Source: Myxococcales bacterium (GTDB lineage Bacteria > Myxococcota_A > UBA796 > GCA-2862545). From it: a stretch of 64,000 bases of DNA. The notes under the pieces are model-generated. The model saw only the letters and a program-made list of their open reading frames with translations, had not been told where the DNA came from and did not search any database. Shown here one piece after another: positions 1 through 64,000 of this stretch. Both the position numbers and the translations under genes were made by a program. Location of the stretch: NCBI GenBank assembly GCA_019634415.1, contig JAHQVJ010000093.1:1-64000 (forward strand), written 5' to 3'. How positions within the stretch are numbered: position 1 is the stretch's first letter; each line of letters starts with the position of its first letter.

Positions 1-1
1 C

Positions 2-940
2 GCCGACTTCATCGTGACGCGCAACCCCGTGGGCATGGGGATCGCAACGCGCACAGACATTCGCTTCGGGTTGTACCACCACGGAACCCAGTCGTTCTGT
101 GAGGGGTGCAGCCCCACGGGCAACGTGAACGCCATCGAGGTGTCGGTGGCGCGTCAGGGCACGAACTCGGTGGACCTGCTGCTGGCCCCCATGTTCGGGG
201 TGAACACCCACGACGTGACCGCCCGCGCCCTCACCGCACAGCAGCAGCGCGCAATCATGTTGGTGCAGGACTTCTCCTGCTCGATGAACGGTCCTCTGGG
301 GACCGGAGCCATCGACGTGTCGCGAGAGGCCAACTTCATCTTCCTGGCTCATCTCGTGAACCGCCCCCAAGAGGACGACTTGCTGGGGCTGGCCGGCTAC
401 GCCGAGCTCGGCGCCATGGAGGGGGGAGGCGCCGCCACCGACATGAACGACCCGCCCTGGGCCCGACTCTCACCGCTGGAGACGGAGCTTCCGTATCTGA
501 CGGGCCAGCTCGCGGGCGTCTGCAACACGGACCTGGGCTGCCCGACGGATCCGGCCACGTACACCGATCCCACGGTGCCCTACCCACTGATGACCGACAT
601 CGGCGCCTGCACCAACCCCTCCATCGCGATGGAGCAAGCCATCGACCAGCTCCGCGATCACACCGATGCGACCTTCTTCCGCGGAATGGTGGTCATGTCG
701 GATGGGGTGTTCAACTGCGGAGGAGGGAACACGGCAGCCAACGACGCCGCCGACTTGGCCTGGGACGACTACGACATCCACATCTGGACCATTCTGTACA
801 CCAACGGCTCGGTGAACATCACCCAGATGGAGAACATGGTCCGCGGCGTCGGCTTCTTCCAGAACAGCCCGAGCGCGCTCGACCTGCCAGAGATGTACGA
901 ACGGGTCGCCGAGTCCCTTCCCACCGCCATCGTGGATTGA
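2..940 (+). CDS. TadG-like protein with von Willebrand factor A domain (5' end probably outside window)
   Basis: Frame is open to the window edge (ADFIVTRNPVG...). TadG-like N-terminal pattern (VNAIEVSVARQGTNSVDLLLAPMFGVNTHDVTARALTAQQ) followed by a vWA MIDAS-like motif DFSCSMNG. Confidence 0.7.
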   Translation, partial: ADFIVTRNPVGMGIATRTDIRFGLYHHGTQSFCEGCSPTGNVNAIEVSVARQGTNSVDLLLAPMFGVNTHDVTARALTAQQQRAIMLVQDFSCSMNGPLGTGAIDVSREANFIFLAHLVNRPQEDDLLGLAGYAELGAMEGGGAATDMNDPPWARLSPLETELPYLTGQLAGVCNTDLGCPTDPATYTDPTVPYPLMTDIGACTNPSIAMEQAIDQLRDHTDATFFRGMVVMSDGVFNCGGGNTAANDAADLAWDDYDIHIWTILYTNGSVNITQMENMVRGVGFFQNSPSALDLPEMYERVAESLPTAIVD

Positions 941-948
941 GGGCACCC

Positions 949-2340
949 ATGACGACGACGCGAACGATGGCTCTGCCGAGCCAGGTGACTCAGCGCTACG
1001 CCCTGGTGCGCCCGCTGGCCGAAGGGGCCACCTCCATGGTGTACCTGTCGATGCACGCCTCCACCCAGCGACTGTGTGTCGTGAAGGTGATGCCCTCGGA
1101 TCCCGACGGGCGATGGCTACAGCGCTACATGCGCCAGGCCGCCGCCGCCCAAGCCATCGACGATCCGCACGTGCTGCAGGTCTTCGACGTTGGACAGGCG
1201 GGAGACAGCGCCTTTGTGGTGTCGGAGTACGCCGAGGGTCGCTCCACGCTGGACTGGGTGGCCCGACACGGGCCGATGCCCGCGCGTATGGCGGTGGCGT
1301 TGGTGCGTGACGCCTGCATGGCGGTGCAGACAGCCCACGACAGCCGCATCGTGCACGGACGCCTGTCTGCAGCCAAGCTCCTCATCGACGGCAAGGGGCG
1401 CTGCAAGGTGACGGGATTCGGCGGCGAGCCGGATCGGGACGCACTGTCCCAGGCGATGCTGTCCGACACGCGCGGACTGGCCACCACCCTGTACACCCTG
1501 CTCACGGGCTACCCACCCCCACCGCTACCGTGGGGCGACGTGCCCGAGGCCCAGGTGATCCCACCCTCGCTGCGCATGGTGCTGGAGCGCCCCCACACCA
1601 CGGCCCTGGATCTGTACCGAGATCTCGGGGAGGTGGCGTGGATGCTGCCGGCAGCCCCGCTGCAGACGCCGTCCATCCTGGCGGAGCAGCCGGTGGTGGA
1701 CCTGTTCACGCCCACGCTGTCCGACCGTGGCCATCGTCCCCGACCCGTGTCCCCCACTCCGTTGCCCAGCCTGGGGGCGGTGCAAGCGCCACAGTCCTCC
1801 CTGGATCTGTCGCGGGAGGATCTCACGGAGGGAGGTAGGATCCGCATGCTCGAGGCAGCGGCGGAGCCTGTTGCCCCTCGTCGCTTCGAGTGGCACACCC
1901 TGGCCTTCCCGGTAGTCGCTGCGGCCCTGGTGACCGTACTGCTGACGGCGAGCCTGGCCACCATGGTGTACGCCCGCATGAGCGTGCTGTCGGAGCAGCA
2001 CGCCGAGGTTCAGCAGTACACGTACAACGAGATCCGCCACCAGATCACACCCGCCATCGTGCAGGGCCTGCGACAGACCAAGGAGGTACGCCCTCCGTTC
2101 ACCTCCACGCCTCAGGTGCTGGCCCTGCTCGAGCACCTCGCCGCCCACGACCACGGGGGTCGGCCCCACGAGGTGGTAGCCACGGCCACGAGGCTCCAGG
2201 TCGCGCTCGAGCACGACCTCATGCGAGAGGTCCTCATGCGCGCCCAGAAGGAGCGCTCCAGCGAGCTGGAGGGCGCCTACTGGGAGCTGGAGGATGCCAA
2301 CCGAAAGCTAGTCCGCGCCCTGCACCGGCTCCAGCGGTGA
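949..2340 (+). CDS. Ser/Thr kinase-like protein, probable pseudokinase, with C-terminal TM segment and coiled coil
   Basis: ATG at 949, 8 bp after the vWA gene. Kinase-like fold: YALVRPLAEGATSMVYLS, CVVKVM. HRD region is VHGRLSAAKLLI and DFG is GFG. TM segment LAFPVVAAALVTVLLTASLATMVYA. Confidence 0.75.
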   Translation: MTTTRTMALPSQVTQRYALVRPLAEGATSMVYLSMHASTQRLCVVKVMPSDPDGRWLQRYMRQAAAAQAIDDPHVLQVFDVGQAGDSAFVVSEYAEGRSTLDWVARHGPMPARMAVALVRDACMAVQTAHDSRIVHGRLSAAKLLIDGKGRCKVTGFGGEPDRDALSQAMLSDTRGLATTLYTLLTGYPPPPLPWGDVPEAQVIPPSLRMVLERPHTTALDLYRDLGEVAWMLPAAPLQTPSILAEQPVVDLFTPTLSDRGHRPRPVSPTPLPSLGAVQAPQSSLDLSREDLTEGGRIRMLEAAAEPVAPRRFEWHTLAFPVVAAALVTVLLTASLATMVYARMSVLSEQHAEVQQYTYNEIRHQITPAIVQGLRQTKEVRPPFTSTPQVLALLEHLAAHDHGGRPHEVVATATRLQVALEHDLMREVLMRAQKERSSELEGAYWELEDANRKLVRALHRLQR

Positions 2341-4905
2341 CAGCTCGGCCCAGCTGGGTCCGGCCTTGCAGCTGACCTGCAGCGGCACCCGGAGCGCGAA
2401 CGCCCGCCGCATGGCGTCGGACGCGATGCGCGCCGCATCCAGCAGGGCGGCCCTGGGCACCTCGAACAACACCTCGTCGTGGATCTGCACCAGGGGCTCT
2501 GCTGGACACCCTGCCTCGCGCAGCGCCCGATCGGCGTGGAGCAGACCCCGCCGCGTGACGTCGGCCACCGAGCCCTCGTGGGTCCCACGCTTGGCGAGGC
2601 GCTCGGCGTAGCCGCGGTCCTTGGGCTCCAGTGACGCGAGATCCCCCACCCGCCAGCGTCGCCCCGCGAGGGTGGGCACGAAGCCGTGCTCGCGTGCGTG
2701 CGCCAGCTGCGCCTGCTGAAAGGCGCGCACCCCCGAGTAGCGCTCGTAGAACCGCGCGATGCGACGCTTGGCCTCGGCGGGCGTGACCCCGAGCTGCAGC
2801 GCCAGCGCGCTGGGCCCCTGACCTGCGAAGGTCGCGAAGTTCACCACCTTGCCCATCTGTCGCTCGTCGGCGGTGACGTCGGCCGCTGGCTTGTCGAGCA
2901 CGGCTGCCGCAGTGGCGCGGTGGATGTCCGCCCCCTCCGACAGCGGCGTGACGAGGGCCAGATCCTCGGTGAGGTGGGCGAGCACGTACAGGCCCAGCTG
3001 CTCGTAGTCCACCGACAGCAGCACAGAGCCCTCGGGCGCGCGGAAGGCGTGGCGGATCCGGGCCAGCTCAGGCGTGCGCCCCGGCACGCGGCCGAGATCG
3101 GGATGGCTGTTGATCAGCCGCCCTGAGAAGGAGCGCGCGGGATGGATGGTGGAGCGAACGCGTCCGTCGTCGTCCACCGCTCGCGTCAGTGCCGTGATCC
3201 AGCTGTCCTGCAGACGACGCAGCTGACGCCAGCGGATCACCAGCGGCACGATGGGATGGGCGGCCGCCAGTCGCTGAAGCACGTGGGTGGCCGTGCTCCA
3301 GCCGGTCTTGGTGCGGTGGATCACCTCCAGGCCGAGGTCCTCGAACAGCACCGATCCCAGCTGCTTGGTGGAGTTGATGGCGAAGGACTTCCCGGCGAGG
3401 CGGAAGATGTCTGCTTCCAGCTCCTGGCGGATGGCGGCGAAGTCGACGCTGGAGCGCGCCAGGTCGTCGGTGTCCACCGGCATGCCCTTGAGCTCCATGC
3501 GCACAAGCGTCTCCGACAGCTGCAGAGCCTCGCTGATCAGGGCATCGTCGTCGGGTCCGAGCAGGGGCCACAGCTGCCCGGCCGCATCGGCGAGGTGGCA
3601 CGCATAGGCGCCCGCTCGCGCGACGGGGAGGTCGGCGAAGCCCACTCGCTTCGCCCCTCGCCCGAGCAGCCCGTCCACGGGCTGCAGCGCGCGGTGCAGG
3701 CACACGCGGGCCACCCGGTGCAGGTCGTGGGGCGCCATGCCGCTGGGATCGGCCAGGTGCGACGCCAGCGCCGAGTCCCCCACGACGCCCCGCAGCTCGA
3801 CCTGCCGCCTGGCCAGGGCCACGGCGGCGGCCTTGGTGTCGTGCCCCACCTTGGCAGCCTCGGCATCTCGAAGCCAGGGAGCCAGGGCCTGAAGACACGC
3901 CTCCCCCGACGCTCCGAGCAGCGGCACGTACACCGCCTCGCCAGGCGCCCGGCTGAAGGCCAGCCCCACCAGCTCGCCCCGCACCGGCGACGGCTCCTCG
4001 GTGAGCACCTGCAGGCTCACGGGGCCCGTGCCGAGCTGGGCCAAGACCTGCCTCACCGCCTCGGGGGTATCGGCCACCGCGTAGCGGGTGTCGGCACGCG
4101 CCTCGGCCACGCCGGTGGCCGCCAGCATCGAGAAGAACCCCAGGCGGCGGTACGTCGCGTTGAGGGCCTCCGCCTCGGGCGCTCGGAAGGCGCAGTCCGA
4201 CAGCGGCACCGGCAGCGCGAGGTCGCGGCGGAGGGTGGCCCGCTGCAGCTGGTCGCGGGCCACCGGCAGCGCCGCTCGCAGGGCGCGACCCACCCGACCC
4301 TCGACGCACTCCGGATCCGCCAGCGCCGCGGTCAGCGAGCCGTGGGCCTGCAGCAGCGACACCGCCCCCTTCTTGCCGATGCCTGGCACGCCCTCGAGGA
4401 TCCCCTCCTCCCCCACCAGCGCCAGCCAGTCGCCGCACTGCGCGGGGGCCACGCCATAGCGCTTGCGCAGCGCCTCCGGCGTGTAGCGAACGTCCTTGTG
4501 GCCCTCGTACCACCAGACCTGATCGCTCACGAGCGGTGCGAGGCGCTTGTCGCTGCCCACCACCATGCAGTCGCCGTCGGACAGCGCCGCCGTGACGTAG
4601 CTGGCCACCACGTGCAGCGGCGCCTCCGCGCGCACCACGCACAGGCCGTGCTCCGCGAGCAGCTCCGACAGCGCTGCGCTCTGGCTGCGGAGGTCGGCTG
4701 GCCAGTCCGCGGGCGGCTCGGAAGCATCCACCACGGCCACCGCGCGCTCCGGCTGCTTGAACGCGAGCGCTCGTCGAATCGTGCGCACGGTGCCGAAGAG
4801 CGCGTTCGTGGGGAGGCCCTGCGGGGACGCCCGTCCGGGCGCCACCGACAGGTAGCTTCGGGCGAGCACGTCGGTGGCGTGCACGACCAGCGTCCGCGAT
4901 GCCAT
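2308..4905 (-). CDS. DNA polymerase I-like (family A) protein with degenerate nuclease domains
   Basis: Family A motifs: SGRLINSHPDLGRVPGR, LLSVDYEQLGLYVLAHL (A), RQMGKVVNFATFAGQGPSAL (B), VQIHDEVLFEV (C). N-terminal 5'-nuclease-like region with helix-hairpin-helix GVPGIGKKGA. Confidence 0.85.
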   Translation of the reverse strand: MASRTLVVHATDVLARSYLSVAPGRASPQGLPTNALFGTVRTIRRALAFKQPERAVAVVDASEPPADWPADLRSQSAALSELLAEHGLCVVRAEAPLHVVASYVTAALSDGDCMVVGSDKRLAPLVSDQVWWYEGHKDVRYTPEALRKRYGVAPAQCGDWLALVGEEGILEGVPGIGKKGAVSLLQAHGSLTAALADPECVEGRVGRALRAALPVARDQLQRATLRRDLALPVPLSDCAFRAPEAEALNATYRRLGFFSMLAATGVAEARADTRYAVADTPEAVRQVLAQLGTGPVSLQVLTEEPSPVRGELVGLAFSRAPGEAVYVPLLGASGEACLQALAPWLRDAEAAKVGHDTKAAAVALARRQVELRGVVGDSALASHLADPSGMAPHDLHRVARVCLHRALQPVDGLLGRGAKRVGFADLPVARAGAYACHLADAAGQLWPLLGPDDDALISEALQLSETLVRMELKGMPVDTDDLARSSVDFAAIRQELEADIFRLAGKSFAINSTKQLGSVLFEDLGLEVIHRTKTGWSTATHVLQRLAAAHPIVPLVIRWRQLRRLQDSWITALTRAVDDDGRVRSTIHPARSFSGRLINSHPDLGRVPGRTPELARIRHAFRAPEGSVLLSVDYEQLGLYVLAHLTEDLALVTPLSEGADIHRATAAAVLDKPAADVTADERQMGKVVNFATFAGQGPSALALQLGVTPAEAKRRIARFYERYSGVRAFQQAQLAHAREHGFVPTLAGRRWRVGDLASLEPKDRGYAERLAKRGTHEGSVADVTRRGLLHADRALREAGCPAEPLVQIHDEVLFEVPRAALLDAARIASDAMRRAFALRVPLQVSCKAGPSWAELSPLEPVQGAD

Positions 4906-4961
4906 GGCTCATGCTCCCGCCCGAGCTTACATTCCCAGCATCGGCACGGGGACGTTCCACG

Positions 4962-7487
4962 ATGAGTTCCAGGAAGCCCAGCAGGTCGCGATCGAGGTCG
5001 AAGCGATCCGGCGGCTCCCGCGAGGGTCCGCGCGTCACACAGCGCGCGCGCCGCCGCGATCCGCGCACCGTGAGCCGGCGGACCACCGCCGTGCAGGATC
5101 CGCCCCCCGAGTCGGGGATGTGGGTGGCTGCCGAGCTGCTCACCTGGGTGCTGGCCATCGCCGCGGGGCTCACCATCACCGCAGGCTTGCTGTGGATGCG
5201 AGCGCGCAGCGACGTCGCCGCCTACCTGGCCGCGCCCCCGCGCACCGTGGAGAGCACCGTCTGGTCGGCGCCCATGGTGGTCCGCAAGGGCATGCCCGCC
5301 AACGTCGGCGTGCTCGAGGGCGATCTGCTCGCTGCCGGCTACGAGCGGGTGGAGTCCGTGTCCGACAGCCAGGACGCCACCGGCGACGGCGTGGGCCTGT
5401 TCTCGCTGCACGACGGCACCTTCGACATCTGGACGTCCCTGTCGGAGCCCGTGCCGGGCGTGCTGGTGGACGAGGGCCGCACCACCCTTACCGTGAAGAG
5501 CGGCAAGGTGGCCAAGCTGTCGCGTGAGCGCGTCACGCTGCCGCCCACCGTGCTCGGCGTGGTCACCGACCTCGACACCAAGCGGGAGCGCGTCGATCTG
5601 TCGAGCATGTCCACCTGGGTGGAGCCCGCGCTGCTGTCCATGGAGGACGTGCGCTTCCGCCAACACAACGGCGTGGACCCCATCGGGATCCTGCGCGCCA
5701 TCTTCACCAACGCCACCACCAACGAGCTCGCCGGGGGCTCCACTCTCACCCAGCAGCTCGCCAAGAACCTGTTCCTGTCGAAGGACAGGACCATTCGGCG
5801 CAAGGTCCGGGAGGTCTTCTTCGCGGCCGCTCTCGAGTCCCACCTCACCAAGGACCAGCTGCTCGAGCTGTACCTGCGCGAGGTGTACCTGGGGCAGATG
5901 GGCGGCCTGCCGCTGCACGGCGTGGAGCAGGCGTCGCTGGCCTGGTTCGGCAAGGGCGCGAGCCGCCTCGACCTGCACGAGGCCGCACTCATCGTGGGTG
6001 TGATCCCCGCGCCCAACACCTACTCCCCCATCCGCCACGAGCAGGCAGCCCTGGAGCGCCGGAACCTCGTGCTGCAGCGCATGCACGATCTGGGCGAGAT
6101 CACCGAACAGGACCTGGAGCGGGCCAAGGCCAAGCCCATCAAGCTGTCGGGCCTGCCGCCGAGCAAGGTACGCCGTGCACCCTATGCGGTGGACGCAGCC
6201 ATCGAGCGCGTGGAGGGTGAGCTTGGCCAAGGGGCCCTGTCGCGCGGAGTGCACCTGCACACCACCATCCACCCCCTGCTGCAGCGCGCCGCCGAGGAGG
6301 CCGTGGCCGAGGGAATGGCGGAGCTCGACGAGGAGTATCCGAAGGCCGCTGGAGCCCAGGTGGCGCTGGTGGCGGTACGCATCGAGGACGGCGCAGTGGT
6401 GGCCATGGTGGGCGGCCGCAGCTACGCAGACAGCGCCTTCAACCGCGCGGTGGATGCCAAGCGGCAGGTGGGCTCCACCATCAAGCCGCTCACCCTGGTG
6501 AAGGCGCTCTACGACGGCGTCGTCACCCCTTCCACCCGCCTGTCCGACGAGCCCATGACCATGGATCTGGGCACCGAGCTGTGGTCTCCCAAGAACTACG
6601 ACGGCAAGTTCGAGGGCGAGGTCAGCCTGCGCCGCACCATCGAGGCGAGCCGCAACATCCCGGCGGTTCACCTCGCCGAGCACGTGGGCATGGCCCGGCT
6701 CCAGCGCTTCTACCAGGCCACGGGCCTGTCGGAGTCCACGGGGCTGCCGAGCGCCGCGCTCGGCTCCTTCGCGGCCTCTCCCCTCGAGATGGCGGGCGCC
6801 TACACCCTGTTCGGCCATGGCGTGGCCCACCGGCCCGAGGTGGTGCAGGAGGTGCGCACGGTACAAGGCGATCCGCTGCTCACCATCGAGCCCCTGCGGC
6901 GTCAGGTGGTCGACGATCGCGCCGCCACCCAGGCCATGGACGTCCTGCGTGGCGTGATCACGTCGGGTACGGGCGCGAGGGCTCGTCGCTACGGGATCGA
7001 GGGTCACGTGGGCGGCAAGACGGGCACCACCGACGAATACCGCGACGCCTGGTTCGTGGGGCTGACCCCCGAGCTGGCCGTGGCCGTGTGGGTGGGCCGA
7101 GACCGAGGCACCCTGGGTCTGTCGGGCAGCCGCGGTGCGCTGCCCACCTGGGCGCGCTTCGTGGAGGCCTCGGGCACCCAGCACATCCCTGCCCCGTCGG
7201 TCCCGGGCGGGCTGCAGAGCGTGGAGCTGTGCGCCACCTCCGGGCTGCCCGCGCGCGATGTGTGCGACGAGACGGTGCAGGAGCTGTTCTCGGTGGGCTC
7301 CGTGCCCGACGACAAGTGCGACGAGCACGGCGGACCCGGCGTGCAGCTGGGCCGGCTGTTCGGGGGCCTGTTCAAGAAGCGCAAGAAGCGCGACGAGGAC
7401 GGCGAGGTCATCGGCGAAGGCGAGGACCGCACGCAGAAGCGGCGGCGTCGGCGACCGCGCCCGGAGCCTGCGCCCCCACCGGAGTGA
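4962..7487 (+). CDS. Class A penicillin-binding protein (PBP1B-like: glycosyltransferase 51 + transpeptidase)
   Basis: GT51 motifs EDVRFRQHNGVD and GGSTLTQQLAKNLFLS; transpeptidase SxxK (RQVGSTIKPL), SxN (SRNIP), KTG (GKTGTTDEYRDAWFVG). UB2H-like region before GT51. Start chosen at ATG 4962 to avoid overlap with the divergent gene. Confidence 0.92.
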   Translation: MSSRKPSRSRSRSKRSGGSREGPRVTQRARRRDPRTVSRRTTAVQDPPPESGMWVAAELLTWVLAIAAGLTITAGLLWMRARSDVAAYLAAPPRTVESTVWSAPMVVRKGMPANVGVLEGDLLAAGYERVESVSDSQDATGDGVGLFSLHDGTFDIWTSLSEPVPGVLVDEGRTTLTVKSGKVAKLSRERVTLPPTVLGVVTDLDTKRERVDLSSMSTWVEPALLSMEDVRFRQHNGVDPIGILRAIFTNATTNELAGGSTLTQQLAKNLFLSKDRTIRRKVREVFFAAALESHLTKDQLLELYLREVYLGQMGGLPLHGVEQASLAWFGKGASRLDLHEAALIVGVIPAPNTYSPIRHEQAALERRNLVLQRMHDLGEITEQDLERAKAKPIKLSGLPPSKVRRAPYAVDAAIERVEGELGQGALSRGVHLHTTIHPLLQRAAEEAVAEGMAELDEEYPKAAGAQVALVAVRIEDGAVVAMVGGRSYADSAFNRAVDAKRQVGSTIKPLTLVKALYDGVVTPSTRLSDEPMTMDLGTELWSPKNYDGKFEGEVSLRRTIEASRNIPAVHLAEHVGMARLQRFYQATGLSESTGLPSAALGSFAASPLEMAGAYTLFGHGVAHRPEVVQEVRTVQGDPLLTIEPLRRQVVDDRAATQAMDVLRGVITSGTGARARRYGIEGHVGGKTGTTDEYRDAWFVGLTPELAVAVWVGRDRGTLGLSGSRGALPTWARFVEASGTQHIPAPSVPGGLQSVELCATSGLPARDVCDETVQELFSVGSVPDDKCDEHGGPGVQLGRLFGGLFKKRKKRDEDGEVIGEGEDRTQKRRRRRPRPEPAPPPE

Positions 7488-7542
7488 GCTGTAGCGATCC
7501 GCTGGTCTCTCCTGCATAGTGGTCACACCAACGGGAGGCACC

Positions 7543-9288
7543 ATGACTGGCTGGGCATGGATCTCCGTGGGCCTGCTGGGCTGCACGGACCACACAGAGT
7601 CGACATCCACCACACTCGATCCCCTCGTGCTCGATCCAGCGAGCACGACCGCGGCGGGCGGCGCCGTCACGATGCTGGCAGACGGCCGCACGGCGGCTGT
7701 GAGCGACACGCGCTCGAGCCGAGTCTTGCTGGTGGACACCGAGCAGCCGGACGTGATCATGTCGACTCAGCTGCAGCGCCATGCTCAGCCGGGTCAGCTG
7801 GTGGAGGATCACGAAGGTCGACTCTGGGTGACCCTGCGGCGAGGCGGTCGCGTGTTGGTGCTCGAGGGAGGCACCCTACGGGTCGTCCGGGAGCTCGCGC
7901 CGTGCCCGCAGCCTCGCGGCCTGGACGTCGACAGAGACGGGAGCGTGTGGCTGGCGTGTGCGAGCGGAGAGCTCGTGCACATGGACGTCACGGGAGTCCT
8001 CTCGTCCACCTTGTTGGACGTCGATCTGCACGACGTCGTCGTGGACCAACTCGAGGATCGCGTGTGGGTGAGCCGGCGAACGTCCGCCGAGGTGCTGTCC
8101 TACCAGCCCTCGGCCCCCCAGGACGTAGCGCGCTTCGAGCTCGAGGCGCTCGACACAGCAACCGCCACGTTCCTGCCGAACGTCGCGTGGCGAATGATCG
8201 CTCACGAAGAGGGCGGCATCCTGCTGTTGCACCAGCGAGCGAGCACGGCAGATCTGATCATCACACTCCCCAGCGGGTACTACTCGGGGGACTGCTTCGG
8301 CATCGTTCACGCCGCCATCTCCCGCGTCACGCCCGATGGCGACGTCGAGACCTCTGGGGCCCTCGACCACCTGCCCGTGCCGACGGACCTGGTGCGGCAT
8401 CCTGATGGCGATCTGGTCATCGCCGTGGCAGGCACGAACCCCGGAGGCCTGGTGAACCCGGCATCGGTGGTCCGGCTGGCGCCCGGCTCGCTGCGCAGCG
8501 ACCCGGAGGGCTGTGTCCAGACCGGTCGTACCGATGGGTTCACGAGCACCTATGACATCGTCAGCAGCGTGGCGGTTGCTGCGTCCGGTCGGATCGTGAG
8601 CGTGTCCGCGGACCCCTTCGTGGTGCGGGTCGCAGGCGAGCCCGTGATCGAGGAGCTCGACGGCAGCTACGGCTACGAGGTGTTCCATCGCGCGACGGTG
8701 TTCGGCGACGGCAACGTCGCCTGCGCGTCGTGCCACCCCGATGGCCACGAAGACGGGCACACCTGGTCGTTCGAAGACATCGGCGAGCGACGCACGCAGG
8801 ATCTGGCAGGCGGACTCTCCCAGTCGGCGCCCTTCCACTGGCAGGGAGAGCTGGCCGATCTCGGTGAGCTGATGAACCAGGTCTACACCGATCGAATGGG
8901 CGGCCTCGAGCAGGATGCGTTGCAGATCTCCGCGCTGCAGGAGTGGCTCGACGACCTGCCCACACGGTCCGTCACACCGCAGGGTAGCCAGTCGCAGATC
9001 GACTGGGGTCGCGCACTGTTCCACTCCGACGAGGCGGGGTGCATCGAGTGCCACAACGGACCCACCTACAGCGATGGTACGCGTCGCAACGTGGGTACTG
9101 GCGGCAGGTTCTCGGTCCCCCACCTGCTGGGTGTGGCCAACCGCCTACCGCTCATGCACGACGGCTGCGCCGACGACCTGATGGCACGGTTCAGGCGTTC
9201 CTGTGGCGGGGCAGACCATGGCGCGAGCGACCAGGAGCTGTCGCGCCAGGAGAGGCTGGCTCTGATCGCGTTCCTCGAGACGCTGTAG
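7543..9288 (+). CDS. Putative lipoprotein: beta-propeller-like N-terminus fused to di-heme cytochrome c peroxidase/MauG-like domain
   Basis: Lipobox-like LLGC; propeller-like repeats; two CxxCH motifs (CASCH, CIECH); late motif TGGRFSVPHLLGVANRLPLMHDG typical of the di-heme peroxidase family. Confidence 0.75.
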   Translation: MTGWAWISVGLLGCTDHTESTSTTLDPLVLDPASTTAAGGAVTMLADGRTAAVSDTRSSRVLLVDTEQPDVIMSTQLQRHAQPGQLVEDHEGRLWVTLRRGGRVLVLEGGTLRVVRELAPCPQPRGLDVDRDGSVWLACASGELVHMDVTGVLSSTLLDVDLHDVVVDQLEDRVWVSRRTSAEVLSYQPSAPQDVARFELEALDTATATFLPNVAWRMIAHEEGGILLLHQRASTADLIITLPSGYYSGDCFGIVHAAISRVTPDGDVETSGALDHLPVPTDLVRHPDGDLVIAVAGTNPGGLVNPASVVRLAPGSLRSDPEGCVQTGRTDGFTSTYDIVSSVAVAASGRIVSVSADPFVVRVAGEPVIEELDGSYGYEVFHRATVFGDGNVACASCHPDGHEDGHTWSFEDIGERRTQDLAGGLSQSAPFHWQGELADLGELMNQVYTDRMGGLEQDALQISALQEWLDDLPTRSVTPQGSQSQIDWGRALFHSDEAGCIECHNGPTYSDGTRRNVGTGGRFSVPHLLGVANRLPLMHDGCADDLMARFRRSCGGADHGASDQELSRQERLALIAFLETL

Positions 9289-9291
9289 ACC

Positions 9292-10254
9292 ATGGCACGA
9301 AAGCTGATCTGGAGTGTGCTGCTGTGGGGCGGCTGCACCTCCAGCGCGCCGTCCCCGTCGCCCCCCATGGAACACCTGCCGTCGGACGACGCGCCGGACG
9401 AACGAGACTGCTCCTCGCTCGACGTGCTGCCGGGAGACGCGACGCTGTCTGGTGGGAGTGCGCACGATCTCGCCGAGGCCCTGTGTGACGAGTGGAATGC
9501 CGTCGGCGGCACGCTGACCCTTAGGAACACCCCCTTCGAGGATCTGGAGCCGCTGTCCTGCCTGTGCCAGCTCGGCGGACTCGTGCTCAGCGACAACCCA
9601 CGGCTCGTGGACGCCACGGCACTCACCCACGCGACCCTCGTGGCGCCAGACAGCTCCGAGCTTGAGCCAGCCGTGCTGCGAGTCGAGAGCAACGACCGCT
9701 TGCAGAGACTGGCAGTGCCCCGGGTGACGGCAGAGGCTGCGGTGGTGGTCTTCAGCTACAACGGAGCACTGGACAGGGTGACCGGGCTGCACGACCTGCG
9801 AGAGATCGAAGTGCTCCAGCTCCGAGGACGGAACCGCCTGGTGCCCCTGTCGACCTTCCGGGGCGTCGAGCGCATCGGCACGCTGGACATCTCCGGTGGC
9901 GCCATCCCCTCCCTGACCGGACTACAGGCCGTCGAGGACGTCGCTCGGATCAACATCGTGGGTGTCGAGGGGCTGCCCGATCTGGCGGGACTGGAGCGAG
10001 TGACCACCAGCGAGCTGACGATTCGGCAGAACAGCGATCTGGCGAGCCTGCGAGGCCTGGACTCGCTGCGGGCGGCGGCCGACATCCAGATCACGGACAA
10101 CCCCTCCCTCTCGGACGTGTCGGACCTCCATTCCCTGAAGGAAGTGACGGATCGCCTGACCTTGGTGAACAACGCGGTCTCCGCGGAGGACCTCGAGGCT
10201 CTGGTGGCCGCCATCGGAGAGGAGAACATCGGGTGGATCGAGGTGTCTCCGTAG
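9292..10254 (+). CDS. Putative lipoprotein with leucine-rich / receptor-L-domain-like repeats
   Basis: Lipobox-like SVLLWGGC; repeated L..L.I..N..L..L.GL patterns (TLDISGGAIPSLTGLQAVEDVARINIVGVEGLPDLAGLERV). Begins 3 bp after the upstream stop. Confidence 0.6.
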   Translation: MARKLIWSVLLWGGCTSSAPSPSPPMEHLPSDDAPDERDCSSLDVLPGDATLSGGSAHDLAEALCDEWNAVGGTLTLRNTPFEDLEPLSCLCQLGGLVLSDNPRLVDATALTHATLVAPDSSELEPAVLRVESNDRLQRLAVPRVTAEAAVVVFSYNGALDRVTGLHDLREIEVLQLRGRNRLVPLSTFRGVERIGTLDISGGAIPSLTGLQAVEDVARINIVGVEGLPDLAGLERVTTSELTIRQNSDLASLRGLDSLRAAADIQITDNPSLSDVSDLHSLKEVTDRLTLVNNAVSAEDLEALVAAIGEENIGWIEVSP

Positions 10255-10325
10255 TCGGGCAATTTTCATTTCATATTGAATAATCTGAAGCACCCGATAG
10301 GAGATCGACAGCACCAGGAGGGACG

Positions 10326-10970
10326 ATGGCGACGCTGCGCACACCGGCTCTGGCTCACGTCATCCTGGGAGTCCCCGTGGTGCTTGCGAGCGCGCTGCTC
10401 GTGGGATCCACCATGCCCAGCGCAGCACTGGCGTTCTTCTCGGCCCTGGCCACGGTGGTGATCTCGCTGGGACTCGTGGAGGTGTGGCGACGGGACCGCG
10501 CCTCGCAGCGGGCGACGGTGCTCGAGGTGCTCCATCAGCGCCTCGCCGTCCAGGAGCGCGACCACACCCCCATCACCGACCCGCGATGGGAGCCGGCGCT
10601 CACCCTGATCCGCCGCGTGGCGGCCCAGGACAATGCGGCCGCCGAGGAGGTCCGGCGCAGCCTGGCGCACCAGCTCCGCGCTGCCGCCCAGCTCGCAGCC
10701 CTCGAGGACGCCGAGCACGCCCTGGGGATCGGCGCTTCGGGGCTGACCGAGGTGCGCCAGCGTCGCGACGTCCAGGTGGAGGCCCTGCTGAAGGGCCTAC
10801 GCGACCTGGTGGCGCAGGTGGAGCACGAGGACCTGGACGCCGCCGACGTGGCCATGGACGCCCTGCACGACGCCGCGGCCAAGTCGGCCGCTCGGGCCGA
10901 GGTCACGCGCGAGGACCGCCTGATGGCGGCGCAGCATGCCGCCCGAAGCCGAACCTCCGCCACGGCCTGA
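10326..10970 (+). CDS. Hypothetical membrane-anchored alpha-helical protein
   Basis: Two N-terminal hydrophobic segments followed by an Ala/Glu/Arg-rich helical region; no family recognised. Confidence 0.6.
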   Translation: MATLRTPALAHVILGVPVVLASALLVGSTMPSAALAFFSALATVVISLGLVEVWRRDRASQRATVLEVLHQRLAVQERDHTPITDPRWEPALTLIRRVAAQDNAAAEEVRRSLAHQLRAAAQLAALEDAEHALGIGASGLTEVRQRRDVQVEALLKGLRDLVAQVEHEDLDAADVAMDALHDAAAKSAARAEVTREDRLMAAQHAARSRTSATA

Positions 10971-10978
10971 ACGGGTCG

Positions 10979-12691
10979 TCACAGCGTCGCGGTGATCCCG
11001 AGTAGCAGGTCTCCCTCGGGGGATGGACGTTGGGCGAGGTTGAGATAGGGGCGGCCGTCCGAGCCGATGCCGAACGGGATCACGTTGATGTATGCGTCGA
11101 AGGACACGTGATCGAAGGCGTGCCACTGGAGCAGGGGCGTCCGACGTCCGCCACGCCGCCCTGGCGACAACGTGACGAACGCGCCCGACGAGGGAGCCCA
11201 TGGCCCCACGACCACGCCCACGTTCAGGGTGAGCCGGTCCGCCCAGGTCTTGCTCCACACCAGCTGGGCTTCCATGGAGAACCGACCAAAGGGAGGCAGG
11301 TTGGGGCCAACGGGATTCTGGCCCGACTCCGCGTAGTAGGGAAGCGCAGCGGACAGACCGATCAGGAGTCGAGCGTGCTCCCCGATCCGAGCGCGGTGGT
11401 CCATGCCCACGCGCAGGCCGAGCGTCCACCGGGTGTATCGAAAGTCGCGATGGATCCCGACCGAGTCCACCCCGCCCCACGGCATCCAGGCAGCACGGTC
11501 CTTCGGGCCTGGCTGGCGCACGGTGACCACGGCGGGGGTGGCGACCTGCACGCTGCGGTTGACGCTGTAGGCCACCGAGCCATCGAGACGCCAGGCGGAC
11601 CCCAGCCCCAACACCCAGAGGCGGCCACGGACGTCGCCGTGGCGGGCAGGCAGGATGTCGTGGGTGCTCGCGATCCGCAAGCTACGCCCCTTGGGAGCCA
11701 GCTCGTCGACCGCACGCAGCTGTAGGCCCGACTCCGCCACCGACACACTCTCGCCCGCAGCCAGCTCGATGCTCGTGGACAGCACACCCTGGTCGGTGCT
11801 GCGCCGGATCACGTAGCCCCCTGGAGGCAGCGCCAAGCGCACCTCCTGCTGGCCAGGGGGCAGCTCGAGCAGCACCACCCCCGACTCCACGTGCAGCACC
11901 TGCAGCGGCCCGTCCGTCTGCGTCACCGTCAGCGTGGTGGGCGCCGTCTGCAGCTTGCTGAGGACCACGTCCCGCTGCCCCCGCAGCTGCAGGTGGAAGC
12001 TCGGCGTCTGCTTGGTGTCCGCGAAGACCGCCGCATCGCGCGCCGTGCGCCGCTTGGCGTAGTCGAAGGCCTCCGACAGCGTGACCTCCCCCTCCGCGGA
12101 GTGGTCCGCAGCCCCGCGCATCCCGACGACGAGGTGGTGGGTGAACAGCGAGCCGTGCACCAGCTCCGCTTCGTGGGCCGACTCGACACCCGAGGTCGAC
12201 GCGATCCAAGCGGCCCCCTCGCTGTCCAGCGGATCGGGCAGCTCGAAGGGCACCGCCTCGGGCACCAGTCCCTTGGTGCCCGTCCAGGTGCCCCCGCGAC
12301 ACGCATCCACGATGCCCAGCTGCAAGCGAGCCCCGGTGGCGTCCATGGCCTGTCGCAGCGAGGACACGGTCAGCGGACGCCCTCCTGGGTACAGCGCATC
12401 GGCCTCGGCGTGGCCCGAGTAGTAGAACAGCAGCGTGGTGTCCGGCGTGACCGGCACGTCCTGCAGCAGCTCCAGCACCCGCTCGGGTCGAGGGTCCCGC
12501 AGTACGTGCACGGCATCGTCGGAGAACCCTCCGACCTCTCGCAAGGCAGCCGCGACGGAATCGACGTCGCTGTGGGCGTAGCGGAGCCGACGGGCGCCGG
12601 GGATGGCGCTGTTGGATCCCACCAGGACGGCCACACGGTCCGCAGCAGGCTGGGCCGCCGCCCCCAAAGACAACCAACATCCAAGCATCAT
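10979..12691 (-). CDS. Exported caspase-like (peptidase C14) protein with C-terminal beta-rich, possibly outer-membrane, domain
   Basis: Caspase p20-like: RVAVLVGSN, YAHSDVDSVAAALRE, His motif LLFYYSGH, Cys motif LGIVDACRGG. Short hydrophobic N-terminus MMLGCWLSLGAAAQ. ATG overlaps the upstream stop. Confidence 0.85.
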   Translation of the reverse strand: MMLGCWLSLGAAAQPAADRVAVLVGSNSAIPGARRLRYAHSDVDSVAAALREVGGFSDDAVHVLRDPRPERVLELLQDVPVTPDTTLLFYYSGHAEADALYPGGRPLTVSSLRQAMDATGARLQLGIVDACRGGTWTGTKGLVPEAVPFELPDPLDSEGAAWIASTSGVESAHEAELVHGSLFTHHLVVGMRGAADHSAEGEVTLSEAFDYAKRRTARDAAVFADTKQTPSFHLQLRGQRDVVLSKLQTAPTTLTVTQTDGPLQVLHVESGVVLLELPPGQQEVRLALPPGGYVIRRSTDQGVLSTSIELAAGESVSVAESGLQLRAVDELAPKGRSLRIASTHDILPARHGDVRGRLWVLGLGSAWRLDGSVAYSVNRSVQVATPAVVTVRQPGPKDRAAWMPWGGVDSVGIHRDFRYTRWTLGLRVGMDHRARIGEHARLLIGLSAALPYYAESGQNPVGPNLPPFGRFSMEAQLVWSKTWADRLTLNVGVVVGPWAPSSGAFVTLSPGRRGGRRTPLLQWHAFDHVSFDAYINVIPFGIGSDGRPYLNLAQRPSPEGDLLLGITATL

Positions 12692-13266
12692 GGGGCGACT
12701 TCCTTGTCGATGAGCAACGTGGTGGACCAGCTGGGCCGGTCCGGGTGGGAAAGGGTGATCTCGATGCGCTCGGGACCCGGCGCGTGGTCGAGCCGCCAGC
12801 TCGCGGGCAGGTCCTCGGGGCCGTGCAGCTGGCCCGTGTAGAGGACGTCGCGCCCGGTGCGCACCTCCACGTGGTCGAACCCGGCGGGATCCACACGAAG
12901 GCGGATCGAGTCGCCCGCAGACAGCGGCCTGCCATCGAAGGCGTACACCCGCTGGTCGCTCCGCACCCACACCTCCACGTGCGGGTGGCCCTTGGTGGCC
13001 AGCCAGGGGTCCTCGGCCACGGGTGACCACAGGATCGCGGCGAGCGCCGCACCGACCGCCACGAGAGGCAGCACCAAGGCCGGCCAGCGCCACCAGCGCC
13101 GCTCGGCACGCTGCATCAGGCCAAGCGGAGCTGGCCCAGGATCGCGGCGGATCGTACCGACGTAGGCCCGACACTGATCGCACTGGTGCACGTGGGCCTC
13201 CACCTCGGCGGTGGAGTCGCCCAGGGCGTGTCGATCGAGGGCTAGGAACGATGGATGTGGGGTCAC
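12688..13266 (-). CDS. zf-HC2-type anti-sigma factor, single TM, with C-terminal extracytoplasmic domain
   Basis: GTG start overlaps the sigma-factor TGA. HxxxCxxC motif (HVHQCDQC); TM PALVLPLVAVGAALAAILW. Confidence 0.75.
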   Translation of the reverse strand: MTPHPSFLALDRHALGDSTAEVEAHVHQCDQCRAYVGTIRRDPGPAPLGLMQRAERRWWRWPALVLPLVAVGAALAAILWSPVAEDPWLATKGHPHVEVWVRSDQRVYAFDGRPLSAGDSIRLRVDPAGFDHVEVRTGRDVLYTGQLHGPEDLPASWRLDHAPGPERIEITLSHPDRPSWSTTLLIDKEVAP

Positions 13267-13715
13267 ACGACCTCCTCGAGCTGACGGTCGAAGGCGGCGA
13301 GGGTGCGGCGCACGTGGCGGTCGCTGATGCCCAGCAGCTCGGCCACCTCGGCCTGGGTCAGGCCGTCCACTCGATGCAGCAGCACCACCTCGAGCTGCTT
13401 GGGGGGCACGCGCCGCACCAGCTCGTCGAGCGCGATGCGACCGGGTCCTGCCGGTAGGGTGACGGGGCTGACCGCGGCTGCCGCCTGCTGGGCCAAGGTA
13501 CGACGACGGATCTGGTCGATGGACAGGCGCGTGGCCGTGCGGTGGATCCAGGCGGTGACGGTGGCCACGGAGCCCTGCACGGGTCCGCGACGCCACAGCC
13601 GCAGCAACGTCTCTTGGGCCACCTCCTCGGCCTCGCCGGAGCGGCCGAGGATGCGGCTGCACTTCTCGCGGATCAGCGGGAAGAAGCGTCGGTAGACGGG
13701 GTCCAGTCCAGCCAC
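13263..13715 (-). CDS. ECF-type RNA polymerase sigma factor
   Basis: Region 2 (GRSGEAEEVAQETLLRLWRR...AWIHRTATRLSIDQIRRR) and region 4 (VPPKQLEVVLLHRVDGLTQAEVAELLGISDRHVRRTL). Confidence 0.9.
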   Translation of the reverse strand: MAGLDPVYRRFFPLIREKCSRILGRSGEAEEVAQETLLRLWRRGPVQGSVATVTAWIHRTATRLSIDQIRRRTLAQQAAAAVSPVTLPAGPGRIALDELVRRVPPKQLEVVLLHRVDGLTQAEVAELLGISDRHVRRTLAAFDRQLEEVV

Positions 13716-13773
13716 GTGGCTCCCAGGTCACCCCCTAGACGGACGAGAGGCTCCGATGCGGACCTGCGTCGGC

Positions 13774-14772
13774 CTATCGAGGGGCGTGCGCGCGAACGAG
13801 GTAGTCCGCAGCACGCTCCACGGCGTAGCGCTGCCAAGGCGCGAACCACCAGAACGGATCGAGGTGGCGCGTGTAGTCGATGCGCCAGCGCACCTCGGTG
13901 CCTCCAGTCACGGGCCGCCAGCTCACCGTGGCGCGGTCCCACGACAGCCAGTGGGCGATGTGGCTGCCGTCGTGCACCAGCTCGAAGACCGCGTGGTCCT
14001 CACCCGAGCGCGTGACCTCGAGCAGCATCTGCCCGGGCTCCCCCTCCCCCCCTGCGAAGTCGATGGCCCGCACGTCTCCGGGCGCGAGCCCGGCCCCGCT
14101 CGCGTGCACGGGCCGCGGAAAGCCCATCCTGAGGTAGGCAGGCAGCGGCGTGGACACGTCGGGCGGCTGTGCCAGCGCCTGCCGCACCACTGCGGACTCG
14201 GCCTGCACCACCCGCACCACCTCGACCTGCTCCTGGCGACCCACCTCCCAGGCGGTGCCCTCGAGGGACACGGGCAGCAGCGGCACCACGAGCAGCGCAT
14301 AGGCAGGCGCCTGCCGCTTCCGCGCTTGGTCCACGGCCCAGCCCACCAAGGCCGCGACGCCGTAGTACAGCGGAGCACCCATCAGGATGCAGATCACGCC
14401 CTCGCGAAACACGATGGCGGACATCAGCAGGAACAGCGTGATCCCTCGCAGTGCGATGCCGAGCGCGCTGCCCGGTCGCCCAGCCAGCGACAGCATGATC
14501 CCGAGCACGGTGGGAAGGGCGACGAAGAGCGCGGCGGTCTGCTCGAGACCCGCGCCGTAGAGCGCCTGCAGGAGCAGCGCACCGACTCCCAGAGCACCGA
14601 ACACCCCGGCGGTGGCCCACTGGGCGGCGTGGGGCCCCTCGGCGTCCACTGCGTCGTCGGCGACGGCCTCCGGATCGAAGGCCTCGGAGGGCCCGCGCTG
14701 CGTCTCCGCCGCCCGCGCCTCGCGGGCGCGGCGCTGCTGAGCCGCACGGCGCTGCTGTTCGTCTTGCTCCAT
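13774..14772 (-). CDS. Membrane protein with C-terminal SRPBCC-like domain
   Basis: Hydrophobic segments followed by WLSWDRATVSWRPVTGGTEVRWRIDYTRHLDPFWWFAPWQRYAVERAADYLV. Start set at MEQDEQQRRAAQQ. Confidence 0.55.
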   Translation of the reverse strand: MEQDEQQRRAAQQRRAREARAAETQRGPSEAFDPEAVADDAVDAEGPHAAQWATAGVFGALGVGALLLQALYGAGLEQTAALFVALPTVLGIMLSLAGRPGSALGIALRGITLFLLMSAIVFREGVICILMGAPLYYGVAALVGWAVDQARKRQAPAYALLVVPLLPVSLEGTAWEVGRQEQVEVVRVVQAESAVVRQALAQPPDVSTPLPAYLRMGFPRPVHASGAGLAPGDVRAIDFAGGEGEPGQMLLEVTRSGEDHAVFELVHDGSHIAHWLSWDRATVSWRPVTGGTEVRWRIDYTRHLDPFWWFAPWQRYAVERAADYLVRAHAPR

Positions 14773-14805
14773 CGCGCGGCAGCGTAGCATCGGCTCGGAG
14801 GAGAC

Positions 14806-16095
14806 ATGTCGGTGGCGGCCCTTCGTGCGATCTCGCTGGTGCCGCTGCTCGTGGTGGGACTCGCGCTCTGGCTTCGCGACCGGTGCGGTGCTGCCGAGAA
14901 GGGACCGCTCCGAGGCCGAGAGCCCGCTGCCTGGGTGGGCGCAACCGCGGCATGCGGCACCGCGCTCCTCGCCGCCAACCAGATCGCGCTGCACCAGGGC
15001 TGGTGGCGCTTCGAGGCGGAGGGCGGCTTGCTGCTCGGTGTGCCCATCGACCTGTGGCTGGGATGGGTGGCGCTTTGGGTGGGCGTGCCGCTGCTCGTGT
15101 GGCGCGAGCGGCTGCCCGTGCTGGCGCTGGCGCTGGCAGCCCTGTGGCTGGATCTGCTGCTCATGCCGCGCATGGCGCCGCTGGTGCAGCTCGGCCCCCA
15201 CTGGGTGGCCGCCGACGCAGGGCTGCTGCTGGTGGCGGCCGTGCCCGCCTGGCTGTACGCCGACGCCACCCGGCGCGACCGCCACCGGGGATTCCGCGCG
15301 GCGGTCCAGGCGACCACCTACCTGGCCGTGAGCCTGTGGCTGGTGCCCGAGGTCGCGCTGGGCGGCACGCTGCTGGACACCGTTCGCCAGTGGACGCTGC
15401 CCGTCCGCTGCGGGCTGGCGGCTGCGATGATGCCGCCACTCGGGCTGTTCCTGGGCGGCGTGCACGAGCTGGTTCGCGCCGGACGCGGCACCCCCATTCC
15501 GCTGGATCCACCCACGACGCTGGTGACCACTGGGCCCTACGCCTACGTCCGCAACCCCATCCAGCTGGGGGCGGTGGGGATGTGGGCGGTGTGGGGCGCA
15601 GCCCTGGGCAGCGGGTGGGTGGTGGCGGGGGCGGTGGTGGCTGCAGGCTACAGCGCCACCTTCGCCGCGTGGCACGAGGCGCAGACGCTCCCCCGACGCT
15701 GGCCGGGCTACACCCGCTGGGCAGGGGCGGTCCGGCCGTGGTGGCCCCGATGGCGGCCCCACGTGGCGCAGACCGGCACGCTGTGGGTGGCCAGGGGCTG
15801 CGATCCGTGCAGCGAGGTGGCGGACTTCGTGCAGCGGCTGACACCCGTGGGGCTCGCCCTTCGCCCCGCCGAGGAGCACCCGACTCCCCTCACCCGTCTG
15901 CGCTGGGAGCATCCGGTGGCTCCCGACGACGGAGGGGTGGCAGCGCTGGCTCGCGGGCTGGAACACGTGAACCTGGCGTTCGCCCTGCTCGCCTGGTGGG
16001 TGCGCCTTCCGGGCATCGCTCACGTCGTCCAGCTCGTCGTCGACGCCTCGGGTGGGGGTCCGCGCCGACTGGACCGAAGAAACAGTGGGCGTTAA
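14806..16095 (+). CDS. Integral membrane ICMT/PEMT-like methyltransferase with C-terminal DCC/thioredoxin-like CxxC domain
   Basis: TTLVTTGPYAYVRNPIQLGAVGMW...WHEAQTLPRRWPGYTRWAGAVRPW resembles isoprenylcysteine/phospholipid methyltransferases; C-terminal VARGCDPCSEVADFVQRL. Confidence 0.65.
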   Translation: MSVAALRAISLVPLLVVGLALWLRDRCGAAEKGPLRGREPAAWVGATAACGTALLAANQIALHQGWWRFEAEGGLLLGVPIDLWLGWVALWVGVPLLVWRERLPVLALALAALWLDLLLMPRMAPLVQLGPHWVAADAGLLLVAAVPAWLYADATRRDRHRGFRAAVQATTYLAVSLWLVPEVALGGTLLDTVRQWTLPVRCGLAAAMMPPLGLFLGGVHELVRAGRGTPIPLDPPTTLVTTGPYAYVRNPIQLGAVGMWAVWGAALGSGWVVAGAVVAAGYSATFAAWHEAQTLPRRWPGYTRWAGAVRPWWPRWRPHVAQTGTLWVARGCDPCSEVADFVQRLTPVGLALRPAEEHPTPLTRLRWEHPVAPDDGGVAALARGLEHVNLAFALLAWWVRLPGIAHVVQLVVDASGGGPRRLDRRNSGR

Positions 16096-16118
16096 CCCGC
16101 CGGGTCGTCGGAGGAACC

Positions 16119-17144
16119 ATGCGACGTATTCTGACAATGGGACTTGCGGGCTTGGTCGTGCTGCTCGGCCTCGCCGTGGCAGGCACGTTCCTGCTCCCAC
16201 GCGAGGTCCGCGTCGAGCGCACCGTCACCGTGGAGCGCCCCGCCTGCACCGTGTTCGCGGTGATCAACGGCTTCAAGCGCTTCAACGAGTGGTCGCCCTG
16301 GGCCTCCATCGACCCGAACACCGAGTACGCCTACGCCGGAGCGGCCATGGGCACCGGCTCGTCGATGTCGTGGACCAGTGACCACCCCCAGGTGGGCAAC
16401 GGCAGCCAGGAGGTCGTCGAGTCCACCCCGTGTGAGCAGCTGCGCACGGCCCTGCGCTTCGAGGGCCAGCCCGACTCCGTCGCCGGCTGGGAGCTGCAGC
16501 CCACCGAGGGAGGCACCCAGGTCACCTGGTGGCTGCAGGCCGACATGGGCAACAACCCCATCGGCCGGGTGATGGGCACCCAGATGGACGGCATGATCGG
16601 CCCCCAGTACGAGGAGGGCCTGTCCAACCTCAAGGCACTGGTGGAGAAGCTCCCCGACACCGACTTCGCCGGGCTCGAGGTGGAGACCGTCGACGTCGAG
16701 GGCGTGAGCGTGGCCAAGACCGTGATGGTCTCGGCCAAGGACCCGCTGGCCGTGGGGACCGCGCTCGGGCGTGGCTCGGCCACCCTGGACGCTGCCATCG
16801 CCGCCCGGGGCATGACCGCGGTGGGCGCCATGCGTCAGCAGTACAAGTCCGAGGGCGAGTCCTGGGTGATCACCTTGACCCAGCCCGTCTCCGGAGAGCC
16901 CACCGGCCCCGCCGTGGTGCCGCAGGTCACGTTCGAGGACGCCTACGCCGGCACAGCACTCAAGGCCATCGCCAAGGCGTCTCCGGACTCCCCCGAGGCC
17001 TTCGCCAAGGTGGCTGCATGGGCTGCCGCCACCGCGACCACCCTCGACGGTGCCCACTGGACCGAGCAGATCTCGGACCCGGCCACCACGGCCGAGGCAG
17101 ATCGCACGATCGCCCTGTTCGTGCCCGTCTCCGCCACAGAGTGA
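16119..17144 (+). CDS. SRPBCC (polyketide cyclase/START-like) protein with N-terminal TM and GyrI-like C-terminus
   Basis: VERTVTVERPACTVFAVINGFKRFNEWSPWASIDPN is a typical SRPBCC start; C-terminal region GyrI-like. Confidence 0.7.
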   Translation: MRRILTMGLAGLVVLLGLAVAGTFLLPREVRVERTVTVERPACTVFAVINGFKRFNEWSPWASIDPNTEYAYAGAAMGTGSSMSWTSDHPQVGNGSQEVVESTPCEQLRTALRFEGQPDSVAGWELQPTEGGTQVTWWLQADMGNNPIGRVMGTQMDGMIGPQYEEGLSNLKALVEKLPDTDFAGLEVETVDVEGVSVAKTVMVSAKDPLAVGTALGRGSATLDAAIAARGMTAVGAMRQQYKSEGESWVITLTQPVSGEPTGPAVVPQVTFEDAYAGTALKAIAKASPDSPEAFAKVAAWAAATATTLDGAHWTEQISDPATTAEADRTIALFVPVSATE

Positions 17145-17207
17145 GCACGTATTGCTCGGCGTCGGTGGCTGGCATAGGACACGCTCCACCCTGGCGAGGA
17201 GGCGGCA

Positions 17208-19193
17208 GTGGACGCCGAGATGCACCGGCGATGCGCGAACACCATCAAGGGGCTCGCGATGGACGCGGTGCAAGCCGCCAACAGCGGCCACCCGGGCATG
17301 CCCATGGGCATGGCAGACGCAGCCATCGTGCTGTGGACCCAGTTCCTGCGATTCGATCCGGAAGCCCCCGACTGGCCCGATCGCGACCGCTTCGTGCTGT
17401 CGGCGGGCCACGGCTCCATGCTGCTGTACGCCCTGTTGCACCTGGCGGGCTACGACCTGAGCCTCGACGACATCAAGGCGTTCCGGCAGTGGGGAAGCCG
17501 CACACCGGGCCACCCGGAGGTGGGAGAGACGCCGGGCGTGGAGACCACCACCGGCCCTCTGGGGCAGGGCTTCGCCAACGCCGTGGGGATGGCCATCGCC
17601 GAGCGCACCCTGCGTGACACCTTCGGCGCCGAGCTGTGCGATCACCGCATCTTCGGGATCTGCAGCGACGGGGACCTGATGGAGGGGATCTCCAGCGAGG
17701 CAGCCTCGCTGGCAGGCCACCTGGGGCTCGGCCGCATCGTCATGCTGTACGACGACAACAAGATCAGCATCGACGGCTCCACCGAGCTCACCTTCACCGA
17801 GGACGTTCCCGGCCGCATGCGGGCCATGGGCTGGCACGTGCTGCAGGTGGACGGCCACGATCCGGCCCAGATCGCCCAGGCCATCGAGGCGGCCATCGCT
17901 CATGCCGAGCAGCCCTCGCTGGTGTGCTGCAAGACCGTGATCGGTCAGGGCTCGCCTTCCTTCGAGGGCACCTCCAAGACTCACGGCGCCCCCCTGGGCC
18001 ACGACGAGGTGCGCGCCACGAAGACCCGGCTCGGTATGGATCCCGACGCCACCTTCGCCGTTCCCGCCGATGTCTCGACGGCCTTCCGGAGCGCCGCGGC
18101 GGCCGAGCTGCGCGAGTCCTGGGAGGCCCGCGTGGCGGATCACCCACGCGGCTCCGAGTTCCGCGCCTGGCTCGAGCCCGACTGGTCCGCTCTGGCCGAT
18201 CGTGTGGAGTGGCCGAGCTTCGAAGCCGGCACGTCGCTGGCCACCCGCAAGGCCTCGGCAGCGTGCCTCAAGGCCATCACCGCCGCGGTCCCCTTCCTGA
18301 TCGGGGGCTCCGCCGATCTCGCGGGCTCGAACGGCACGGCCATCGGCGCCCAGGCCTTGTCGTCCGCTGGCTTCGCCGGCGCCAACACGGTGCACTTCGG
18401 CGTGCGCGAGCACGCCATGGGCGCCATCTGCAACGGCATGGCGCTGCACGGCGGCGTGCGGCCCTACAACGCCACCTTCCTGGCCTTCCACGACTACCAG
18501 CGACCGGCGGTTCGGCTGTCGGGCCTGATGCACCAGCCCGTGCTCTACATCTACACCCACGACTCGGTGTTCCTGGGCGAGGACGGCCCCACCCACCAGC
18601 CCATCGCCACGCTGCTGGCGCTGCGTGCCCTTCCCGGCGTGGAGGTGTGGCGCCCCGCCGATGCCACCGAGACCGCCGTGGCCTGGCGCGAGTCGTTGCT
18701 GCGCGTGCAGGGTCCGTCGGCGCTCATCCTCACGCGGCAGGGCTTGCCCGTGCTGGACCGCGAGGCGCTGGCACCGTCGAGCGCTGTGCGCCGCGGGGGC
18801 TACGTGCTCTCGGAGGCCCCGACCACCGAAGACGGCAGTGCGGACGAGCCACAGGTGGTCTTGATCGGGACCGGCTCCGAGGTCGCCACCTGCATGGCTG
18901 CTCAGCAGCTGCTGGCCGACTCGGGTGTGGCCGCGCGGGTGGTGTCGATGCCCTGCCGTGAGCGCTTCGCACGCGAGGACGCGGTCTACCGAGACGCAGT
19001 GTGCCCTCCGGGCGTGCCGCGGGTGAGCGTGGAGGCAGCCGTCACCTTGGGGTGGCATCGCTGGATCGGCGACGGCGGAGTGGCGCTCGGCATCGACCAC
19101 TACGGTGTCTCCGCCCCCGCCAAGGTGATCGCCGAGCGGCTCGGGTTCACCCCCGAGCGTGTGGCCGACGCCGTGAGGAGCCTGCTTTCGTGA
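17208..19193 (+). CDS. tkt: Transketolase
   Basis: [37 protein letters not shown]-like [29 protein letters not shown] start. Confidence 0.95.
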
Positions 19194-19921
19194 GCGACCC
19201 GCGGGTGGAGGTGCGGCTGCGCAGCGGCGTGCCCCACCCCACGGTCGCATTCGATGCAGCGAGGCACCTGGGGCGTCAGGTGGCCTCCCACCACGGACTG
19301 GAACACTGCACCGTGGTGGTCAACGACAACCGCAGGAACGTGATGCGCTGGCGCACCCCACCCACGGAGGTGAGCGTGCACTGGGCGCTGCTCGAGGCCC
19401 CCGACGACGTGGTCGCGGTGCTCGGCGGTGACGCCGAGGCCTGGGATCGCCTGCAGGAGCGACTGCCGCGGCCGAGCGCGGCCACCCTGCGCGCAGCGGG
19501 CGAGGTCCACGATCTGGGAGCGCTCCTGCAACAGGAGCGAGCGCTGTACGCCCGCCTGGCACAACAGCCAGCCCCTTCCCTGGCGGTCACGTGGGGTCGC
19601 TGGCCCACCGTCGCTCCACGCCGCGGGCTGCAGCTCGGATCGTGCGAGGTGAACACGGGCTTGGTGCGGATCCACCCCGTGCTCGATCACGTCGACGTCC
19701 CCGCCTGGTTCGTGGGCTTCGTGCTCTACCACGAGCTGCTCCACGTCGTGCATCAGCCCGTGCGCTCCCGCAAGGGCAGTCGCCGCGCCGTGCACACCGC
19801 CGCGTTTCGGGCCGCCGAGTCCCGCCACCCACAGGCCGCCCGAGCACAGCAGTGGGAGCAGCGACACGTGCGACACCTGCTCGAGCGGTGCCGTCAGCGC
19901 CTTCGGGGATCGAGCCGATGA
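19190..19921 (+). CDS. SprT-like zinc metalloprotease
   Basis: HExxH motif ([12 protein letters not shown]); GTG start overlaps the tkt stop. Confidence 0.6.
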
Positions 19922-20445
19922 CCGTGCGCTGGGTGAAGCTCGAGCTGGACCTTGCACAGCTCGACCTCGAACCGCACCGTGCGGCCGTGCAGCGAGTCCT
20001 CGAGACCGGCGTCGAGCTGGTCTCGTTGGCGAGCCTCGGCAGCCAGGAGGAGAACCTCCGACGGCTGTACGAGCTCAACGCCACCTGCTCGGCGGACATC
20101 CCCGACCGTGGGACGTTCCATACCTGGGAGGCGTATCGGAGACTGCGGATCGACGTACCTGGGTTCGATCCAGCGCTCGTCACCTTGGCCCGCGCGGACC
20201 AGGCGTGGATCGGCATGGCCGCCACCTCCGACCACGGGGCCCGCGGCTTCGCCTTCAACGAGATGACGGGCGTGCTCCGCCCCCACCGCCAACGTGGAAT
20301 CGCGATGGCCCTGAAGGTGGTCAACCTCGAGGCCACAGTCCGAGCCGGTGTCTCCGTGGTCCGCACCATCCACCATCCCGACAACGAAGGGATCATCCAG
20401 CTGAACCGGAGCTTGGGGTACACGGAGCCTGCCTCCCCTTGGTGA
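19918..20445 (+). CDS. GNAT family N-acetyltransferase
   Basis: GVLRPHRQRGIAMALKVVNLEATVRAGVSVVRTIHHPDNEGIIQLNRSLGY is a GNAT motif A/B pattern. ATGA overlap with the upstream gene. Confidence 0.8.
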   Translation: MTVRWVKLELDLAQLDLEPHRAAVQRVLETGVELVSLASLGSQEENLRRLYELNATCSADIPDRGTFHTWEAYRRLRIDVPGFDPALVTLARADQAWIGMAATSDHGARGFAFNEMTGVLRPHRQRGIAMALKVVNLEATVRAGVSVVRTIHHPDNEGIIQLNRSLGYTEPASPW

Positions 20446-20493
20446 GACCCGCAGGGAGCTTCCCGCATCAGCCCAGGCACGCTACAAGGCGGG

Positions 20494-21195
20494 ATGCCAC
20501 AGCACGAACCGCTGGAGAAGCTCGTCGCCCATCGCGCCGCGCTGTCTCGCCGCCTCGCCAAGCACGCCATCCGCCGCGGACGCGTGTCGGTGGATGGCAA
20601 CACGTGTACCGAGCCACGCCAGCGGGTGGCGCCCACCATCGCCCTCACGCTCGATGGCGCTCCCCTCGCCGCTGCTCCCCCGGTGGCCCTGTGGCACAAG
20701 CCCGCCGGCGTGCACTGCACCGTGCGCGATCCCCACGGCAGGCCCTCCCTGGAGTCCGCCGCCAAGGATCTGCTCGACCTCAAGCTTCATCCCGTGGGCA
20801 GACTGGACGCCGACACCAGCGGCCTGCTCTTGTTCGCGGCGGAGGGGAAGCTCACCCAGCGGCTGCTGCACCCCAAGCATGCCGTGCCCCGGACCTATGT
20901 GGCCGCCGTGGAGGGCAGCCCCGGACCAACGCTGACGGAGTGCCTGCAGGAGGGTGTGCGCACCGCTCTGGGCGTGTTCGCCGCCGAGAGCGTGGAGATT
21001 CACGGCACCACGGTCACCCTCACCGTCCGCGAGGGCAAGCACCGAATGGTGCGCCGCATGCTCGCCAACGCTGGCCACCCCGTGGTGGATCTGCGTCGGA
21101 TCGCCTTCGGTCCCTTTCAGCTCGGCGAGCTGCCCACCGGCCAGTGGCGACCACCGGAAGACGACGAGGCCACCTGGCTCGACGCCCTCACCTGA
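20494..21195 (+). CDS. RsuA/RluB-family pseudouridine synthase
   Basis: S4-like N-terminus; KPAGVHCTVRD; catalytic motif VGRLDADTSGLLLF. Confidence 0.88.
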   Translation: MPQHEPLEKLVAHRAALSRRLAKHAIRRGRVSVDGNTCTEPRQRVAPTIALTLDGAPLAAAPPVALWHKPAGVHCTVRDPHGRPSLESAAKDLLDLKLHPVGRLDADTSGLLLFAAEGKLTQRLLHPKHAVPRTYVAAVEGSPGPTLTECLQEGVRTALGVFAAESVEIHGTTVTLTVREGKHRMVRRMLANAGHPVVDLRRIAFGPFQLGELPTGQWRPPEDDEATWLDALT

Positions 21196-22189
21196 CCCCC
21201 ACCACCCCCCAGATCCGGATCCGCCCTCCGTCTCCTGCGGTGGCCAGGTACGTCCCGTCCTGGGAGAACGTCGCTGCCAGAACCCGCCCCATGTCGGCCT
21301 TCTGCTCCTTGAGCAGGGCACGGCCTGCCGAGTCGTAGATCAGCACCTGACCCGTCCAGGTGCCCACGGCGAGCAGGTCCCCCGTTGGATGGTAGGCCAG
21401 CGTGCTGGCTGCTCCCTGGATGGGTGTCTGCAGCCGCGTCTCCAGCAGTCCCTCCCAGACCGTCACGCGGGTGGTGGCCACCGCCAGGTGGTTCGCGTGG
21501 GGGCGCACGGCCAGGGCGAAGGTCTTCTCCTCCCGCTTGGACCACGACTCCCCGGGGGTGAGGGTGTCTCCGTGCAGCGCGTGGGTGCCCAGGCCATCCC
21601 CACAGACCACGATGTCGTCCTCGCGCACCGTGACGTCGAGGATGCTCCCTCCGGTGTTCCGACGGGCCAGCAGCGCCCCGTCCGCCACGTGCCAGCGCCG
21701 CACCCAGCCGTCTGCGCCACCCGAGAAGACGTCGTCGTGCTCGTCGCGAACCGTGAGCGCCGAGGCACCGCCCGTGTGGTGCTGATCGGCCTTGGTGGTC
21801 CACCTCAGCTGGCCATTGAGGTCGTAGGCACGCAACGCGCCGGACTCGAACCCCAGCACCATCTGGGTGGCCCGCGACGACCACGCGGCCGAGCGAACGG
21901 GCTCGGTGGTCGGGATGCTGCGGGTGGTGCCCTTCGAAACGTCCCACCGCTGGATCTGGTTGATCTCCCCCACCGCGTACAGCGATCCCGCTGCATCGAA
22001 GACCTCGTGGATGGCGCCACTCTCGCCGGGCACACACAGCGTGCCGACGAGCTCTAGGCGCTCGGCGTTGGCGGTGGTGATGGGCGCGAGGGGGACGTCG
22101 ATGGCAGACAGCTCACATCCACCTCCATCCGATCGGGTTGCCGGAACCCAGTCGGTCTGGGTTCCGCGACAGGCCATCATCCACAACAT
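21188..22189 (-). CDS. WD40-repeat lipoprotein
   Basis: N-terminus MLWMMAC (lipobox-like); repeated blocks such as GGADGWVRRWHVADG, DLLAVGTWTGQVLIYDS, TYLATAGDGGRIRIWGV. Confidence 0.75.
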   Translation of the reverse strand: MLWMMACRGTQTDWVPATRSDGGGCELSAIDVPLAPITTANAERLELVGTLCVPGESGAIHEVFDAAGSLYAVGEINQIQRWDVSKGTTRSIPTTEPVRSAAWSSRATQMVLGFESGALRAYDLNGQLRWTTKADQHHTGGASALTVRDEHDDVFSGGADGWVRRWHVADGALLARRNTGGSILDVTVREDDIVVCGDGLGTHALHGDTLTPGESWSKREEKTFALAVRPHANHLAVATTRVTVWEGLLETRLQTPIQGAASTLAYHPTGDLLAVGTWTGQVLIYDSAGRALLKEQKADMGRVLAATFSQDGTYLATAGDGGRIRIWGVVGVR

Positions 22190-22239
22190 CGCCCACACAG
22201 CTCGTCCCTCCGCCGCGCAGCATAATCGAGGAATGCAGG

Positions 22240-23715
22240 TCAGTAGGCCCGCGCGAACAACGCCCACTCTCGTGCCGGCTTCCCAGTGAGTGGACACGTC
22301 AGGCCCTCCACGGAGTCCTGTTCCTGCGGGAAGCAGCGGATCGTGGCCTTGGTCTCTTCCTTCACGCGATCCTCGTCGGCGTCGTCCCCACCCCAGGCCA
22401 CGCGGTAGAAGCCGGGCCGCTCCTCGAGTCCCTTGACGAAGTCCTCGCGAGACTCGGCCGTGAAGGTGTGGGACTCCCGGTGGTCCAGCGCGCGCTGCAG
22501 CATGTCGCCCTGCATCTCGTCGAGCACCTGCTGCACGGTGGCCAGTGCATCGTCGAAGGCGATGGCGAACTTGTCGCCGCCGGTGCGGCGCTTCGCGAAG
22601 GCCTGCCCCTTCGCCACGTCCCGCGGCCCCACCTCCAGGCGCAGCGGCACGCCCTTCTGCTCCCACTCGAAGAACTTGGCGCCCACGCGCAGGTTGTCGC
22701 GGTCGTCCACCCGCACCCGAACGTGGGGCTTCAGGGTCGCATGCAGTCCGTCCACCGCAGCCATGACCTCGTCCCGGTCCTTGGCCTTGTAGACCGGCAC
22801 GATCACGACCTGGATCGGCGCAACCGCCGGGGGCAGCACCAGCCCTTCGTCGTCGGAGTGCGTCATCACCAGCGCGCCCACCAGGCGAGTGCTCACACCC
22901 CAGGAGGTGGCCCACACGTGCTCGCGCTCGCCGTCCACGTTCTGGAAGGTGACGTCGAAGGCCTTGGCGAAGTTCTGCCCCAGGAAGTGGCTCGTGCCCG
23001 ACTGCAGCGCCCAGCCGTCCTGCATGAGCGCCTCGATGGTGTAGGTCTCCACGGCCCCCGCGAAGCGCTCGCGCGCGCTCTTGCGCCCCTTCACCACCGG
23101 AATCGCCAGCACCTCCTCGGCGAAGGAGGCGTAGACGTCGAGCATCTTCAGCGTCTCCTCCTCCGCCTCCTCGCGGGTGGCGTGGGCGGTGTGCCCCTCC
23201 TGCCAGAGGAACTCCGACGTGCGCAGGAAGGGACGGGTCTTCATCTCCCACCGCATCACGTTGGCCCACTGGTTCACCAGGATGGGCAGATCCCGCCAGC
23301 TGTCGATCCAGCGACCGTACATGTGCCAGATCATCGTCTCGGAGGTGGGCCGGATCACCAAGGGCTCCTCGAGCTTGCTGGCGGGATCCGGCTCCACGCC
23401 ACCGCCCTCCTTCGAGCGCAGGCGGTGGTGCGTGACCAGCGCGCACTCCTTGGCGAACCCCTCCACGTGCTCCGCCTCGCGCGACAGGAACGACATCGGG
23501 ATCAGGAGGGGGAAGTAGGCGTTGACGTGGCCCGTGGCCTTGAACCGCTCGTCGAGCCCGCGCTGGATGGCCTCCCAGATGGCATAGCCGTGAGGCTTGA
23601 GGACCTTACATCCGCGCACAGGGGCGTCGTCCACCAGGTCACCGCGTGCGATGACGTCGCGGTACCACTGGCTATAGTCTTCGGAACGCGGTGTAACGCC
23701 CTTGTCCTGGGCCAT
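22240..23715 (-). CDS. proS: Prolyl-tRNA synthetase (archaeal/eukaryote-like type)
   Basis: [42 protein letters not shown]; class II motifs including [16 protein letters not shown] and [16 protein letters not shown]. Confidence 0.95.
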
Positions 23716-23791
23716 CGTCTTGCCTCCGGGTCGTCCGAGAGTGAGCAGCTGCCCCTAACTACCTGGCCGCGCCGACGGGATAGAAACGTAG

Positions 23792-25537
23792 ATGTCTCAA
23801 GCTCCCACCAAGACCATCCAGGTCCAGGACCTTCCCCGGATCAACGAGATCTCGATGGTGTTGGCACGCAACGGCTTCGGCCACCTGCTGCACCTGGTGG
23901 GCATGGCCAACATGTTGCCCGGCGACGCGAAGGTCTCGGCCGACACCCTCGCCCGCCGCCTTCGCCAGGTCCTGGTGGAGCTCGGTCCCACCTTCGTGAA
24001 GCTCGGCCAGGTGCTCTCGGTCCGACCCGACATCCTGCCCCGCGACGTGCTGGTGGAGTTCGAGTCCCTGCAAGACCGTGTGCCACCCATGGCTCCCGAG
24101 GACGTGCAGTGGATGATCGAGCGAGAGCTCGACCAGCCCGTGGACGACGTCTTCACGGAGATCCATCCAGAGCCGTTGGGCTCGGCGTCCATCGCCCAGG
24201 TGCATCGCGCCACCCTGAAGACGGGCGAGACGGTGGCCATCAAGCTGCAGCGACGAGGCATCGAGCGGACCATCCGCAGCGACCTGTCGATCCTGTACAC
24301 CCTGGCCAACCTCGCCGAGGACCGGCTGGTGCTCCCGGGCATGCACACGCCCAGGGCCATCGTGCGGGAGTTCGACCTGGCCATCAGCCGAGAGCTGGAC
24401 TTCCTGCAGGAGCTCCAGAGTGCGGAGCGCCTGCGCAAGCACTTCGCCGAGCTCGACGTGGACGTCGGGGTTCCCCGCATGTTCCGCGAGTGGAGCAGTC
24501 GCCGGCTGCTCGTGATGGAGCTGGTGGAGGGCCAGCCCCTGAAGCAGGTGATGCGCGAGCTGGACCCGCAGAGCCAAGCCGCCAGTCGCCTGGCCCACGC
24601 CATCATGGAGTGCACCTACCGCCAGGCCTTCGACTTCGGCTTCTTTCATGGCGACCCCCACCCCGGCAACCTCTACGTCACCGACGAGGGCCGCCTGATG
24701 TACCTCGACTTCGGCGTGATGGGCACGCTGACGGGGGCCATGCAGGACACCATCATCAGCGCCTTCACGTCCATGGTCTTCCGAGACGCCGAGACCCTGG
24801 CGATGACGATCTACCGCGCAGGCGCCACCCGCGGACGCGTGGATCTGAAGGCCTTCGTCGACGAGCTCGAGCGCAAGATGCTTCAGTACTACGGCGCGAG
24901 CCTCGACGATCTGGCCGACCCCACGACCTTCATGGAGATCGTGGAGCTGTGCAGCAAGTACCACATCTCGCTGCCCCCCGAGTTCGCCGTGCTGTCGCGC
25001 ACCGTCACCCTGGTGGAGGGCGCCATCCGGCAGCTCATGCCGGACGTGGACATCGTGGAGGAGGTCACGCCGTACGCGCAGCGGCTCATGTCGCGGCGGT
25101 TCTCTCCAGAGCGGGTGGCCCACGACGCTGCCCGGCTGATGACGCAGTTCCAGGGCCACTTCCGCGATCTGCCCACCCAGGTCAATCAGACGCTGATGGA
25201 CCTGGAGGGGGGCAACATCACCATCGTCACCAAGGACCCCGACGCCGCCTTGCTCCGCGAGGAGATCCGAAACGCGGTCCTCCGGCTGTCGATGGCCGCC
25301 GCGGCGTCCACGGTCACCCTGGGGTCGTTGCTCTTCCTGGCGGCGTGGTCCCCTGCCCCCTTTGGCATCCCCGTCTTCGGCGTGCTCGGCTTCGGGGGAC
25401 TGCTGCTGGGCCTGTCCCTGTTTGGAGCACTGGGCATCCACGTCGTCTTCTTCCGCTTTTTCTCGCTGACGTACTGGCGGCGCATCTTCCTCGGCATCGT
25501 GTACTTCTTCCGCTGGCGACGCGTCGACTCCGACTGA
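23792..25537 (+). CDS. ABC1/UbiB/AarF-family atypical kinase
   Basis: KxGQ motif FVKLGQVLSVRPDILP; PLGSASIAQVHRATLKTGETVAIKLQRRGI; FFHGDPHPGNLYV; C-terminal TM segments. Confidence 0.93.
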   Translation: MSQAPTKTIQVQDLPRINEISMVLARNGFGHLLHLVGMANMLPGDAKVSADTLARRLRQVLVELGPTFVKLGQVLSVRPDILPRDVLVEFESLQDRVPPMAPEDVQWMIERELDQPVDDVFTEIHPEPLGSASIAQVHRATLKTGETVAIKLQRRGIERTIRSDLSILYTLANLAEDRLVLPGMHTPRAIVREFDLAISRELDFLQELQSAERLRKHFAELDVDVGVPRMFREWSSRRLLVMELVEGQPLKQVMRELDPQSQAASRLAHAIMECTYRQAFDFGFFHGDPHPGNLYVTDEGRLMYLDFGVMGTLTGAMQDTIISAFTSMVFRDAETLAMTIYRAGATRGRVDLKAFVDELERKMLQYYGASLDDLADPTTFMEIVELCSKYHISLPPEFAVLSRTVTLVEGAIRQLMPDVDIVEEVTPYAQRLMSRRFSPERVAHDAARLMTQFQGHFRDLPTQVNQTLMDLEGGNITIVTKDPDAALLREEIRNAVLRLSMAAAASTVTLGSLLFLAAWSPAPFGIPVFGVLGFGGLLLGLSLFGALGIHVVFFRFFSLTYWRRIFLGIVYFFRWRRVDSD

Positions 25538-25695
25538 CGAAGGGCGCGCTCGACGGACCGATTGCCTCAGCCCTCAAGTGCGCCGCCACGGCACCGATTG
25601 AGGACCGAACCTCCGTGCACGGCTTGTGATAGGTTTCCGGAGGGCCCCCAGACGGGGTTGCCACGCGTGCACTCGCGGCCCAGGAGCATCCACCG

Positions 25696-27336
25696 GTGGC
25701 GACAAAGCTCGAGTTCTCGCGGGGCGAGGTGATCGCTCAGAAGTACGAGGTCGTCGATCTGCTGGACGAGAGCCCGCTGGGCGTCACGTACCGGGCCAAG
25801 CACCTCCGCAACGGACTGTACGTCCGCATCACGATGCTCAACCCGAAGTGTGCCGGTCCCGAGCACAAGGCTCGCATCGTGTCGAGCTTCAACTCGGTCC
25901 AGAGCCTCGATCACCCCCACCTGTGCAAGGTCGGGGAGCTCGGCGAGCACAACGGCATCGCGTTCTACACCTTCGAGGACTTCGAAGGGCAGACCCTGCG
26001 GGAGCTCCTGCAGGAGTACCGCATCAACAGCAAGACCTTCGCGGTCAAGGAAGCGGCCCAGATCTGCATGCAGATCCTCGAGGCCCTAAGCGAGATGCAT
26101 CGCCACGGCCTGGTGATGCGCGCACTGCGGCCCGAGTACGTGCTGGTCAACGTTCGCTGGACTGGGCCGCGCCGCCAGACCTTCGTGGCCCAGACCAAGC
26201 TCACCGGCGGGGGCCTGCTCGATCTGGTGCCCACCGAGGTGCTGGCCGAGGACGAGTTCACTCGCGGCGAGGCCCAGTACCTGGCGCCAGAGCTCAAGAG
26301 CTTCGATCCCGTCCCCACCCCCCGCTCCGACGTCTACTCCGTGGGGGTCATCTTCTACGAGCTGCTGGTGGGCCAGGCCCCCATCGGCACGTTCCAGCTG
26401 CCCAAGATGCGGCGCCCCGATCTGCCGGACCACGTCAACGACGTGGTGGACCTCGCCCTGGGACAGGCCCCCGAGGACCGCTACCCGAGCACGCAGGACT
26501 TCATCTACGACATCCAGCGCACCTTCCAGGACGCGAGCCTCGACGAGGATCTGCCGCGGCGACCGCTGGTCACCCCCATCGGCTGGGGGCTGGCGCTGGT
26601 CCTCGTCGCCTTCATCGGGGTCATCTTGTTCAACCTGCGACCAGACCAGGCCAAGCTCGACGAGGCACGCGACGCGGAGCTCCGCAAGGAGGTCTTCGAT
26701 CAGATCCAGGCGACGCGCCCTCCCCCCGAGGTCTTCAAGGCCATGTACGCGCGGCATCCGCAGAACATGATCTACATCCCGGAGGGTCCGTTCCTGGCTG
26801 GCCGCCTCAACTCGGAGCCCGACATCGGGCTGGGGGCAGGCCCCATCGCCGAGAAGCGCTCCACCAAGGGCTTCTTGATCGACGTGTTCGAGTACCCGAA
26901 CCTCAAGGGGGCCAAGCCGACCTTCGGCCTGACCTACTCCGAGGCCGAGGCGCTGTGCGAGGAGCGAGGCAAGCGCTTGTGCACGGCCGACGAGTGGGAG
27001 CGGGCCTGCAAGGGCCCCTGGTCGAGAATCTACAGCTACGGGGACTATTTCGACCCCGAGTATTGCGGTAATGGGGTAGAAGACCCGTACCCGTCAGGCA
27101 CGCGCGAGCAATGCAAGTCGGAGTACGGCTTGTTCGACATCTCGGGGGGATTCCGCGAGTGGACGAGCACGTCTCCGAAGAAGGGTCGCGCGTTGGTGAA
27201 GGGTGGTCTGAAGAGCTCCCCAGAGAAGGGCACGCGCTGCTCGATGGCCACGGACGAGTCCACTGGATTCGCCGATCAGTCCATCAGCTTCCGCTGCTGC
27301 CGCAACCCCGACGCGCCCCCGGTCGCGCAAGAATAG
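25696..27336 (+). CDS. Pseudokinase fused to formylglycine-generating-enzyme (FGE)/sulfatase-modifying-factor-like domain
   Basis: N-terminal kinase-like region with K, HRD and DFG replaced (YVRITML, LVMRALRPEYVLV, LTGGG); TM GWGLALVLVAFIGVILF; FGE-like IYIPEGPFLAG...LCTADEWERACKG...DISGGFREWTS...SFRCC. Confidence 0.8.
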   Translation: MATKLEFSRGEVIAQKYEVVDLLDESPLGVTYRAKHLRNGLYVRITMLNPKCAGPEHKARIVSSFNSVQSLDHPHLCKVGELGEHNGIAFYTFEDFEGQTLRELLQEYRINSKTFAVKEAAQICMQILEALSEMHRHGLVMRALRPEYVLVNVRWTGPRRQTFVAQTKLTGGGLLDLVPTEVLAEDEFTRGEAQYLAPELKSFDPVPTPRSDVYSVGVIFYELLVGQAPIGTFQLPKMRRPDLPDHVNDVVDLALGQAPEDRYPSTQDFIYDIQRTFQDASLDEDLPRRPLVTPIGWGLALVLVAFIGVILFNLRPDQAKLDEARDAELRKEVFDQIQATRPPPEVFKAMYARHPQNMIYIPEGPFLAGRLNSEPDIGLGAGPIAEKRSTKGFLIDVFEYPNLKGAKPTFGLTYSEAEALCEERGKRLCTADEWERACKGPWSRIYSYGDYFDPEYCGNGVEDPYPSGTREQCKSEYGLFDISGGFREWTSTSPKKGRALVKGGLKSSPEKGTRCSMATDESTGFADQSISFRCCRNPDAPPVAQE

Positions 27337-27345
27337 GCTTCCCTC

Positions 27346-28137
27346 ATGGCATCCTCTCACAGCCTGCTCGACCCACGGCGGGCCTACGAGGCACTGCGCG
27401 ACCAGCTCGGCAGCATCCGCGGCGTTTATCTCGCCTCCGATCGGGTCCGACGTCGTGACGACGCAGGCCACAAGCGTGATCTGGTGGTGCTCCTCCATGG
27501 GTTCTTCCAGACCCGCAACATCTGGGAGGTGATGGAGGACCGACTCCGCCACGACGGCTTCTCGGTCTTGTCCTTCAACCTGTCGGGCGCACTGTGGCGA
27601 TTCAACACTCAGCCCGTCGACACCTCGGCCCGCACCATCGCCGACAAGATCGAGGGACTGGCGGAGCGGCACGGATTCTCGCAGTTCCACCTGCTGGGCC
27701 ACAGCAAGGGCGGACTCATCGCTCGCCGCTACGTGCAGCACTACGGCGGGGATCGTCGCTGCAAGTCCGTGGTGACCCTGGGCACGCCGCACCACGGCAC
27801 CCCCACCGCCGTGCTCGGTGTCGCTCTGATGGGGGTGGCCGCACTGTCGACCTCGGCGCGCGACCTCCTCCCGGGCTCGAGCGTGGTGCGGGCCATCGGG
27901 CGAGATTCTTTCCCGCCTCACATCCCGATGACGTCGGTCTACTCTCGGTCGGACATCGTCTGTCCGTATTGGTCGAGCCAGCTGCGCCCCCGTCCCGGCC
28001 AGGAGAGCCACATGGAGAACGTGGAGGTGCCGGGCAAAGGTCACTCCCAGCTCGTGTGGGATGCGGGTGTGTACAGGGTGGTGCGCAGCCGATTGGAGCG
28101 CGCGAACGACATTTGGCAGGAACGCGCGGCGCGTTAA
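27346..28137 (+). CDS. Alpha/beta hydrolase, lipase/esterase-like
   Basis: [15 protein letters not shown]; nucleophile elbow [20 protein letters not shown]. Confidence 0.85.
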
Positions 28138-28159
28138 GTCCGCCGGCCGGAGGCAGGGA

Positions 28160-29161
28160 ATGGACGCGTATCGCCGCGCTGGAGTCGACATCGCGGCTGG
28201 AGAGGCCTTGGTGGACCGCATCAAGGGCGCCGCCACTCGCACCCACCGACCTGGGGTGATGGGCGGGCTGGGGGGCTTCGGCGGGCTGTTCTCCCTCGCC
28301 GGCTACACCGATCCCGTGTTGGTGTCGGGCACCGACGGCGTGGGCACCAAGCTGCTCGTCGCCCAGCAGCTCGGACGCCACGACACCGTCGGGATCGACC
28401 TGGTGGCCATGTGCGTGAACGACGTGGTGGTCTCGGGCGCCGAGCCGCTCTTCTTCTTGGATTACTTCGCCACGGGTGCGCTGGACGTGGACGCCGCCGC
28501 CGAGGTGGTGGAGGGCATCGCCCGTGGCTGCGAGCTGGCGGGATGCGCCCTACTCGGTGGCGAGACGGCCGAGATGCCTGGCATGTACGGCCCCGGCCAC
28601 TACGATCTGGCCGGCTTCTGCGTGGGCGTGGTGGAGCGCGACCAGCTGATGGATCCGACCTCGGTGAGTGTGGGCGACGCCCTGGTGGGGCTTCCCTCCA
28701 GCGGCCTGCACAGCAACGGCTTCTCCCTGGTGCGGCAGGTGTTGCTGGAGTCGGGCGCGCACGACCTGGACTCGGATCCGGCCGAGCTGGGCCACTCGCT
28801 GGGCGACGAGCTGATGCTACCCACCCGGATCTACGTGCGTGACGTGCTCGATCTGCGACAGCGCTTCGAGGTGCGGGCCATGGCGCACATCACGGGGGGC
28901 GGCCTGCCGGGCAACGTGGCACGCGTGCTGCCCGACGGGTGCGGCGCGGAGCTGTGGCGTGGCAGCTGGCCGGTCCCCGACATCTTCGCGCTGCTCGCCA
29001 CCACGGGCTCGCTGTCGGAGGCCGACATGACCGAGACCTTCAACTGTGGGATCGGGATGGTGCTGGTGGTACCACAGCCCCTCGCCGAGGAGGTGGCCGC
29101 TGCCGCCGAGGGTCACGTGATCGGTCGCGTGATCGAGGGCGACGGGGTCTCCTTCACATGA
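28160..29161 (+). CDS. purM: Phosphoribosylformylglycinamidine cyclo-ligase
   Basis: [72 protein letters not shown]. Confidence 0.96.
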
Positions 29162-29817
29162 CGCCCACGGACCGCGTGCGGGTGGGCGTGCTCGCCAGCG
29201 GTGGCGGCACGAACCTGCAGGCTCTCATCGACGCCACCGCCGATCCGAGCCACCCCGCCGAGCTGGTGGTGGTGGGCGCGGATCGCCACAAGGCCCATGC
29301 CCTGCAGCGCGCTCGGGACGCCTCCATCGGCACCTTCGTGGTGCTCAAGCGAGACCACCCGGACCGCGCGTCGTTCGATCGAGCCATCGTGGAGCAGCTA
29401 CAGGCCCATGGCGTGCAGTGGGTGTGCTGTGCCGGCTTCATGAAGGTGGCTGGCCCCCCTCTGCTCGAGGCCTTCCCACAGCGGATCTTGAACATCCACC
29501 CCACCCTCCTCCCTGCGTTTCCGGGTCTGCGCCCCCACGAGCAGGTGATCGAGGCTGGCGTCCGCGTCTCGGGATGCACCGTGCACATCTGCGACGAGGG
29601 CACCGACACGGGGCCCATCGTGGCTCAGGCGGTCGTGCCGGTGCTGCCCGACGACGACGTGCAGCAGCTGCAGGCGCGGGTGCTTCGCATGGAGCATCGC
29701 CTGTACCCGATGGTGCTGCGCTGGGCGGCCGAGGGCCGCCTACAGGTTCGGGATCGCACCGCGACGGTCCATTTGCGGAACGGTGAGTCCACCACGCTGT
29801 TCGGCACCGACGTTTAA
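29158..29817 (+). CDS. purN: Phosphoribosylglycinamide formyltransferase
   Basis: [51 protein letters not shown] overlap with purM. Confidence 0.95.
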
Positions 29818-29940
29818 GCGCTTAATCGTCGCGTTCCCGTGCTCCAGGCCGCACGGACCCGGCTCGCACTGGGGACTGCTGTGGCCACTAGTGGGTTGCA
29901 GGGGCATGCTACAGACCATTCACGCGTTCAGGGAGTCCCG

Positions 29941-30486
29941 ATGACCGCCAGTCGCATCGTCCTGCTCACCAGCTTGCTGCTGGCCTCGGCGCCCGCCTTG
30001 GCCGGCTTGACCATCGAGGGCAAGCCCAAGGTGGTGTTCCACGCCGAGGGCTCCCCAGGGGTGCTGACCTTCGACGGTGTCACCAAGCAGATCAACCTCG
30101 CGGACGACGGCGCCAACCTCGTCTTCACCGTTCCCATCGACACCGTTCAGACCGGCATCGAGCTGCGCGACGACCACATGCGCCGGAACTACGTGCAGAC
30201 CGACCAGTTCCCCAACGTCACGCTCACCCTGCCGCGCGGCGAGATCACCTGGCCCGAGTCGGGCGACACCGAGGGCAGCGTCACGGGGACCTTCAACGCC
30301 CACGGCGTGGACCGGCTCGTTCAGGTCGCCTACACCATCAAGAAGACGAAGACGGGGATGCGGGTGAAGGCCACCTTCCCGTTCAACACCTCCGACCACG
30401 GCATCGAGATCCCCTCGTACCTCGGCGTGACCATCAAGCCCGACATGACGGCGGACGTCACCGTGGACCTCGTGGACGCAGGCTGA
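29941..30486 (+). CDS. YceI-family periplasmic protein
   Basis: Signal peptide followed by DDHMRRNYVQTDQFPNVTLTLPR and GTFNAHGVDRLVQVAYTIKKTKTGMRVKATFPFNTSDHGIEIPSYLGVTIKPDMTADVTVDL. Confidence 0.85.
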   Translation: MTASRIVLLTSLLLASAPALAGLTIEGKPKVVFHAEGSPGVLTFDGVTKQINLADDGANLVFTVPIDTVQTGIELRDDHMRRNYVQTDQFPNVTLTLPRGEITWPESGDTEGSVTGTFNAHGVDRLVQVAYTIKKTKTGMRVKATFPFNTSDHGIEIPSYLGVTIKPDMTADVTVDLVDAG

Positions 30487-30490
30487 TCGA

Positions 30491-31684
30491 ATGACATCGG
30501 ACCGCACCCTGCGATGGCTCTTGGTCGTCGCCGTCGCCGTCGCGTTGGGTCTTCCCGGTGAGGCCGCCGCCTATCCGTGGATGATCCAGCACCAGTACAC
30601 CACCTGCAGCCAATGCCACGTGGATCCGTCCGGCGGCTCGGCCATGACGCCCTACGGCCGCGCCCAGACCGAGGTGCTCCTGCGCAGCCGCTACGGCGAG
30701 GACGTCGGTGAGCCTGGCCCCATCAAGGACTTCCTCTTCGGTGCCGTTCCCCTTCCCGACACAGTCATCGCCCAAGCCGACATCCGCAGCCTGCTGATCC
30801 CGCAGCCCGGAGACTTCCGCGCCATCTTGATGCAAGCCGATCTCCGCGGCGGCGTGCAGACGGACCGTGTGGTGGCCTACGCGAGCGCTGGCGTCGTGAG
30901 CGACGGCGCCCGAGGTGCCCGGATCCTCTCCACGGAGGGCCGCGACAACGAGTTCATCACGCCGGTGCTGCGAGACTACTGGGTGGGGATCACACCGCGC
31001 AACGGACTGTTGATCCGGGCAGGTCGCATGAACCTGCCGTTCGGGATCCGCACCGATCAGCACATCCTGTTCACCCGAGCCGTCACCCGAACCACCACCA
31101 ACGACGACCAGCAACTGGGCTTGGCCGTGGCCTACGAGGCTCGCCGCTGGCGAGCCGAGCTGATGGGGATCGCAGGCAACCTCCACGTGGCTCCCGATCG
31201 CTTCCGCGAGCGTGGCTACTCAGGCACCTTCGCGTATGCCCTGAGCAACCGGGCCGAGCTGGGGCTGTCGTCGCTGGTCACCTCGTCGGGGGCCGACGTG
31301 GACACCCTGCTCCCCACCACCCGCCAGGCCCACGGGGTGTTCAGTCGGGTCTCTCCGGTGTCGAAGGTGGCCCTGTTGGGCGAGGCCGATCTACTGCTGA
31401 CCCACGCTGGTGAAGGCACCCGCACCACGGCGGTGGGGGGCGTGCTGGACGTGCACGCCGACATCGAGGCGGTCCAGGGCCTGCACATCAAGGCGGGCGG
31501 CGAGTTCTGCGATCCCGCCTGGTCCGACGACGAGGCCTCGGCCACCGGGCGAGGCTGGGCAGCGCTCCAGTGGTTCTTCGCCCCCCACGTCAACCTCCGC
31601 ATCGACATGATGGGAGGTCCCATCAACTGCCTGCCAGATACCCTTCGCCCCACCGGCTTCGCCCAGCTCCACGTATTTCTGTAG
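30491..31684 (+). CDS. Monoheme (CxxCH) protein fused to outer-membrane beta-barrel-like domain
   Basis: Signal peptide; TTCSQCHVDPSGGSAMTPYGR; long beta-strand-rich region (GNGLLIRAGRMNLPFG-like ITPRNGLLIRAGRMNLPFGIRTD) ending in QLHVFL. Confidence 0.65.
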   Translation: MTSDRTLRWLLVVAVAVALGLPGEAAAYPWMIQHQYTTCSQCHVDPSGGSAMTPYGRAQTEVLLRSRYGEDVGEPGPIKDFLFGAVPLPDTVIAQADIRSLLIPQPGDFRAILMQADLRGGVQTDRVVAYASAGVVSDGARGARILSTEGRDNEFITPVLRDYWVGITPRNGLLIRAGRMNLPFGIRTDQHILFTRAVTRTTTNDDQQLGLAVAYEARRWRAELMGIAGNLHVAPDRFRERGYSGTFAYALSNRAELGLSSLVTSSGADVDTLLPTTRQAHGVFSRVSPVSKVALLGEADLLLTHAGEGTRTTAVGGVLDVHADIEAVQGLHIKAGGEFCDPAWSDDEASATGRGWAALQWFFAPHVNLRIDMMGGPINCLPDTLRPTGFAQLHVFL

Positions 31685-31693
31685 GGAGATCAC

Positions 31694-32113
31694 GTGATTG
31701 TCGCCTTGCTCGCCTCCGCCGCGATCGCCTCCCCCAACTTTCCGTCACAGCTGGCCACCCTGACCGACGCGAGCTGCACCCCCACCTGCACTGCGTGCCA
31801 CGACACCCTGGCGGGGGGCTCGGGCACGGTGATCCAGCCCTTTGGGGAGGCCCTCGTGGATCGTGGGCTCACCTCGAGCACCGACACGCTGGCACCCGCC
31901 CTCGAGGCCCTCGAGCTGGACGAGGTGGACAGCGACTCGGACGGCACGCTCGACGTGGACGCCATCACCGCTGGCCTGGATCCGAACGACGGCACTGGCG
32001 TGTGTGATGCGGACGGTCCCGTCTACGGTTGCCTGTCCCACAGCGGCTGGCCCCCAGGCGCATGGCTGGCCACGCTCACCCTGCTCGGGCTCCGCTCACG
32101 CCGCAGCGCCTGA
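31694..32113 (+). CDS. Small exported monoheme protein with Ca-binding-like DxDxDG segment and MYXO-CTERM-like tail
   Basis: TCTACHDTLAGGSGTVIQPFGEAL; DEVDSDSDGTLDVDA; C-terminus CLSHSGWPPGAWLATLTLLGLRSRRSA (Cys, hydrophobic stretch, Arg cluster). Confidence 0.6.
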   Translation: MIVALLASAAIASPNFPSQLATLTDASCTPTCTACHDTLAGGSGTVIQPFGEALVDRGLTSSTDTLAPALEALELDEVDSDSDGTLDVDAITAGLDPNDGTGVCDADGPVYGCLSHSGWPPGAWLATLTLLGLRSRRSA

Positions 32114-32116
32114 GCT

Positions 32117-34342
32117 TCACCCGACGGTGCGGTGAACCGCTTCGACGCCGGGCAGCTTCTCGATGTTGCGCACCAGTCGGGTGAGCTCGTGCACGTCGCG
32201 CAGGCTCAGCTCGAGGATGACGGAGGCAGGCACGGTCCCCTCCTCCGTGGTGGCCTCGGCCCGGTTGATGTTGACCCCCACCTGCTCGCAGATCTTGGTG
32301 ATGTTGGCCAGCATGCCCGGACGGTTGGAGCAGAAGATCCGGATCTCACCGGTGTGCTTCACCTGAGCCTGATCGTCCCACTCCACGGGGATCCGCCGCT
32401 CTGGATCCATCGTGGACAGCTGCTCGCAGCCGGACCGATGCACCGTGATTCCTCGCCCTCGGGTGATGAAGCCCACGACGGACTCGCCGGGCAAGGGACT
32501 GCAGCATCGGGCGAACGCGACCAACAGACCATCCTCGCCGCTGATGAGCACGGGACTGGTCGTGGGGCGCCGGAAGCGGTTGAACAACGTGGACAGGGCA
32601 TTCTGACGGGCCTCGTCCTGGATGGCCTGCCAGGTGCCCTCGGGCAGCAGATCGGCGACCAGCCGCCCCAGCACCACCTGGCCTCGAGCCACCTCCACGA
32701 ACAGGGCCTCGATCTCCTTGTGGCCCCGAGCCTTCAGGCACTCCTTCAGGCGCCCCTCGAGCTTCACGCGAGCGAGGTCCCAGCCATGCTTGCGCAGCTC
32801 CGCGTCGAGCATGTGGCGCCCGAGGCGGGCCCCGAGCTCCTGCTCCTCGTCGCGCAGGTACTTGCGGATCTTCTGGATGGCACGACCGGTCCGCGCCACC
32901 TCGAGCCAGTCACGGTTCGGCCGCTGCTGCTCGGAGGTGAGCACCTCGATGGAGTCACCAGACTGCAGGACATAGCGCAGCGGCACCTGCTTGCCGTTGA
33001 CCCGAGCACCGGTGCAGTGGTTGCCGACCTCGGTGTGCACGGCGTAGGCGAAGTCGAGGGCGGTGGCGCCCATGGGAAACCGCTTCACGTCTCCCATCGG
33101 GGTGAAGACGAACACCTCGTCGGCGTAGAACTCGACCTTGACCGCTTCCATGAAGTCGGCAGCGTTGTGAGAGTCCTGCACGGACTCGAACAGCTCTCGG
33201 ATCTTGCTGATCCGCAGCACGTCGTCTGGCGACAGCGCGAGGTGGCCCTCTTTGTAGCGCCAGTGCGCAGCGATGCCTTCCTCGGCGATCCGGTCCATGT
33301 CGTGGGTGCGGAACTGGATCTCCACCCGCCGATCCTCGGGGCCGCAGACGGTGGTGTGCAGCGACTGGTACCCGTTGGGCTTGGGCCTGGCGATGTAGTC
33401 CTTGATGCGGTCGGGCACCGGCGGCATGTTCGCGTGGACCAGGCCCAAGGCGGCGTAGCACGTGCCGAGGTCGTCTACCAGGACGCGAAAGGCCAACAGA
33501 TCGGGCACCTCCGAGACCTGGATGCCTCGGTTCACCATCTTGCGGTAGATGCTCGCCGACTCCTTGGCCCGCCCCGTGACCTTGCAGGACACGCCGTGGC
33601 CCTCCAGGTGGCCGCGGATGGTCTCGATCACGGTCTGGGTGTACCGCTCGCGATCGGACTGTGTCTCCTCGAGGTAGTCGAGGATCTCCCCGCGCGCCTC
33701 GGGATGCAGCGCCCCGAAGCAGAGATCCTCGAGTTTGGCCTTCAGCCGCGACAAGCCCAGCCGGTTGGCGATGGGGACGTAGATGTCCATCGTCTCGGTG
33801 GCGATCTGAATCCGCTTCGCTTCCTTGTGGTGCTGCAGCGTGCTCATGTTGTGCAGGCGGTCCGCCAGCTTCACCAGGATCACCCGAAGATCCCGGCTCA
33901 TGGCCAACATCATCTTGCGGAAGTTCTCCGCAGCGAGCTCCTCGCGAGACCGGAATCGCAGCTTTCCGATCTTGGTGACGCCATCCACCAAGTCGGTGAC
34001 CGTGGCGCCGATCTCGGCCCGCATCTCCTCCTTGGTGATGGGATTGTCTTCCAGCGCATCGTGCAACAACGCCGTGGCGATGGTCTCCACGTCCATCTGC
34101 AGATCGGCGAGGATCATCGCCACCGAGAGCGGATGCGTGAGGTAGGGCTCGCCGGACTTGCGCATCTGACCCGCGTGCGCACGCGCAGCCAGCAGATACG
34201 CCGTCATCACGGGTTGGAGATCTGCATCGGGCGAGTAGGCCTGGATGCGCTCCATGATGTCGGAGATGGTGGGCGACAAGGACAAAGCTCCAACGATAGA
34301 CATATCCACCCTGACCGACACTGGAATCACACTGGCGGACAT
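32117..34342 (-). CDS. Bifunctional (p)ppGpp synthetase/hydrolase, RelA/SpoT family
   Basis: HD domain (YLTHPLSVAMILADLQMDVETIATALLHDALED), synthetase domain, TGS (FPMGATALDFAYAVHTEVGNHCTGARVNGK), ACT domain. Confidence 0.95.
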   Translation of the reverse strand: MSASVIPVSVRVDMSIVGALSLSPTISDIMERIQAYSPDADLQPVMTAYLLAARAHAGQMRKSGEPYLTHPLSVAMILADLQMDVETIATALLHDALEDNPITKEEMRAEIGATVTDLVDGVTKIGKLRFRSREELAAENFRKMMLAMSRDLRVILVKLADRLHNMSTLQHHKEAKRIQIATETMDIYVPIANRLGLSRLKAKLEDLCFGALHPEARGEILDYLEETQSDRERYTQTVIETIRGHLEGHGVSCKVTGRAKESASIYRKMVNRGIQVSEVPDLLAFRVLVDDLGTCYAALGLVHANMPPVPDRIKDYIARPKPNGYQSLHTTVCGPEDRRVEIQFRTHDMDRIAEEGIAAHWRYKEGHLALSPDDVLRISKIRELFESVQDSHNAADFMEAVKVEFYADEVFVFTPMGDVKRFPMGATALDFAYAVHTEVGNHCTGARVNGKQVPLRYVLQSGDSIEVLTSEQQRPNRDWLEVARTGRAIQKIRKYLRDEEQELGARLGRHMLDAELRKHGWDLARVKLEGRLKECLKARGHKEIEALFVEVARGQVVLGRLVADLLPEGTWQAIQDEARQNALSTLFNRFRRPTTSPVLISGEDGLLVAFARCCSPLPGESVVGFITRGRGITVHRSGCEQLSTMDPERRIPVEWDDQAQVKHTGEIRIFCSNRPGMLANITKICEQVGVNINRAEATTEEGTVPASVILELSLRDVHELTRLVRNIEKLPGVEAVHRTVG

Positions 34343-34392
34343 TTTTCAACCGTCGGGGCGTTTCTTCGATAAAAGCTAGGTTATCACTCCAC

Positions 34393-34698
34393 TCAGATGG
34401 CAGCTTCGAGGTGTTCCAGGACCGCACGGGAGTGCGCGAGGAGATCCTCTCCGTCGTCGGTGCGAGCCAGCAGATGGCGCACCCAGCCAGCCGCTCGCCA
34501 GGCCCGATAGGCACCGCGAGCATTGCCCGTACGCCACAGTCGCTCTGCGAACAGCTCCTCCAGATCCGCCACGCGAGCGACGCGCCAGCTGTCTTCCCAG
34601 GAGGTCGATGCCTGTCGGTACACCTCGAAGCGGGCACGCTCCAGGAGTTGATCGGCCTCCGCACGGTCCGTGAGCACCGCCTCCCGTGCCCGGCTCAA
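34393..34698 (-). CDS. Hypothetical small alpha-helical protein
   Basis: 101-aa ORF downstream of the response regulator; no recognised family; start uncertain. Confidence 0.45.
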   Translation of the reverse strand: MSRAREAVLTDRAEADQLLERARFEVYRQASTSWEDSWRVARVADLEELFAERLWRTGNARGAYRAWRAAGWVRHLLARTDDGEDLLAHSRAVLEHLEAAI

Positions 34699-34774
34699 GG
34701 TGACGAGGGCTGGACGCGCCGCGTCGTCGGGTGCGTTCAGCGGCAGCGACCAGCGGAACAGCGGCCGGGGGATG

Positions 34775-35497
34775 TCAGGGTTCGAAGCGATAGCCCGTTC
34801 CGTGCACCGTCAGGATGTGGCGTGGGTGGCCGGGCACGTCCTCGATCTTCTTGCGGAGCTTGAGGATCTGGTTGTCCACGGTGCGGGTCGTGAGCGCTGC
34901 GGTGTAGCCCCAGACCTCTTGCAGCAGCTCGTCGCGACTCACGTCCCGACCCCGATGCGTGATCAGATAGGCGAGGGTCCCCGCCTCGTGTGTGGTGAGG
35001 TGGGACTCCTCCTCCCCCTTCCAGAGCACGCGCCGCCGCAGGTCCACCTTGACGTTCCCGAAGTGGAACACGTCGGGCGTTCGGGGCTCGGCCGACCGCT
35101 CGCGGAGCCTCGCCTTCACTCGCGCGATCATCTCCCGGACGGAGAAGGGCTTGGTGACGTAGTCGTCGGCCCCCATCTCCAAGCCCATCACGCGGTCGAT
35201 CTCGTCGGTCCGTGCGGTGAGCATGATCACTGGCACACCCGGGAACTCGGACTTCACGGTGCGCATCACCTGCAGCCCGTCCACGCCAGGTAGCATGATG
35301 TCACAGATCACCAGGTCGGGCGTGTGGTCGCGCACGGCGGCCAGCGCTGCCTCTCCCGTGTCCACGTGGCGCACGGTCATTCGCTCGTGCTCCAGCGCCG
35401 CCACGAGCCCCATGGCGATGGTGTTGTCGTCCTCCACCACGAGGACGTCGGTACCTGCCAGGTTGGGCTCCAAGGGCGCCTCCGGTTTTGTCGTCAT
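34775..35497 (-). CDS. OmpR-family response regulator
   Basis: Receiver domain (VLVVEDDNTIAMG, LVICDIMLPGVDGLQVM, VIMLTARTDE, GADDYVTKPFS) plus winged helix (SRDELLQEVWGY...RTVDNQILKLRKKIEDVPGHPRHILTVHGTGYRF). Confidence 0.95.
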   Translation of the reverse strand: MTTKPEAPLEPNLAGTDVLVVEDDNTIAMGLVAALEHERMTVRHVDTGEAALAAVRDHTPDLVICDIMLPGVDGLQVMRTVKSEFPGVPVIMLTARTDEIDRVMGLEMGADDYVTKPFSVREMIARVKARLRERSAEPRTPDVFHFGNVKVDLRRRVLWKGEEESHLTTHEAGTLAYLITHRGRDVSRDELLQEVWGYTAALTTRTVDNQILKLRKKIEDVPGHPRHILTVHGTGYRFEP

Positions 35498-35570
35498 CGA
35501 TTCAGGGCAACACGATAGATGCGGCTGTGCAAGTGCAAGGGAGCCGCAGCGTGGCCGACCGGTGGCCTTC

Positions 35571-36404
35571 ATGAACGAGTGGACGTACCACACCGGGCCG
35601 CGGGGGCTGCTGCTCCGCTGCTGTGAGTGGAACCCCGAGGCCCTGGGGCCATGCACGGTGATCCTGCACGGATTCCTCGAGCAAGGGGCAGCGTGGGACG
35701 CCGTGGCGCGTCGGCTGACCCGGCGGGTGGTCGCGCCCGACCAGCGCGGGCACGGCCGCTCCGGGCACGTCGGCGGCGGTGGCTTCTACCACTTCTGGGA
35801 CTACGTCTCCGACCTCGATGCCCTCGTGGAGCACCTGGGCGCCCCCATCCGATTGGTGGGCCACTCCATGGGGGGGACCGTCGCGTGCCTGTACGCGGGC
35901 ACCAGGCCGGAGGCTGTGGAGCGCCTGGTGCTGGTGGAGGGCCTGGGACCGCCCGACATGGCGGACACCGCGGTGGATCGGGCGCGGCGATTCCTGGCCG
36001 ATCGGCGCCGGGGCTCCTCCCATCGACCTCTCGCCGACGCTGCGGAGGGAGCCGCGCGCATGCGCGCCTTCAACCCGAACCTGGCCGAAGACGTCGCCCT
36101 CGGTCTCGCACGGCGCGCCACACGCCCCGCCGAGGAAGGCGTCACCTGGACCTGGGATGCACTGCATCGGGCGCGCTCCCCGGTGCCCTTCCAGGCGGAC
36201 CTCTTCCGCCGCTTCCTGGCGAACATCACGGCCCCCACCCTGCTGGTCCGTGGCGGTGTCTCCACCTTCGTCGTCGAAGACGAGGCCGACCGCGCCGCGG
36301 AGCTGACCGATGCCCGCTCCGTGGTGATCGACGGCGCGGGCCATCTGGTGCACCACGACTCCCCAGCGCAGCTGGCCCAGCTGATCGAGGAGCACTGCTC
36401 GTGA
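35571..36404 (+). CDS. Alpha/beta hydrolase
   Basis: VILHGFLEQGAAWDAV, DQRGHGRSG, GHSMGG, C-terminal catalytic GAGHLVHHDSP. Confidence 0.9.
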   Translation: MNEWTYHTGPRGLLLRCCEWNPEALGPCTVILHGFLEQGAAWDAVARRLTRRVVAPDQRGHGRSGHVGGGGFYHFWDYVSDLDALVEHLGAPIRLVGHSMGGTVACLYAGTRPEAVERLVLVEGLGPPDMADTAVDRARRFLADRRRGSSHRPLADAAEGAARMRAFNPNLAEDVALGLARRATRPAEEGVTWTWDALHRARSPVPFQADLFRRFLANITAPTLLVRGGVSTFVVEDEADRAAELTDARSVVIDGAGHLVHHDSPAQLAQLIEEHCS

Positions 36405-37147
36405 TGGAGGACGTGCCCGAGCTTCTGGACGCGCTGGCCGACGCGGACGCGGCACGGAGGACGGCGAGGCACACGAGCTGTCTGCGAGGGATCCGCGGTG
36501 TGCCCCCGGGAGACATCGCACGGGTGACGGCGGAGCTCTATCGCGCCGATCCGCCGCGCCTGCCTCGAGATGCCACGGACATCGACCGAGGGTTCGGCGG
36601 AGCCTTCGAGGACGGACTGGTGGCCATCGGCCTGCTGGCCACAGCGGTGGCAGACGCCCCGAGCCACGCCCTTCGACTCGGCCTGGACTGGGCGGAGCGC
36701 ACCGACGACGTGACCACGGCCGATGCGCTGGGTTGGCTGATCCTCGCCCCCAGCACCTTGATGACCTCGTCCCTGACGGAGGCCCTCACACGCCTCGCTG
36801 GCCACCGGCGACCCGAGACTCGGCGTGTGGCGGTGGCGATGGGGCTGGGGTTCACCCCCACCTCGGTGGAAGGTCCCGCTGCGGCAGGACTCCGGGAGAA
36901 GCTCGGTGAGCGCAGCATTCGCATCGTGGATCACGCCCAGTCCGACGCCCTGGCACGCGTGTGCTCCCGGTTCGTGTCCGACGCCGCACCACCGGTTCAG
37001 AAGGCGCTGCGTCGTGTGGTCCGCGCGTGGGCCGACGACGATCCTCGCCGCGTGGTGCGCTGGGCGTCCACGGTGAAGGCAGGGCTGCCTCGCATGCTGC
37101 GCGACGAGGTGCGGCGCGCGAAGTCTCGGGAGCGGAGATCGTCATGA
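36404..37147 (+). CDS. HEAT-like helical protein, possibly AlkD-type DNA alkylation repair family
   Basis: All-helical; C-terminal VQKALRRVVRAWADDDPRRVVRWASTVKAGLPRMLRDEVRRA is AlkD-like. Start overlaps the upstream stop. Confidence 0.45.
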   Translation: MEDVPELLDALADADAARRTARHTSCLRGIRGVPPGDIARVTAELYRADPPRLPRDATDIDRGFGGAFEDGLVAIGLLATAVADAPSHALRLGLDWAERTDDVTTADALGWLILAPSTLMTSSLTEALTRLAGHRRPETRRVAVAMGLGFTPTSVEGPAAAGLREKLGERSIRIVDHAQSDALARVCSRFVSDAAPPVQKALRRVVRAWADDDPRRVVRWASTVKAGLPRMLRDEVRRAKSRERRSS

Positions 37148-39108
37148 GCGAAGCCACCGCGTTGCTGGCTGCTGGGTGCTTGCTGCAGATCGCCGAGACC
37201 GAGCTGTCGGCCGAGGCCGAGGGCTGGCTGGAGCGCACCCACCTCGAGGTGGCGGCCGATCCGGTGTGCCCGAGGATCGTGCTTCCCCTTCCACCACGAT
37301 CGGAGCTCACCAAGACGAAGGCACGCACCCGCCTGGGAGATGGCTCGCGGAGCCGACTCGCGGACACGCGCTGGGAGATCACACCACGCTCGGTGCACGG
37401 TGACCGGCTCGCCATCTTGCACCTGCCGGAGCTGGTGGGCGGCGATCGCGTGGTGCTCGATCTGGAGCGCAGCTTCCCCCCAGGCGAGCTGGCCTGGCGT
37501 CCGGGCGCCGCCCGGTACTGGCAGGTCGACGCCGGCAGCTCGGTGGAGATCCGCACCACGGGACCCACGAGCGCCCACGAGCGCAAGGCCCGCCAGTGGG
37601 CCACGGGCACCGAGGCCGATCTGGCCGCCATCGCGACCTCGCCCCTGCACACACCGCTACCCCCCATCGAGACCCTGGGTCCACCCGGCCAGGTGGACGT
37701 GCGCCGTGACCTGCAGATCACCGTGCCTCCGGGCGATCCCCAGATCGGGCTGTTCCCGGGGGCCGGGTCCACGGTGCGCGTGCAGCTCGAGCTGGCCTTC
37801 GCTCCGAGCACGCGGCTGCGCGCCTTCCCGGTCCCCGCCCCAGCCGGTGCCGAGGTGTCGTTCTCGGCCGAGCCACGGCGTGTCGCCGAGCTACTGACCG
37901 ACACGGGCGGGCCCCGAGTTCGCGTGGCGCCCTCCGAGGGCACGGCTCACGTCACGGTGAGCTGGGTTCAGCCCGACGCCCCCACCTTCGGCGAGCGAGC
38001 CCCCCACGAGAGCGAGCTGACGGTTCGGGTACAGGGCGGAGAGGTCGCTTGGGAGGGCGACGCCTGGCGGCTGGTGGAGATCCGAGGGCGCCCCATCCTG
38101 CCCCACCGTGACGGGCTGGTGAAGGCACTGGGGAGCCGATTCCGGCGAGCGGCGCTGCCCGAGCCCTCGGTGCCTCCAGCCTTGCGGGGCCAGCCGCCGT
38201 CCTGGGAAGCGGCCGCTCAGCTCCGGGCCCAGCTGCTCCAGCGTTCCCCGATCGGGGACTGGCCCACGGATCCGGTGTGGGTACGCCCGCTGGTGAAGGC
38301 CCGTCGCAGCGGTGCGCTGACGCCCACCGAGGCGGCCATCGTGCTGGTGCTCTATGCGCGACAGCTCCAGCTGCAGGCGGACTGGGTGCTGGTGCGACCG
38401 GCCTGGCGCGGAAAGGGCCCAGAGCAGGGTCTCAGCGGCTACGTGCACCCGCTGGTCCGGCTCGTCCTGGAGGATCAAGCCGCCTGGGTGGATCCAACCT
38501 GTGACGTGTGTGGGCCCTTCGAGCTTCCTGCCCACCTCCAGGGAGCGAGCGCCCTGAGCCCGAGTGTGCAGAACACGCCGAGCCCACGTCCCGGCAGCTG
38601 GCACGTCACCGTCACCGAGGCCGAGGTCCGCTGGGAGCTGACTGGCACCGCAGCGCTGGAGCTCAGGCGCTGGCTCATGGGGCTCCCTGCGGCTGGTCGC
38701 ACCCGAGCGTTGGCTGCTCGCATGGCCGGTGCAGGCGCCAGGCTCGGCGCCATCGAGGGGCTGGCCGAGGCGGGTGAGCCCGTTCGGGCCGTGGCGCGGC
38801 GCGGCGCGGGGCTGTTCGCGGATCCCCTCGACCTTCCGAGCCCGGGTCCGGCGGGCGATGTCTGGCTGGACTGGATCGGAGAGCGCCAGGTGACCTGGCT
38901 GGATCGACCGCAGCCCGCAGAGGTGACCGAGGCGGAGCTGTCCGAGGGCATCACCTACCGCCGCGTCGCGGCGGAGGAAGGGTGGTCGGAGGTGTTGTCG
39001 GCCGATCGCCGTGGGCTCGGGGCAGACCACCTCGCGCAGCTACGCGAGCTGCGCTACGGGGCGAGCTCGTCGGAGCCGTCCTCCGCCGAGGGATCTTCCC
39101 CGAAGTAG
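37144..39108 (+). CDS. DUF3857/transglutaminase-like protein, probably catalytically inactive
   Basis: C-terminal YVHPLVRLVLEDQAAWVDPTCDVCGPFELPAHLQGASAL resembles the end of transglutaminase-like domains; the expected catalytic Cys position reads SGALTPTEAAIVLVLYARQL. Confidence 0.45.
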   Translation: MSEATALLAAGCLLQIAETELSAEAEGWLERTHLEVAADPVCPRIVLPLPPRSELTKTKARTRLGDGSRSRLADTRWEITPRSVHGDRLAILHLPELVGGDRVVLDLERSFPPGELAWRPGAARYWQVDAGSSVEIRTTGPTSAHERKARQWATGTEADLAAIATSPLHTPLPPIETLGPPGQVDVRRDLQITVPPGDPQIGLFPGAGSTVRVQLELAFAPSTRLRAFPVPAPAGAEVSFSAEPRRVAELLTDTGGPRVRVAPSEGTAHVTVSWVQPDAPTFGERAPHESELTVRVQGGEVAWEGDAWRLVEIRGRPILPHRDGLVKALGSRFRRAALPEPSVPPALRGQPPSWEAAAQLRAQLLQRSPIGDWPTDPVWVRPLVKARRSGALTPTEAAIVLVLYARQLQLQADWVLVRPAWRGKGPEQGLSGYVHPLVRLVLEDQAAWVDPTCDVCGPFELPAHLQGASALSPSVQNTPSPRPGSWHVTVTEAEVRWELTGTAALELRRWLMGLPAAGRTRALAARMAGAGARLGAIEGLAEAGEPVRAVARRGAGLFADPLDLPSPGPAGDVWLDWIGERQVTWLDRPQPAEVTEAELSEGITYRRVAAEEGWSEVLSADRRGLGADHLAQLRELRYGASSSEPSSAEGSSPK

Positions 39109-39974
39109 TCTTCCTCGGGCAGGACCTCCTCCGGGTCGCTCTCCTCGATGACCACCGGTGCCGTCGGAGCGGACTCGACGGTCACGGCCCCAGGAACCTC
39201 CTGCGTGTTCACGGGTGCCGCCTGGGCTGGCTCCACACCATGCCGCAGGGCACTGGGCCGCTCGGAGGGCCCAGCAGGCAGCAGCCGCCCCCGCTGGGGG
39301 GTGATGTCGGTGCCGGGCCCCCCTTCCTCCGAAGGAGTACGGCCCTCACCAGGGGGACCCTCCAGCCCGATCCCACGGAAGGCGGGCACGTTCGGCTGAG
39401 CCGGCACCTCCACCGCCACGTCTTCACCGTCGGTGGTGAGGGCGACCACGATGGCGTTGCCAACCACCCAGCCGATGGCGCCCACGGCCAGCAACAGCGC
39501 TCCCACACCCACGGCGATTCCCACCCGAACGGCCCACGGAGCCACCGGAGGCGCCGCGGGGGACTCCTTGGAGGACGTGTCGCTCTCGGTCTCCTCCCAG
39601 CCGGGCGCCGACTCGATGCGATACGCCGGAGCCTTGGTGTCCACGACCGCAGGTGCCGGAGCACCCCGTGGGTGCCGCGGCCGCGGGATGGGCGGCGCAT
39701 CGATGGCGGGATCCGTGCCCTCGGCGGGCTTGCGCCTCGGAGGCTTCGGAGCATCCGCAGGCTGCCGCGCCATCGGCGCAGGCGCCCGCATCGGGGCGTG
39801 CACGGGCTGACGACGTTCCTGCCTCGGCTTGGCGGTGTCCTTCAAGGTACGGCGCGCCGGCCCAGGTGTGGAGGTGATCTTCAGCTGCGAAGGATCGGGA
39901 GCGTCCCAGGGGTTTGCACCATCTTCCGTTGCCACGACTCGCCCTTCACGATGGAGTGGGTCTCCGCCCTCCAT
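39054..39974 (-). CDS. Hypothetical proline-rich single-TM protein
   Basis: Pro/Arg-rich N-terminal half, TM WAVRVGIAVGVGALLLAVGAIGWVVGNAIVVAL, acidic C-terminus. Confidence 0.55.
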   Translation of the reverse strand: MEGGDPLHREGRVVATEDGANPWDAPDPSQLKITSTPGPARRTLKDTAKPRQERRQPVHAPMRAPAPMARQPADAPKPPRRKPAEGTDPAIDAPPIPRPRHPRGAPAPAVVDTKAPAYRIESAPGWEETESDTSSKESPAAPPVAPWAVRVGIAVGVGALLLAVGAIGWVVGNAIVVALTTDGEDVAVEVPAQPNVPAFRGIGLEGPPGEGRTPSEEGGPGTDITPQRGRLLPAGPSERPSALRHGVEPAQAAPVNTQEVPGAVTVESAPTAPVVIEESDPEEVLPEEDYFGEDPSAEDGSDELAP

Positions 39975-40012
39975 TACCCGATTGGCGGAACCCCGGTCGG
40001 AGCGATGGTAAC

Positions 40013-41920
40013 CTACAGGTTGCCTCCGGCGGATGCGAGCACCTTGCCGGTGGCTGGGTCGATCACCACAAGGTCCCCGCCCATCCGAGTCAATGCGGCC
40101 ACCCCCGGCGCCATTCGAATCTCGAAGACGTCGTCCGGAGCGTCGAGGACCTGGGGCTCCCCGTCGGGCAACAACATGCTGCGCAAGACCACGGGCCCTT
40201 CGCCGTCCTCGCCACCCACGGCCCAGAGCACCCGGATCCCCTCCCCCTCGATCACGGCATCCAGGGCCACGACGCCCGGGTTGTGGTCGACGGCCTCGGC
40301 CACCGGGGCATGGCGCGGGCCGATACCCGCGATGCGCAAGCCGCCTTTCTCGCGGTTCCCTACTCGCGGCTGCACCCAGACGGCCATCAGCATGTCCTGT
40401 CCGGGCAGGGGCGCCACGAGACCACGTGCCCCGGGGAAGCCGTCGGGGGTTCGGCGCGGCGACCCCGCTCGATTGCCGGTGATGGGGATCACGACGTCGC
40501 CCTTGCAGGCGAGCACTGGCTGTCCACGCAGGAACCCTCGAGCCGTGGCCACCTTGCCGCTGCTCACCGGGGTGGGCCCCTCGTCACCCAGGTCGGTGAC
40601 CACAAGCGTCGGTCCGCGCCGAGCGAGACCGAGCATCTGCACCCGGCCGTCCACCTCGCGCAGGACTGGCTTCACGACGGGCTCGTAGCCCAGCGGAGCG
40701 GCCATCGGCGCTCCGAGCTGACCGTCTCGGATGGGGTACGACGTCACCACGGCGCCCTCGGGGCGGTCGCGCAGCACGGACACCACGAACCCCTCCGAGC
40801 TAGCGGCCACCTGTAGGTCCAGCACCGCCTCGGCGGGCACGCCGATCACGCCGTGCGCCTGGGGCCCGTCGCTGCTCAACAGCGCCCACCGAGCAGATCG
40901 CTGCTCCTCGCCGTCCGGGTTGGTCCACACCACGGCCAGCAGATCGCCGCGTCGCGCCACGCTGGCGGAGGTGAACACCCAAGGTGCGTCCGGGTTCCAG
41001 GCCACGCCCCAGGCGGTCAACGACTCCACGACCTCCTCGTCGAGCCCCAGCGCCGCGGGATCCAGGCCCGACAGATCGGCTTCCGCCAGCTGTGCCCCGG
41101 TGAGGTCTGCGCCCTCCAGGTTCGCGTCTGCCAGCACCGCACCCACCAGGATGGCGTTGGTGAGGTTGGCACCTGCGAGGTTGGCCTGGGTGAGATCCGC
41201 CAAGCTCAGGTCGGCGCCGGTGAGGTTGGCATTGGACAGGTTCACGCGCTGCATGCGTGCCTGCGCCAGACGGGTGCCCGTGAGGTTCGCGCCGGGGAAC
41301 TTCGCCTCGTTGGCCTGGGCTCCTTCGAGGATGGCCTCGGAGAGATCGCACTCGGCACCACTGGCCGCCGTGAAGTCACCGTTGCGGAGGTCGGCACCCC
41401 GCAACACTGCCTGATGCAGCTTGGCTTCCGACAGGTCCACCTCGGGCCACGAAGCGCCCTCGGCGTTGCATCCACGCAGCCTGGCCTGGGCCATTCGCAC
41501 GTAGCGCCCCTTGCTCTGCGACAGGTTCGCCTCGGTCAACACCGCCTGGGCGAAGTCGGCCCGCGTGAGGTCCGCCTGATCCATCCAGGCTTCCTTGAAC
41601 CGGGCTCGCAGGGCGCTGACATCCACCAGCTTCATCGAGGTGCCATCGATCCCCGACAGGTTCGCCCGCGTCAGGTTGGCGTCGGTGAGATCCGCCTCCG
41701 TCAGATCGGACTTCTCGAGGTTCGCGTTCGACAGATCCGCGCCACGCAGCGACTTGCCCGCCAGATCCGCCGCGAACAAATCAGGCCGCGACCGCTCGGA
41801 ACGCTTCTCGTTGAACCCTTCTACGTCACCCGACGCGAGCATGGCTGCCCAGTCGACGTCCGCCAACCGCCCCTCCCCGTTTTGGTCAGGCCCGTCTATC
41901 GCGCGAGCCGCGTCCGCCAT
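40013..41920 (-). CDS. Large pentapeptide-repeat protein with C-terminal beta-propeller-like domain
   Basis: Long run of A(D/N)LxxA repeats (ADLSNANLEKSDLTEADLTDANLTRANLSG... LTGADLSLADLTQANLAGANLTNAILVGAVLADANLEGADLTGAQLAEADLSG), then about 330 aa of beta-rich sequence. Confidence 0.85.
   Translation of the reverse strand: MADAARAIDGPDQNGEGRLADVDWAAMLASGDVEGFNEKRSERSRPDLFAADLAGKSLRGADLSNANLEKSDLTEADLTDANLTRANLSGIDGTSMKLVDVSALRARFKEAWMDQADLTRADFAQAVLTEANLSQSKGRYVRMAQARLRGCNAEGASWPEVDLSEAKLHQAVLRGADLRNGDFTAASGAECDLSEAILEGAQANEAKFPGANLTGTRLAQARMQRVNLSNANLTGADLSLADLTQANLAGANLTNAILVGAVLADANLEGADLTGAQLAEADLSGLDPAALGLDEEVVESLTAWGVAWNPDAPWVFTSASVARRGDLLAVVWTNPDGEEQRSARWALLSSDGPQAHGVIGVPAEAVLDLQVAASSEGFVVSVLRDRPEGAVVTSYPIRDGQLGAPMAAPLGYEPVVKPVLREVDGRVQMLGLARRGPTLVVTDLGDEGPTPVSSGKVATARGFLRGQPVLACKGDVVIPITGNRAGSPRRTPDGFPGARGLVAPLPGQDMLMAVWVQPRVGNREKGGLRIAGIGPRHAPVAEAVDHNPGVVALDAVIEGEGIRVLWAVGGEDGEGPVVLRSMLLPDGEPQVLDAPDDVFEIRMAPGVAALTRMGGDLVVIDPATGKVLASAGGNL
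41065..41785 (-). repeat. Imperfect 15-bp-periodic coding repeat encoding pentapeptide repeats
   Basis: Visible as recurring gtgaggtt(g/c)gc... units on the + strand; translates to A(D/N)LxxA units. Boundaries approximate. Confidence 0.75.
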
Positions 41921-42527
41921 GTGAGGATCGGGCTCGCCGCCACAGATAAACCGCTAGGGCCGCCAATCCCAACCCAACGCTGGCGCCCGCGATCGCATTG
42001 TAGCGTGCCACGAACGCCGCGAGCGCCTCGACGTTGCGCCCCGCTGCGATCCCCAAGCCCACCAACGCCCCGTTCCAGGCGACGGCGCTGATGCTGGCCG
42101 CGAGCAAGACACGCGGCAACGGCATGCCCGCCATCCCGGCCGCCACGAAGAAGAAGGCGCGCACGCCCGGTACGAAGCGGTTCAGCAACAGCAACCCCAG
42201 GCCACGTCGCCCGAACGCCTCCACCGCCTCGTCGAGCGTGGGTCGCAGGCTCGCGGGCACGAAGCGCTCCACGCGATCGCCAGCAGCGAGCCAGCGCCCC
42301 AGGGCCCAGTCCAGCGCCGCTCCCCCCACCGTGCCCGCCGTGCAGCTGAGCACCACGGGGGCGATCGGCCAGTGCAAGGATCCCACGAGGGCTGCCCCGG
42401 CCACCACGACAGTGTCACCCGGAAACGGTGGAAAGACGTACTCGATCAGCGCGCCGAAGAACAGGCACACCCACACCCACTCGGGGGGCAGACGGGACAG
42501 CGCCTCCAGTAGCTCGGTGACCGACAT
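41886..42527 (-). CDS. DedA/SNARE-associated-family membrane protein
   Basis: EYVFPPFPGDTVVVAGAALVG, GRRGLGLLLLNRFVPGVRAFFFVAAGMAGMP. Confidence 0.88.
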   Translation of the reverse strand: MSVTELLEALSRLPPEWVWVCLFFGALIEYVFPPFPGDTVVVAGAALVGSLHWPIAPVVLSCTAGTVGGAALDWALGRWLAAGDRVERFVPASLRPTLDEAVEAFGRRGLGLLLLNRFVPGVRAFFFVAAGMAGMPLPRVLLAASISAVAWNGALVGLGIAAGRNVEALAAFVARYNAIAGASVGLGLAALAVYLWRRARSSHGGRGSRDRRA

Positions 42528-42602
42528 GACACGGCTTTAGCAGGAGTGGCCATTGCACGAAGGGCGTGGTACTCGCCTGACCTTCCCCCAAAGGAGCCAT
42601 AC

Positions 42603-43649
42603 ATGGCGGTTGGCACCGTGGGCCATCTGGAGCTGGATCCGGAGGGTCGCCCGCAAGATCTGGACGAGATCCAAGTCTCCAAGGAACAGCTCCTGGGCTG
42701 GTATCGGCAGATGGCCTTGATCCGTCGGGTCGAGGAGCTCGCTGCAAAAGCGTACACCCAGCGCAAAATCCTCGGCTTCTGCCACCTGTACATCGGACAG
42801 GAGGCCGTAGCCGTGGGAGCGACGGCGGCGCTCGAGCCCGAGGACGTGATGGTCACGGCCTATCGCGACCATGGCCATGCCATCGCGCGAGGGGTCACCC
42901 CACGCGCTGTGATGGCCGAGCTGTTCGGCAAGGCCACGGGCGTCACGCAGGGGATCGGCGGCTCCATGCACATGGGCTCGGCGGAGCACAACTTCTTCGG
43001 AGGCTTCGGCATCGTCGGAGGCCACGTGCCCCTGGCTGCGGGCGCGGCCTTCGCGTCGAAGTACCGCGAGGACAACGGCGTCTCCATCGTGTTCTTCGGA
43101 GACGGCGCGGCTCAGCAGGGTGCCTTCTTCGAGGCGCTCGCGCTCGCCCAGCTGTGGAAGCTGCCGTGCATCTTCCTGTGCGAGAACAACTACTACGCCA
43201 TGGGCACCAGCCTGGAGCGTCAGTCCTTCCTCACGGACATGTCGCGCCGAGGTGACGGTGTGGGCATGCGTCGCTGGCAGTTCGGCGGCTTCGACGTCGT
43301 GGACGTGTACCGGAACGTCCGTCGAGCAGCCGAGATCGCTCGATCGGGCCAGGGCCCCGTGATCCTCGAGGCCGTGACCTACCGCTACCGGGGCCACTCC
43401 ATGAGCGACCCGGCGAAGTACCGCAAGGCGGGCGAGCTCGACGAGTACAAGGCCAAGGACGCGTTGAAGAGTGCGATCGCGCGGCTCACCGGAGACTTCG
43501 ACGTTCCACAGGCGGATCTCGACGCCATCAAGGCCGAGATCGAGACGGAGGCCCAAGACGCCTACCGCTTCGCCGAGGAGTCTCCCGATCCCGATCCGGC
43601 CAAGCTGTACGACTACACCTACGCCGACACGACAGACGGAGGCACCTGA
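42603..43649 (+). CDS. pdhA: Pyruvate dehydrogenase E1 component alpha subunit
   Basis: FCHLYIGQEAVAVGA, TAYRDHGHAIARG, GIGGSMHMGS, FFGDGAAQQGAFFEALALAQLWKLPCIFLCENNYYAMGT, YRYRGHSMSDP. Confidence 0.96.
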   Translation: MAVGTVGHLELDPEGRPQDLDEIQVSKEQLLGWYRQMALIRRVEELAAKAYTQRKILGFCHLYIGQEAVAVGATAALEPEDVMVTAYRDHGHAIARGVTPRAVMAELFGKATGVTQGIGGSMHMGSAEHNFFGGFGIVGGHVPLAAGAAFASKYREDNGVSIVFFGDGAAQQGAFFEALALAQLWKLPCIFLCENNYYAMGTSLERQSFLTDMSRRGDGVGMRRWQFGGFDVVDVYRNVRRAAEIARSGQGPVILEAVTYRYRGHSMSDPAKYRKAGELDEYKAKDALKSAIARLTGDFDVPQADLDAIKAEIETEAQDAYRFAEESPDPDPAKLYDYTYADTTDGGT

Positions 43650-44629
43650 TGGCCCAGCTGCAGCTTCGAGAAGCGCTGCGGCGCGCGATGACCGAGGAGA
43701 TGCGCCGGGACGAGCGCGTCTTCCTGATGGGCGAGGAGGTGGCCTACTACGACGGCGCCTACAAGGTGTCGCAGGGCATGCTCGCCGAGTTCGGCGAGAA
43801 GCGCGTGGTCGACACCCCCATCGCCGAGAACGGCTTCGCGGGACTGGGGATCGGAGCAGCCATGGCTGGCCTGCGCCCCATCGTGGAGATCATGACCTGG
43901 AACTTCAGCCTCGTGGCATACGACCAGATCGTGAACAACGCGGCGAAGATCTACCAGATGACGGCGGGTAGCTACACGGTGCCCATCGTGTTCCGCGGCC
44001 CCACCGGAGCCGCCGAGAACCTGGGCAGCCAGCACAGCCAGGCGCTGGAGTCCATCTACGCCCACTTCCCCGGCCTCAAGGTGGTGAGCACGTCGGATCC
44101 GGCCGACGCCTACGGCCTGCTCAAGTCGGCCATCCGCGACGACAACCCCGTGGTCTTCATGGAGTCGGAGCTGACCTACGGAGCCAAGGGCGAGGTTCCC
44201 GACGAGGAGTTCCTCATCCCCTTGGGCAAGGGCGCCATCAAGCGCGACGGCTCCGACGTCACCCTCGTGACCTGGAACAAGCAGGTTCACACCTGCCTCG
44301 AGGCCGCGAAGGTCCTGGAGAAGGAGCACCGGATCAGCGCGCGCGTGCTGGACCTGCGCACCATCCGCCCACTCGACGAGGCCTTGCTCTACCAGTGCGC
44401 AGCAGAGACGCACCGCATGGTGGTCGTGCAGGAGGGCTTCCCGTTCGCCGGCGTGGGCGCCGAGATCGCCGCGCGCGTGCAGGAGACCTGCTTCGATCAC
44501 CTCGACGCTCCCATCCTGCGGGTGTGCAACCGCGACGTCCCCCAACCCTACGCCACCAACCTCGAGAAGCTGGTGGTCCCCTCGATCGAGCGCGTGGTGG
44601 ACGCCGCCCGCTCGGTGTGCAACCGCTGA
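43649..44629 (+). CDS. pdhB: Pyruvate dehydrogenase E1 component beta subunit
   Basis: VFLMGEEVAYYDGAYKVSQGM, DTPIAENGFAGLGIGAAMAGLRPIVEIMTWNFS, VLDLRTIRPLD. Confidence 0.96.
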   Translation: MAQLQLREALRRAMTEEMRRDERVFLMGEEVAYYDGAYKVSQGMLAEFGEKRVVDTPIAENGFAGLGIGAAMAGLRPIVEIMTWNFSLVAYDQIVNNAAKIYQMTAGSYTVPIVFRGPTGAAENLGSQHSQALESIYAHFPGLKVVSTSDPADAYGLLKSAIRDDNPVVFMESELTYGAKGEVPDEEFLIPLGKGAIKRDGSDVTLVTWNKQVHTCLEAAKVLEKEHRISARVLDLRTIRPLDEALLYQCAAETHRMVVVQEGFPFAGVGAEIAARVQETCFDHLDAPILRVCNRDVPQPYATNLEKLVVPSIERVVDAARSVCNR

Positions 44630-44640
44630 CAGGAGGATCT

Positions 44641-45978
44641 GTGGCCGAGTTCTACGAGATGCCGTCGATCTCCCCCACGATGGAGGTGGGGACCCTGATC
44701 GAGTGGAGGGTCGCCGAGGGTCAGACCTTCGAGTCGAGTGCGGTGGTAGCCGAGGTGGGCACCGACAAGGCCAACATGGAGGCCGAGATCTTCGACGCCG
44801 GGGTGATGCTCAAGCACCTCATCGGCGAAGGGGACGAGGTTCCGCCTGGCTTCCCCATCGCCATCTGGGGTCAGGAGGCCGGAGAAGACGTCTCGGCCCT
44901 GGTCACGGAGTTCGAGAAGCGCAAGGCCGACCTCGCCAGTGGCGCAGCCGCGCCACCACCCGCGGAGCCCGAGCCCACAGCACCCGCACCAGAGGCCACT
45001 GCTCCGGCAGCCCCGGCAGTGGTTCCTTCGGGCACCGTGGATCGGGACTGGGAAGGCCGGGCCATCCACGAGCAGTTCATGGATCCACCAGGCGACATCC
45101 GCTTTGGTGGCACCTCGGCCACGGCACCCGCCTCCACGGGTCGGGTGGCCGCCTCTCCCCTCGCCCGCAAGGTCGCCGCCGATCTCGGCGTGAGTCTGCC
45201 CTCGGTGCGCGGCACCGGCCCCGGAGGGCGGATCACTCGCGCCGACGTGGAGTCGGCCCCGCGCGGCGGTGGCACCCGGCGCACACAGGTGGCGCGTGCC
45301 GATCAGGTGGTGCGGAACAGCCCCATGCGCAAGACCATCGCGCGCAGGCTGCTGCAGTCCCACACCGACATCCCGACCTTCTTCCTCACGGCCACCTTCG
45401 ACATGCAGGGGTTCGTGGAGCTGCGGAAGGGCCTGAAGGCGCACCGGCCAGACGACAAGGTCAGCTACAACGACATCCTGATCAAGGCGGTGGCCGCCGC
45501 CCTCGAGGAGCACCCCTGGGTGAACGCCTCGTGGGGCGAGACCGAGGTCACGCAGCACGGTCGCGTCGACGTGGGCGTGGCCGTAGCCATCGACGGCGGG
45601 CTGATCACGCCGGTGGTGCGCAACGCGAACCACAAGAGCGTGTTCGAGATCGCCACCGAGGTCCGCGATCTCGCAGGTCGCGCCCGCAAGATGAAGCTGA
45701 CGCCGGAGGAGTACACCGGCGGCACCTTCACGATCAGCAACCTCGGGATGATGGGCATCGAGCACTTCACCGCCATCATCAACCCACCCGAGTCTGCGAT
45801 CCTGGCGGTCGGCGGCATCAACCGAGTGCCCGTGGTGACCGATGCCGGCATCGAGACCGGTTGGCGTATGAAGGTCACCATGACCTGCGACCACCGCGTC
45901 ATCGACGGGGCCGTGGGTGCGGCCTTCCTGCAGACGCTCCGCGCCTACGTCGAGCACCCTGCCCTGATCAACCTCTAG
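44641..45978 (+). CDS. pdhC: Dihydrolipoamide acetyltransferase (E2 of pyruvate dehydrogenase)
   Basis: Lipoyl domain (PSISPTMEVGTLIEW, EVGTDKANME), E3-binding domain (ASPLARKVAADLGVSLPSVRGTGPGGRITRADV), catalytic domain (MTCDHRVIDGAVGAAFLQ). GTG start. Confidence 0.95.
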   Translation: MAEFYEMPSISPTMEVGTLIEWRVAEGQTFESSAVVAEVGTDKANMEAEIFDAGVMLKHLIGEGDEVPPGFPIAIWGQEAGEDVSALVTEFEKRKADLASGAAAPPPAEPEPTAPAPEATAPAAPAVVPSGTVDRDWEGRAIHEQFMDPPGDIRFGGTSATAPASTGRVAASPLARKVAADLGVSLPSVRGTGPGGRITRADVESAPRGGGTRRTQVARADQVVRNSPMRKTIARRLLQSHTDIPTFFLTATFDMQGFVELRKGLKAHRPDDKVSYNDILIKAVAAALEEHPWVNASWGETEVTQHGRVDVGVAVAIDGGLITPVVRNANHKSVFEIATEVRDLAGRARKMKLTPEEYTGGTFTISNLGMMGIEHFTAIINPPESAILAVGGINRVPVVTDAGIETGWRMKVTMTCDHRVIDGAVGAAFLQTLRAYVEHPALINL

Positions 45979-45988
45979 GAGCCCTGCT

Positions 45989-47356
45989 TTGGCTGACTAC
46001 GACGTTGTTGTCATCGGTGCCGGACCCGGCGGATATCCCGCCGCCATCCGGGGCTCCCAGCTCGGCCTGCGCGTGGCCTGTGTGGAGAAGGAGAAGCTCG
46101 GCGGTGTCTGCCTGAACTGGGGCTGCATCCCCAGTAAGGCACTGCTGAAGACCGCCGAGCTGGCGCGCAAGATCACCAAGGCCACCGACTTCGGGCTGTC
46201 GGTGCCCGCCTTCGACATCGACTTCGAGGCCGTCATCGGACGCAGCCGCGGGGTGGCCGAGCGTCACGAGCGAGGGGTGGGCAGCCTCTTCAAGAAGTAC
46301 GGCGTCACCCACCTCACGGGCGAGGCTCGCCTCGAAGGCCCTGGCCGGGTGTCCGTGGGCGGGCAGACGATCACGGCCGATCACATCATCGTCGCCACCG
46401 GTGCCCGGGCGAAGACGCTGCCTGGCATGGAGCCCAACGGCGACCGGATCTTGAGCTACCGCGAGGCGATCGTGCGCACCAAGCGCCCCGCCTCCGTCAC
46501 GGTGCTGGGTGCCGGCGCCATCGGTCTCGAGTTCGCCTACTTCTGGTCGGCCATGGGATCCGAGGTCACCGTGGTGGAGGGGCTGCCGGAGATCCTGCCC
46601 CGCGAAGACGCCGACGTGGCCAAGGAAGCCCGCCGACACCTCCGTAAGGCGGGGATCCAGTTCAAGCTGGGCACCTTCGTGGAGCAGGTGACCCAGCAGG
46701 GCGACACCACGGTCACCCGGCTGCAGGACGGCACCGAGCTCTCGGCCGAGCTCACGCTGGTGGCGCTGGGCATCACCCCGAACACCGAGGAGCTGGGCCT
46801 CGAGGAAGCTGGCGTCACCCTCGAGCGGGGCTTCGTGCCAGTGGACAGCTCCATGCGCACCAACGTGGCCGGCATCTATGCCGTGGGCGACATCACCCCC
46901 CAGGGAGGGCTGGCACACACCGCCACACGCCAGGGTGAGATCGCGGTGGAGCGGATCGCGGGCCACACCGTGCCCGACCTCGACTACAGCAACATCCCCT
47001 CCTGCACCTACTGCCAGCCGCAGGTCGCCAGCGTGGGCCTCACGGAGAAGGCCGCGACGGAGGCGGGGATCGCCTTCAAGGTGGGCAAGTTCCCGTTCCT
47101 CGCCAACGGCAAGGCTCAGGGAGCGCTGGAGCCCGAGGGCTTCGTGAAGGTGCTGATCGGCGAGCAGTACGGCGAGATCGTGGGCGCCCACATCGTGGGC
47201 TACGAGGCCACGGAGATGATCGCCGAGTTCGGGCTGGCGCGGTCGGCGGAGCTCACGGCAGACGAGGTACTCCACACCGTACATGCCCACCCCACCTTCG
47301 GGGAGGCCATGTACGAGGCCGTGGCACAGGCCCTGGACCGCACCGTCCATATCTAG
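45989..47356 (+). CDS. lpdA: Dihydrolipoamide dehydrogenase (E3)
   Basis: VVIGAGPGGYPAAIR, redox motif GGVCLNWGCIPSKAL, C-terminal HAHPTFGEAMYEA. Confidence 0.95.
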   Translation: MADYDVVVIGAGPGGYPAAIRGSQLGLRVACVEKEKLGGVCLNWGCIPSKALLKTAELARKITKATDFGLSVPAFDIDFEAVIGRSRGVAERHERGVGSLFKKYGVTHLTGEARLEGPGRVSVGGQTITADHIIVATGARAKTLPGMEPNGDRILSYREAIVRTKRPASVTVLGAGAIGLEFAYFWSAMGSEVTVVEGLPEILPREDADVAKEARRHLRKAGIQFKLGTFVEQVTQQGDTTVTRLQDGTELSAELTLVALGITPNTEELGLEEAGVTLERGFVPVDSSMRTNVAGIYAVGDITPQGGLAHTATRQGEIAVERIAGHTVPDLDYSNIPSCTYCQPQVASVGLTEKAATEAGIAFKVGKFPFLANGKAQGALEPEGFVKVLIGEQYGEIVGAHIVGYEATEMIAEFGLARSAELTADEVLHTVHAHPTFGEAMYEAVAQALDRTVHI

Positions 47357-49692
47357 ATCGCCGGCAGCTCCACCCGGACGTCGGCGACCGCGGCCAGAGC
47401 CTCGTCGGACGTGGCCATCCACACCGTGGCGCCATCGTCGACGAGCTCGCGGAGCAGCTGCAGCAGGTGGGCCACGTCCTGCGGGTGCAGCCCCGTGGTG
47501 GGATCATCGAGCAGGTACACGGTGTCCGCTGCCCCGCGTCGCGCCGCTCGCGACAGCTCCCGCGCGAGCGACAGTCGCATGGCCTCCCCTCCCGAAAGCG
47601 TACGGGTGGCCTGGCCCAGCGGCACGTAGCCAAGCCCGACACGCACCAGCGCTCGCAGTGCCCGATCGAGATGCGGATGCCCAGCGAGCAGCACCTGAGC
47701 CTCAGCTGCTCTCAGCGCTAGGATCTCGCTGGGATCCAGACCCTTCCACCGCACCTCCAGGACGTCCTGCTCGAAGCGACGCCCCTCGCACACCCGACAC
47801 GGGAGCACCAGATCCGGGAGAGGTCCGAGGTTCATCACCTCCTCCCCCGAGCCGGCGCAGGCCGCACACCGCCCGCCCTTGGTGTTGAGCGAGAAGGTGG
47901 AGGCCGACAACCCACGTACCCGCGACTCGCGGGTGGCTGCCAGCAGCTCCCGCAGCACGTCCCACAGCCCCACATAGGTAGCGGGGTTGCTCCGCCCCGA
48001 CTTGGAGGCGCCCCGTCCCACGAGGTTCGAGCGCGACAGCCCCTCCACGCCGGTGAGGGTGACCCCCTCGGGCAGCGGTCGCTCCTGCAGCGCGGCCCCG
48101 ATCGTGGCGAGCAGCGTGCTCTTGCCGCTGCCCGACGGGCCCGTCACCGCGACCACCCGAGCGCGCGGCAGCACCAGTCGCTGCGTGCGCCCCAAGCGCC
48201 AGGGCCCGTCCAAGACGACGTCGTCTGCCCCCTCCCGAGCCGTCTCGGGAGCCGGCAGGACGGAGCGACCCGAGAGCCAGCGGCCCGTGGGGGTGTCGGC
48301 CTGCATCAGCGCGTCCACGGTGCCCTGGAACACCACCTTCCCGCCGGCCGCACCAGCGCCTGGACCAAACTCCACCACGTGGTCCGCCGCGCGGATCACC
48401 TCCGGCGCATGGGCCACGGCGAGCACCGAGTTGCCCCCGTCCACGAGCTGGCGGATCACCTGCACCACCGCCTGGGCCATCTCGCGATCCAGCCCGGCGG
48501 CCGGCTCGTCCAACACGTAGCACACGCCGGACAACGGGTTGGCCAGCTGGCGCGCCAGCCGCAGCCGCTGCAGCTCGCTGCCCGACAGCTGATCCGCCCG
48601 TCGATCCAGGGGGAGTGTGTGCAGCCGCAGCGACGCCAGCCGCTCGAGCCGCACGCGCACGTCAGGGAGCACCAGCGCCTCCACCGGGTGCTCCCCCTCG
48701 GGCAGCCCAGCCACGCGCTCCAGCAGTGCTCGGGCGGACAGCGCGCGGACCTCGCCGAGGTGACTGCCGCGCCAGCGCACGGCCCGTGCCACCGATGACA
48801 GGCGCGTGCCCTCGCACGCGCCGCACTGCGCGTCGGCAGGCGCCACCGTCCCCGTCCCCTCACAGGCGGGGCACGCGCCCGGTGGCTGCAGGGGCGACAG
48901 CAGACTCGGCTCGAGCGCCGGCAACCGGAGGTCGTCGTACCAGCACAGCGGTCGGTCCACCATCACGTCGTCCTGGTCGTCGTCGCCACGCACGATCAAG
49001 ACCCCCTGACCCGCCGTCGCGGCGAGCCGTACGGAGTCGGCGAGGCGGTCGCGGCGATCGGGGCTCACCTTGAGTCGGTCCACTACGATCCGCACGGATG
49101 CAGCGCCCTCCACCTCCGCGAGGCGAGCCTCGTCCAGGCGCACCACTCGATCATCGAGCCGCAGCCGGGAGAAGCCGGCGCGCTCCACCTCCTCCAGGAT
49201 CCCGGCGTGGGTCTGGCGCAAGGGGGCTTCCAGCGTGAGGCGACTCCCTTCCGGGCGGCTCAGCACCTGGGCCACGATCTCGTCGTGGGTTCGCACTCGG
49301 ATCTCGCGATCACACCTCGGGCAGTGCTGTACCCCCGCACGGGCGAACAGCACGCGCAGCACCGGGTCGAGATCCAGCACCGTCGAGACCGTGGCGCGAC
49401 GACTCGCGGCAGCGTGACGCTGCCCCAAGGCCACGGTCGGGGGGAGCCCCTCCACCTGATCCACCCGCGGCGGCATGCCCCAGGTGACCAAGCGGTCCAC
49501 CGCCATCGCCTCCAGGTAGCGTCGCTGGCCTTCTGCGTGCACCGTGTCGAAGGCCAGCGAGGACTTGCCGGAGCCCGACACGCCGCACAACACGACGAGC
49601 TGCCTCGTCGGGAGGTCGAGATCGAATGCCGCCAGGTTGTTCTGGCGCGCACCGCGAATGCGGATCATGCGGTTCTCCGAGGGGCCAGGCAT
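47353..49692 (-). CDS. UvrA-like ABC ATPase (short form) with degenerate second ATPase site
   Basis: Two Walker A (GVSGSGKSSLAFDT, GPSGSGKSTLLAT), signatures LSGSELQRLRLARQL and LSGGEAMRLSLAREL, zinc motifs CPACEGTG...CGACEGTRL and CAACAGSG...CRVCEGRRF. About 780 aa. Confidence 0.85.
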   Translation of the reverse strand: MPGPSENRMIRIRGARQNNLAAFDLDLPTRQLVVLCGVSGSGKSSLAFDTVHAEGQRRYLEAMAVDRLVTWGMPPRVDQVEGLPPTVALGQRHAAASRRATVSTVLDLDPVLRVLFARAGVQHCPRCDREIRVRTHDEIVAQVLSRPEGSRLTLEAPLRQTHAGILEEVERAGFSRLRLDDRVVRLDEARLAEVEGAASVRIVVDRLKVSPDRRDRLADSVRLAATAGQGVLIVRGDDDQDDVMVDRPLCWYDDLRLPALEPSLLSPLQPPGACPACEGTGTVAPADAQCGACEGTRLSSVARAVRWRGSHLGEVRALSARALLERVAGLPEGEHPVEALVLPDVRVRLERLASLRLHTLPLDRRADQLSGSELQRLRLARQLANPLSGVCYVLDEPAAGLDREMAQAVVQVIRQLVDGGNSVLAVAHAPEVIRAADHVVEFGPGAGAAGGKVVFQGTVDALMQADTPTGRWLSGRSVLPAPETAREGADDVVLDGPWRLGRTQRLVLPRARVVAVTGPSGSGKSTLLATIGAALQERPLPEGVTLTGVEGLSRSNLVGRGASKSGRSNPATYVGLWDVLRELLAATRESRVRGLSASTFSLNTKGGRCAACAGSGEEVMNLGPLPDLVLPCRVCEGRRFEQDVLEVRWKGLDPSEILALRAAEAQVLLAGHPHLDRALRALVRVGLGYVPLGQATRTLSGGEAMRLSLARELSRAARRGAADTVYLLDDPTTGLHPQDVAHLLQLLRELVDDGATVWMATSDEALAAVADVRVELPAI

Positions 49693-49757
49693 GCTGCTCG
49701 AACCTAGCGTGCCGCGGGCGGACCCGGTCCGCTCGAACCGTGCTAGGAGGAGTGGCT

Positions 49758-50615
49758 GTGAACCACCCCCGAGCCACGTGGCGCCTCGCATCGTTGCACC
49801 TCGCACTGTTCCTGTCGGGCTCGGCGCTGTGGATGGCGTCGCTGGTCAGCACCGTGGCGCTCAGCGGCGTGGCAGGCGACAGCGCAGACGTCGCCAGCCT
49901 GGGGCCGGGGCTGCTCGGAGCGATCACGGCGCTGCAGATGGCAGGCCTGGGCACCTGGGCGGTCTTGCTCGCGCGACTGGCATCGGGGGCGGGCCCATGG
50001 GCACTCCGAACGTCCGAGGGTACACCCCACCTGTGGCGTGACGTGCTCGCCCTGCGGCCCGCGCCCTGGATCTGGTGGAGCTCCGCCGTCGTCGGAGGGC
50101 TCACCCTCTGGATGCTGCCGAGCTGGTTCGCTTCGTGGCTCATCGACACCACGGGAACCGACGACAGCGCAGTCCAACACGTCACAGAGCTCCTCAGCCA
50201 GCAGCCCCTGGGGGCCTCCTGGCCCCTCGTGGGGGCCATCGTGGTGGTGGCCCCCCTGTGCGAGGAGATCATCTTCCGAGGCTATCTGTGGCGAGTCGTG
50301 GAACACGCCACGGGGAGCGTCGGAGCCTGGCTCGTGACGACCCTGCTCTTCGCGCTCTACCATCTCGATCCCATACAGTCAGTGGCCTTGCTGCCCACGG
50401 CCCTGTTCCTGGGCTGGCTGCGCCTCGCCACCGGCTCCATCGCGCCAGCCATGCTCGCGCACTGCGCCAACAACCTCGTGGGGGTCGTCGTGGCGCGAAG
50501 CCTCGACCCGGGGGCCACGGCGGATCTGACCGCAGGCGCGCCACTCGCCGTGCTCGGCGGTGTCATCACCCTCGCGGCCGCCACGGCGCCGCTGCTCTGG
50601 ACGAGACGCTCATGA
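49758..50615 (+). CDS. CPBP-family intramembrane metalloprotease (Abi/CAAX protease-like)
   Basis: PLCEEIIFRGYLWRVVE, LLFALYHLD, MLAHCANNLVG. Confidence 0.88.
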   Translation: MNHPRATWRLASLHLALFLSGSALWMASLVSTVALSGVAGDSADVASLGPGLLGAITALQMAGLGTWAVLLARLASGAGPWALRTSEGTPHLWRDVLALRPAPWIWWSSAVVGGLTLWMLPSWFASWLIDTTGTDDSAVQHVTELLSQQPLGASWPLVGAIVVVAPLCEEIIFRGYLWRVVEHATGSVGAWLVTTLLFALYHLDPIQSVALLPTALFLGWLRLATGSIAPAMLAHCANNLVGVVVARSLDPGATADLTAGAPLAVLGGVITLAAATAPLLWTRRS

Positions 50616-51331
50616 GACCCAGCTTCCGATTGCTGCAGGCCCGCGAGCCGGACGAGCCCGTCCGCGCCGAGGAGCACCACGCCTTCGCGCTGCGGCTCGA
50701 CGTGTCGCCCGAGCAGATCCTGCTCTTCGATCTCCTCGAGCAGCCGATCTCCCTGGACGCCGTGGCCACCGGCGTCGACGCCGTGCTCGTGGGGGGCAGC
50801 GGGCGCTACAGCGTGCTCGACGACACCCCCTGGATGCCTGGATTCGTAGACCTGATGGGGGAGCTCGCGCAGCGGCAGGTCCCCACGTTCGCCTCGTGCT
50901 TCGGCTTCCAGGCCCTGTGCCTGGCGCTGGGTACGGACGTGGTCACCGATCCCGACGGAAGCGAGCTCGGGACCTTCGACATCTCCCTGACGAAGGCAGC
51001 GGGCTCGGATCCGGTCTTCGGTGCGCTGCCCGGGACCTTCGCAGCCCAGCTGGGACACAAGGATCGCGCCGTCGACGTGCCCGACGCTGCCGTGCACCTC
51101 GCGTCGAGTGCCCGCTGCCCCGTCCAGGCGCTGCGGGTGGGGGCGGCCGTCTACGCCACGCAGTTCCATCCCGAGCTGACGGAGGAGGACAACCGGATGC
51201 GATTCCGCAGGTACCTGGTGGAGTACCGAGGCTCCACCGGGCGCTCGGACCTGACGGAGGACGACCTACCGTTTGCTCCGAGCGACCATGCCAACGCGCT
51301 GCTCGGAGCATTCGCCAAGCACGTACTCTGA
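50612..51331 (+). CDS. Class I glutamine amidotransferase-like protein
   Basis: VLVGGSGRYSVLDD, nucleophile region FASCFGFQALCLALG, ATQFHPELTEED. Confidence 0.85.
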   Translation: MRPSFRLLQAREPDEPVRAEEHHAFALRLDVSPEQILLFDLLEQPISLDAVATGVDAVLVGGSGRYSVLDDTPWMPGFVDLMGELAQRQVPTFASCFGFQALCLALGTDVVTDPDGSELGTFDISLTKAAGSDPVFGALPGTFAAQLGHKDRAVDVPDAAVHLASSARCPVQALRVGAAVYATQFHPELTEEDNRMRFRRYLVEYRGSTGRSDLTEDDLPFAPSDHANALLGAFAKHVL

Positions 51332-51389
51332 AACGATCCGGCTTCGTCCTGGCCCCCGCGCGGGGTAACCTCGGCCCCACGGAGGCGGC

Positions 51390-52409
51390 GTGCAGGTCCT
51401 GCTCACCCTTGCATCAGTGGTTTGCGCCGGCGTTCCGATGTTCTCGTTCCTCGCCATCGTGTGGTGGCTGGATCGGTACGACCGCGAACCCATCTGGCTG
51501 CTGGCCATCACCTTTCTCTGGGGAGCCGTAGGCTCCGTCATCGCCGCCGTGCTGGGCTCCGTGGCCATCAGCACGGTGATCGAGATGGTGGTGTTGGTGG
51601 GCGCATCCATCGGCGTGGACCTCACGATGGCCCAAGCCGTCAGCGGCCCGGTGGTGGTGGCGCCCCTCGTGGAGGAGCCCGCGAAGGCGCTGATCCTGCT
51701 CTTCGTCATCTTCTCACGCCACTTCGACAACATGACGGACGGCTTCGTCTACGGCGCTGCCGTGGGGCTCGGCTTCGGGATGACCGAGAACCTCATGTAC
51801 TTCGTGGGAGTCAGCGACGACTTCGGGGCCTGGGGCTCCACGGTGCTGATCCGCACGTTCTACAGCGCCGTGATGCATGCCACCGCGAGCGCCATCGTGG
51901 GGGCGAGCCTGGGGTTCGCCCGATTCCGTGGCCTCGCCACCCTCGTCGCATCGGGGATCGTCGGGCTCACCTTGGCCATCGCGGTGCACGCGCTGTGGAA
52001 CGGGTTGATCACCGTCGCGGGCCTCACCGGCGGCGACACCCTCTTCTTCGCCAACCTGGTGCTGTTCCCAGTCGAGGTCGCGGTGGTCTTCGTGGTCTTC
52101 CAGATCTGTCTGCTGGAGGAGTCGTGGACCATTCGGCGGGAACTCACCGAGGAGTCCGAGGCCGGACGGCTGCCCGAGGGGCACCCCCGGATCCTGTCGA
52201 GCTGGACCCGTCGACTCTCTCGCAGCTGGGTGCCTGCCGGAGTCAACCACGGGCTGTACGTGCAGACAGCCACCACCTTGGCCATGCGCAAGAAGCAAGT
52301 GCGGCAGATGGGGCGCCGCGCACCGCCCTTCTACACGGCCGAGGTGGATCGGCTCCGGCGCCGCCTGAAGGGCGTGCTGAAGGGCGCCGGACGGCGGAAG
52401 CCGAGCTAG
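51390..52409 (+). CDS. PrsW-family intramembrane metalloprotease
   Basis: APLVEEPAKALILL, DNMTDGFVYGAAVGLGFGMTENLMYF, multiple TM segments. Confidence 0.9.
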   Translation: MQVLLTLASVVCAGVPMFSFLAIVWWLDRYDREPIWLLAITFLWGAVGSVIAAVLGSVAISTVIEMVVLVGASIGVDLTMAQAVSGPVVVAPLVEEPAKALILLFVIFSRHFDNMTDGFVYGAAVGLGFGMTENLMYFVGVSDDFGAWGSTVLIRTFYSAVMHATASAIVGASLGFARFRGLATLVASGIVGLTLAIAVHALWNGLITVAGLTGGDTLFFANLVLFPVEVAVVFVVFQICLLEESWTIRRELTEESEAGRLPEGHPRILSSWTRRLSRSWVPAGVNHGLYVQTATTLAMRKKQVRQMGRRAPPFYTAEVDRLRRRLKGVLKGAGRRKPS

Positions 52410-55309
52410 CCCCCCGGCTGTGGGTCCGACAGCGCGGCCACGCCTCCCTCGTCGAGCCAGACCAGCACCGAGTCGCTGGCGACGAATCCATCGGAGTCGG
52501 TCGCCAACACCGTGATCACGTTGGTGCCCGGCTCCAGCGCCACGTCTGCGGTGAACGGCAGGCTGCGCAGCGACGAGGTGGGACCGCTGCCCTCGAAGAA
52601 CACCTTGTCGTCGCCCGCGAAGACCATCACGTGCGTGACGCCTGCGTCGTCCGTGACCACGCCCGACAGGGTGACGTGGGATCCCGAGGCCGCAGGCTGA
52701 GGCGCCCGCGTGATCTCCACCTTTGGTGGCTGGCGGCGATGGGAGGCAGGGAGGGCCATGCCCGGCTGCAGCTCGATGGTGTCGTGCTGGGTGAACCAGT
52801 CGTAGAAGCCCCCCCGCACCACCGTCCCATGATCGTAGGCCTCGGCGTCGCCGATGGACAGCTCCAGCGACAGCTCGCCCTCTTCGGGCAGCTGTCGGAC
52901 GTCCACCTCGAACGCCCCCGTCCACCGCTCACCAGGTGCAATGACGCGACGACACCCCGGCGTGTCTGCCGAAGCACACTCACCGCCGCCCGGAGTGGCT
53001 TGCATGAGCTCGCCGGGCTCGAGGTTCGCAGCCACCAGATCGAGCGCCTTGCCGGAGTGATTGACGAGGCGAGCGAACGGAGCTGCCGTGGGGCCCGGGC
53101 CCGTGTTGTACAGCTCCAGGTTCACGCTCAGGCGCTCCCCTTCCTGCAAGATCCCGTCTCCGTTGCCCTGGTCGTCGTGCACGGCCCATTGCCACGACAA
53201 CGCTGGACCCGACACACCCTTCACCCGGACGGGCCTCTGCCAGGTCCCCATGGACGCCCCGCCGCGGTCGCGAAGGTCCACCGCCACGCTGCTGTGCTCC
53301 GTCGCCCAACCCACAGGGAGCCGGACCGGTTGCTCGAAGCGGCGCGTCTGCCCAGGGTCGATGCGACCGAAGAAGAACTCCCGCCCGCCGAGCACGTCGG
53401 ACTCCGTGAGGACCGCTGCCACCCGGTACAGGGGGCGGTCCGACTTGTTCGTCACCTCGACGGCGATGTCCTCGATCTCACCGGCCACGAGCTGCCCGTC
53501 TTCGCCGAGGTCGAGGTTCACCTCCACCTGCAGCTCGGAAGGCCGAGGGGACACGCCGTCGGCCCAGTCGATCCCATGGTTCGCGAAGAGCTTCACGAGC
53601 TCCACGTCCGCACGCTTCCGGTAGGTCTGGATCACGGGGCCCGCCGCCGCCAGGACGTCCGCCCGGCGCGACATCCCACGCGCCGCCAGCAACACGTCGC
53701 GCGCCAGGAGGACCTGCGGGTCCTCGAGGTCCAGGTCGTCGGACTTCTGCCGCTGCGCAGCCCGCTCGACGTAGCGCAGCCGATACGCCGGGTCCTCCGG
53801 AGTGTAGCTCCCGCGCTCCAGCGCCCGCTCCAGATCGGCTTCCCGACGCACACGCTCCCGCTCGAAGAGACGAATCGCCTGATGCGGCTTGCTCTTCAGA
53901 GGTGCCGGGACCTTCGAGGGCACCAGCTCGATGTCGGCTGGGATCCCCGAGGCCTGGATACTGCGGCTCCCCGGCGTGAGATACTTCGAGATCGTCAGCT
54001 TGAGCTTCGAGTTGTCGGCGAAGGGATGCAGGTTCTGCACCGACCCCTTGCCGAACGTCCGCTCCCCGATGATCACGGCGCGTCCGTTGAATCGCAGCGC
54101 CCCGGCGACGATCTCCGATGCCGAGGCGGAGTTGGAGTCCACCAGGACCACGATGGGGTAGCCAGGCTCCGCCGTCGGCCGCGCCGGATCGCTGTCGGTC
54201 TCGCGTCCGTCGCCGTCCACCGTGGACACGATCTGGCCCTTCTCCAGGAAGGTGTCCGCCACCTTGACTGCCTGGTTCAAGAACCCGCCGGGGTTGCCTC
54301 GCAGGTCCAGGATCAACCCCGCGAGCCCCCCGGCCCCCGCGTTGCGCCGGAGCTTGTGCAGCTCCTCGTGGAGCTTCTGCTCCACCTTCTCGTGGAATCC
54401 GACGATGGAGACGTAGCCGATGTCGGACCCACCCACGAGCTCGGACTTGACAGGGTGCAAGCTGATCAGCTCGCGCTCCAGCCGAAACTCGAGGGGCTCG
54501 AAGTGATCCGGCCGCATCACCTCGATCACCACGGGCTTGCCCACCGGTCCGCGGAGCCGTCGGACGGCGTCGTCCAGGGACATGTTGACGGTGGACTCCC
54601 CGTCGATCCGCACGATGTGATCGTCGGCCTGGAGTCCCGCTCGGGTCGCTGGCGTGTCCTTGATGGGGTAGTCGATGATGAGGCGCCCACGGTCCGAGTC
54701 CACCGAGATGGTGATCCCCAGGCCGCCGAACTCCCCTTGGTTCTCCACGTCCATCTCCTTGGCGTCCTCCGGAGGGAGGAGCACGGAGTGGGGGTCGAGG
54801 GTGGAGAGCATGCCGTTGATCAAGGTGTACTCGATCTTCGCCATGGGCTCGGGGTGGTCCTCCGCATGCGGCAGGTCCGTCGGCTCGAGGTGCTCGGTCA
54901 ACAGCTCCGCCACCCGTCGGAGCTCCTTCTGCAGGTCCTGCCGATGTTCGATGGGCGGGACCTCAAGGACCGTCCGGTACTCGCCGATTTCGACGTCGAG
55001 CAGATTCCCGCCTGGCTCGCGGGAGAACATGCAGACCGGAACCTCATGCTCCACCGCATCCAGCGCAGCGATGAACATCTCGTCCCAGTCGAGCCGACTC
55101 TGGTCGACATAGCTCTCGGACACGTAGTAGAGGGTGGGGTCGACGAGGTCCAGCTTGGCCAAGTCGTACCCTGGAAAGAAGGCCGACGCTCCGTAGTCAC
55201 CCGGACCGTCGTGCCCCCTTGCTCCCCCCACCAACAACTGCAGGGCGACTGCCAGGCTCACGCCGCTAGCGATGCTAAACACGGCCAGCGGCCTGAACAC
55301 ACGGCGCAT
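52406..55309 (-). CDS. S41-family C-terminal processing protease with PDZ domain and long C-terminal extension
   Basis: PDZ (GGLGITISVDSDRGRLIIDYPIKDTPATRAGLQADDHIVRIDGEST), S41 core (LAGLILDLRGNPGGFLNQAVKVAD, VVLVDSNSASASEIVAGAL, TFGKGSVQ). Confidence 0.93.
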   Translation of the reverse strand: MRRVFRPLAVFSIASGVSLAVALQLLVGGARGHDGPGDYGASAFFPGYDLAKLDLVDPTLYYVSESYVDQSRLDWDEMFIAALDAVEHEVPVCMFSREPGGNLLDVEIGEYRTVLEVPPIEHRQDLQKELRRVAELLTEHLEPTDLPHAEDHPEPMAKIEYTLINGMLSTLDPHSVLLPPEDAKEMDVENQGEFGGLGITISVDSDRGRLIIDYPIKDTPATRAGLQADDHIVRIDGESTVNMSLDDAVRRLRGPVGKPVVIEVMRPDHFEPLEFRLERELISLHPVKSELVGGSDIGYVSIVGFHEKVEQKLHEELHKLRRNAGAGGLAGLILDLRGNPGGFLNQAVKVADTFLEKGQIVSTVDGDGRETDSDPARPTAEPGYPIVVLVDSNSASASEIVAGALRFNGRAVIIGERTFGKGSVQNLHPFADNSKLKLTISKYLTPGSRSIQASGIPADIELVPSKVPAPLKSKPHQAIRLFERERVRREADLERALERGSYTPEDPAYRLRYVERAAQRQKSDDLDLEDPQVLLARDVLLAARGMSRRADVLAAAGPVIQTYRKRADVELVKLFANHGIDWADGVSPRPSELQVEVNLDLGEDGQLVAGEIEDIAVEVTNKSDRPLYRVAAVLTESDVLGGREFFFGRIDPGQTRRFEQPVRLPVGWATEHSSVAVDLRDRGGASMGTWQRPVRVKGVSGPALSWQWAVHDDQGNGDGILQEGERLSVNLELYNTGPGPTAAPFARLVNHSGKALDLVAANLEPGELMQATPGGGECASADTPGCRRVIAPGERWTGAFEVDVRQLPEEGELSLELSIGDAEAYDHGTVVRGGFYDWFTQHDTIELQPGMALPASHRRQPPKVEITRAPQPAASGSHVTLSGVVTDDAGVTHVMVFAGDDKVFFEGSGPTSSLRSLPFTADVALEPGTNVITVLATDSDGFVASDSVLVWLDEGGVAALSDPQPGG

Positions 55310-55358
55310 ACATGCTCCAGCTCTCTGATCCGCTTCTCACGCGAGTTTCCCTACCTTC

Positions 55359-55387
55359 ACCCTAGGCTTGGTATCCATCGAAGTCAA
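55359..55387 (-). promoter_or_regulatory. Candidate sigma70-like promoter for the S41 protease gene
   Basis: Minus strand: TTGACT, 17-bp spacer, TAGGGT, about 50 bp upstream of the start codon. Confidence 0.4.
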
Positions 55388-55628
55388 CAATGGACCGACC
55401 TGTGGGATTGTCTGCAAACACTCTTCCAATCGCGACGAACGGAGCCAGCTTGAGACGGTCCGTCAGATCCTGTGTCATCGAAGCGACCCCATCGGTTCGG
55501 ACACCGTACCTTCGTCAGACCAACCTTGACGCCTGTCGTCATGGAAGGGATCGCCACGCTGGGGTACAGTCCCCCCGTTCTCATCGGCCTCCGTCCGTTC
55601 TCATTCCTCAAGCCGTCGGGTCGCGCCG

Positions 55629-58600
55629 ATGCCGCTGAAACTCTCCTGTCCCAACTGCCAAACGGAAGTTCCGCTCCACGAGCCCCTTCCCCTGCCCGGA
55701 GCCACCGTGCTCTGTCCGGGGTGTGGTGCCACGGTGGCGATCTCCTATCCAGATGGGGTGATCGATCAGCTGCGGGCCCGTGGCAAGCGCTTCGCCGACG
55801 AGGCGCCCCCTAGCCAACCTCGCTTCTCGGCGAGCGGCGAGATGGGCACACGGCGGAACCAGGGTCCACCACCGACGCCGCAGCGCCACTCCCCCGCCCC
55901 CATGCCCACCCGCTCGCCTCGCGGCGCGGACCTGGCGGCGGGTGCAGGCGTCGCGACCCAGCGTCGTGTGAGCCCGGCACCCGCTCCCCGGCAACCTCGC
56001 GACCAAGGGCGAGGGCCGTCTCCTCGCAGCGCGAGCCCCAGGGGTCCATCGGCTCGCCCGAGCGCACGGATCTCCCCATCACCGCGTCCGCAGAAGCGGA
56101 CCCCGAGCTCCACGTCAGGCCGTCCTCCGGGCCGAGGTCGGACGCTGATGGGCGCCGCCGGGTGCGTGGGGTCCCTCGGTCTGCTCGGCGTGGGCGGAGC
56201 CTTCCTGCTCGTGGTCATGGGCCTCATCGGTGCAGGTGCCGGGTACTGGTACTTCAGCAAGGACCTCCCCACGGTGGATGCGCTGAGGGGCTACCAGCCG
56301 CCCACCGTCACCGTGCTCGAGGACGTCAACGGCATCGTGCTCGGCGAGATCTACGAGCAGCGCCGCTACGTCGTGCCCACCGAGGCCATCCCCGACCACG
56401 TGCGCAAGGCCTTCCTCGCCGCCGAGGACGCCAACTTCTACAACCACGGCGGCGTCGACTACATGGGCATGGTGCGCGCCTTCGGCCGCAACGCCGTCAA
56501 GGGGCGGATGGCCCAGGGTGCGTCCACCATCACGCAGCAGGTGGCACGGAACTTCCTGCTCACGCGCGACAAGACCCTCGTGCGCAAGATCAAGGAGATC
56601 ATCCTCTCGTGGCGGATCGAGGCTGCCTACGAGAAGGACCACATCCTCTACCTGTACCTCAACGAGATCTTCCTGGGCTCCCAGTCCTACGGCGTGGAAG
56701 CGGCCTCGCGCTCCTTCTTCGGCAAGCACATCCAGGACGTGACCGTCGCCGAGGCCGCCATCTTGGCGGGTCTCCCTCCAGCGCCGAGTGCGTACAACCC
56801 GTACAAGGACTGGAACAAGACGCGCAACCGGCAAGAGTACGTGATCCGGCAGATGGTCTCGAACGGCTACCTGTCGCAGTCGGACGCAGACGCAGCGCTG
56901 GCAGAGGACATCCAGATCATGCCCCGGGGCAACGCCTTCCTGGAGCAAGCGCCCTACTTCACCGAGCACGTACGCAGGTACCTCGTGGAGAAGTACGGTG
57001 AGGAGAAGGTCCTCAACCAGGGCCTGAAGATCAAGACCACGTGCGACATGGCCCTACAGACGGTGGCACAGAAGGCCGTCTACCACGGCGTGTTCGACGT
57101 GGACCAGCGCATGGGCTTCCGCCGTGAGGGCGTCGAGAACGTGGGTGCTGGCAACATCGACGCGAAGCGTGCCGAGCACGAGGAAGCGCTCAAGGCCCAG
57201 TGGGTTCGCGAGAAGGATCCGGCCAAGCGCATCGAGCCACCGGCCAAGTCCGAGCTCGAGGTGGATCGGGTCTACGAAGCCGTCCTGGTCGATGTCAAGA
57301 GCAACTACGCCATCGCGGGGATCGGCTCCCATGACGTCGTGATCCCGATCGCGTGGAGTCGCTGGGTGTACGACCCGAATCCACGCCTGTCCTGGCGCAA
57401 GCGAAAGGCGACCAACCTCACCGCCAAGGTGGACACCACCGGCAACGGCCGCCGCGACGCTCCCATCTTGCAGAAGGGAGACATCGTCCTCGTCAAGGTG
57501 GCTGCTCTGTCCACCCGCGACAAGTCCGTGTCGGCTGCCTTCAAGGGCACCCCCGGCGCCAAGACCCAGTACGTGGCTGGGCGGCTGTGGCAGGATCCCG
57601 AGATCGAAGCCGCGCTCATGTCCATGGACGTCGCCACGGGCGCGGTCCGGGTGATGGTCGGCGGCTCCGACTTCATGAAGAGCCAGTTCAACCGGGCCAT
57701 CCAGGGCCGACGTCAGGTCGGCTCCACGTTCAAGCCGCTCGTGTACGCGGCCGCCATCGAGTCCAAGCGGGCCACGGCCGCGACGCTCTTCGCCGACGCA
57801 CCGCTGGCCATGGAGACGGCCAACGACTTCATCTGGAAGCCTGCCAACTTCAGCCACTCCTACGAAGGAAACATGACGCTGCGGCAGGCGCTGGCGAAGT
57901 CGAAGAACACCTGTACCATCCGGATCCTGGAGGCCACCGACCCCGGGATGAACGACGACATCATCTACAACTTCGGTCGGCGACTGGGCATCGGCGGGCC
58001 TCCGCTCCACACCCTTCCCGACGACTGGGTCCCCACACCCGACAACGACGTGCTGTGCCCCTGGGTGCGCGAGACGGCGAAGAGCACCATCTGCATGGAC
58101 CGCTATCCACCTAAGGACGCGAGCCTCACCGACTCACAGCATCGCGCGCGGCTCGGTCCCGACGACAAGTACATGTGCCGTGCCTGCGACATGAGCATGG
58201 GTCTCGGATCGGCCTCGCTGACGATGGAAGAGATGGTGCGGGCCTACTCGGCCTTCGCCTCGGGCGGCAACCTGGTGCAGCCCTACTACATCGAGGAAGT
58301 GCGCGACCGCGACGGTGAGCTGCTGGAGTCCCACGAGCCCATCCCGCCGCATCGCGTGATGGACCCCGCCGTGGCCTCCATCGGCACATGGCTGCTGCAG
58401 GGCGTCGTCTCCTACGGCACCGGGATCGACGCCAAGCGCAAGCTCAAGCTCACGGGCTTGGCGGGCAAGACGGGCACCACCAACGACGAGAAGGACGCCT
58501 GGTTCGTCGGGTTCACCAACGACGTGATCACCGCCGCCTGGGTCGGGTACGACAAGCCTCGCTCCATGGGACGCTCGTCCACGGGTGGCCGCACGGCGCT

Positions 58601-58820
58601 CCCCATCTGGATCGAGTACATGAAGGTGGCCGCCCCTCGGAGCAAGGACAGGCCGTTCCGTGCCCGCGGCGACATCGGCTACGCCATGATCGACGAGACC
58701 ACGGGGCGTCGCATGACCGACGGTGGTGTCCAATACCCGTTCCTCCCCGGCACCACGCCGGAGTCCTCCGGACTCAAGGAAGGACAGGTGGACATCAAGG
58801 ACTTCTCTGGAGAGCTGTGA
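55629..58820 (+). CDS. Class A penicillin-binding protein (PBP1A-like) with N-terminal zinc ribbon
   Basis: N-terminal CPNC...CPGC finger; TM; GT51 (EDANFYNHGGVDYMGMVRAF, GASTITQQVARNFLL); transpeptidase motifs (VGSTFKPL, SKN, KTGTTNDEKDAWFVGF). Confidence 0.92.
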   Translation: MPLKLSCPNCQTEVPLHEPLPLPGATVLCPGCGATVAISYPDGVIDQLRARGKRFADEAPPSQPRFSASGEMGTRRNQGPPPTPQRHSPAPMPTRSPRGADLAAGAGVATQRRVSPAPAPRQPRDQGRGPSPRSASPRGPSARPSARISPSPRPQKRTPSSTSGRPPGRGRTLMGAAGCVGSLGLLGVGGAFLLVVMGLIGAGAGYWYFSKDLPTVDALRGYQPPTVTVLEDVNGIVLGEIYEQRRYVVPTEAIPDHVRKAFLAAEDANFYNHGGVDYMGMVRAFGRNAVKGRMAQGASTITQQVARNFLLTRDKTLVRKIKEIILSWRIEAAYEKDHILYLYLNEIFLGSQSYGVEAASRSFFGKHIQDVTVAEAAILAGLPPAPSAYNPYKDWNKTRNRQEYVIRQMVSNGYLSQSDADAALAEDIQIMPRGNAFLEQAPYFTEHVRRYLVEKYGEEKVLNQGLKIKTTCDMALQTVAQKAVYHGVFDVDQRMGFRREGVENVGAGNIDAKRAEHEEALKAQWVREKDPAKRIEPPAKSELEVDRVYEAVLVDVKSNYAIAGIGSHDVVIPIAWSRWVYDPNPRLSWRKRKATNLTAKVDTTGNGRRDAPILQKGDIVLVKVAALSTRDKSVSAAFKGTPGAKTQYVAGRLWQDPEIEAALMSMDVATGAVRVMVGGSDFMKSQFNRAIQGRRQVGSTFKPLVYAAAIESKRATAATLFADAPLAMETANDFIWKPANFSHSYEGNMTLRQALAKSKNTCTIRILEATDPGMNDDIIYNFGRRLGIGGPPLHTLPDDWVPTPDNDVLCPWVRETAKSTICMDRYPPKDASLTDSQHRARLGPDDKYMCRACDMSMGLGSASLTMEEMVRAYSAFASGGNLVQPYYIEEVRDRDGELLESHEPIPPHRVMDPAVASIGTWLLQGVVSYGTGIDAKRKLKLTGLAGKTGTTNDEKDAWFVGFTNDVITAAWVGYDKPRSMGRSSTGGRTALPIWIEYMKVAAPRSKDRPFRARGDIGYAMIDETTGRRMTDGGVQYPFLPGTTPESSGLKEGQVDIKDFSGEL

Positions 58821-59401
58821 GACCCCCCAACGTTGTGTGCATCGTCGTCGCCTTGCTCGGCTCCGGATGTGGCGCCACCGCGATCGACGTCTTCGAGACC
58901 TGCGACCTCGACGTGGTCCTGGAGCCCGCAGCGGCCTCCCCAGGCGAGCAGGTCACCGCCTACGGCGGCCCCTACTCCGAGGTCCGAGACACGCGGCTCA
59001 CGGTAGGCGGGGTGGACGCTGTCGTGGTGTCCGTCGAGAGCCGAGACGATCGCGGCAAGAAGTCCGTGGATCTGTCGGAGGCCTGTGACCTCTGTGCGGC
59101 TTGTCGGCTCACCGCTGGATGCGCGCCGTGCGGCGCCTGCACCGGGGTACTGCTGGACGCCTCGGACCGGGTGGAGTGCTTCGGCGACACGAACGTGGTG
59201 CCCGCCACCGAGGGCGCCTGCGACCTGTGTGTCGAGCAGGTGGTGTTCGAGGTCCCCGAGGTGGCCCCCGGCGAGCAGCTGGTGTGGATGGTGAACGAGT
59301 TCGGAGCCAGCTCCTCTCTTCCCTTCGAGGTGCTCGGCGCACCGGACACTTCCGACACCGCCAGCCCCACCGATCCCATGACGGCCGACACGGCTCCGTA
59401 G
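58817..59401 (+). CDS. Cysteine-rich putative lipoprotein
   Basis: Lipobox-like ALLGSGC; cysteine cluster CDLCAACRLTAGCAPCGAC; Thr/Asp-rich C-terminus. GTG start overlaps the PBP stop. Confidence 0.6.
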   Translation: MRPPNVVCIVVALLGSGCGATAIDVFETCDLDVVLEPAAASPGEQVTAYGGPYSEVRDTRLTVGGVDAVVVSVESRDDRGKKSVDLSEACDLCAACRLTAGCAPCGACTGVLLDASDRVECFGDTNVVPATEGACDLCVEQVVFEVPEVAPGEQLVWMVNEFGASSSLPFEVLGAPDTSDTASPTDPMTADTAP

Positions 59402-59527
59402 AGCACGGGGCGCGCGGTCGGCGGGTCGGATCAGACTCGCGGCGGATCAGCCCAGCTTTCGACGGCGCCAAATCCCGGGACCAGCCTTAACGACCTCCGT
59501 CGAGACGCCACTCCCTCTGCGAACCGC

Positions 59528-59556
59528 TTGAACCCACCACCACGGTGAGGTATCAA
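59528..59556 (+). promoter_or_regulatory. Candidate sigma70-like promoter
   Basis: TTGAAC, 17-bp spacer, TATCAA, about 40 bp upstream of the ATG at 59598. Confidence 0.45.
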
Positions 59557-59597
59557 AGGCGACGCTTCGGGCGGTCGAAGCTTCCATCGGAGTCGAA

Positions 59598-60221
59598 ATG
59601 CGTCAGGTGATCGGTGCTGCCCTAGTCCTCCTCACCGCCGCGCCCGCCTACGCCGGCGGTATCGGCATCATGGGGATGGGCGGTGCCCACAACGAGCAGG
59701 TCTACTACTACTCCCAGCGTGGCCCCGACGGGGACCTCTACAACAACATCGACGACTTCGACCAGTACGAGCTCGACCAGGTCTTGCCGCACTTCGGAGG
59801 CGGCCTCGAGCTGGTCCTCGGAGATCGCGACGACAAGGTGATGGGCAGCATCCGCGTGCTCTACAACCTGGATGCTCCAGTCCGTGATCCTGCGACCGTC
59901 ACCACCGAGGTGGAGCCCGACGACGTGGTGGCGAACGTCCGCGACGAGCCGCGCCATCTCGGATTCGCGCTGGTGGGTCTCAGCTGGGGGCTCGTGGGAG
60001 ATCCGGGCGGCTTCCAGCTCACCGCCGTGGGCCACGTGGGGACGGCATTCATCACCGCCGACCACACGGAGTTCCTCGCGGTGCAGATCGGACCAGGCTT
60101 CACCTACCGGATGGCCCGGCAGATGCAGCTGTTCGGAGACGTGCAGTACCAGGGCCGCTTCCGCAAGCAGTGGTCGAACTCGGTGCAGGCCCACGCGGGC
60201 ATTCGCTACCTCTTCGACTGA
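59598..60221 (+). CDS. Outer-membrane beta-barrel-like exported protein
   Basis: Signal peptide MRQVIGAALVLLTAAPAYA; amphipathic beta-strand pattern; C-terminal AHAGIRYLFD. Confidence 0.6.
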   Translation: MRQVIGAALVLLTAAPAYAGGIGIMGMGGAHNEQVYYYSQRGPDGDLYNNIDDFDQYELDQVLPHFGGGLELVLGDRDDKVMGSIRVLYNLDAPVRDPATVTTEVEPDDVVANVRDEPRHLGFALVGLSWGLVGDPGGFQLTAVGHVGTAFITADHTEFLAVQIGPGFTYRMARQMQLFGDVQYQGRFRKQWSNSVQAHAGIRYLFD

Positions 60222-60263
60222 TCGCGATGCCACGGCCCTGACTGGGGGCGCTGGAGCAGCGCC

Positions 60264-60644
60264 CTAGGGTTCCACCACCGCGATTGCAGCGATCTCCACC
60301 GACACATCCTTGGGCAGACGGGCCACCTCCACGGCGGCCCGTGCCGGATGGGGTTCACCGAAGGCTTCGGCGTACACCGCGTTGACCGCTGCGTAGTCGT
60401 CCATAGACTTCAGGTACACCGTGCACTTCACCACCGTGCGCAGCGACGCACCCGCTGCTCGGAGCACCGCCGAGAGGTTGGAGAGCACCAAGCGCGTCTG
60501 GGCTGCCACGTCTCCCGTCAGCAGCTCTCCCGTGGCAGGATCCAAGGGGATCTGACCCGAGCAGAAGACGAAGCCGTTGGCGACGATCGCTTGGCTGTAG
60601 GGACCGACGGCGGCTGGCGCATCGGAGGTCTCGATCACGGTCAT
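60264..60644 (-). CDS. ridA: RidA-family enamine/imine deaminase
   Basis: [84 protein letters not shown]. Confidence 0.95.
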
Positions 60645-61474
60645 GGGCGGGTACCCTCCTCGAGCAGACGCTCGATGGCAGTAGAAAGCGTGGACGCAGC
60701 TGCAGCACCTGCGGTCGCGGCCATGCGCGTCACGTCGTCGTGGGACAGGACGTCGTCCGAGCGGCCGGCCCCGTGGTTCGTCACCATCGACAACACGCCG
60801 CAGGGCATCGACATCGCTGCTGCCGCCAGGACCTCCGGCACGGTGGACATGCCCACCACGTCGGCACCCATCGTACCCAACATGCGGACCTCGGCGGGTG
60901 TCTCGTAGGAAGGTCCGAGCATCGCCGCGAGAACACCCTCGCGGACAGGCGCACCCACGGCGGTGGCGGCATCCAGTAAGGCTCGGCGGAGCGTGGGATC
61001 ATAGGCGGCGCTGACGTCCACGAAGGTGCGCGGGTAGCCTCCCCCCACCAAGGGACTGGTGCCCTGCAGGTTCAGGTGATCGCGCACCACCACGAGCGTG
61101 CCCGGATCGAACCCATCGCGAACCCCTCCCACGGCATTGGTGAGGATCAGCCGCTCGACCCCCCATTCACGGAATGCCCGCACCGTGCGCACCACCTCCT
61201 GTGCCGTGTAGCCCTCGTACAGGTGCACGCGGCCAGCAGCGACAGCCACGGTATGACCGGCACATCCACCCACCCACACTCGGGCCCCATGGCCGGCCAC
61301 CCGCGGCTGCAACAACCCCACCGAGTCGGTGTCCACCTGCTCCGCGGCATCGAGCTGCTCGAGGAATCCCCCCAGACCCGATCCCAAAACCACAGCCATG
61401 CTAGGGGCTGCACCGAATCGCTGCTCCAGCAACTCGCTCGCTCGTTTCACTGCGTTCGACTCGGCGTTCACCAC
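60641..61474 (-). CDS. Purine nucleoside phosphorylase (trimeric, class II-like)
   Basis: [78 protein letters not shown]. Exact start uncertain (ORF open to 61540). Confidence 0.93.
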
Positions 61475-61524
61475 ACCCTCCGACCCGATGCTGCCACATC
61501 CGTCGTCCGTCCGTTGCCCCGTTG

Positions 61525-61553
61525 TTGTGCCAGCAGCCATGGTCCGCTATGAC
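61525..61553 (+). promoter_or_regulatory. Candidate sigma70-like promoter for RNase D gene
   Basis: TTGTGC, 17-bp spacer, TATGAC, 25 bp before ATG 61579. Confidence 0.35.
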
Positions 61554-61578
61554 GCCGAAGAACGCTGACCGAGGATCC

Positions 61579-62778
61579 ATGTTCGGAGATACGCCGCTCG
61601 TAATGGTGGAGGATGCTGCCACCCTCGTTGAGGTCACGGAAACCCTCGCTCGAGCCAGCGTCATCGGAATCGACACGGAGAGTGACTCCTCGTACGCGTA
61701 CCAGGAGAAGGTGTGCCTGATCCAGGTCAGTGACCTGACGACGGACTACATCATCGATCCGCTGGCCATCGACGATCTAAGCCCCCTGGCCCCCCTCCTT
61801 GCCGATCGCAGCATCACCAAGGTGCTGCATGGCGCAGACTACGACGTGGTCTGCCTGCGCCGAGACTTCGAGTTTCGGATCCGTGGCCTGTTCGACACGC
61901 TGATCGCCGCCCAGCTCCTGGGCATGCAGCGTATCGGCCTCGCCGATCTGATCACTCGCTTCTTCGGATTCGAGCTCGACAAGCAGTACCAGCGGCACAA
62001 CTGGGGACTGCGTCCGCTCGAGCCCGAGCACGTCGAGTACGCGCGGGGTGACACCCACTTCCTCCTCGCCCTGCGCGAGATCATGAGCCCCCGCCTACGC
62101 AAGCTGGGCCGTGCGCGCCACCTGCGCGAGGAGTGCCGGCTACTCGAGCGTCGGCAGTGGACAGCGCGCCCGTTCGATCCCGATGGGTTCATGGACATCA
62201 AGAGGGCCAACGAGCTCGACAAGTCGGGCCTGCGTGTGCTGCGCCACCTCTACCTGTACCGAGACAAGCAGGCACGACGGATGGATCGCCCGGTGTACAA
62301 GGTGATCCCAGATGCCGTGCTGTGGACGATCGCGAACCGCAAGCCCACCACGGCCGATGATCTGAACGGCTTGTTCCGGAGAAAGTCTGCGCTGCGGCGC
62401 CGCCACGGGCACGCGCTCCTGGAGGCGGTGCTGGAGGGGCTCGACGACGAGCGTCCGCTCCCGAAGGCTCCGCGTCGAGCACCGCGCCGCCGGCCGAAGA
62501 CGAAGCTACGCACCCGGCTGCGTGGCCGACAGGCAGAGCGCGTCATGGCCTGCCTGAAGCAGTGGCGCAACGACCGCGTCGAGGGCGACCCTACCCTCAC
62601 GCCCTTCACGGTGGCGTCCAATGCCACCTTGAAGTGGATCGCGAGCATGCGCCCGCACAACCTGGAGGAGCTCGAGCAGGTCCCCGAGGTGCGGCGCTGG
62701 CAGGTGAAGGACTTCGGTGAAGAGATCCTCGCCCTGCTCGACCAGATCGCGCCCGTTCAGCCTGCTCCTCAGGCGTAG
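61579..62778 (+). CDS. rnd: Ribonuclease D (DEDDy exonuclease with HRDC-like C-terminus)
   Basis: VIGIDTESDSSYAYQEKVCLIQVS, KVLHGADYDVVCLRRDF, EYARGDTHFLLALRE. Confidence 0.9.
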   Translation: MFGDTPLVMVEDAATLVEVTETLARASVIGIDTESDSSYAYQEKVCLIQVSDLTTDYIIDPLAIDDLSPLAPLLADRSITKVLHGADYDVVCLRRDFEFRIRGLFDTLIAAQLLGMQRIGLADLITRFFGFELDKQYQRHNWGLRPLEPEHVEYARGDTHFLLALREIMSPRLRKLGRARHLREECRLLERRQWTARPFDPDGFMDIKRANELDKSGLRVLRHLYLYRDKQARRMDRPVYKVIPDAVLWTIANRKPTTADDLNGLFRRKSALRRRHGHALLEAVLEGLDDERPLPKAPRRAPRRRPKTKLRTRLRGRQAERVMACLKQWRNDRVEGDPTLTPFTVASNATLKWIASMRPHNLEELEQVPEVRRWQVKDFGEEILALLDQIAPVQPAPQA

Positions 62779-62791
62779 GGCGCGACCCGAC

Positions 62792-64000
62792 TCACTGGAT
62801 GGTCGCGCGCGCCCTGAGGTCGGCCACCCACTCCTCGAAGAACTCGTTGCGGCGGTTGGCCAGCAAGGTCTCCCGCAGGGTCTCCTTGTCCTCCTCGAAC
62901 TTCTCCATGTCGGCGTCGACGCGCTCGACGAGCTGAGCCACGTACAGCGTGCCCCGCTCCTCGAACACCTCCGGCAACACGGAGCCGACCTCGGCGGTGC
63001 GCGCTGCATCCAGCACGCTCTGCGGTGGGCCGAAGGGCCCCCCGGAGGAGATCGTGGAGATGGGACCCAGATCGGTGGCCACCAAGCCGTTCGCCTGCAG
63101 CAACTCCTCCGGGGCCTCCCCTGCCGTCTGCCAGCCTGCGAGTAGCTCGTCCTGCGCAAAGCTCGCAGCCATCTCCGGCACCCGCTCGGAGCGGATCAGC
63201 CGATCGGCGATGGCATCGGTGACGTCCTCGAGCGTGTCCACCCTGGGCTCCTCGCGCTCCTCGACGCGAACCAGGCGCACATCGCTGTCGGTGGTGAACA
63301 CCTTCGACATCTCACCGACGGCGAGCCCCTCGATGGCCTCCGACGCCGGCAACGAGAGCTGCATGATCGGTCGGAGGCCGAGGTCGCCACCGTTCAGAGC
63401 AGACGGATCCTCGGACCAGCGCCGGGCCATGTCGGCGAAATCCTTGCCCTCGACCACCGACTCCCGTACCGCGTTCAGCTTCGGCACCAGATCCGCGAGC
63501 GAGGGGCCATCTCGGAGCACGGCGAGCCGGATGAGGCTCAGGCGCACCTTCTCTGGGTGGTTGTAGAGGCGATCGAAGTCGCGCTCGTAGGTCTCCCCCA
63601 CCAGCTCGCTGTTCTGCTCGAGCCACGACGCGCGGTCCTCGTCGGTGATGGTGACCTTGTCCTCGAACAAGGAGGGTCGCAGCTCCACCATCTTCACGGT
63701 GACCTGGGTCTCCCGATCCACGTAGGCTTCCCGCAGTGCCGGCTCCGACAGACTCGCTCCGATGGTGGCGAGACCAGCCAGCTTCGACGCCAGCAGATCC
63801 TCGCGCAGGCGTTCTTCGAACTCGGCCTGCGTGAACTGCTGTCGCTTGAGGAAGCGCTGATACTCCTCGCGCGAGAAGCGGCCCTCCTTGTCGGCGAGCC
63901 CCGGGATCTCCATGACCTGGCGAGCGACCTCCTCGTCGGAGACGTGCAGCCCGAGGCGTGCAGCCTCCTGGAGCAGTAGCTCCCGCCGGATCAGCTGTTG
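62792..64000 (-). CDS. PpiC/SurA/PpiD-like peptidyl-prolyl isomerase (5' end outside window)
   Basis: SurA-like N-terminal region continuing to the window edge (QQLIRRELLLQEAARLGLHVSDEEVARQVMEIPGL...) and a parvulin domain (FADMARRWSEDPSALNGGDLGLRPIMQLSLPASEAIEGLAVGEMSKVFTTDSDVRLVRVEER). Confidence 0.85.
   Translation of the reverse strand, partial: QQLIRRELLLQEAARLGLHVSDEEVARQVMEIPGLADKEGRFSREEYQRFLKRQQFTQAEFEERLREDLLASKLAGLATIGASLSEPALREAYVDRETQVTVKMVELRPSLFEDKVTITDEDRASWLEQNSELVGETYERDFDRLYNHPEKVRLSLIRLAVLRDGPSLADLVPKLNAVRESVVEGKDFADMARRWSEDPSALNGGDLGLRPIMQLSLPASEAIEGLAVGEMSKVFTTDSDVRLVRVEEREEPRVDTLEDVTDAIADRLIRSERVPEMAASFAQDELLAGWQTAGEAPEELLQANGLVATDLGPISTISSGGPFGPPQSVLDAARTAEVGSVLPEVFEERGTLYVAQLVERVDADMEKFEEDKETLRETLLANRRNEFFEEWVADLRARATIQ

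Follow-up and report, generated by a model that had tools for sequence, protein, structure and literature searches.

Why would a bacterium encode an exported caspase in the same operon as an ECF sigma factor and a membrane anti-sigma factor? To our knowledge, what most bacterial caspases do in nature is not known, and discussions of them usually treat them as proteins of cell death. The locus considered here lies on the minus strand, at 10979–13715, of a 64,000-nucleotide stretch of DNA from a Myxococcales bacterium (assembly GCA_019634415.1, contig JAHQVJ010000093.1), which we call the window. An earlier note on this DNA had left two roles for the caspase, either as an output of a transmembrane sigma switch or as the protease that releases the anti-sigma factor. 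We have asked which of the two is better supported, and what the switch might control.

The operon and its products

The sigma, anti-sigma, and caspase genes form one minus-strand operon and are joined by 4-nt overlaps. Shine-Dalgarno-like stretches (GGGAG, GGAGG, and AAGGAAG, picked out by eye) lie ahead of all three starts, and an independent start of each gene is therefore possible. The first gene (13263–13715, minus strand; 150 aa, GTG start) encodes the ECF sigma factor. Pfam Sigma70_r2 (3e-13) and Sigma70_r4_2 (2e-13) both match above cut-off, as does TIGR02937 (64.5 bits vs a cut-off of 42.9), while region 3 falls under its cut-off; regions 2 and 4 without region 3 are the mark of ECF (group IV) sigma factors. 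The anti-sigma start GTG overlaps the sigma stop TGA as GTGA (13263–13266, minus strand). This overlap had been noticed before and is real, but it had been placed at GTGTGA, where the GTG is the last sigma codon and the true start GTG lies two bases on. At the second junction, the anti-sigma stop TGA and the caspase start ATG overlap as ATGA (12688–12691, minus strand), just as had been read.

The anti-sigma gene lies between those of the sigma factor and the caspase (12688–13266, minus strand; 192 aa, GTG start). Its product had been credited with HxxxCxxC, one transmembrane helix, and an extracytoplasmic domain, and it has all of them: HVHQCDQC at residues 25–32 (13171–13194, minus strand), a helix at about residues 63–81 (13024–13080, minus strand; hydropathy 2.27 over 19 residues), and a 110-residue ectodomain. 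One helix followed by an ectodomain is the layout of the membrane anti-sigma factors of RIP-controlled ECF systems, and HVHQCDQC has the HxxxCxxC form found in zinc anti-sigma factors, a motif kept in only 60 of 148 anti-sigma factors of the trio family. Pfam zf-HC2 misses its cut-off on the window protein (14.3 bits vs 22.2) and matches 26 of 72 relatives at E up to 0.01, and DUF4384 matches 21 of 72 trio ectodomains. The window anti-sigma factor can be aligned with 147 others from trios.

The third gene (10979–12691, minus strand; 570 aa, ATG start) encodes the caspase. Its only Pfam match is Peptidase_C14 (39.9 bits vs a cut-off of 21.4), and thus it does not have the TPR-CHAT architecture of the CASP/Csx29 CRISPR proteases. 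The EACC1-associated caspase model NF047832 scores 57.5 bits, below its curated cut-off of 140. The caspase domain occupies residues 19–235 (11987–12637, minus strand) and is modeled confidently by AlphaFold (20–235, pLDDT mostly >90 except for loop 140–153), and a Foldseek search with the model returned MALT1, metazoan caspases, legumain, and metacaspases. The SGH and DACRGG motifs seen earlier are in place: YYSGH holds the catalytic H94 (12410–12412) and DACRGG holds C131 (12299–12301). Together with D129, these residues are invariant in an alignment of trio caspases (148/148). We take D129 of the DxC to be the S1 acid to which metacaspases and MALT1 owe their basic P1, and a basic P1 is therefore expected for the trio caspases. 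We infer that the trio caspase is an active protease, and the invariant D129 indirectly supports cleavage after Arg or Lys.

At the N-terminus, the short export signal that had been described (residues about 1–14; 12650–12691, minus strand; MMLGCWLSLGAAAQPA) is present. It is short and uncharged, however, and weak in the window protein by itself, so the suggestion that this copy is exported leans partly on its relatives. Nearly all of them have a signal peptide-like N-terminus, often with an AxA site at the same place. No further membrane helices are found in 134 of the 148 mature caspases of the trio family.

Conservation of the trio

The trio is a conserved family and not an oddity of one genome or a product of chance. 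The window genome (9.8 Mb in 254 contigs) has 30 Peptidase_C14 matches. Nine of its 11 trio-family caspases have an ECF sigma gene on their own strand and no more than 1.1 kb upstream; of the remaining two, one runs into a contig end and the other is a variant with the sigma gene downstream. None of the about 19 other caspases in this genome has an ECF sigma gene close upstream. We sampled relatives from the same family and order, from the phylum, and from a named collection, and duplicates were removed before counting. The named relatives are Myxococcota MAGs, Anaeromyxobacter, Corallococcus, Hyalangium, Fibrobacter, and one record titled Acidobacteria. Of 165 evaluable distinct family caspases, 160 share an operon-like stretch with an ECF sigma gene (151 upstream and 9 downstream), a count that leaves aside 14 further family caspases cut by contig ends. 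The other five comprise one second caspase in a trio operon and four caspases without a sigma gene.

The junctions between the genes are conserved as well. The overlap of sigma and anti-sigma genes is exactly 4 nt in 116 of 148 distinct trios, and that of anti-sigma and caspase genes is −4 in 82 and −1 in 22 (104 in total), although these counts are somewhat generous because the rule for choosing starts favored such overlaps (−4). Where the sigma gene lies downstream, the caspase comes first, followed by a secreted protein that carries an FDxWC...CxW motif, then the sigma factor, and finally the anti-sigma factor. The trio also recurs around more distant caspases that were found via their anti-sigma factors. 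We found no close ortholog of the window trio. The window caspase as sole query recovered no relatives in the collection scan, whereas a query from its close subgroup did, and the plasmid collection gave no match.

Conservation of the three-gene order in relatives is the point on which the earlier note had staked its reading of a caspase wired to a transmembrane sigma switch. The order is conserved, and operon linkage in 160 of 165 evaluable family caspases bears out the wiring. That the sigma factor, the membrane anti-sigma factor, and the exported caspase make up one wired unit is strongly supported.

A motif shared by caspase and anti-sigma factor

A near-invariant (R)x[K/R]|G motif, described here for the first time and read from aligned sequences, is common to a loop of the caspase and to the linker of the anti-sigma factor. 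In the caspases, R-x-K-G comes nine residues past the catalytic Cys, in loop L2, which is modeled with low confidence. The loop after the catalytic Cys is where caspases self-process. Here, P3 is R in 134 of 148, P1 is K or R in 147 of 148, and P1' is G in 146 of 148. In the anti-sigma linker, the corresponding counts are 118, 143, and 142–144 of 148, and the motif sits 10–44 residues from the membrane (median 17 beyond the helix) and adjoins a variable linker. In the window, the caspase loop reads GTK|G and the anti-sigma linker ATK|G, and a further APK|G lies where the caspase joins its C-terminal domain. The first, K140-G141 (12269–12274, minus strand; TWTGTK|GLVP; loop pLDDT <50), is a candidate self-processing site by conservation. 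The second, K92-G93 (12988–12993, minus strand; ...WLATK|GHPH), is a candidate caspase cleavage site 11 residues outside the membrane, again by conservation. For the third, K334-G335 (11687–11692, minus strand), G335 is kept in 80 of 82 and K/R in 47 of 52 alignable relatives.

The motif is characteristic of these proteins. For example, RxKG occurs 110 times in 38,223 anti-sigma residues vs 3 times in 23,835 sigma residues. As a control set, we took 20 other membrane-helix anti-sigma factors from related genomes. Within 45 residues past the helix, [K/R]G is found in 136 of 146 trio anti-sigma factors vs 2 of 20 controls, and Rx[K/R]G in 106 of 146 vs 0 of 20. Among the alignable non-trio caspases of the window genome, none has K/R-G at the L2 place. 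Rearranged loci with the sigma gene downstream keep the motif in caspase and anti-sigma factor alike. In distant trios, the anti-sigma factors retain it and six caspases carry it in a longer loop; where both proteins have it, K pairs with K and R with R (6/6). The [K/R]-G was not seen in the displayed part of the loop of the distant caspases L327, L329, and L069, and the anti-sigma factors of L319 and L322 retain the motif though the fetched stretch holds no family caspase. In the one case checked (L171), the motif falls outside the DUF4384 match.

Paired changes at P1 and P3 between caspase and anti-sigma factor gave Fisher values of 1e-7 and 2e-4 on raw counts that ignore kinship. The changes go in the same direction more often than not, but they are not significant after tree correction, and we rejected them as proof. 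The partial distance correlation between ectodomain and caspase (0.46) is the largest among all protein pairs, though correlations of this kind are weak evidence and expected from linked inheritance. The [K/R]-G could also be structural in both proteins.

The C-terminal half of the caspase

The earlier note had described a beta-rich C-terminus of 300+ aa ending in LLLGITATL, and this description is accurate. The window caspase has 335 residues beyond the caspase domain, with that same end, and they comprise a beta-sandwich at residues 243–326 (11714–11965, minus strand; AlphaFold strands with pLDDT 83–96) and a C-terminal domain at residues 360–570 (10982–11614, minus strand). The sandwich has no Pfam match and is called PEGA-like by analogy. 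For the C-terminal domain, AlphaFold gives about ten long strands with low confidence, in a model built from a single 45-sequence alignment. Its alternating hydrophobicity matches the strength of that in the barrel of caspase subgroup A4 and was reached by 6 of 1000 shuffles; the caspase and sandwich regions of the same protein lack such alternation. No sequence relatives of this C-terminus were present among the fetched loci.

The A4 C-terminus, modeled alone from 23 sequences, gave eight long strands with pLDDT 90.5 and pTM 0.81, and the best Foldseek match was OmpA (E 3e-8), followed by Ail, OmpX, and NspA. Computation shows, for the first time here, a predicted 8-stranded OmpA-like outer-membrane barrel at the end of one caspase subgroup. 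AlphaFold modeling of this half, which had been proposed as a check, was confident for the sandwich and informative for a relative, but of low confidence for the window's own residues 360–570. From the low-confidence strands, the alternating hydrophobicity, and the barrel of the relative, the window C-terminus is probably an outer-membrane barrel too. Phe is the usual final residue of outer-membrane barrels, and it is the last residue in 70 of 148 trio caspases. Most family members probably have their caspase tied to the outer membrane through a C-terminal barrel. The C-terminal domains differ strongly between caspase paralogs, and one locus (L078), for instance, has MORN-like repeats. A cytoplasmic location of both termini, which the earlier note had set down as evidence against its reading, does not apply: the caspase family is exported, and the C-terminus is a barrel where it was modeled well.

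Promoters and possible regulon

To find promoters, we counted gapped word pairs without bias in the regions upstream of the sigma genes and compared the counts with shuffles. Two bipartite motifs emerged, in 26 and 13 loci vs at most 5 in shuffles, and they lie mostly 30–70 nt before the matched sigma start. They are GGTGACA-N15-GGTGTY (class I) and YTTTC-N17-GGGTC (class II). Standard ECF motifs of the GGAAC/CGTC kind were not enriched upstream of the sigma genes and were rejected. The class I motif is common to Fibrobacter and Myxococcaceae. In genome searches, class I sites numbered 24 across 8 genomes and 16 across 13 Fibrobacter-type genomes, and a reversed-pattern control found 0.

Class I sites precede trio operons, TonB-receptor plug proteins, and small lipoproteins, as well as DUF3450-type genes in six Fibrobacter genomes (three matched by Pfam and three by eye). 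In Hyalangium, a site lies before a MotA/ExbB gene, and in Corallococcus, sites lie before a TonB/receptor protein, a cytochrome c peroxidase-like lipoprotein, a beta-lactamase-family lipoprotein, and an alpha/beta hydrolase. A few sites are without a convincing gene downstream. Neither motif is found upstream of the window sigma gene, and the window genome contains no exact copy of the class I motif. Some trios share a putative bipartite promoter, new here, that also stands ahead of TonB/ExbB, DUF3450, and lipoprotein genes. For class I species, this pattern fits an autoregulated envelope response, and the window's own copy may be autoregulated as well.

Proposed mechanism and alternatives

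Of the two roles that had been left for the caspase, that of the protease releasing the anti-sigma factor is favored because the [R]x[K/R]|G motif is shared by both proteins, and that of an output alone is the less likely one. In our best model, which we consider rather probable, the caspase would act as a site-1 protease that cuts its own anti-sigma factor within an envelope-to-gene cassette and so feeds an autoregulated response. The anti-sigma factor would hold the ECF sigma factor at the membrane, and the exported caspase would have its catalytic domain in the periplasm beside the anti-sigma ectodomain. On a trigger, the caspase would cleave its own loop L2 at (R)x[K/R]|G. It would also cut the anti-sigma factor at this motif, which there lies in the linker close to the outer face of the inner membrane (K92|G93 in the window). 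General intramembrane and cytosolic proteases would then degrade the remainder and free the sigma factor. S2P-family proteases, as expected of RIP systems, are present in the window genome (PF02163 above cut-off). The freed sigma factor would transcribe the operon that encodes it and, in relatives, genes of the envelope. Because the caspase gene belongs to this operon, whose promoter appears autoregulated in some of the family, the caspase counts as an output as well.

More broadly, we put at about even the chance that a large and ancient class of bacterial caspases consists of outer-membrane-anchored site-1 proteases of ECF anti-sigma factors. Each would cut itself and its own anti-sigma factor at (R)x[K/R]|G, with up to about ten parallel switches per genome, and their business would be signaling, not killing.

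A caspase that is an output only would be made in greater amount once some other signal had freed the sigma factor, and it would act in the periplasm or beyond it, on proteins of the envelope or on foreign ones; the operon would then be a simple effector unit under autoregulation. Its constant place within the operon under a promoter that looks autoregulated in part of the family agrees with this, as do the up to about 11 copies per genome and the variation among paralog C-terminal domains, which is what effectors with different targets would show. However, an output would not be predicted to share (R)x[K/R]|G between its loop and the anti-sigma linker, nor to give the high ectodomain–caspase partial correlation, and we regard this explanation as unlikely. 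More doubtful still is that the anti-sigma ectodomain serves as an inhibitor of or scaffold for the caspase, with K-G docked as a substrate mimic and caspase and sigma factor released together, so that cleavage is not the signal. A conserved K-G would suit a substrate-like inhibitory loop, and the ectodomain and caspase distances do correlate. Yet a motif that adjoins a variable linker 10–44 residues from the membrane has the usual layout of site-1 cleavage, and DUF4384, matched by 21 of 72 ectodomains, is not a known inhibitor fold.

A death, lysis, or phage-defense module, in which the released sigma factor leads the caspase to kill the cell, is very improbable: caspase ancestry and the speculation on M. 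xanthus autolysis in a 2012 survey (PMC3501461) speak for it, but the caspase is exported rather than cytoplasmic, the genes that follow the promoter sites of relatives are those for TonB/ExbB, DUF3450, receptors, and lipoproteins, the plasmid collection holds no match, and the cassette is conserved in an orderly way across families and phyla. We found nothing in support of the developmental lysis or defense that had been suggested; the promoter sites of relatives point to envelope and TonB/ExbB genes instead.

Comparison with known systems

In the non-subscription literature searched, we found no description of this cassette as a signaling system. The 2012 survey by Asplund-Samuelsson et al. 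assigned four of the five metacaspases of M. xanthus to predicted operons that also hold sigma-70 genes, and noted such operons in Anaeromyxobacter, Haliangium, Sorangium, Ralstonia, and Fibrobacter (PMC3501461). Judged from the passage of the survey that deals with them, these are very probably the same operon family as the window trio; that passage does not speak of an anti-sigma factor, export, a barrel, a shared motif, a promoter, or a mechanism. For the trio family, a substrate and a cleavage site can now be predicted and, for some relatives, a regulon too.

Sigma factors of the ECF54 group resemble the trio in having caspase-like neighbors, which are CHAT, subtilase, and carboxypeptidase proteins (PMC8999054). 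However, ECF54 is proposed to act without an anti-sigma factor, and its neighbor is CHAT and not an exported Peptidase_C14. Closer in logic is type III-E CRISPR, in which the caspase-clan protease Csx29 cuts Csx30, an inhibitor of an ECF sigma factor that is itself proposed to autoregulate its locus (PMC10028731). In both Csx29 and our model, a caspase-clan protease cuts the inhibitor of an ECF sigma factor, but Csx29 is a cytoplasmic, RNA-activated TPR-CHAT protein of a CRISPR locus, with no signal peptide, membrane anti-sigma factor, or barrel. DegS/RseA/RseP shares with the trio a single-pass anti-sigma factor with a periplasmic domain, a link to the outer membrane, and S2P-family proteases, and in our model the two would work in the same way. 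The site-1 protease there is a PDZ serine protease, whereas that of the trio would be an operon-encoded, barrel-anchored caspase. If our model is true, the caspase fold would have a non-lethal role of an ancestral type, and a bacterial transmembrane sigma switch would have a caspase as its receptor-protease, in parallel to DegS/RseA and Csx29.

Variation in the sigma/anti-sigma/caspase operon

The order of genes in the trio (ECF sigma, membrane anti-sigma, exported caspase) is not the same in all relatives. In nine loci (L062, L063, L073, L106, L121, L125, L193, L194, and L197), the caspase comes first, followed by a secreted Cys-containing protein, the ECF sigma, and the anti-sigma. The secreted protein carries the motif FDxWC...CxW...TWH and could be the sensor. 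Gene content varies as well. At L319 (G006:C116), the gene after a trio-family sigma/anti-sigma pair is not a caspase but a protein-kinase-like gene carrying a zinc ribbon; the anti-sigma retains RTKG, the motif of the candidate cleavage site. At L072, one sigma/anti-sigma pair precedes two tandem caspases in the same operon. The C-terminus of the L078 trio caspase is made up of MORN-like repeats rather than a barrel, and long LNVAxGDVxGxQLGLxN-type repeats are found in L066, L256, L272, and L278. Records L217, L219, and L222, titled Klebsiella pneumoniae and Bifidobacterium breve, appear to be mislabelled environmental MAGs of the trio-bearing group.

Genomic context and the class I promoter

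The 9.8-Mb genome holding the window has 30 Peptidase_C14 matches, only about 11 of which belong to the trio family; the others have no sigma gene close by. Three neighbouring plus-strand genes of the window, assigned by eye as class A penicillin-binding protein-like (4899-7487), beta-propeller/cytochrome-type secreted protein-like (7519-9288), and transketolase-like (17208-19193), lie outside the operon. Because the class I promoter (GGTGACA-N15-GGTGTY) precedes DUF3450-type genes in six Fibrobacter genomes (L332, L356, L362, L364, L367, and L370), control of a TonB/ExbB-type system is suggested.
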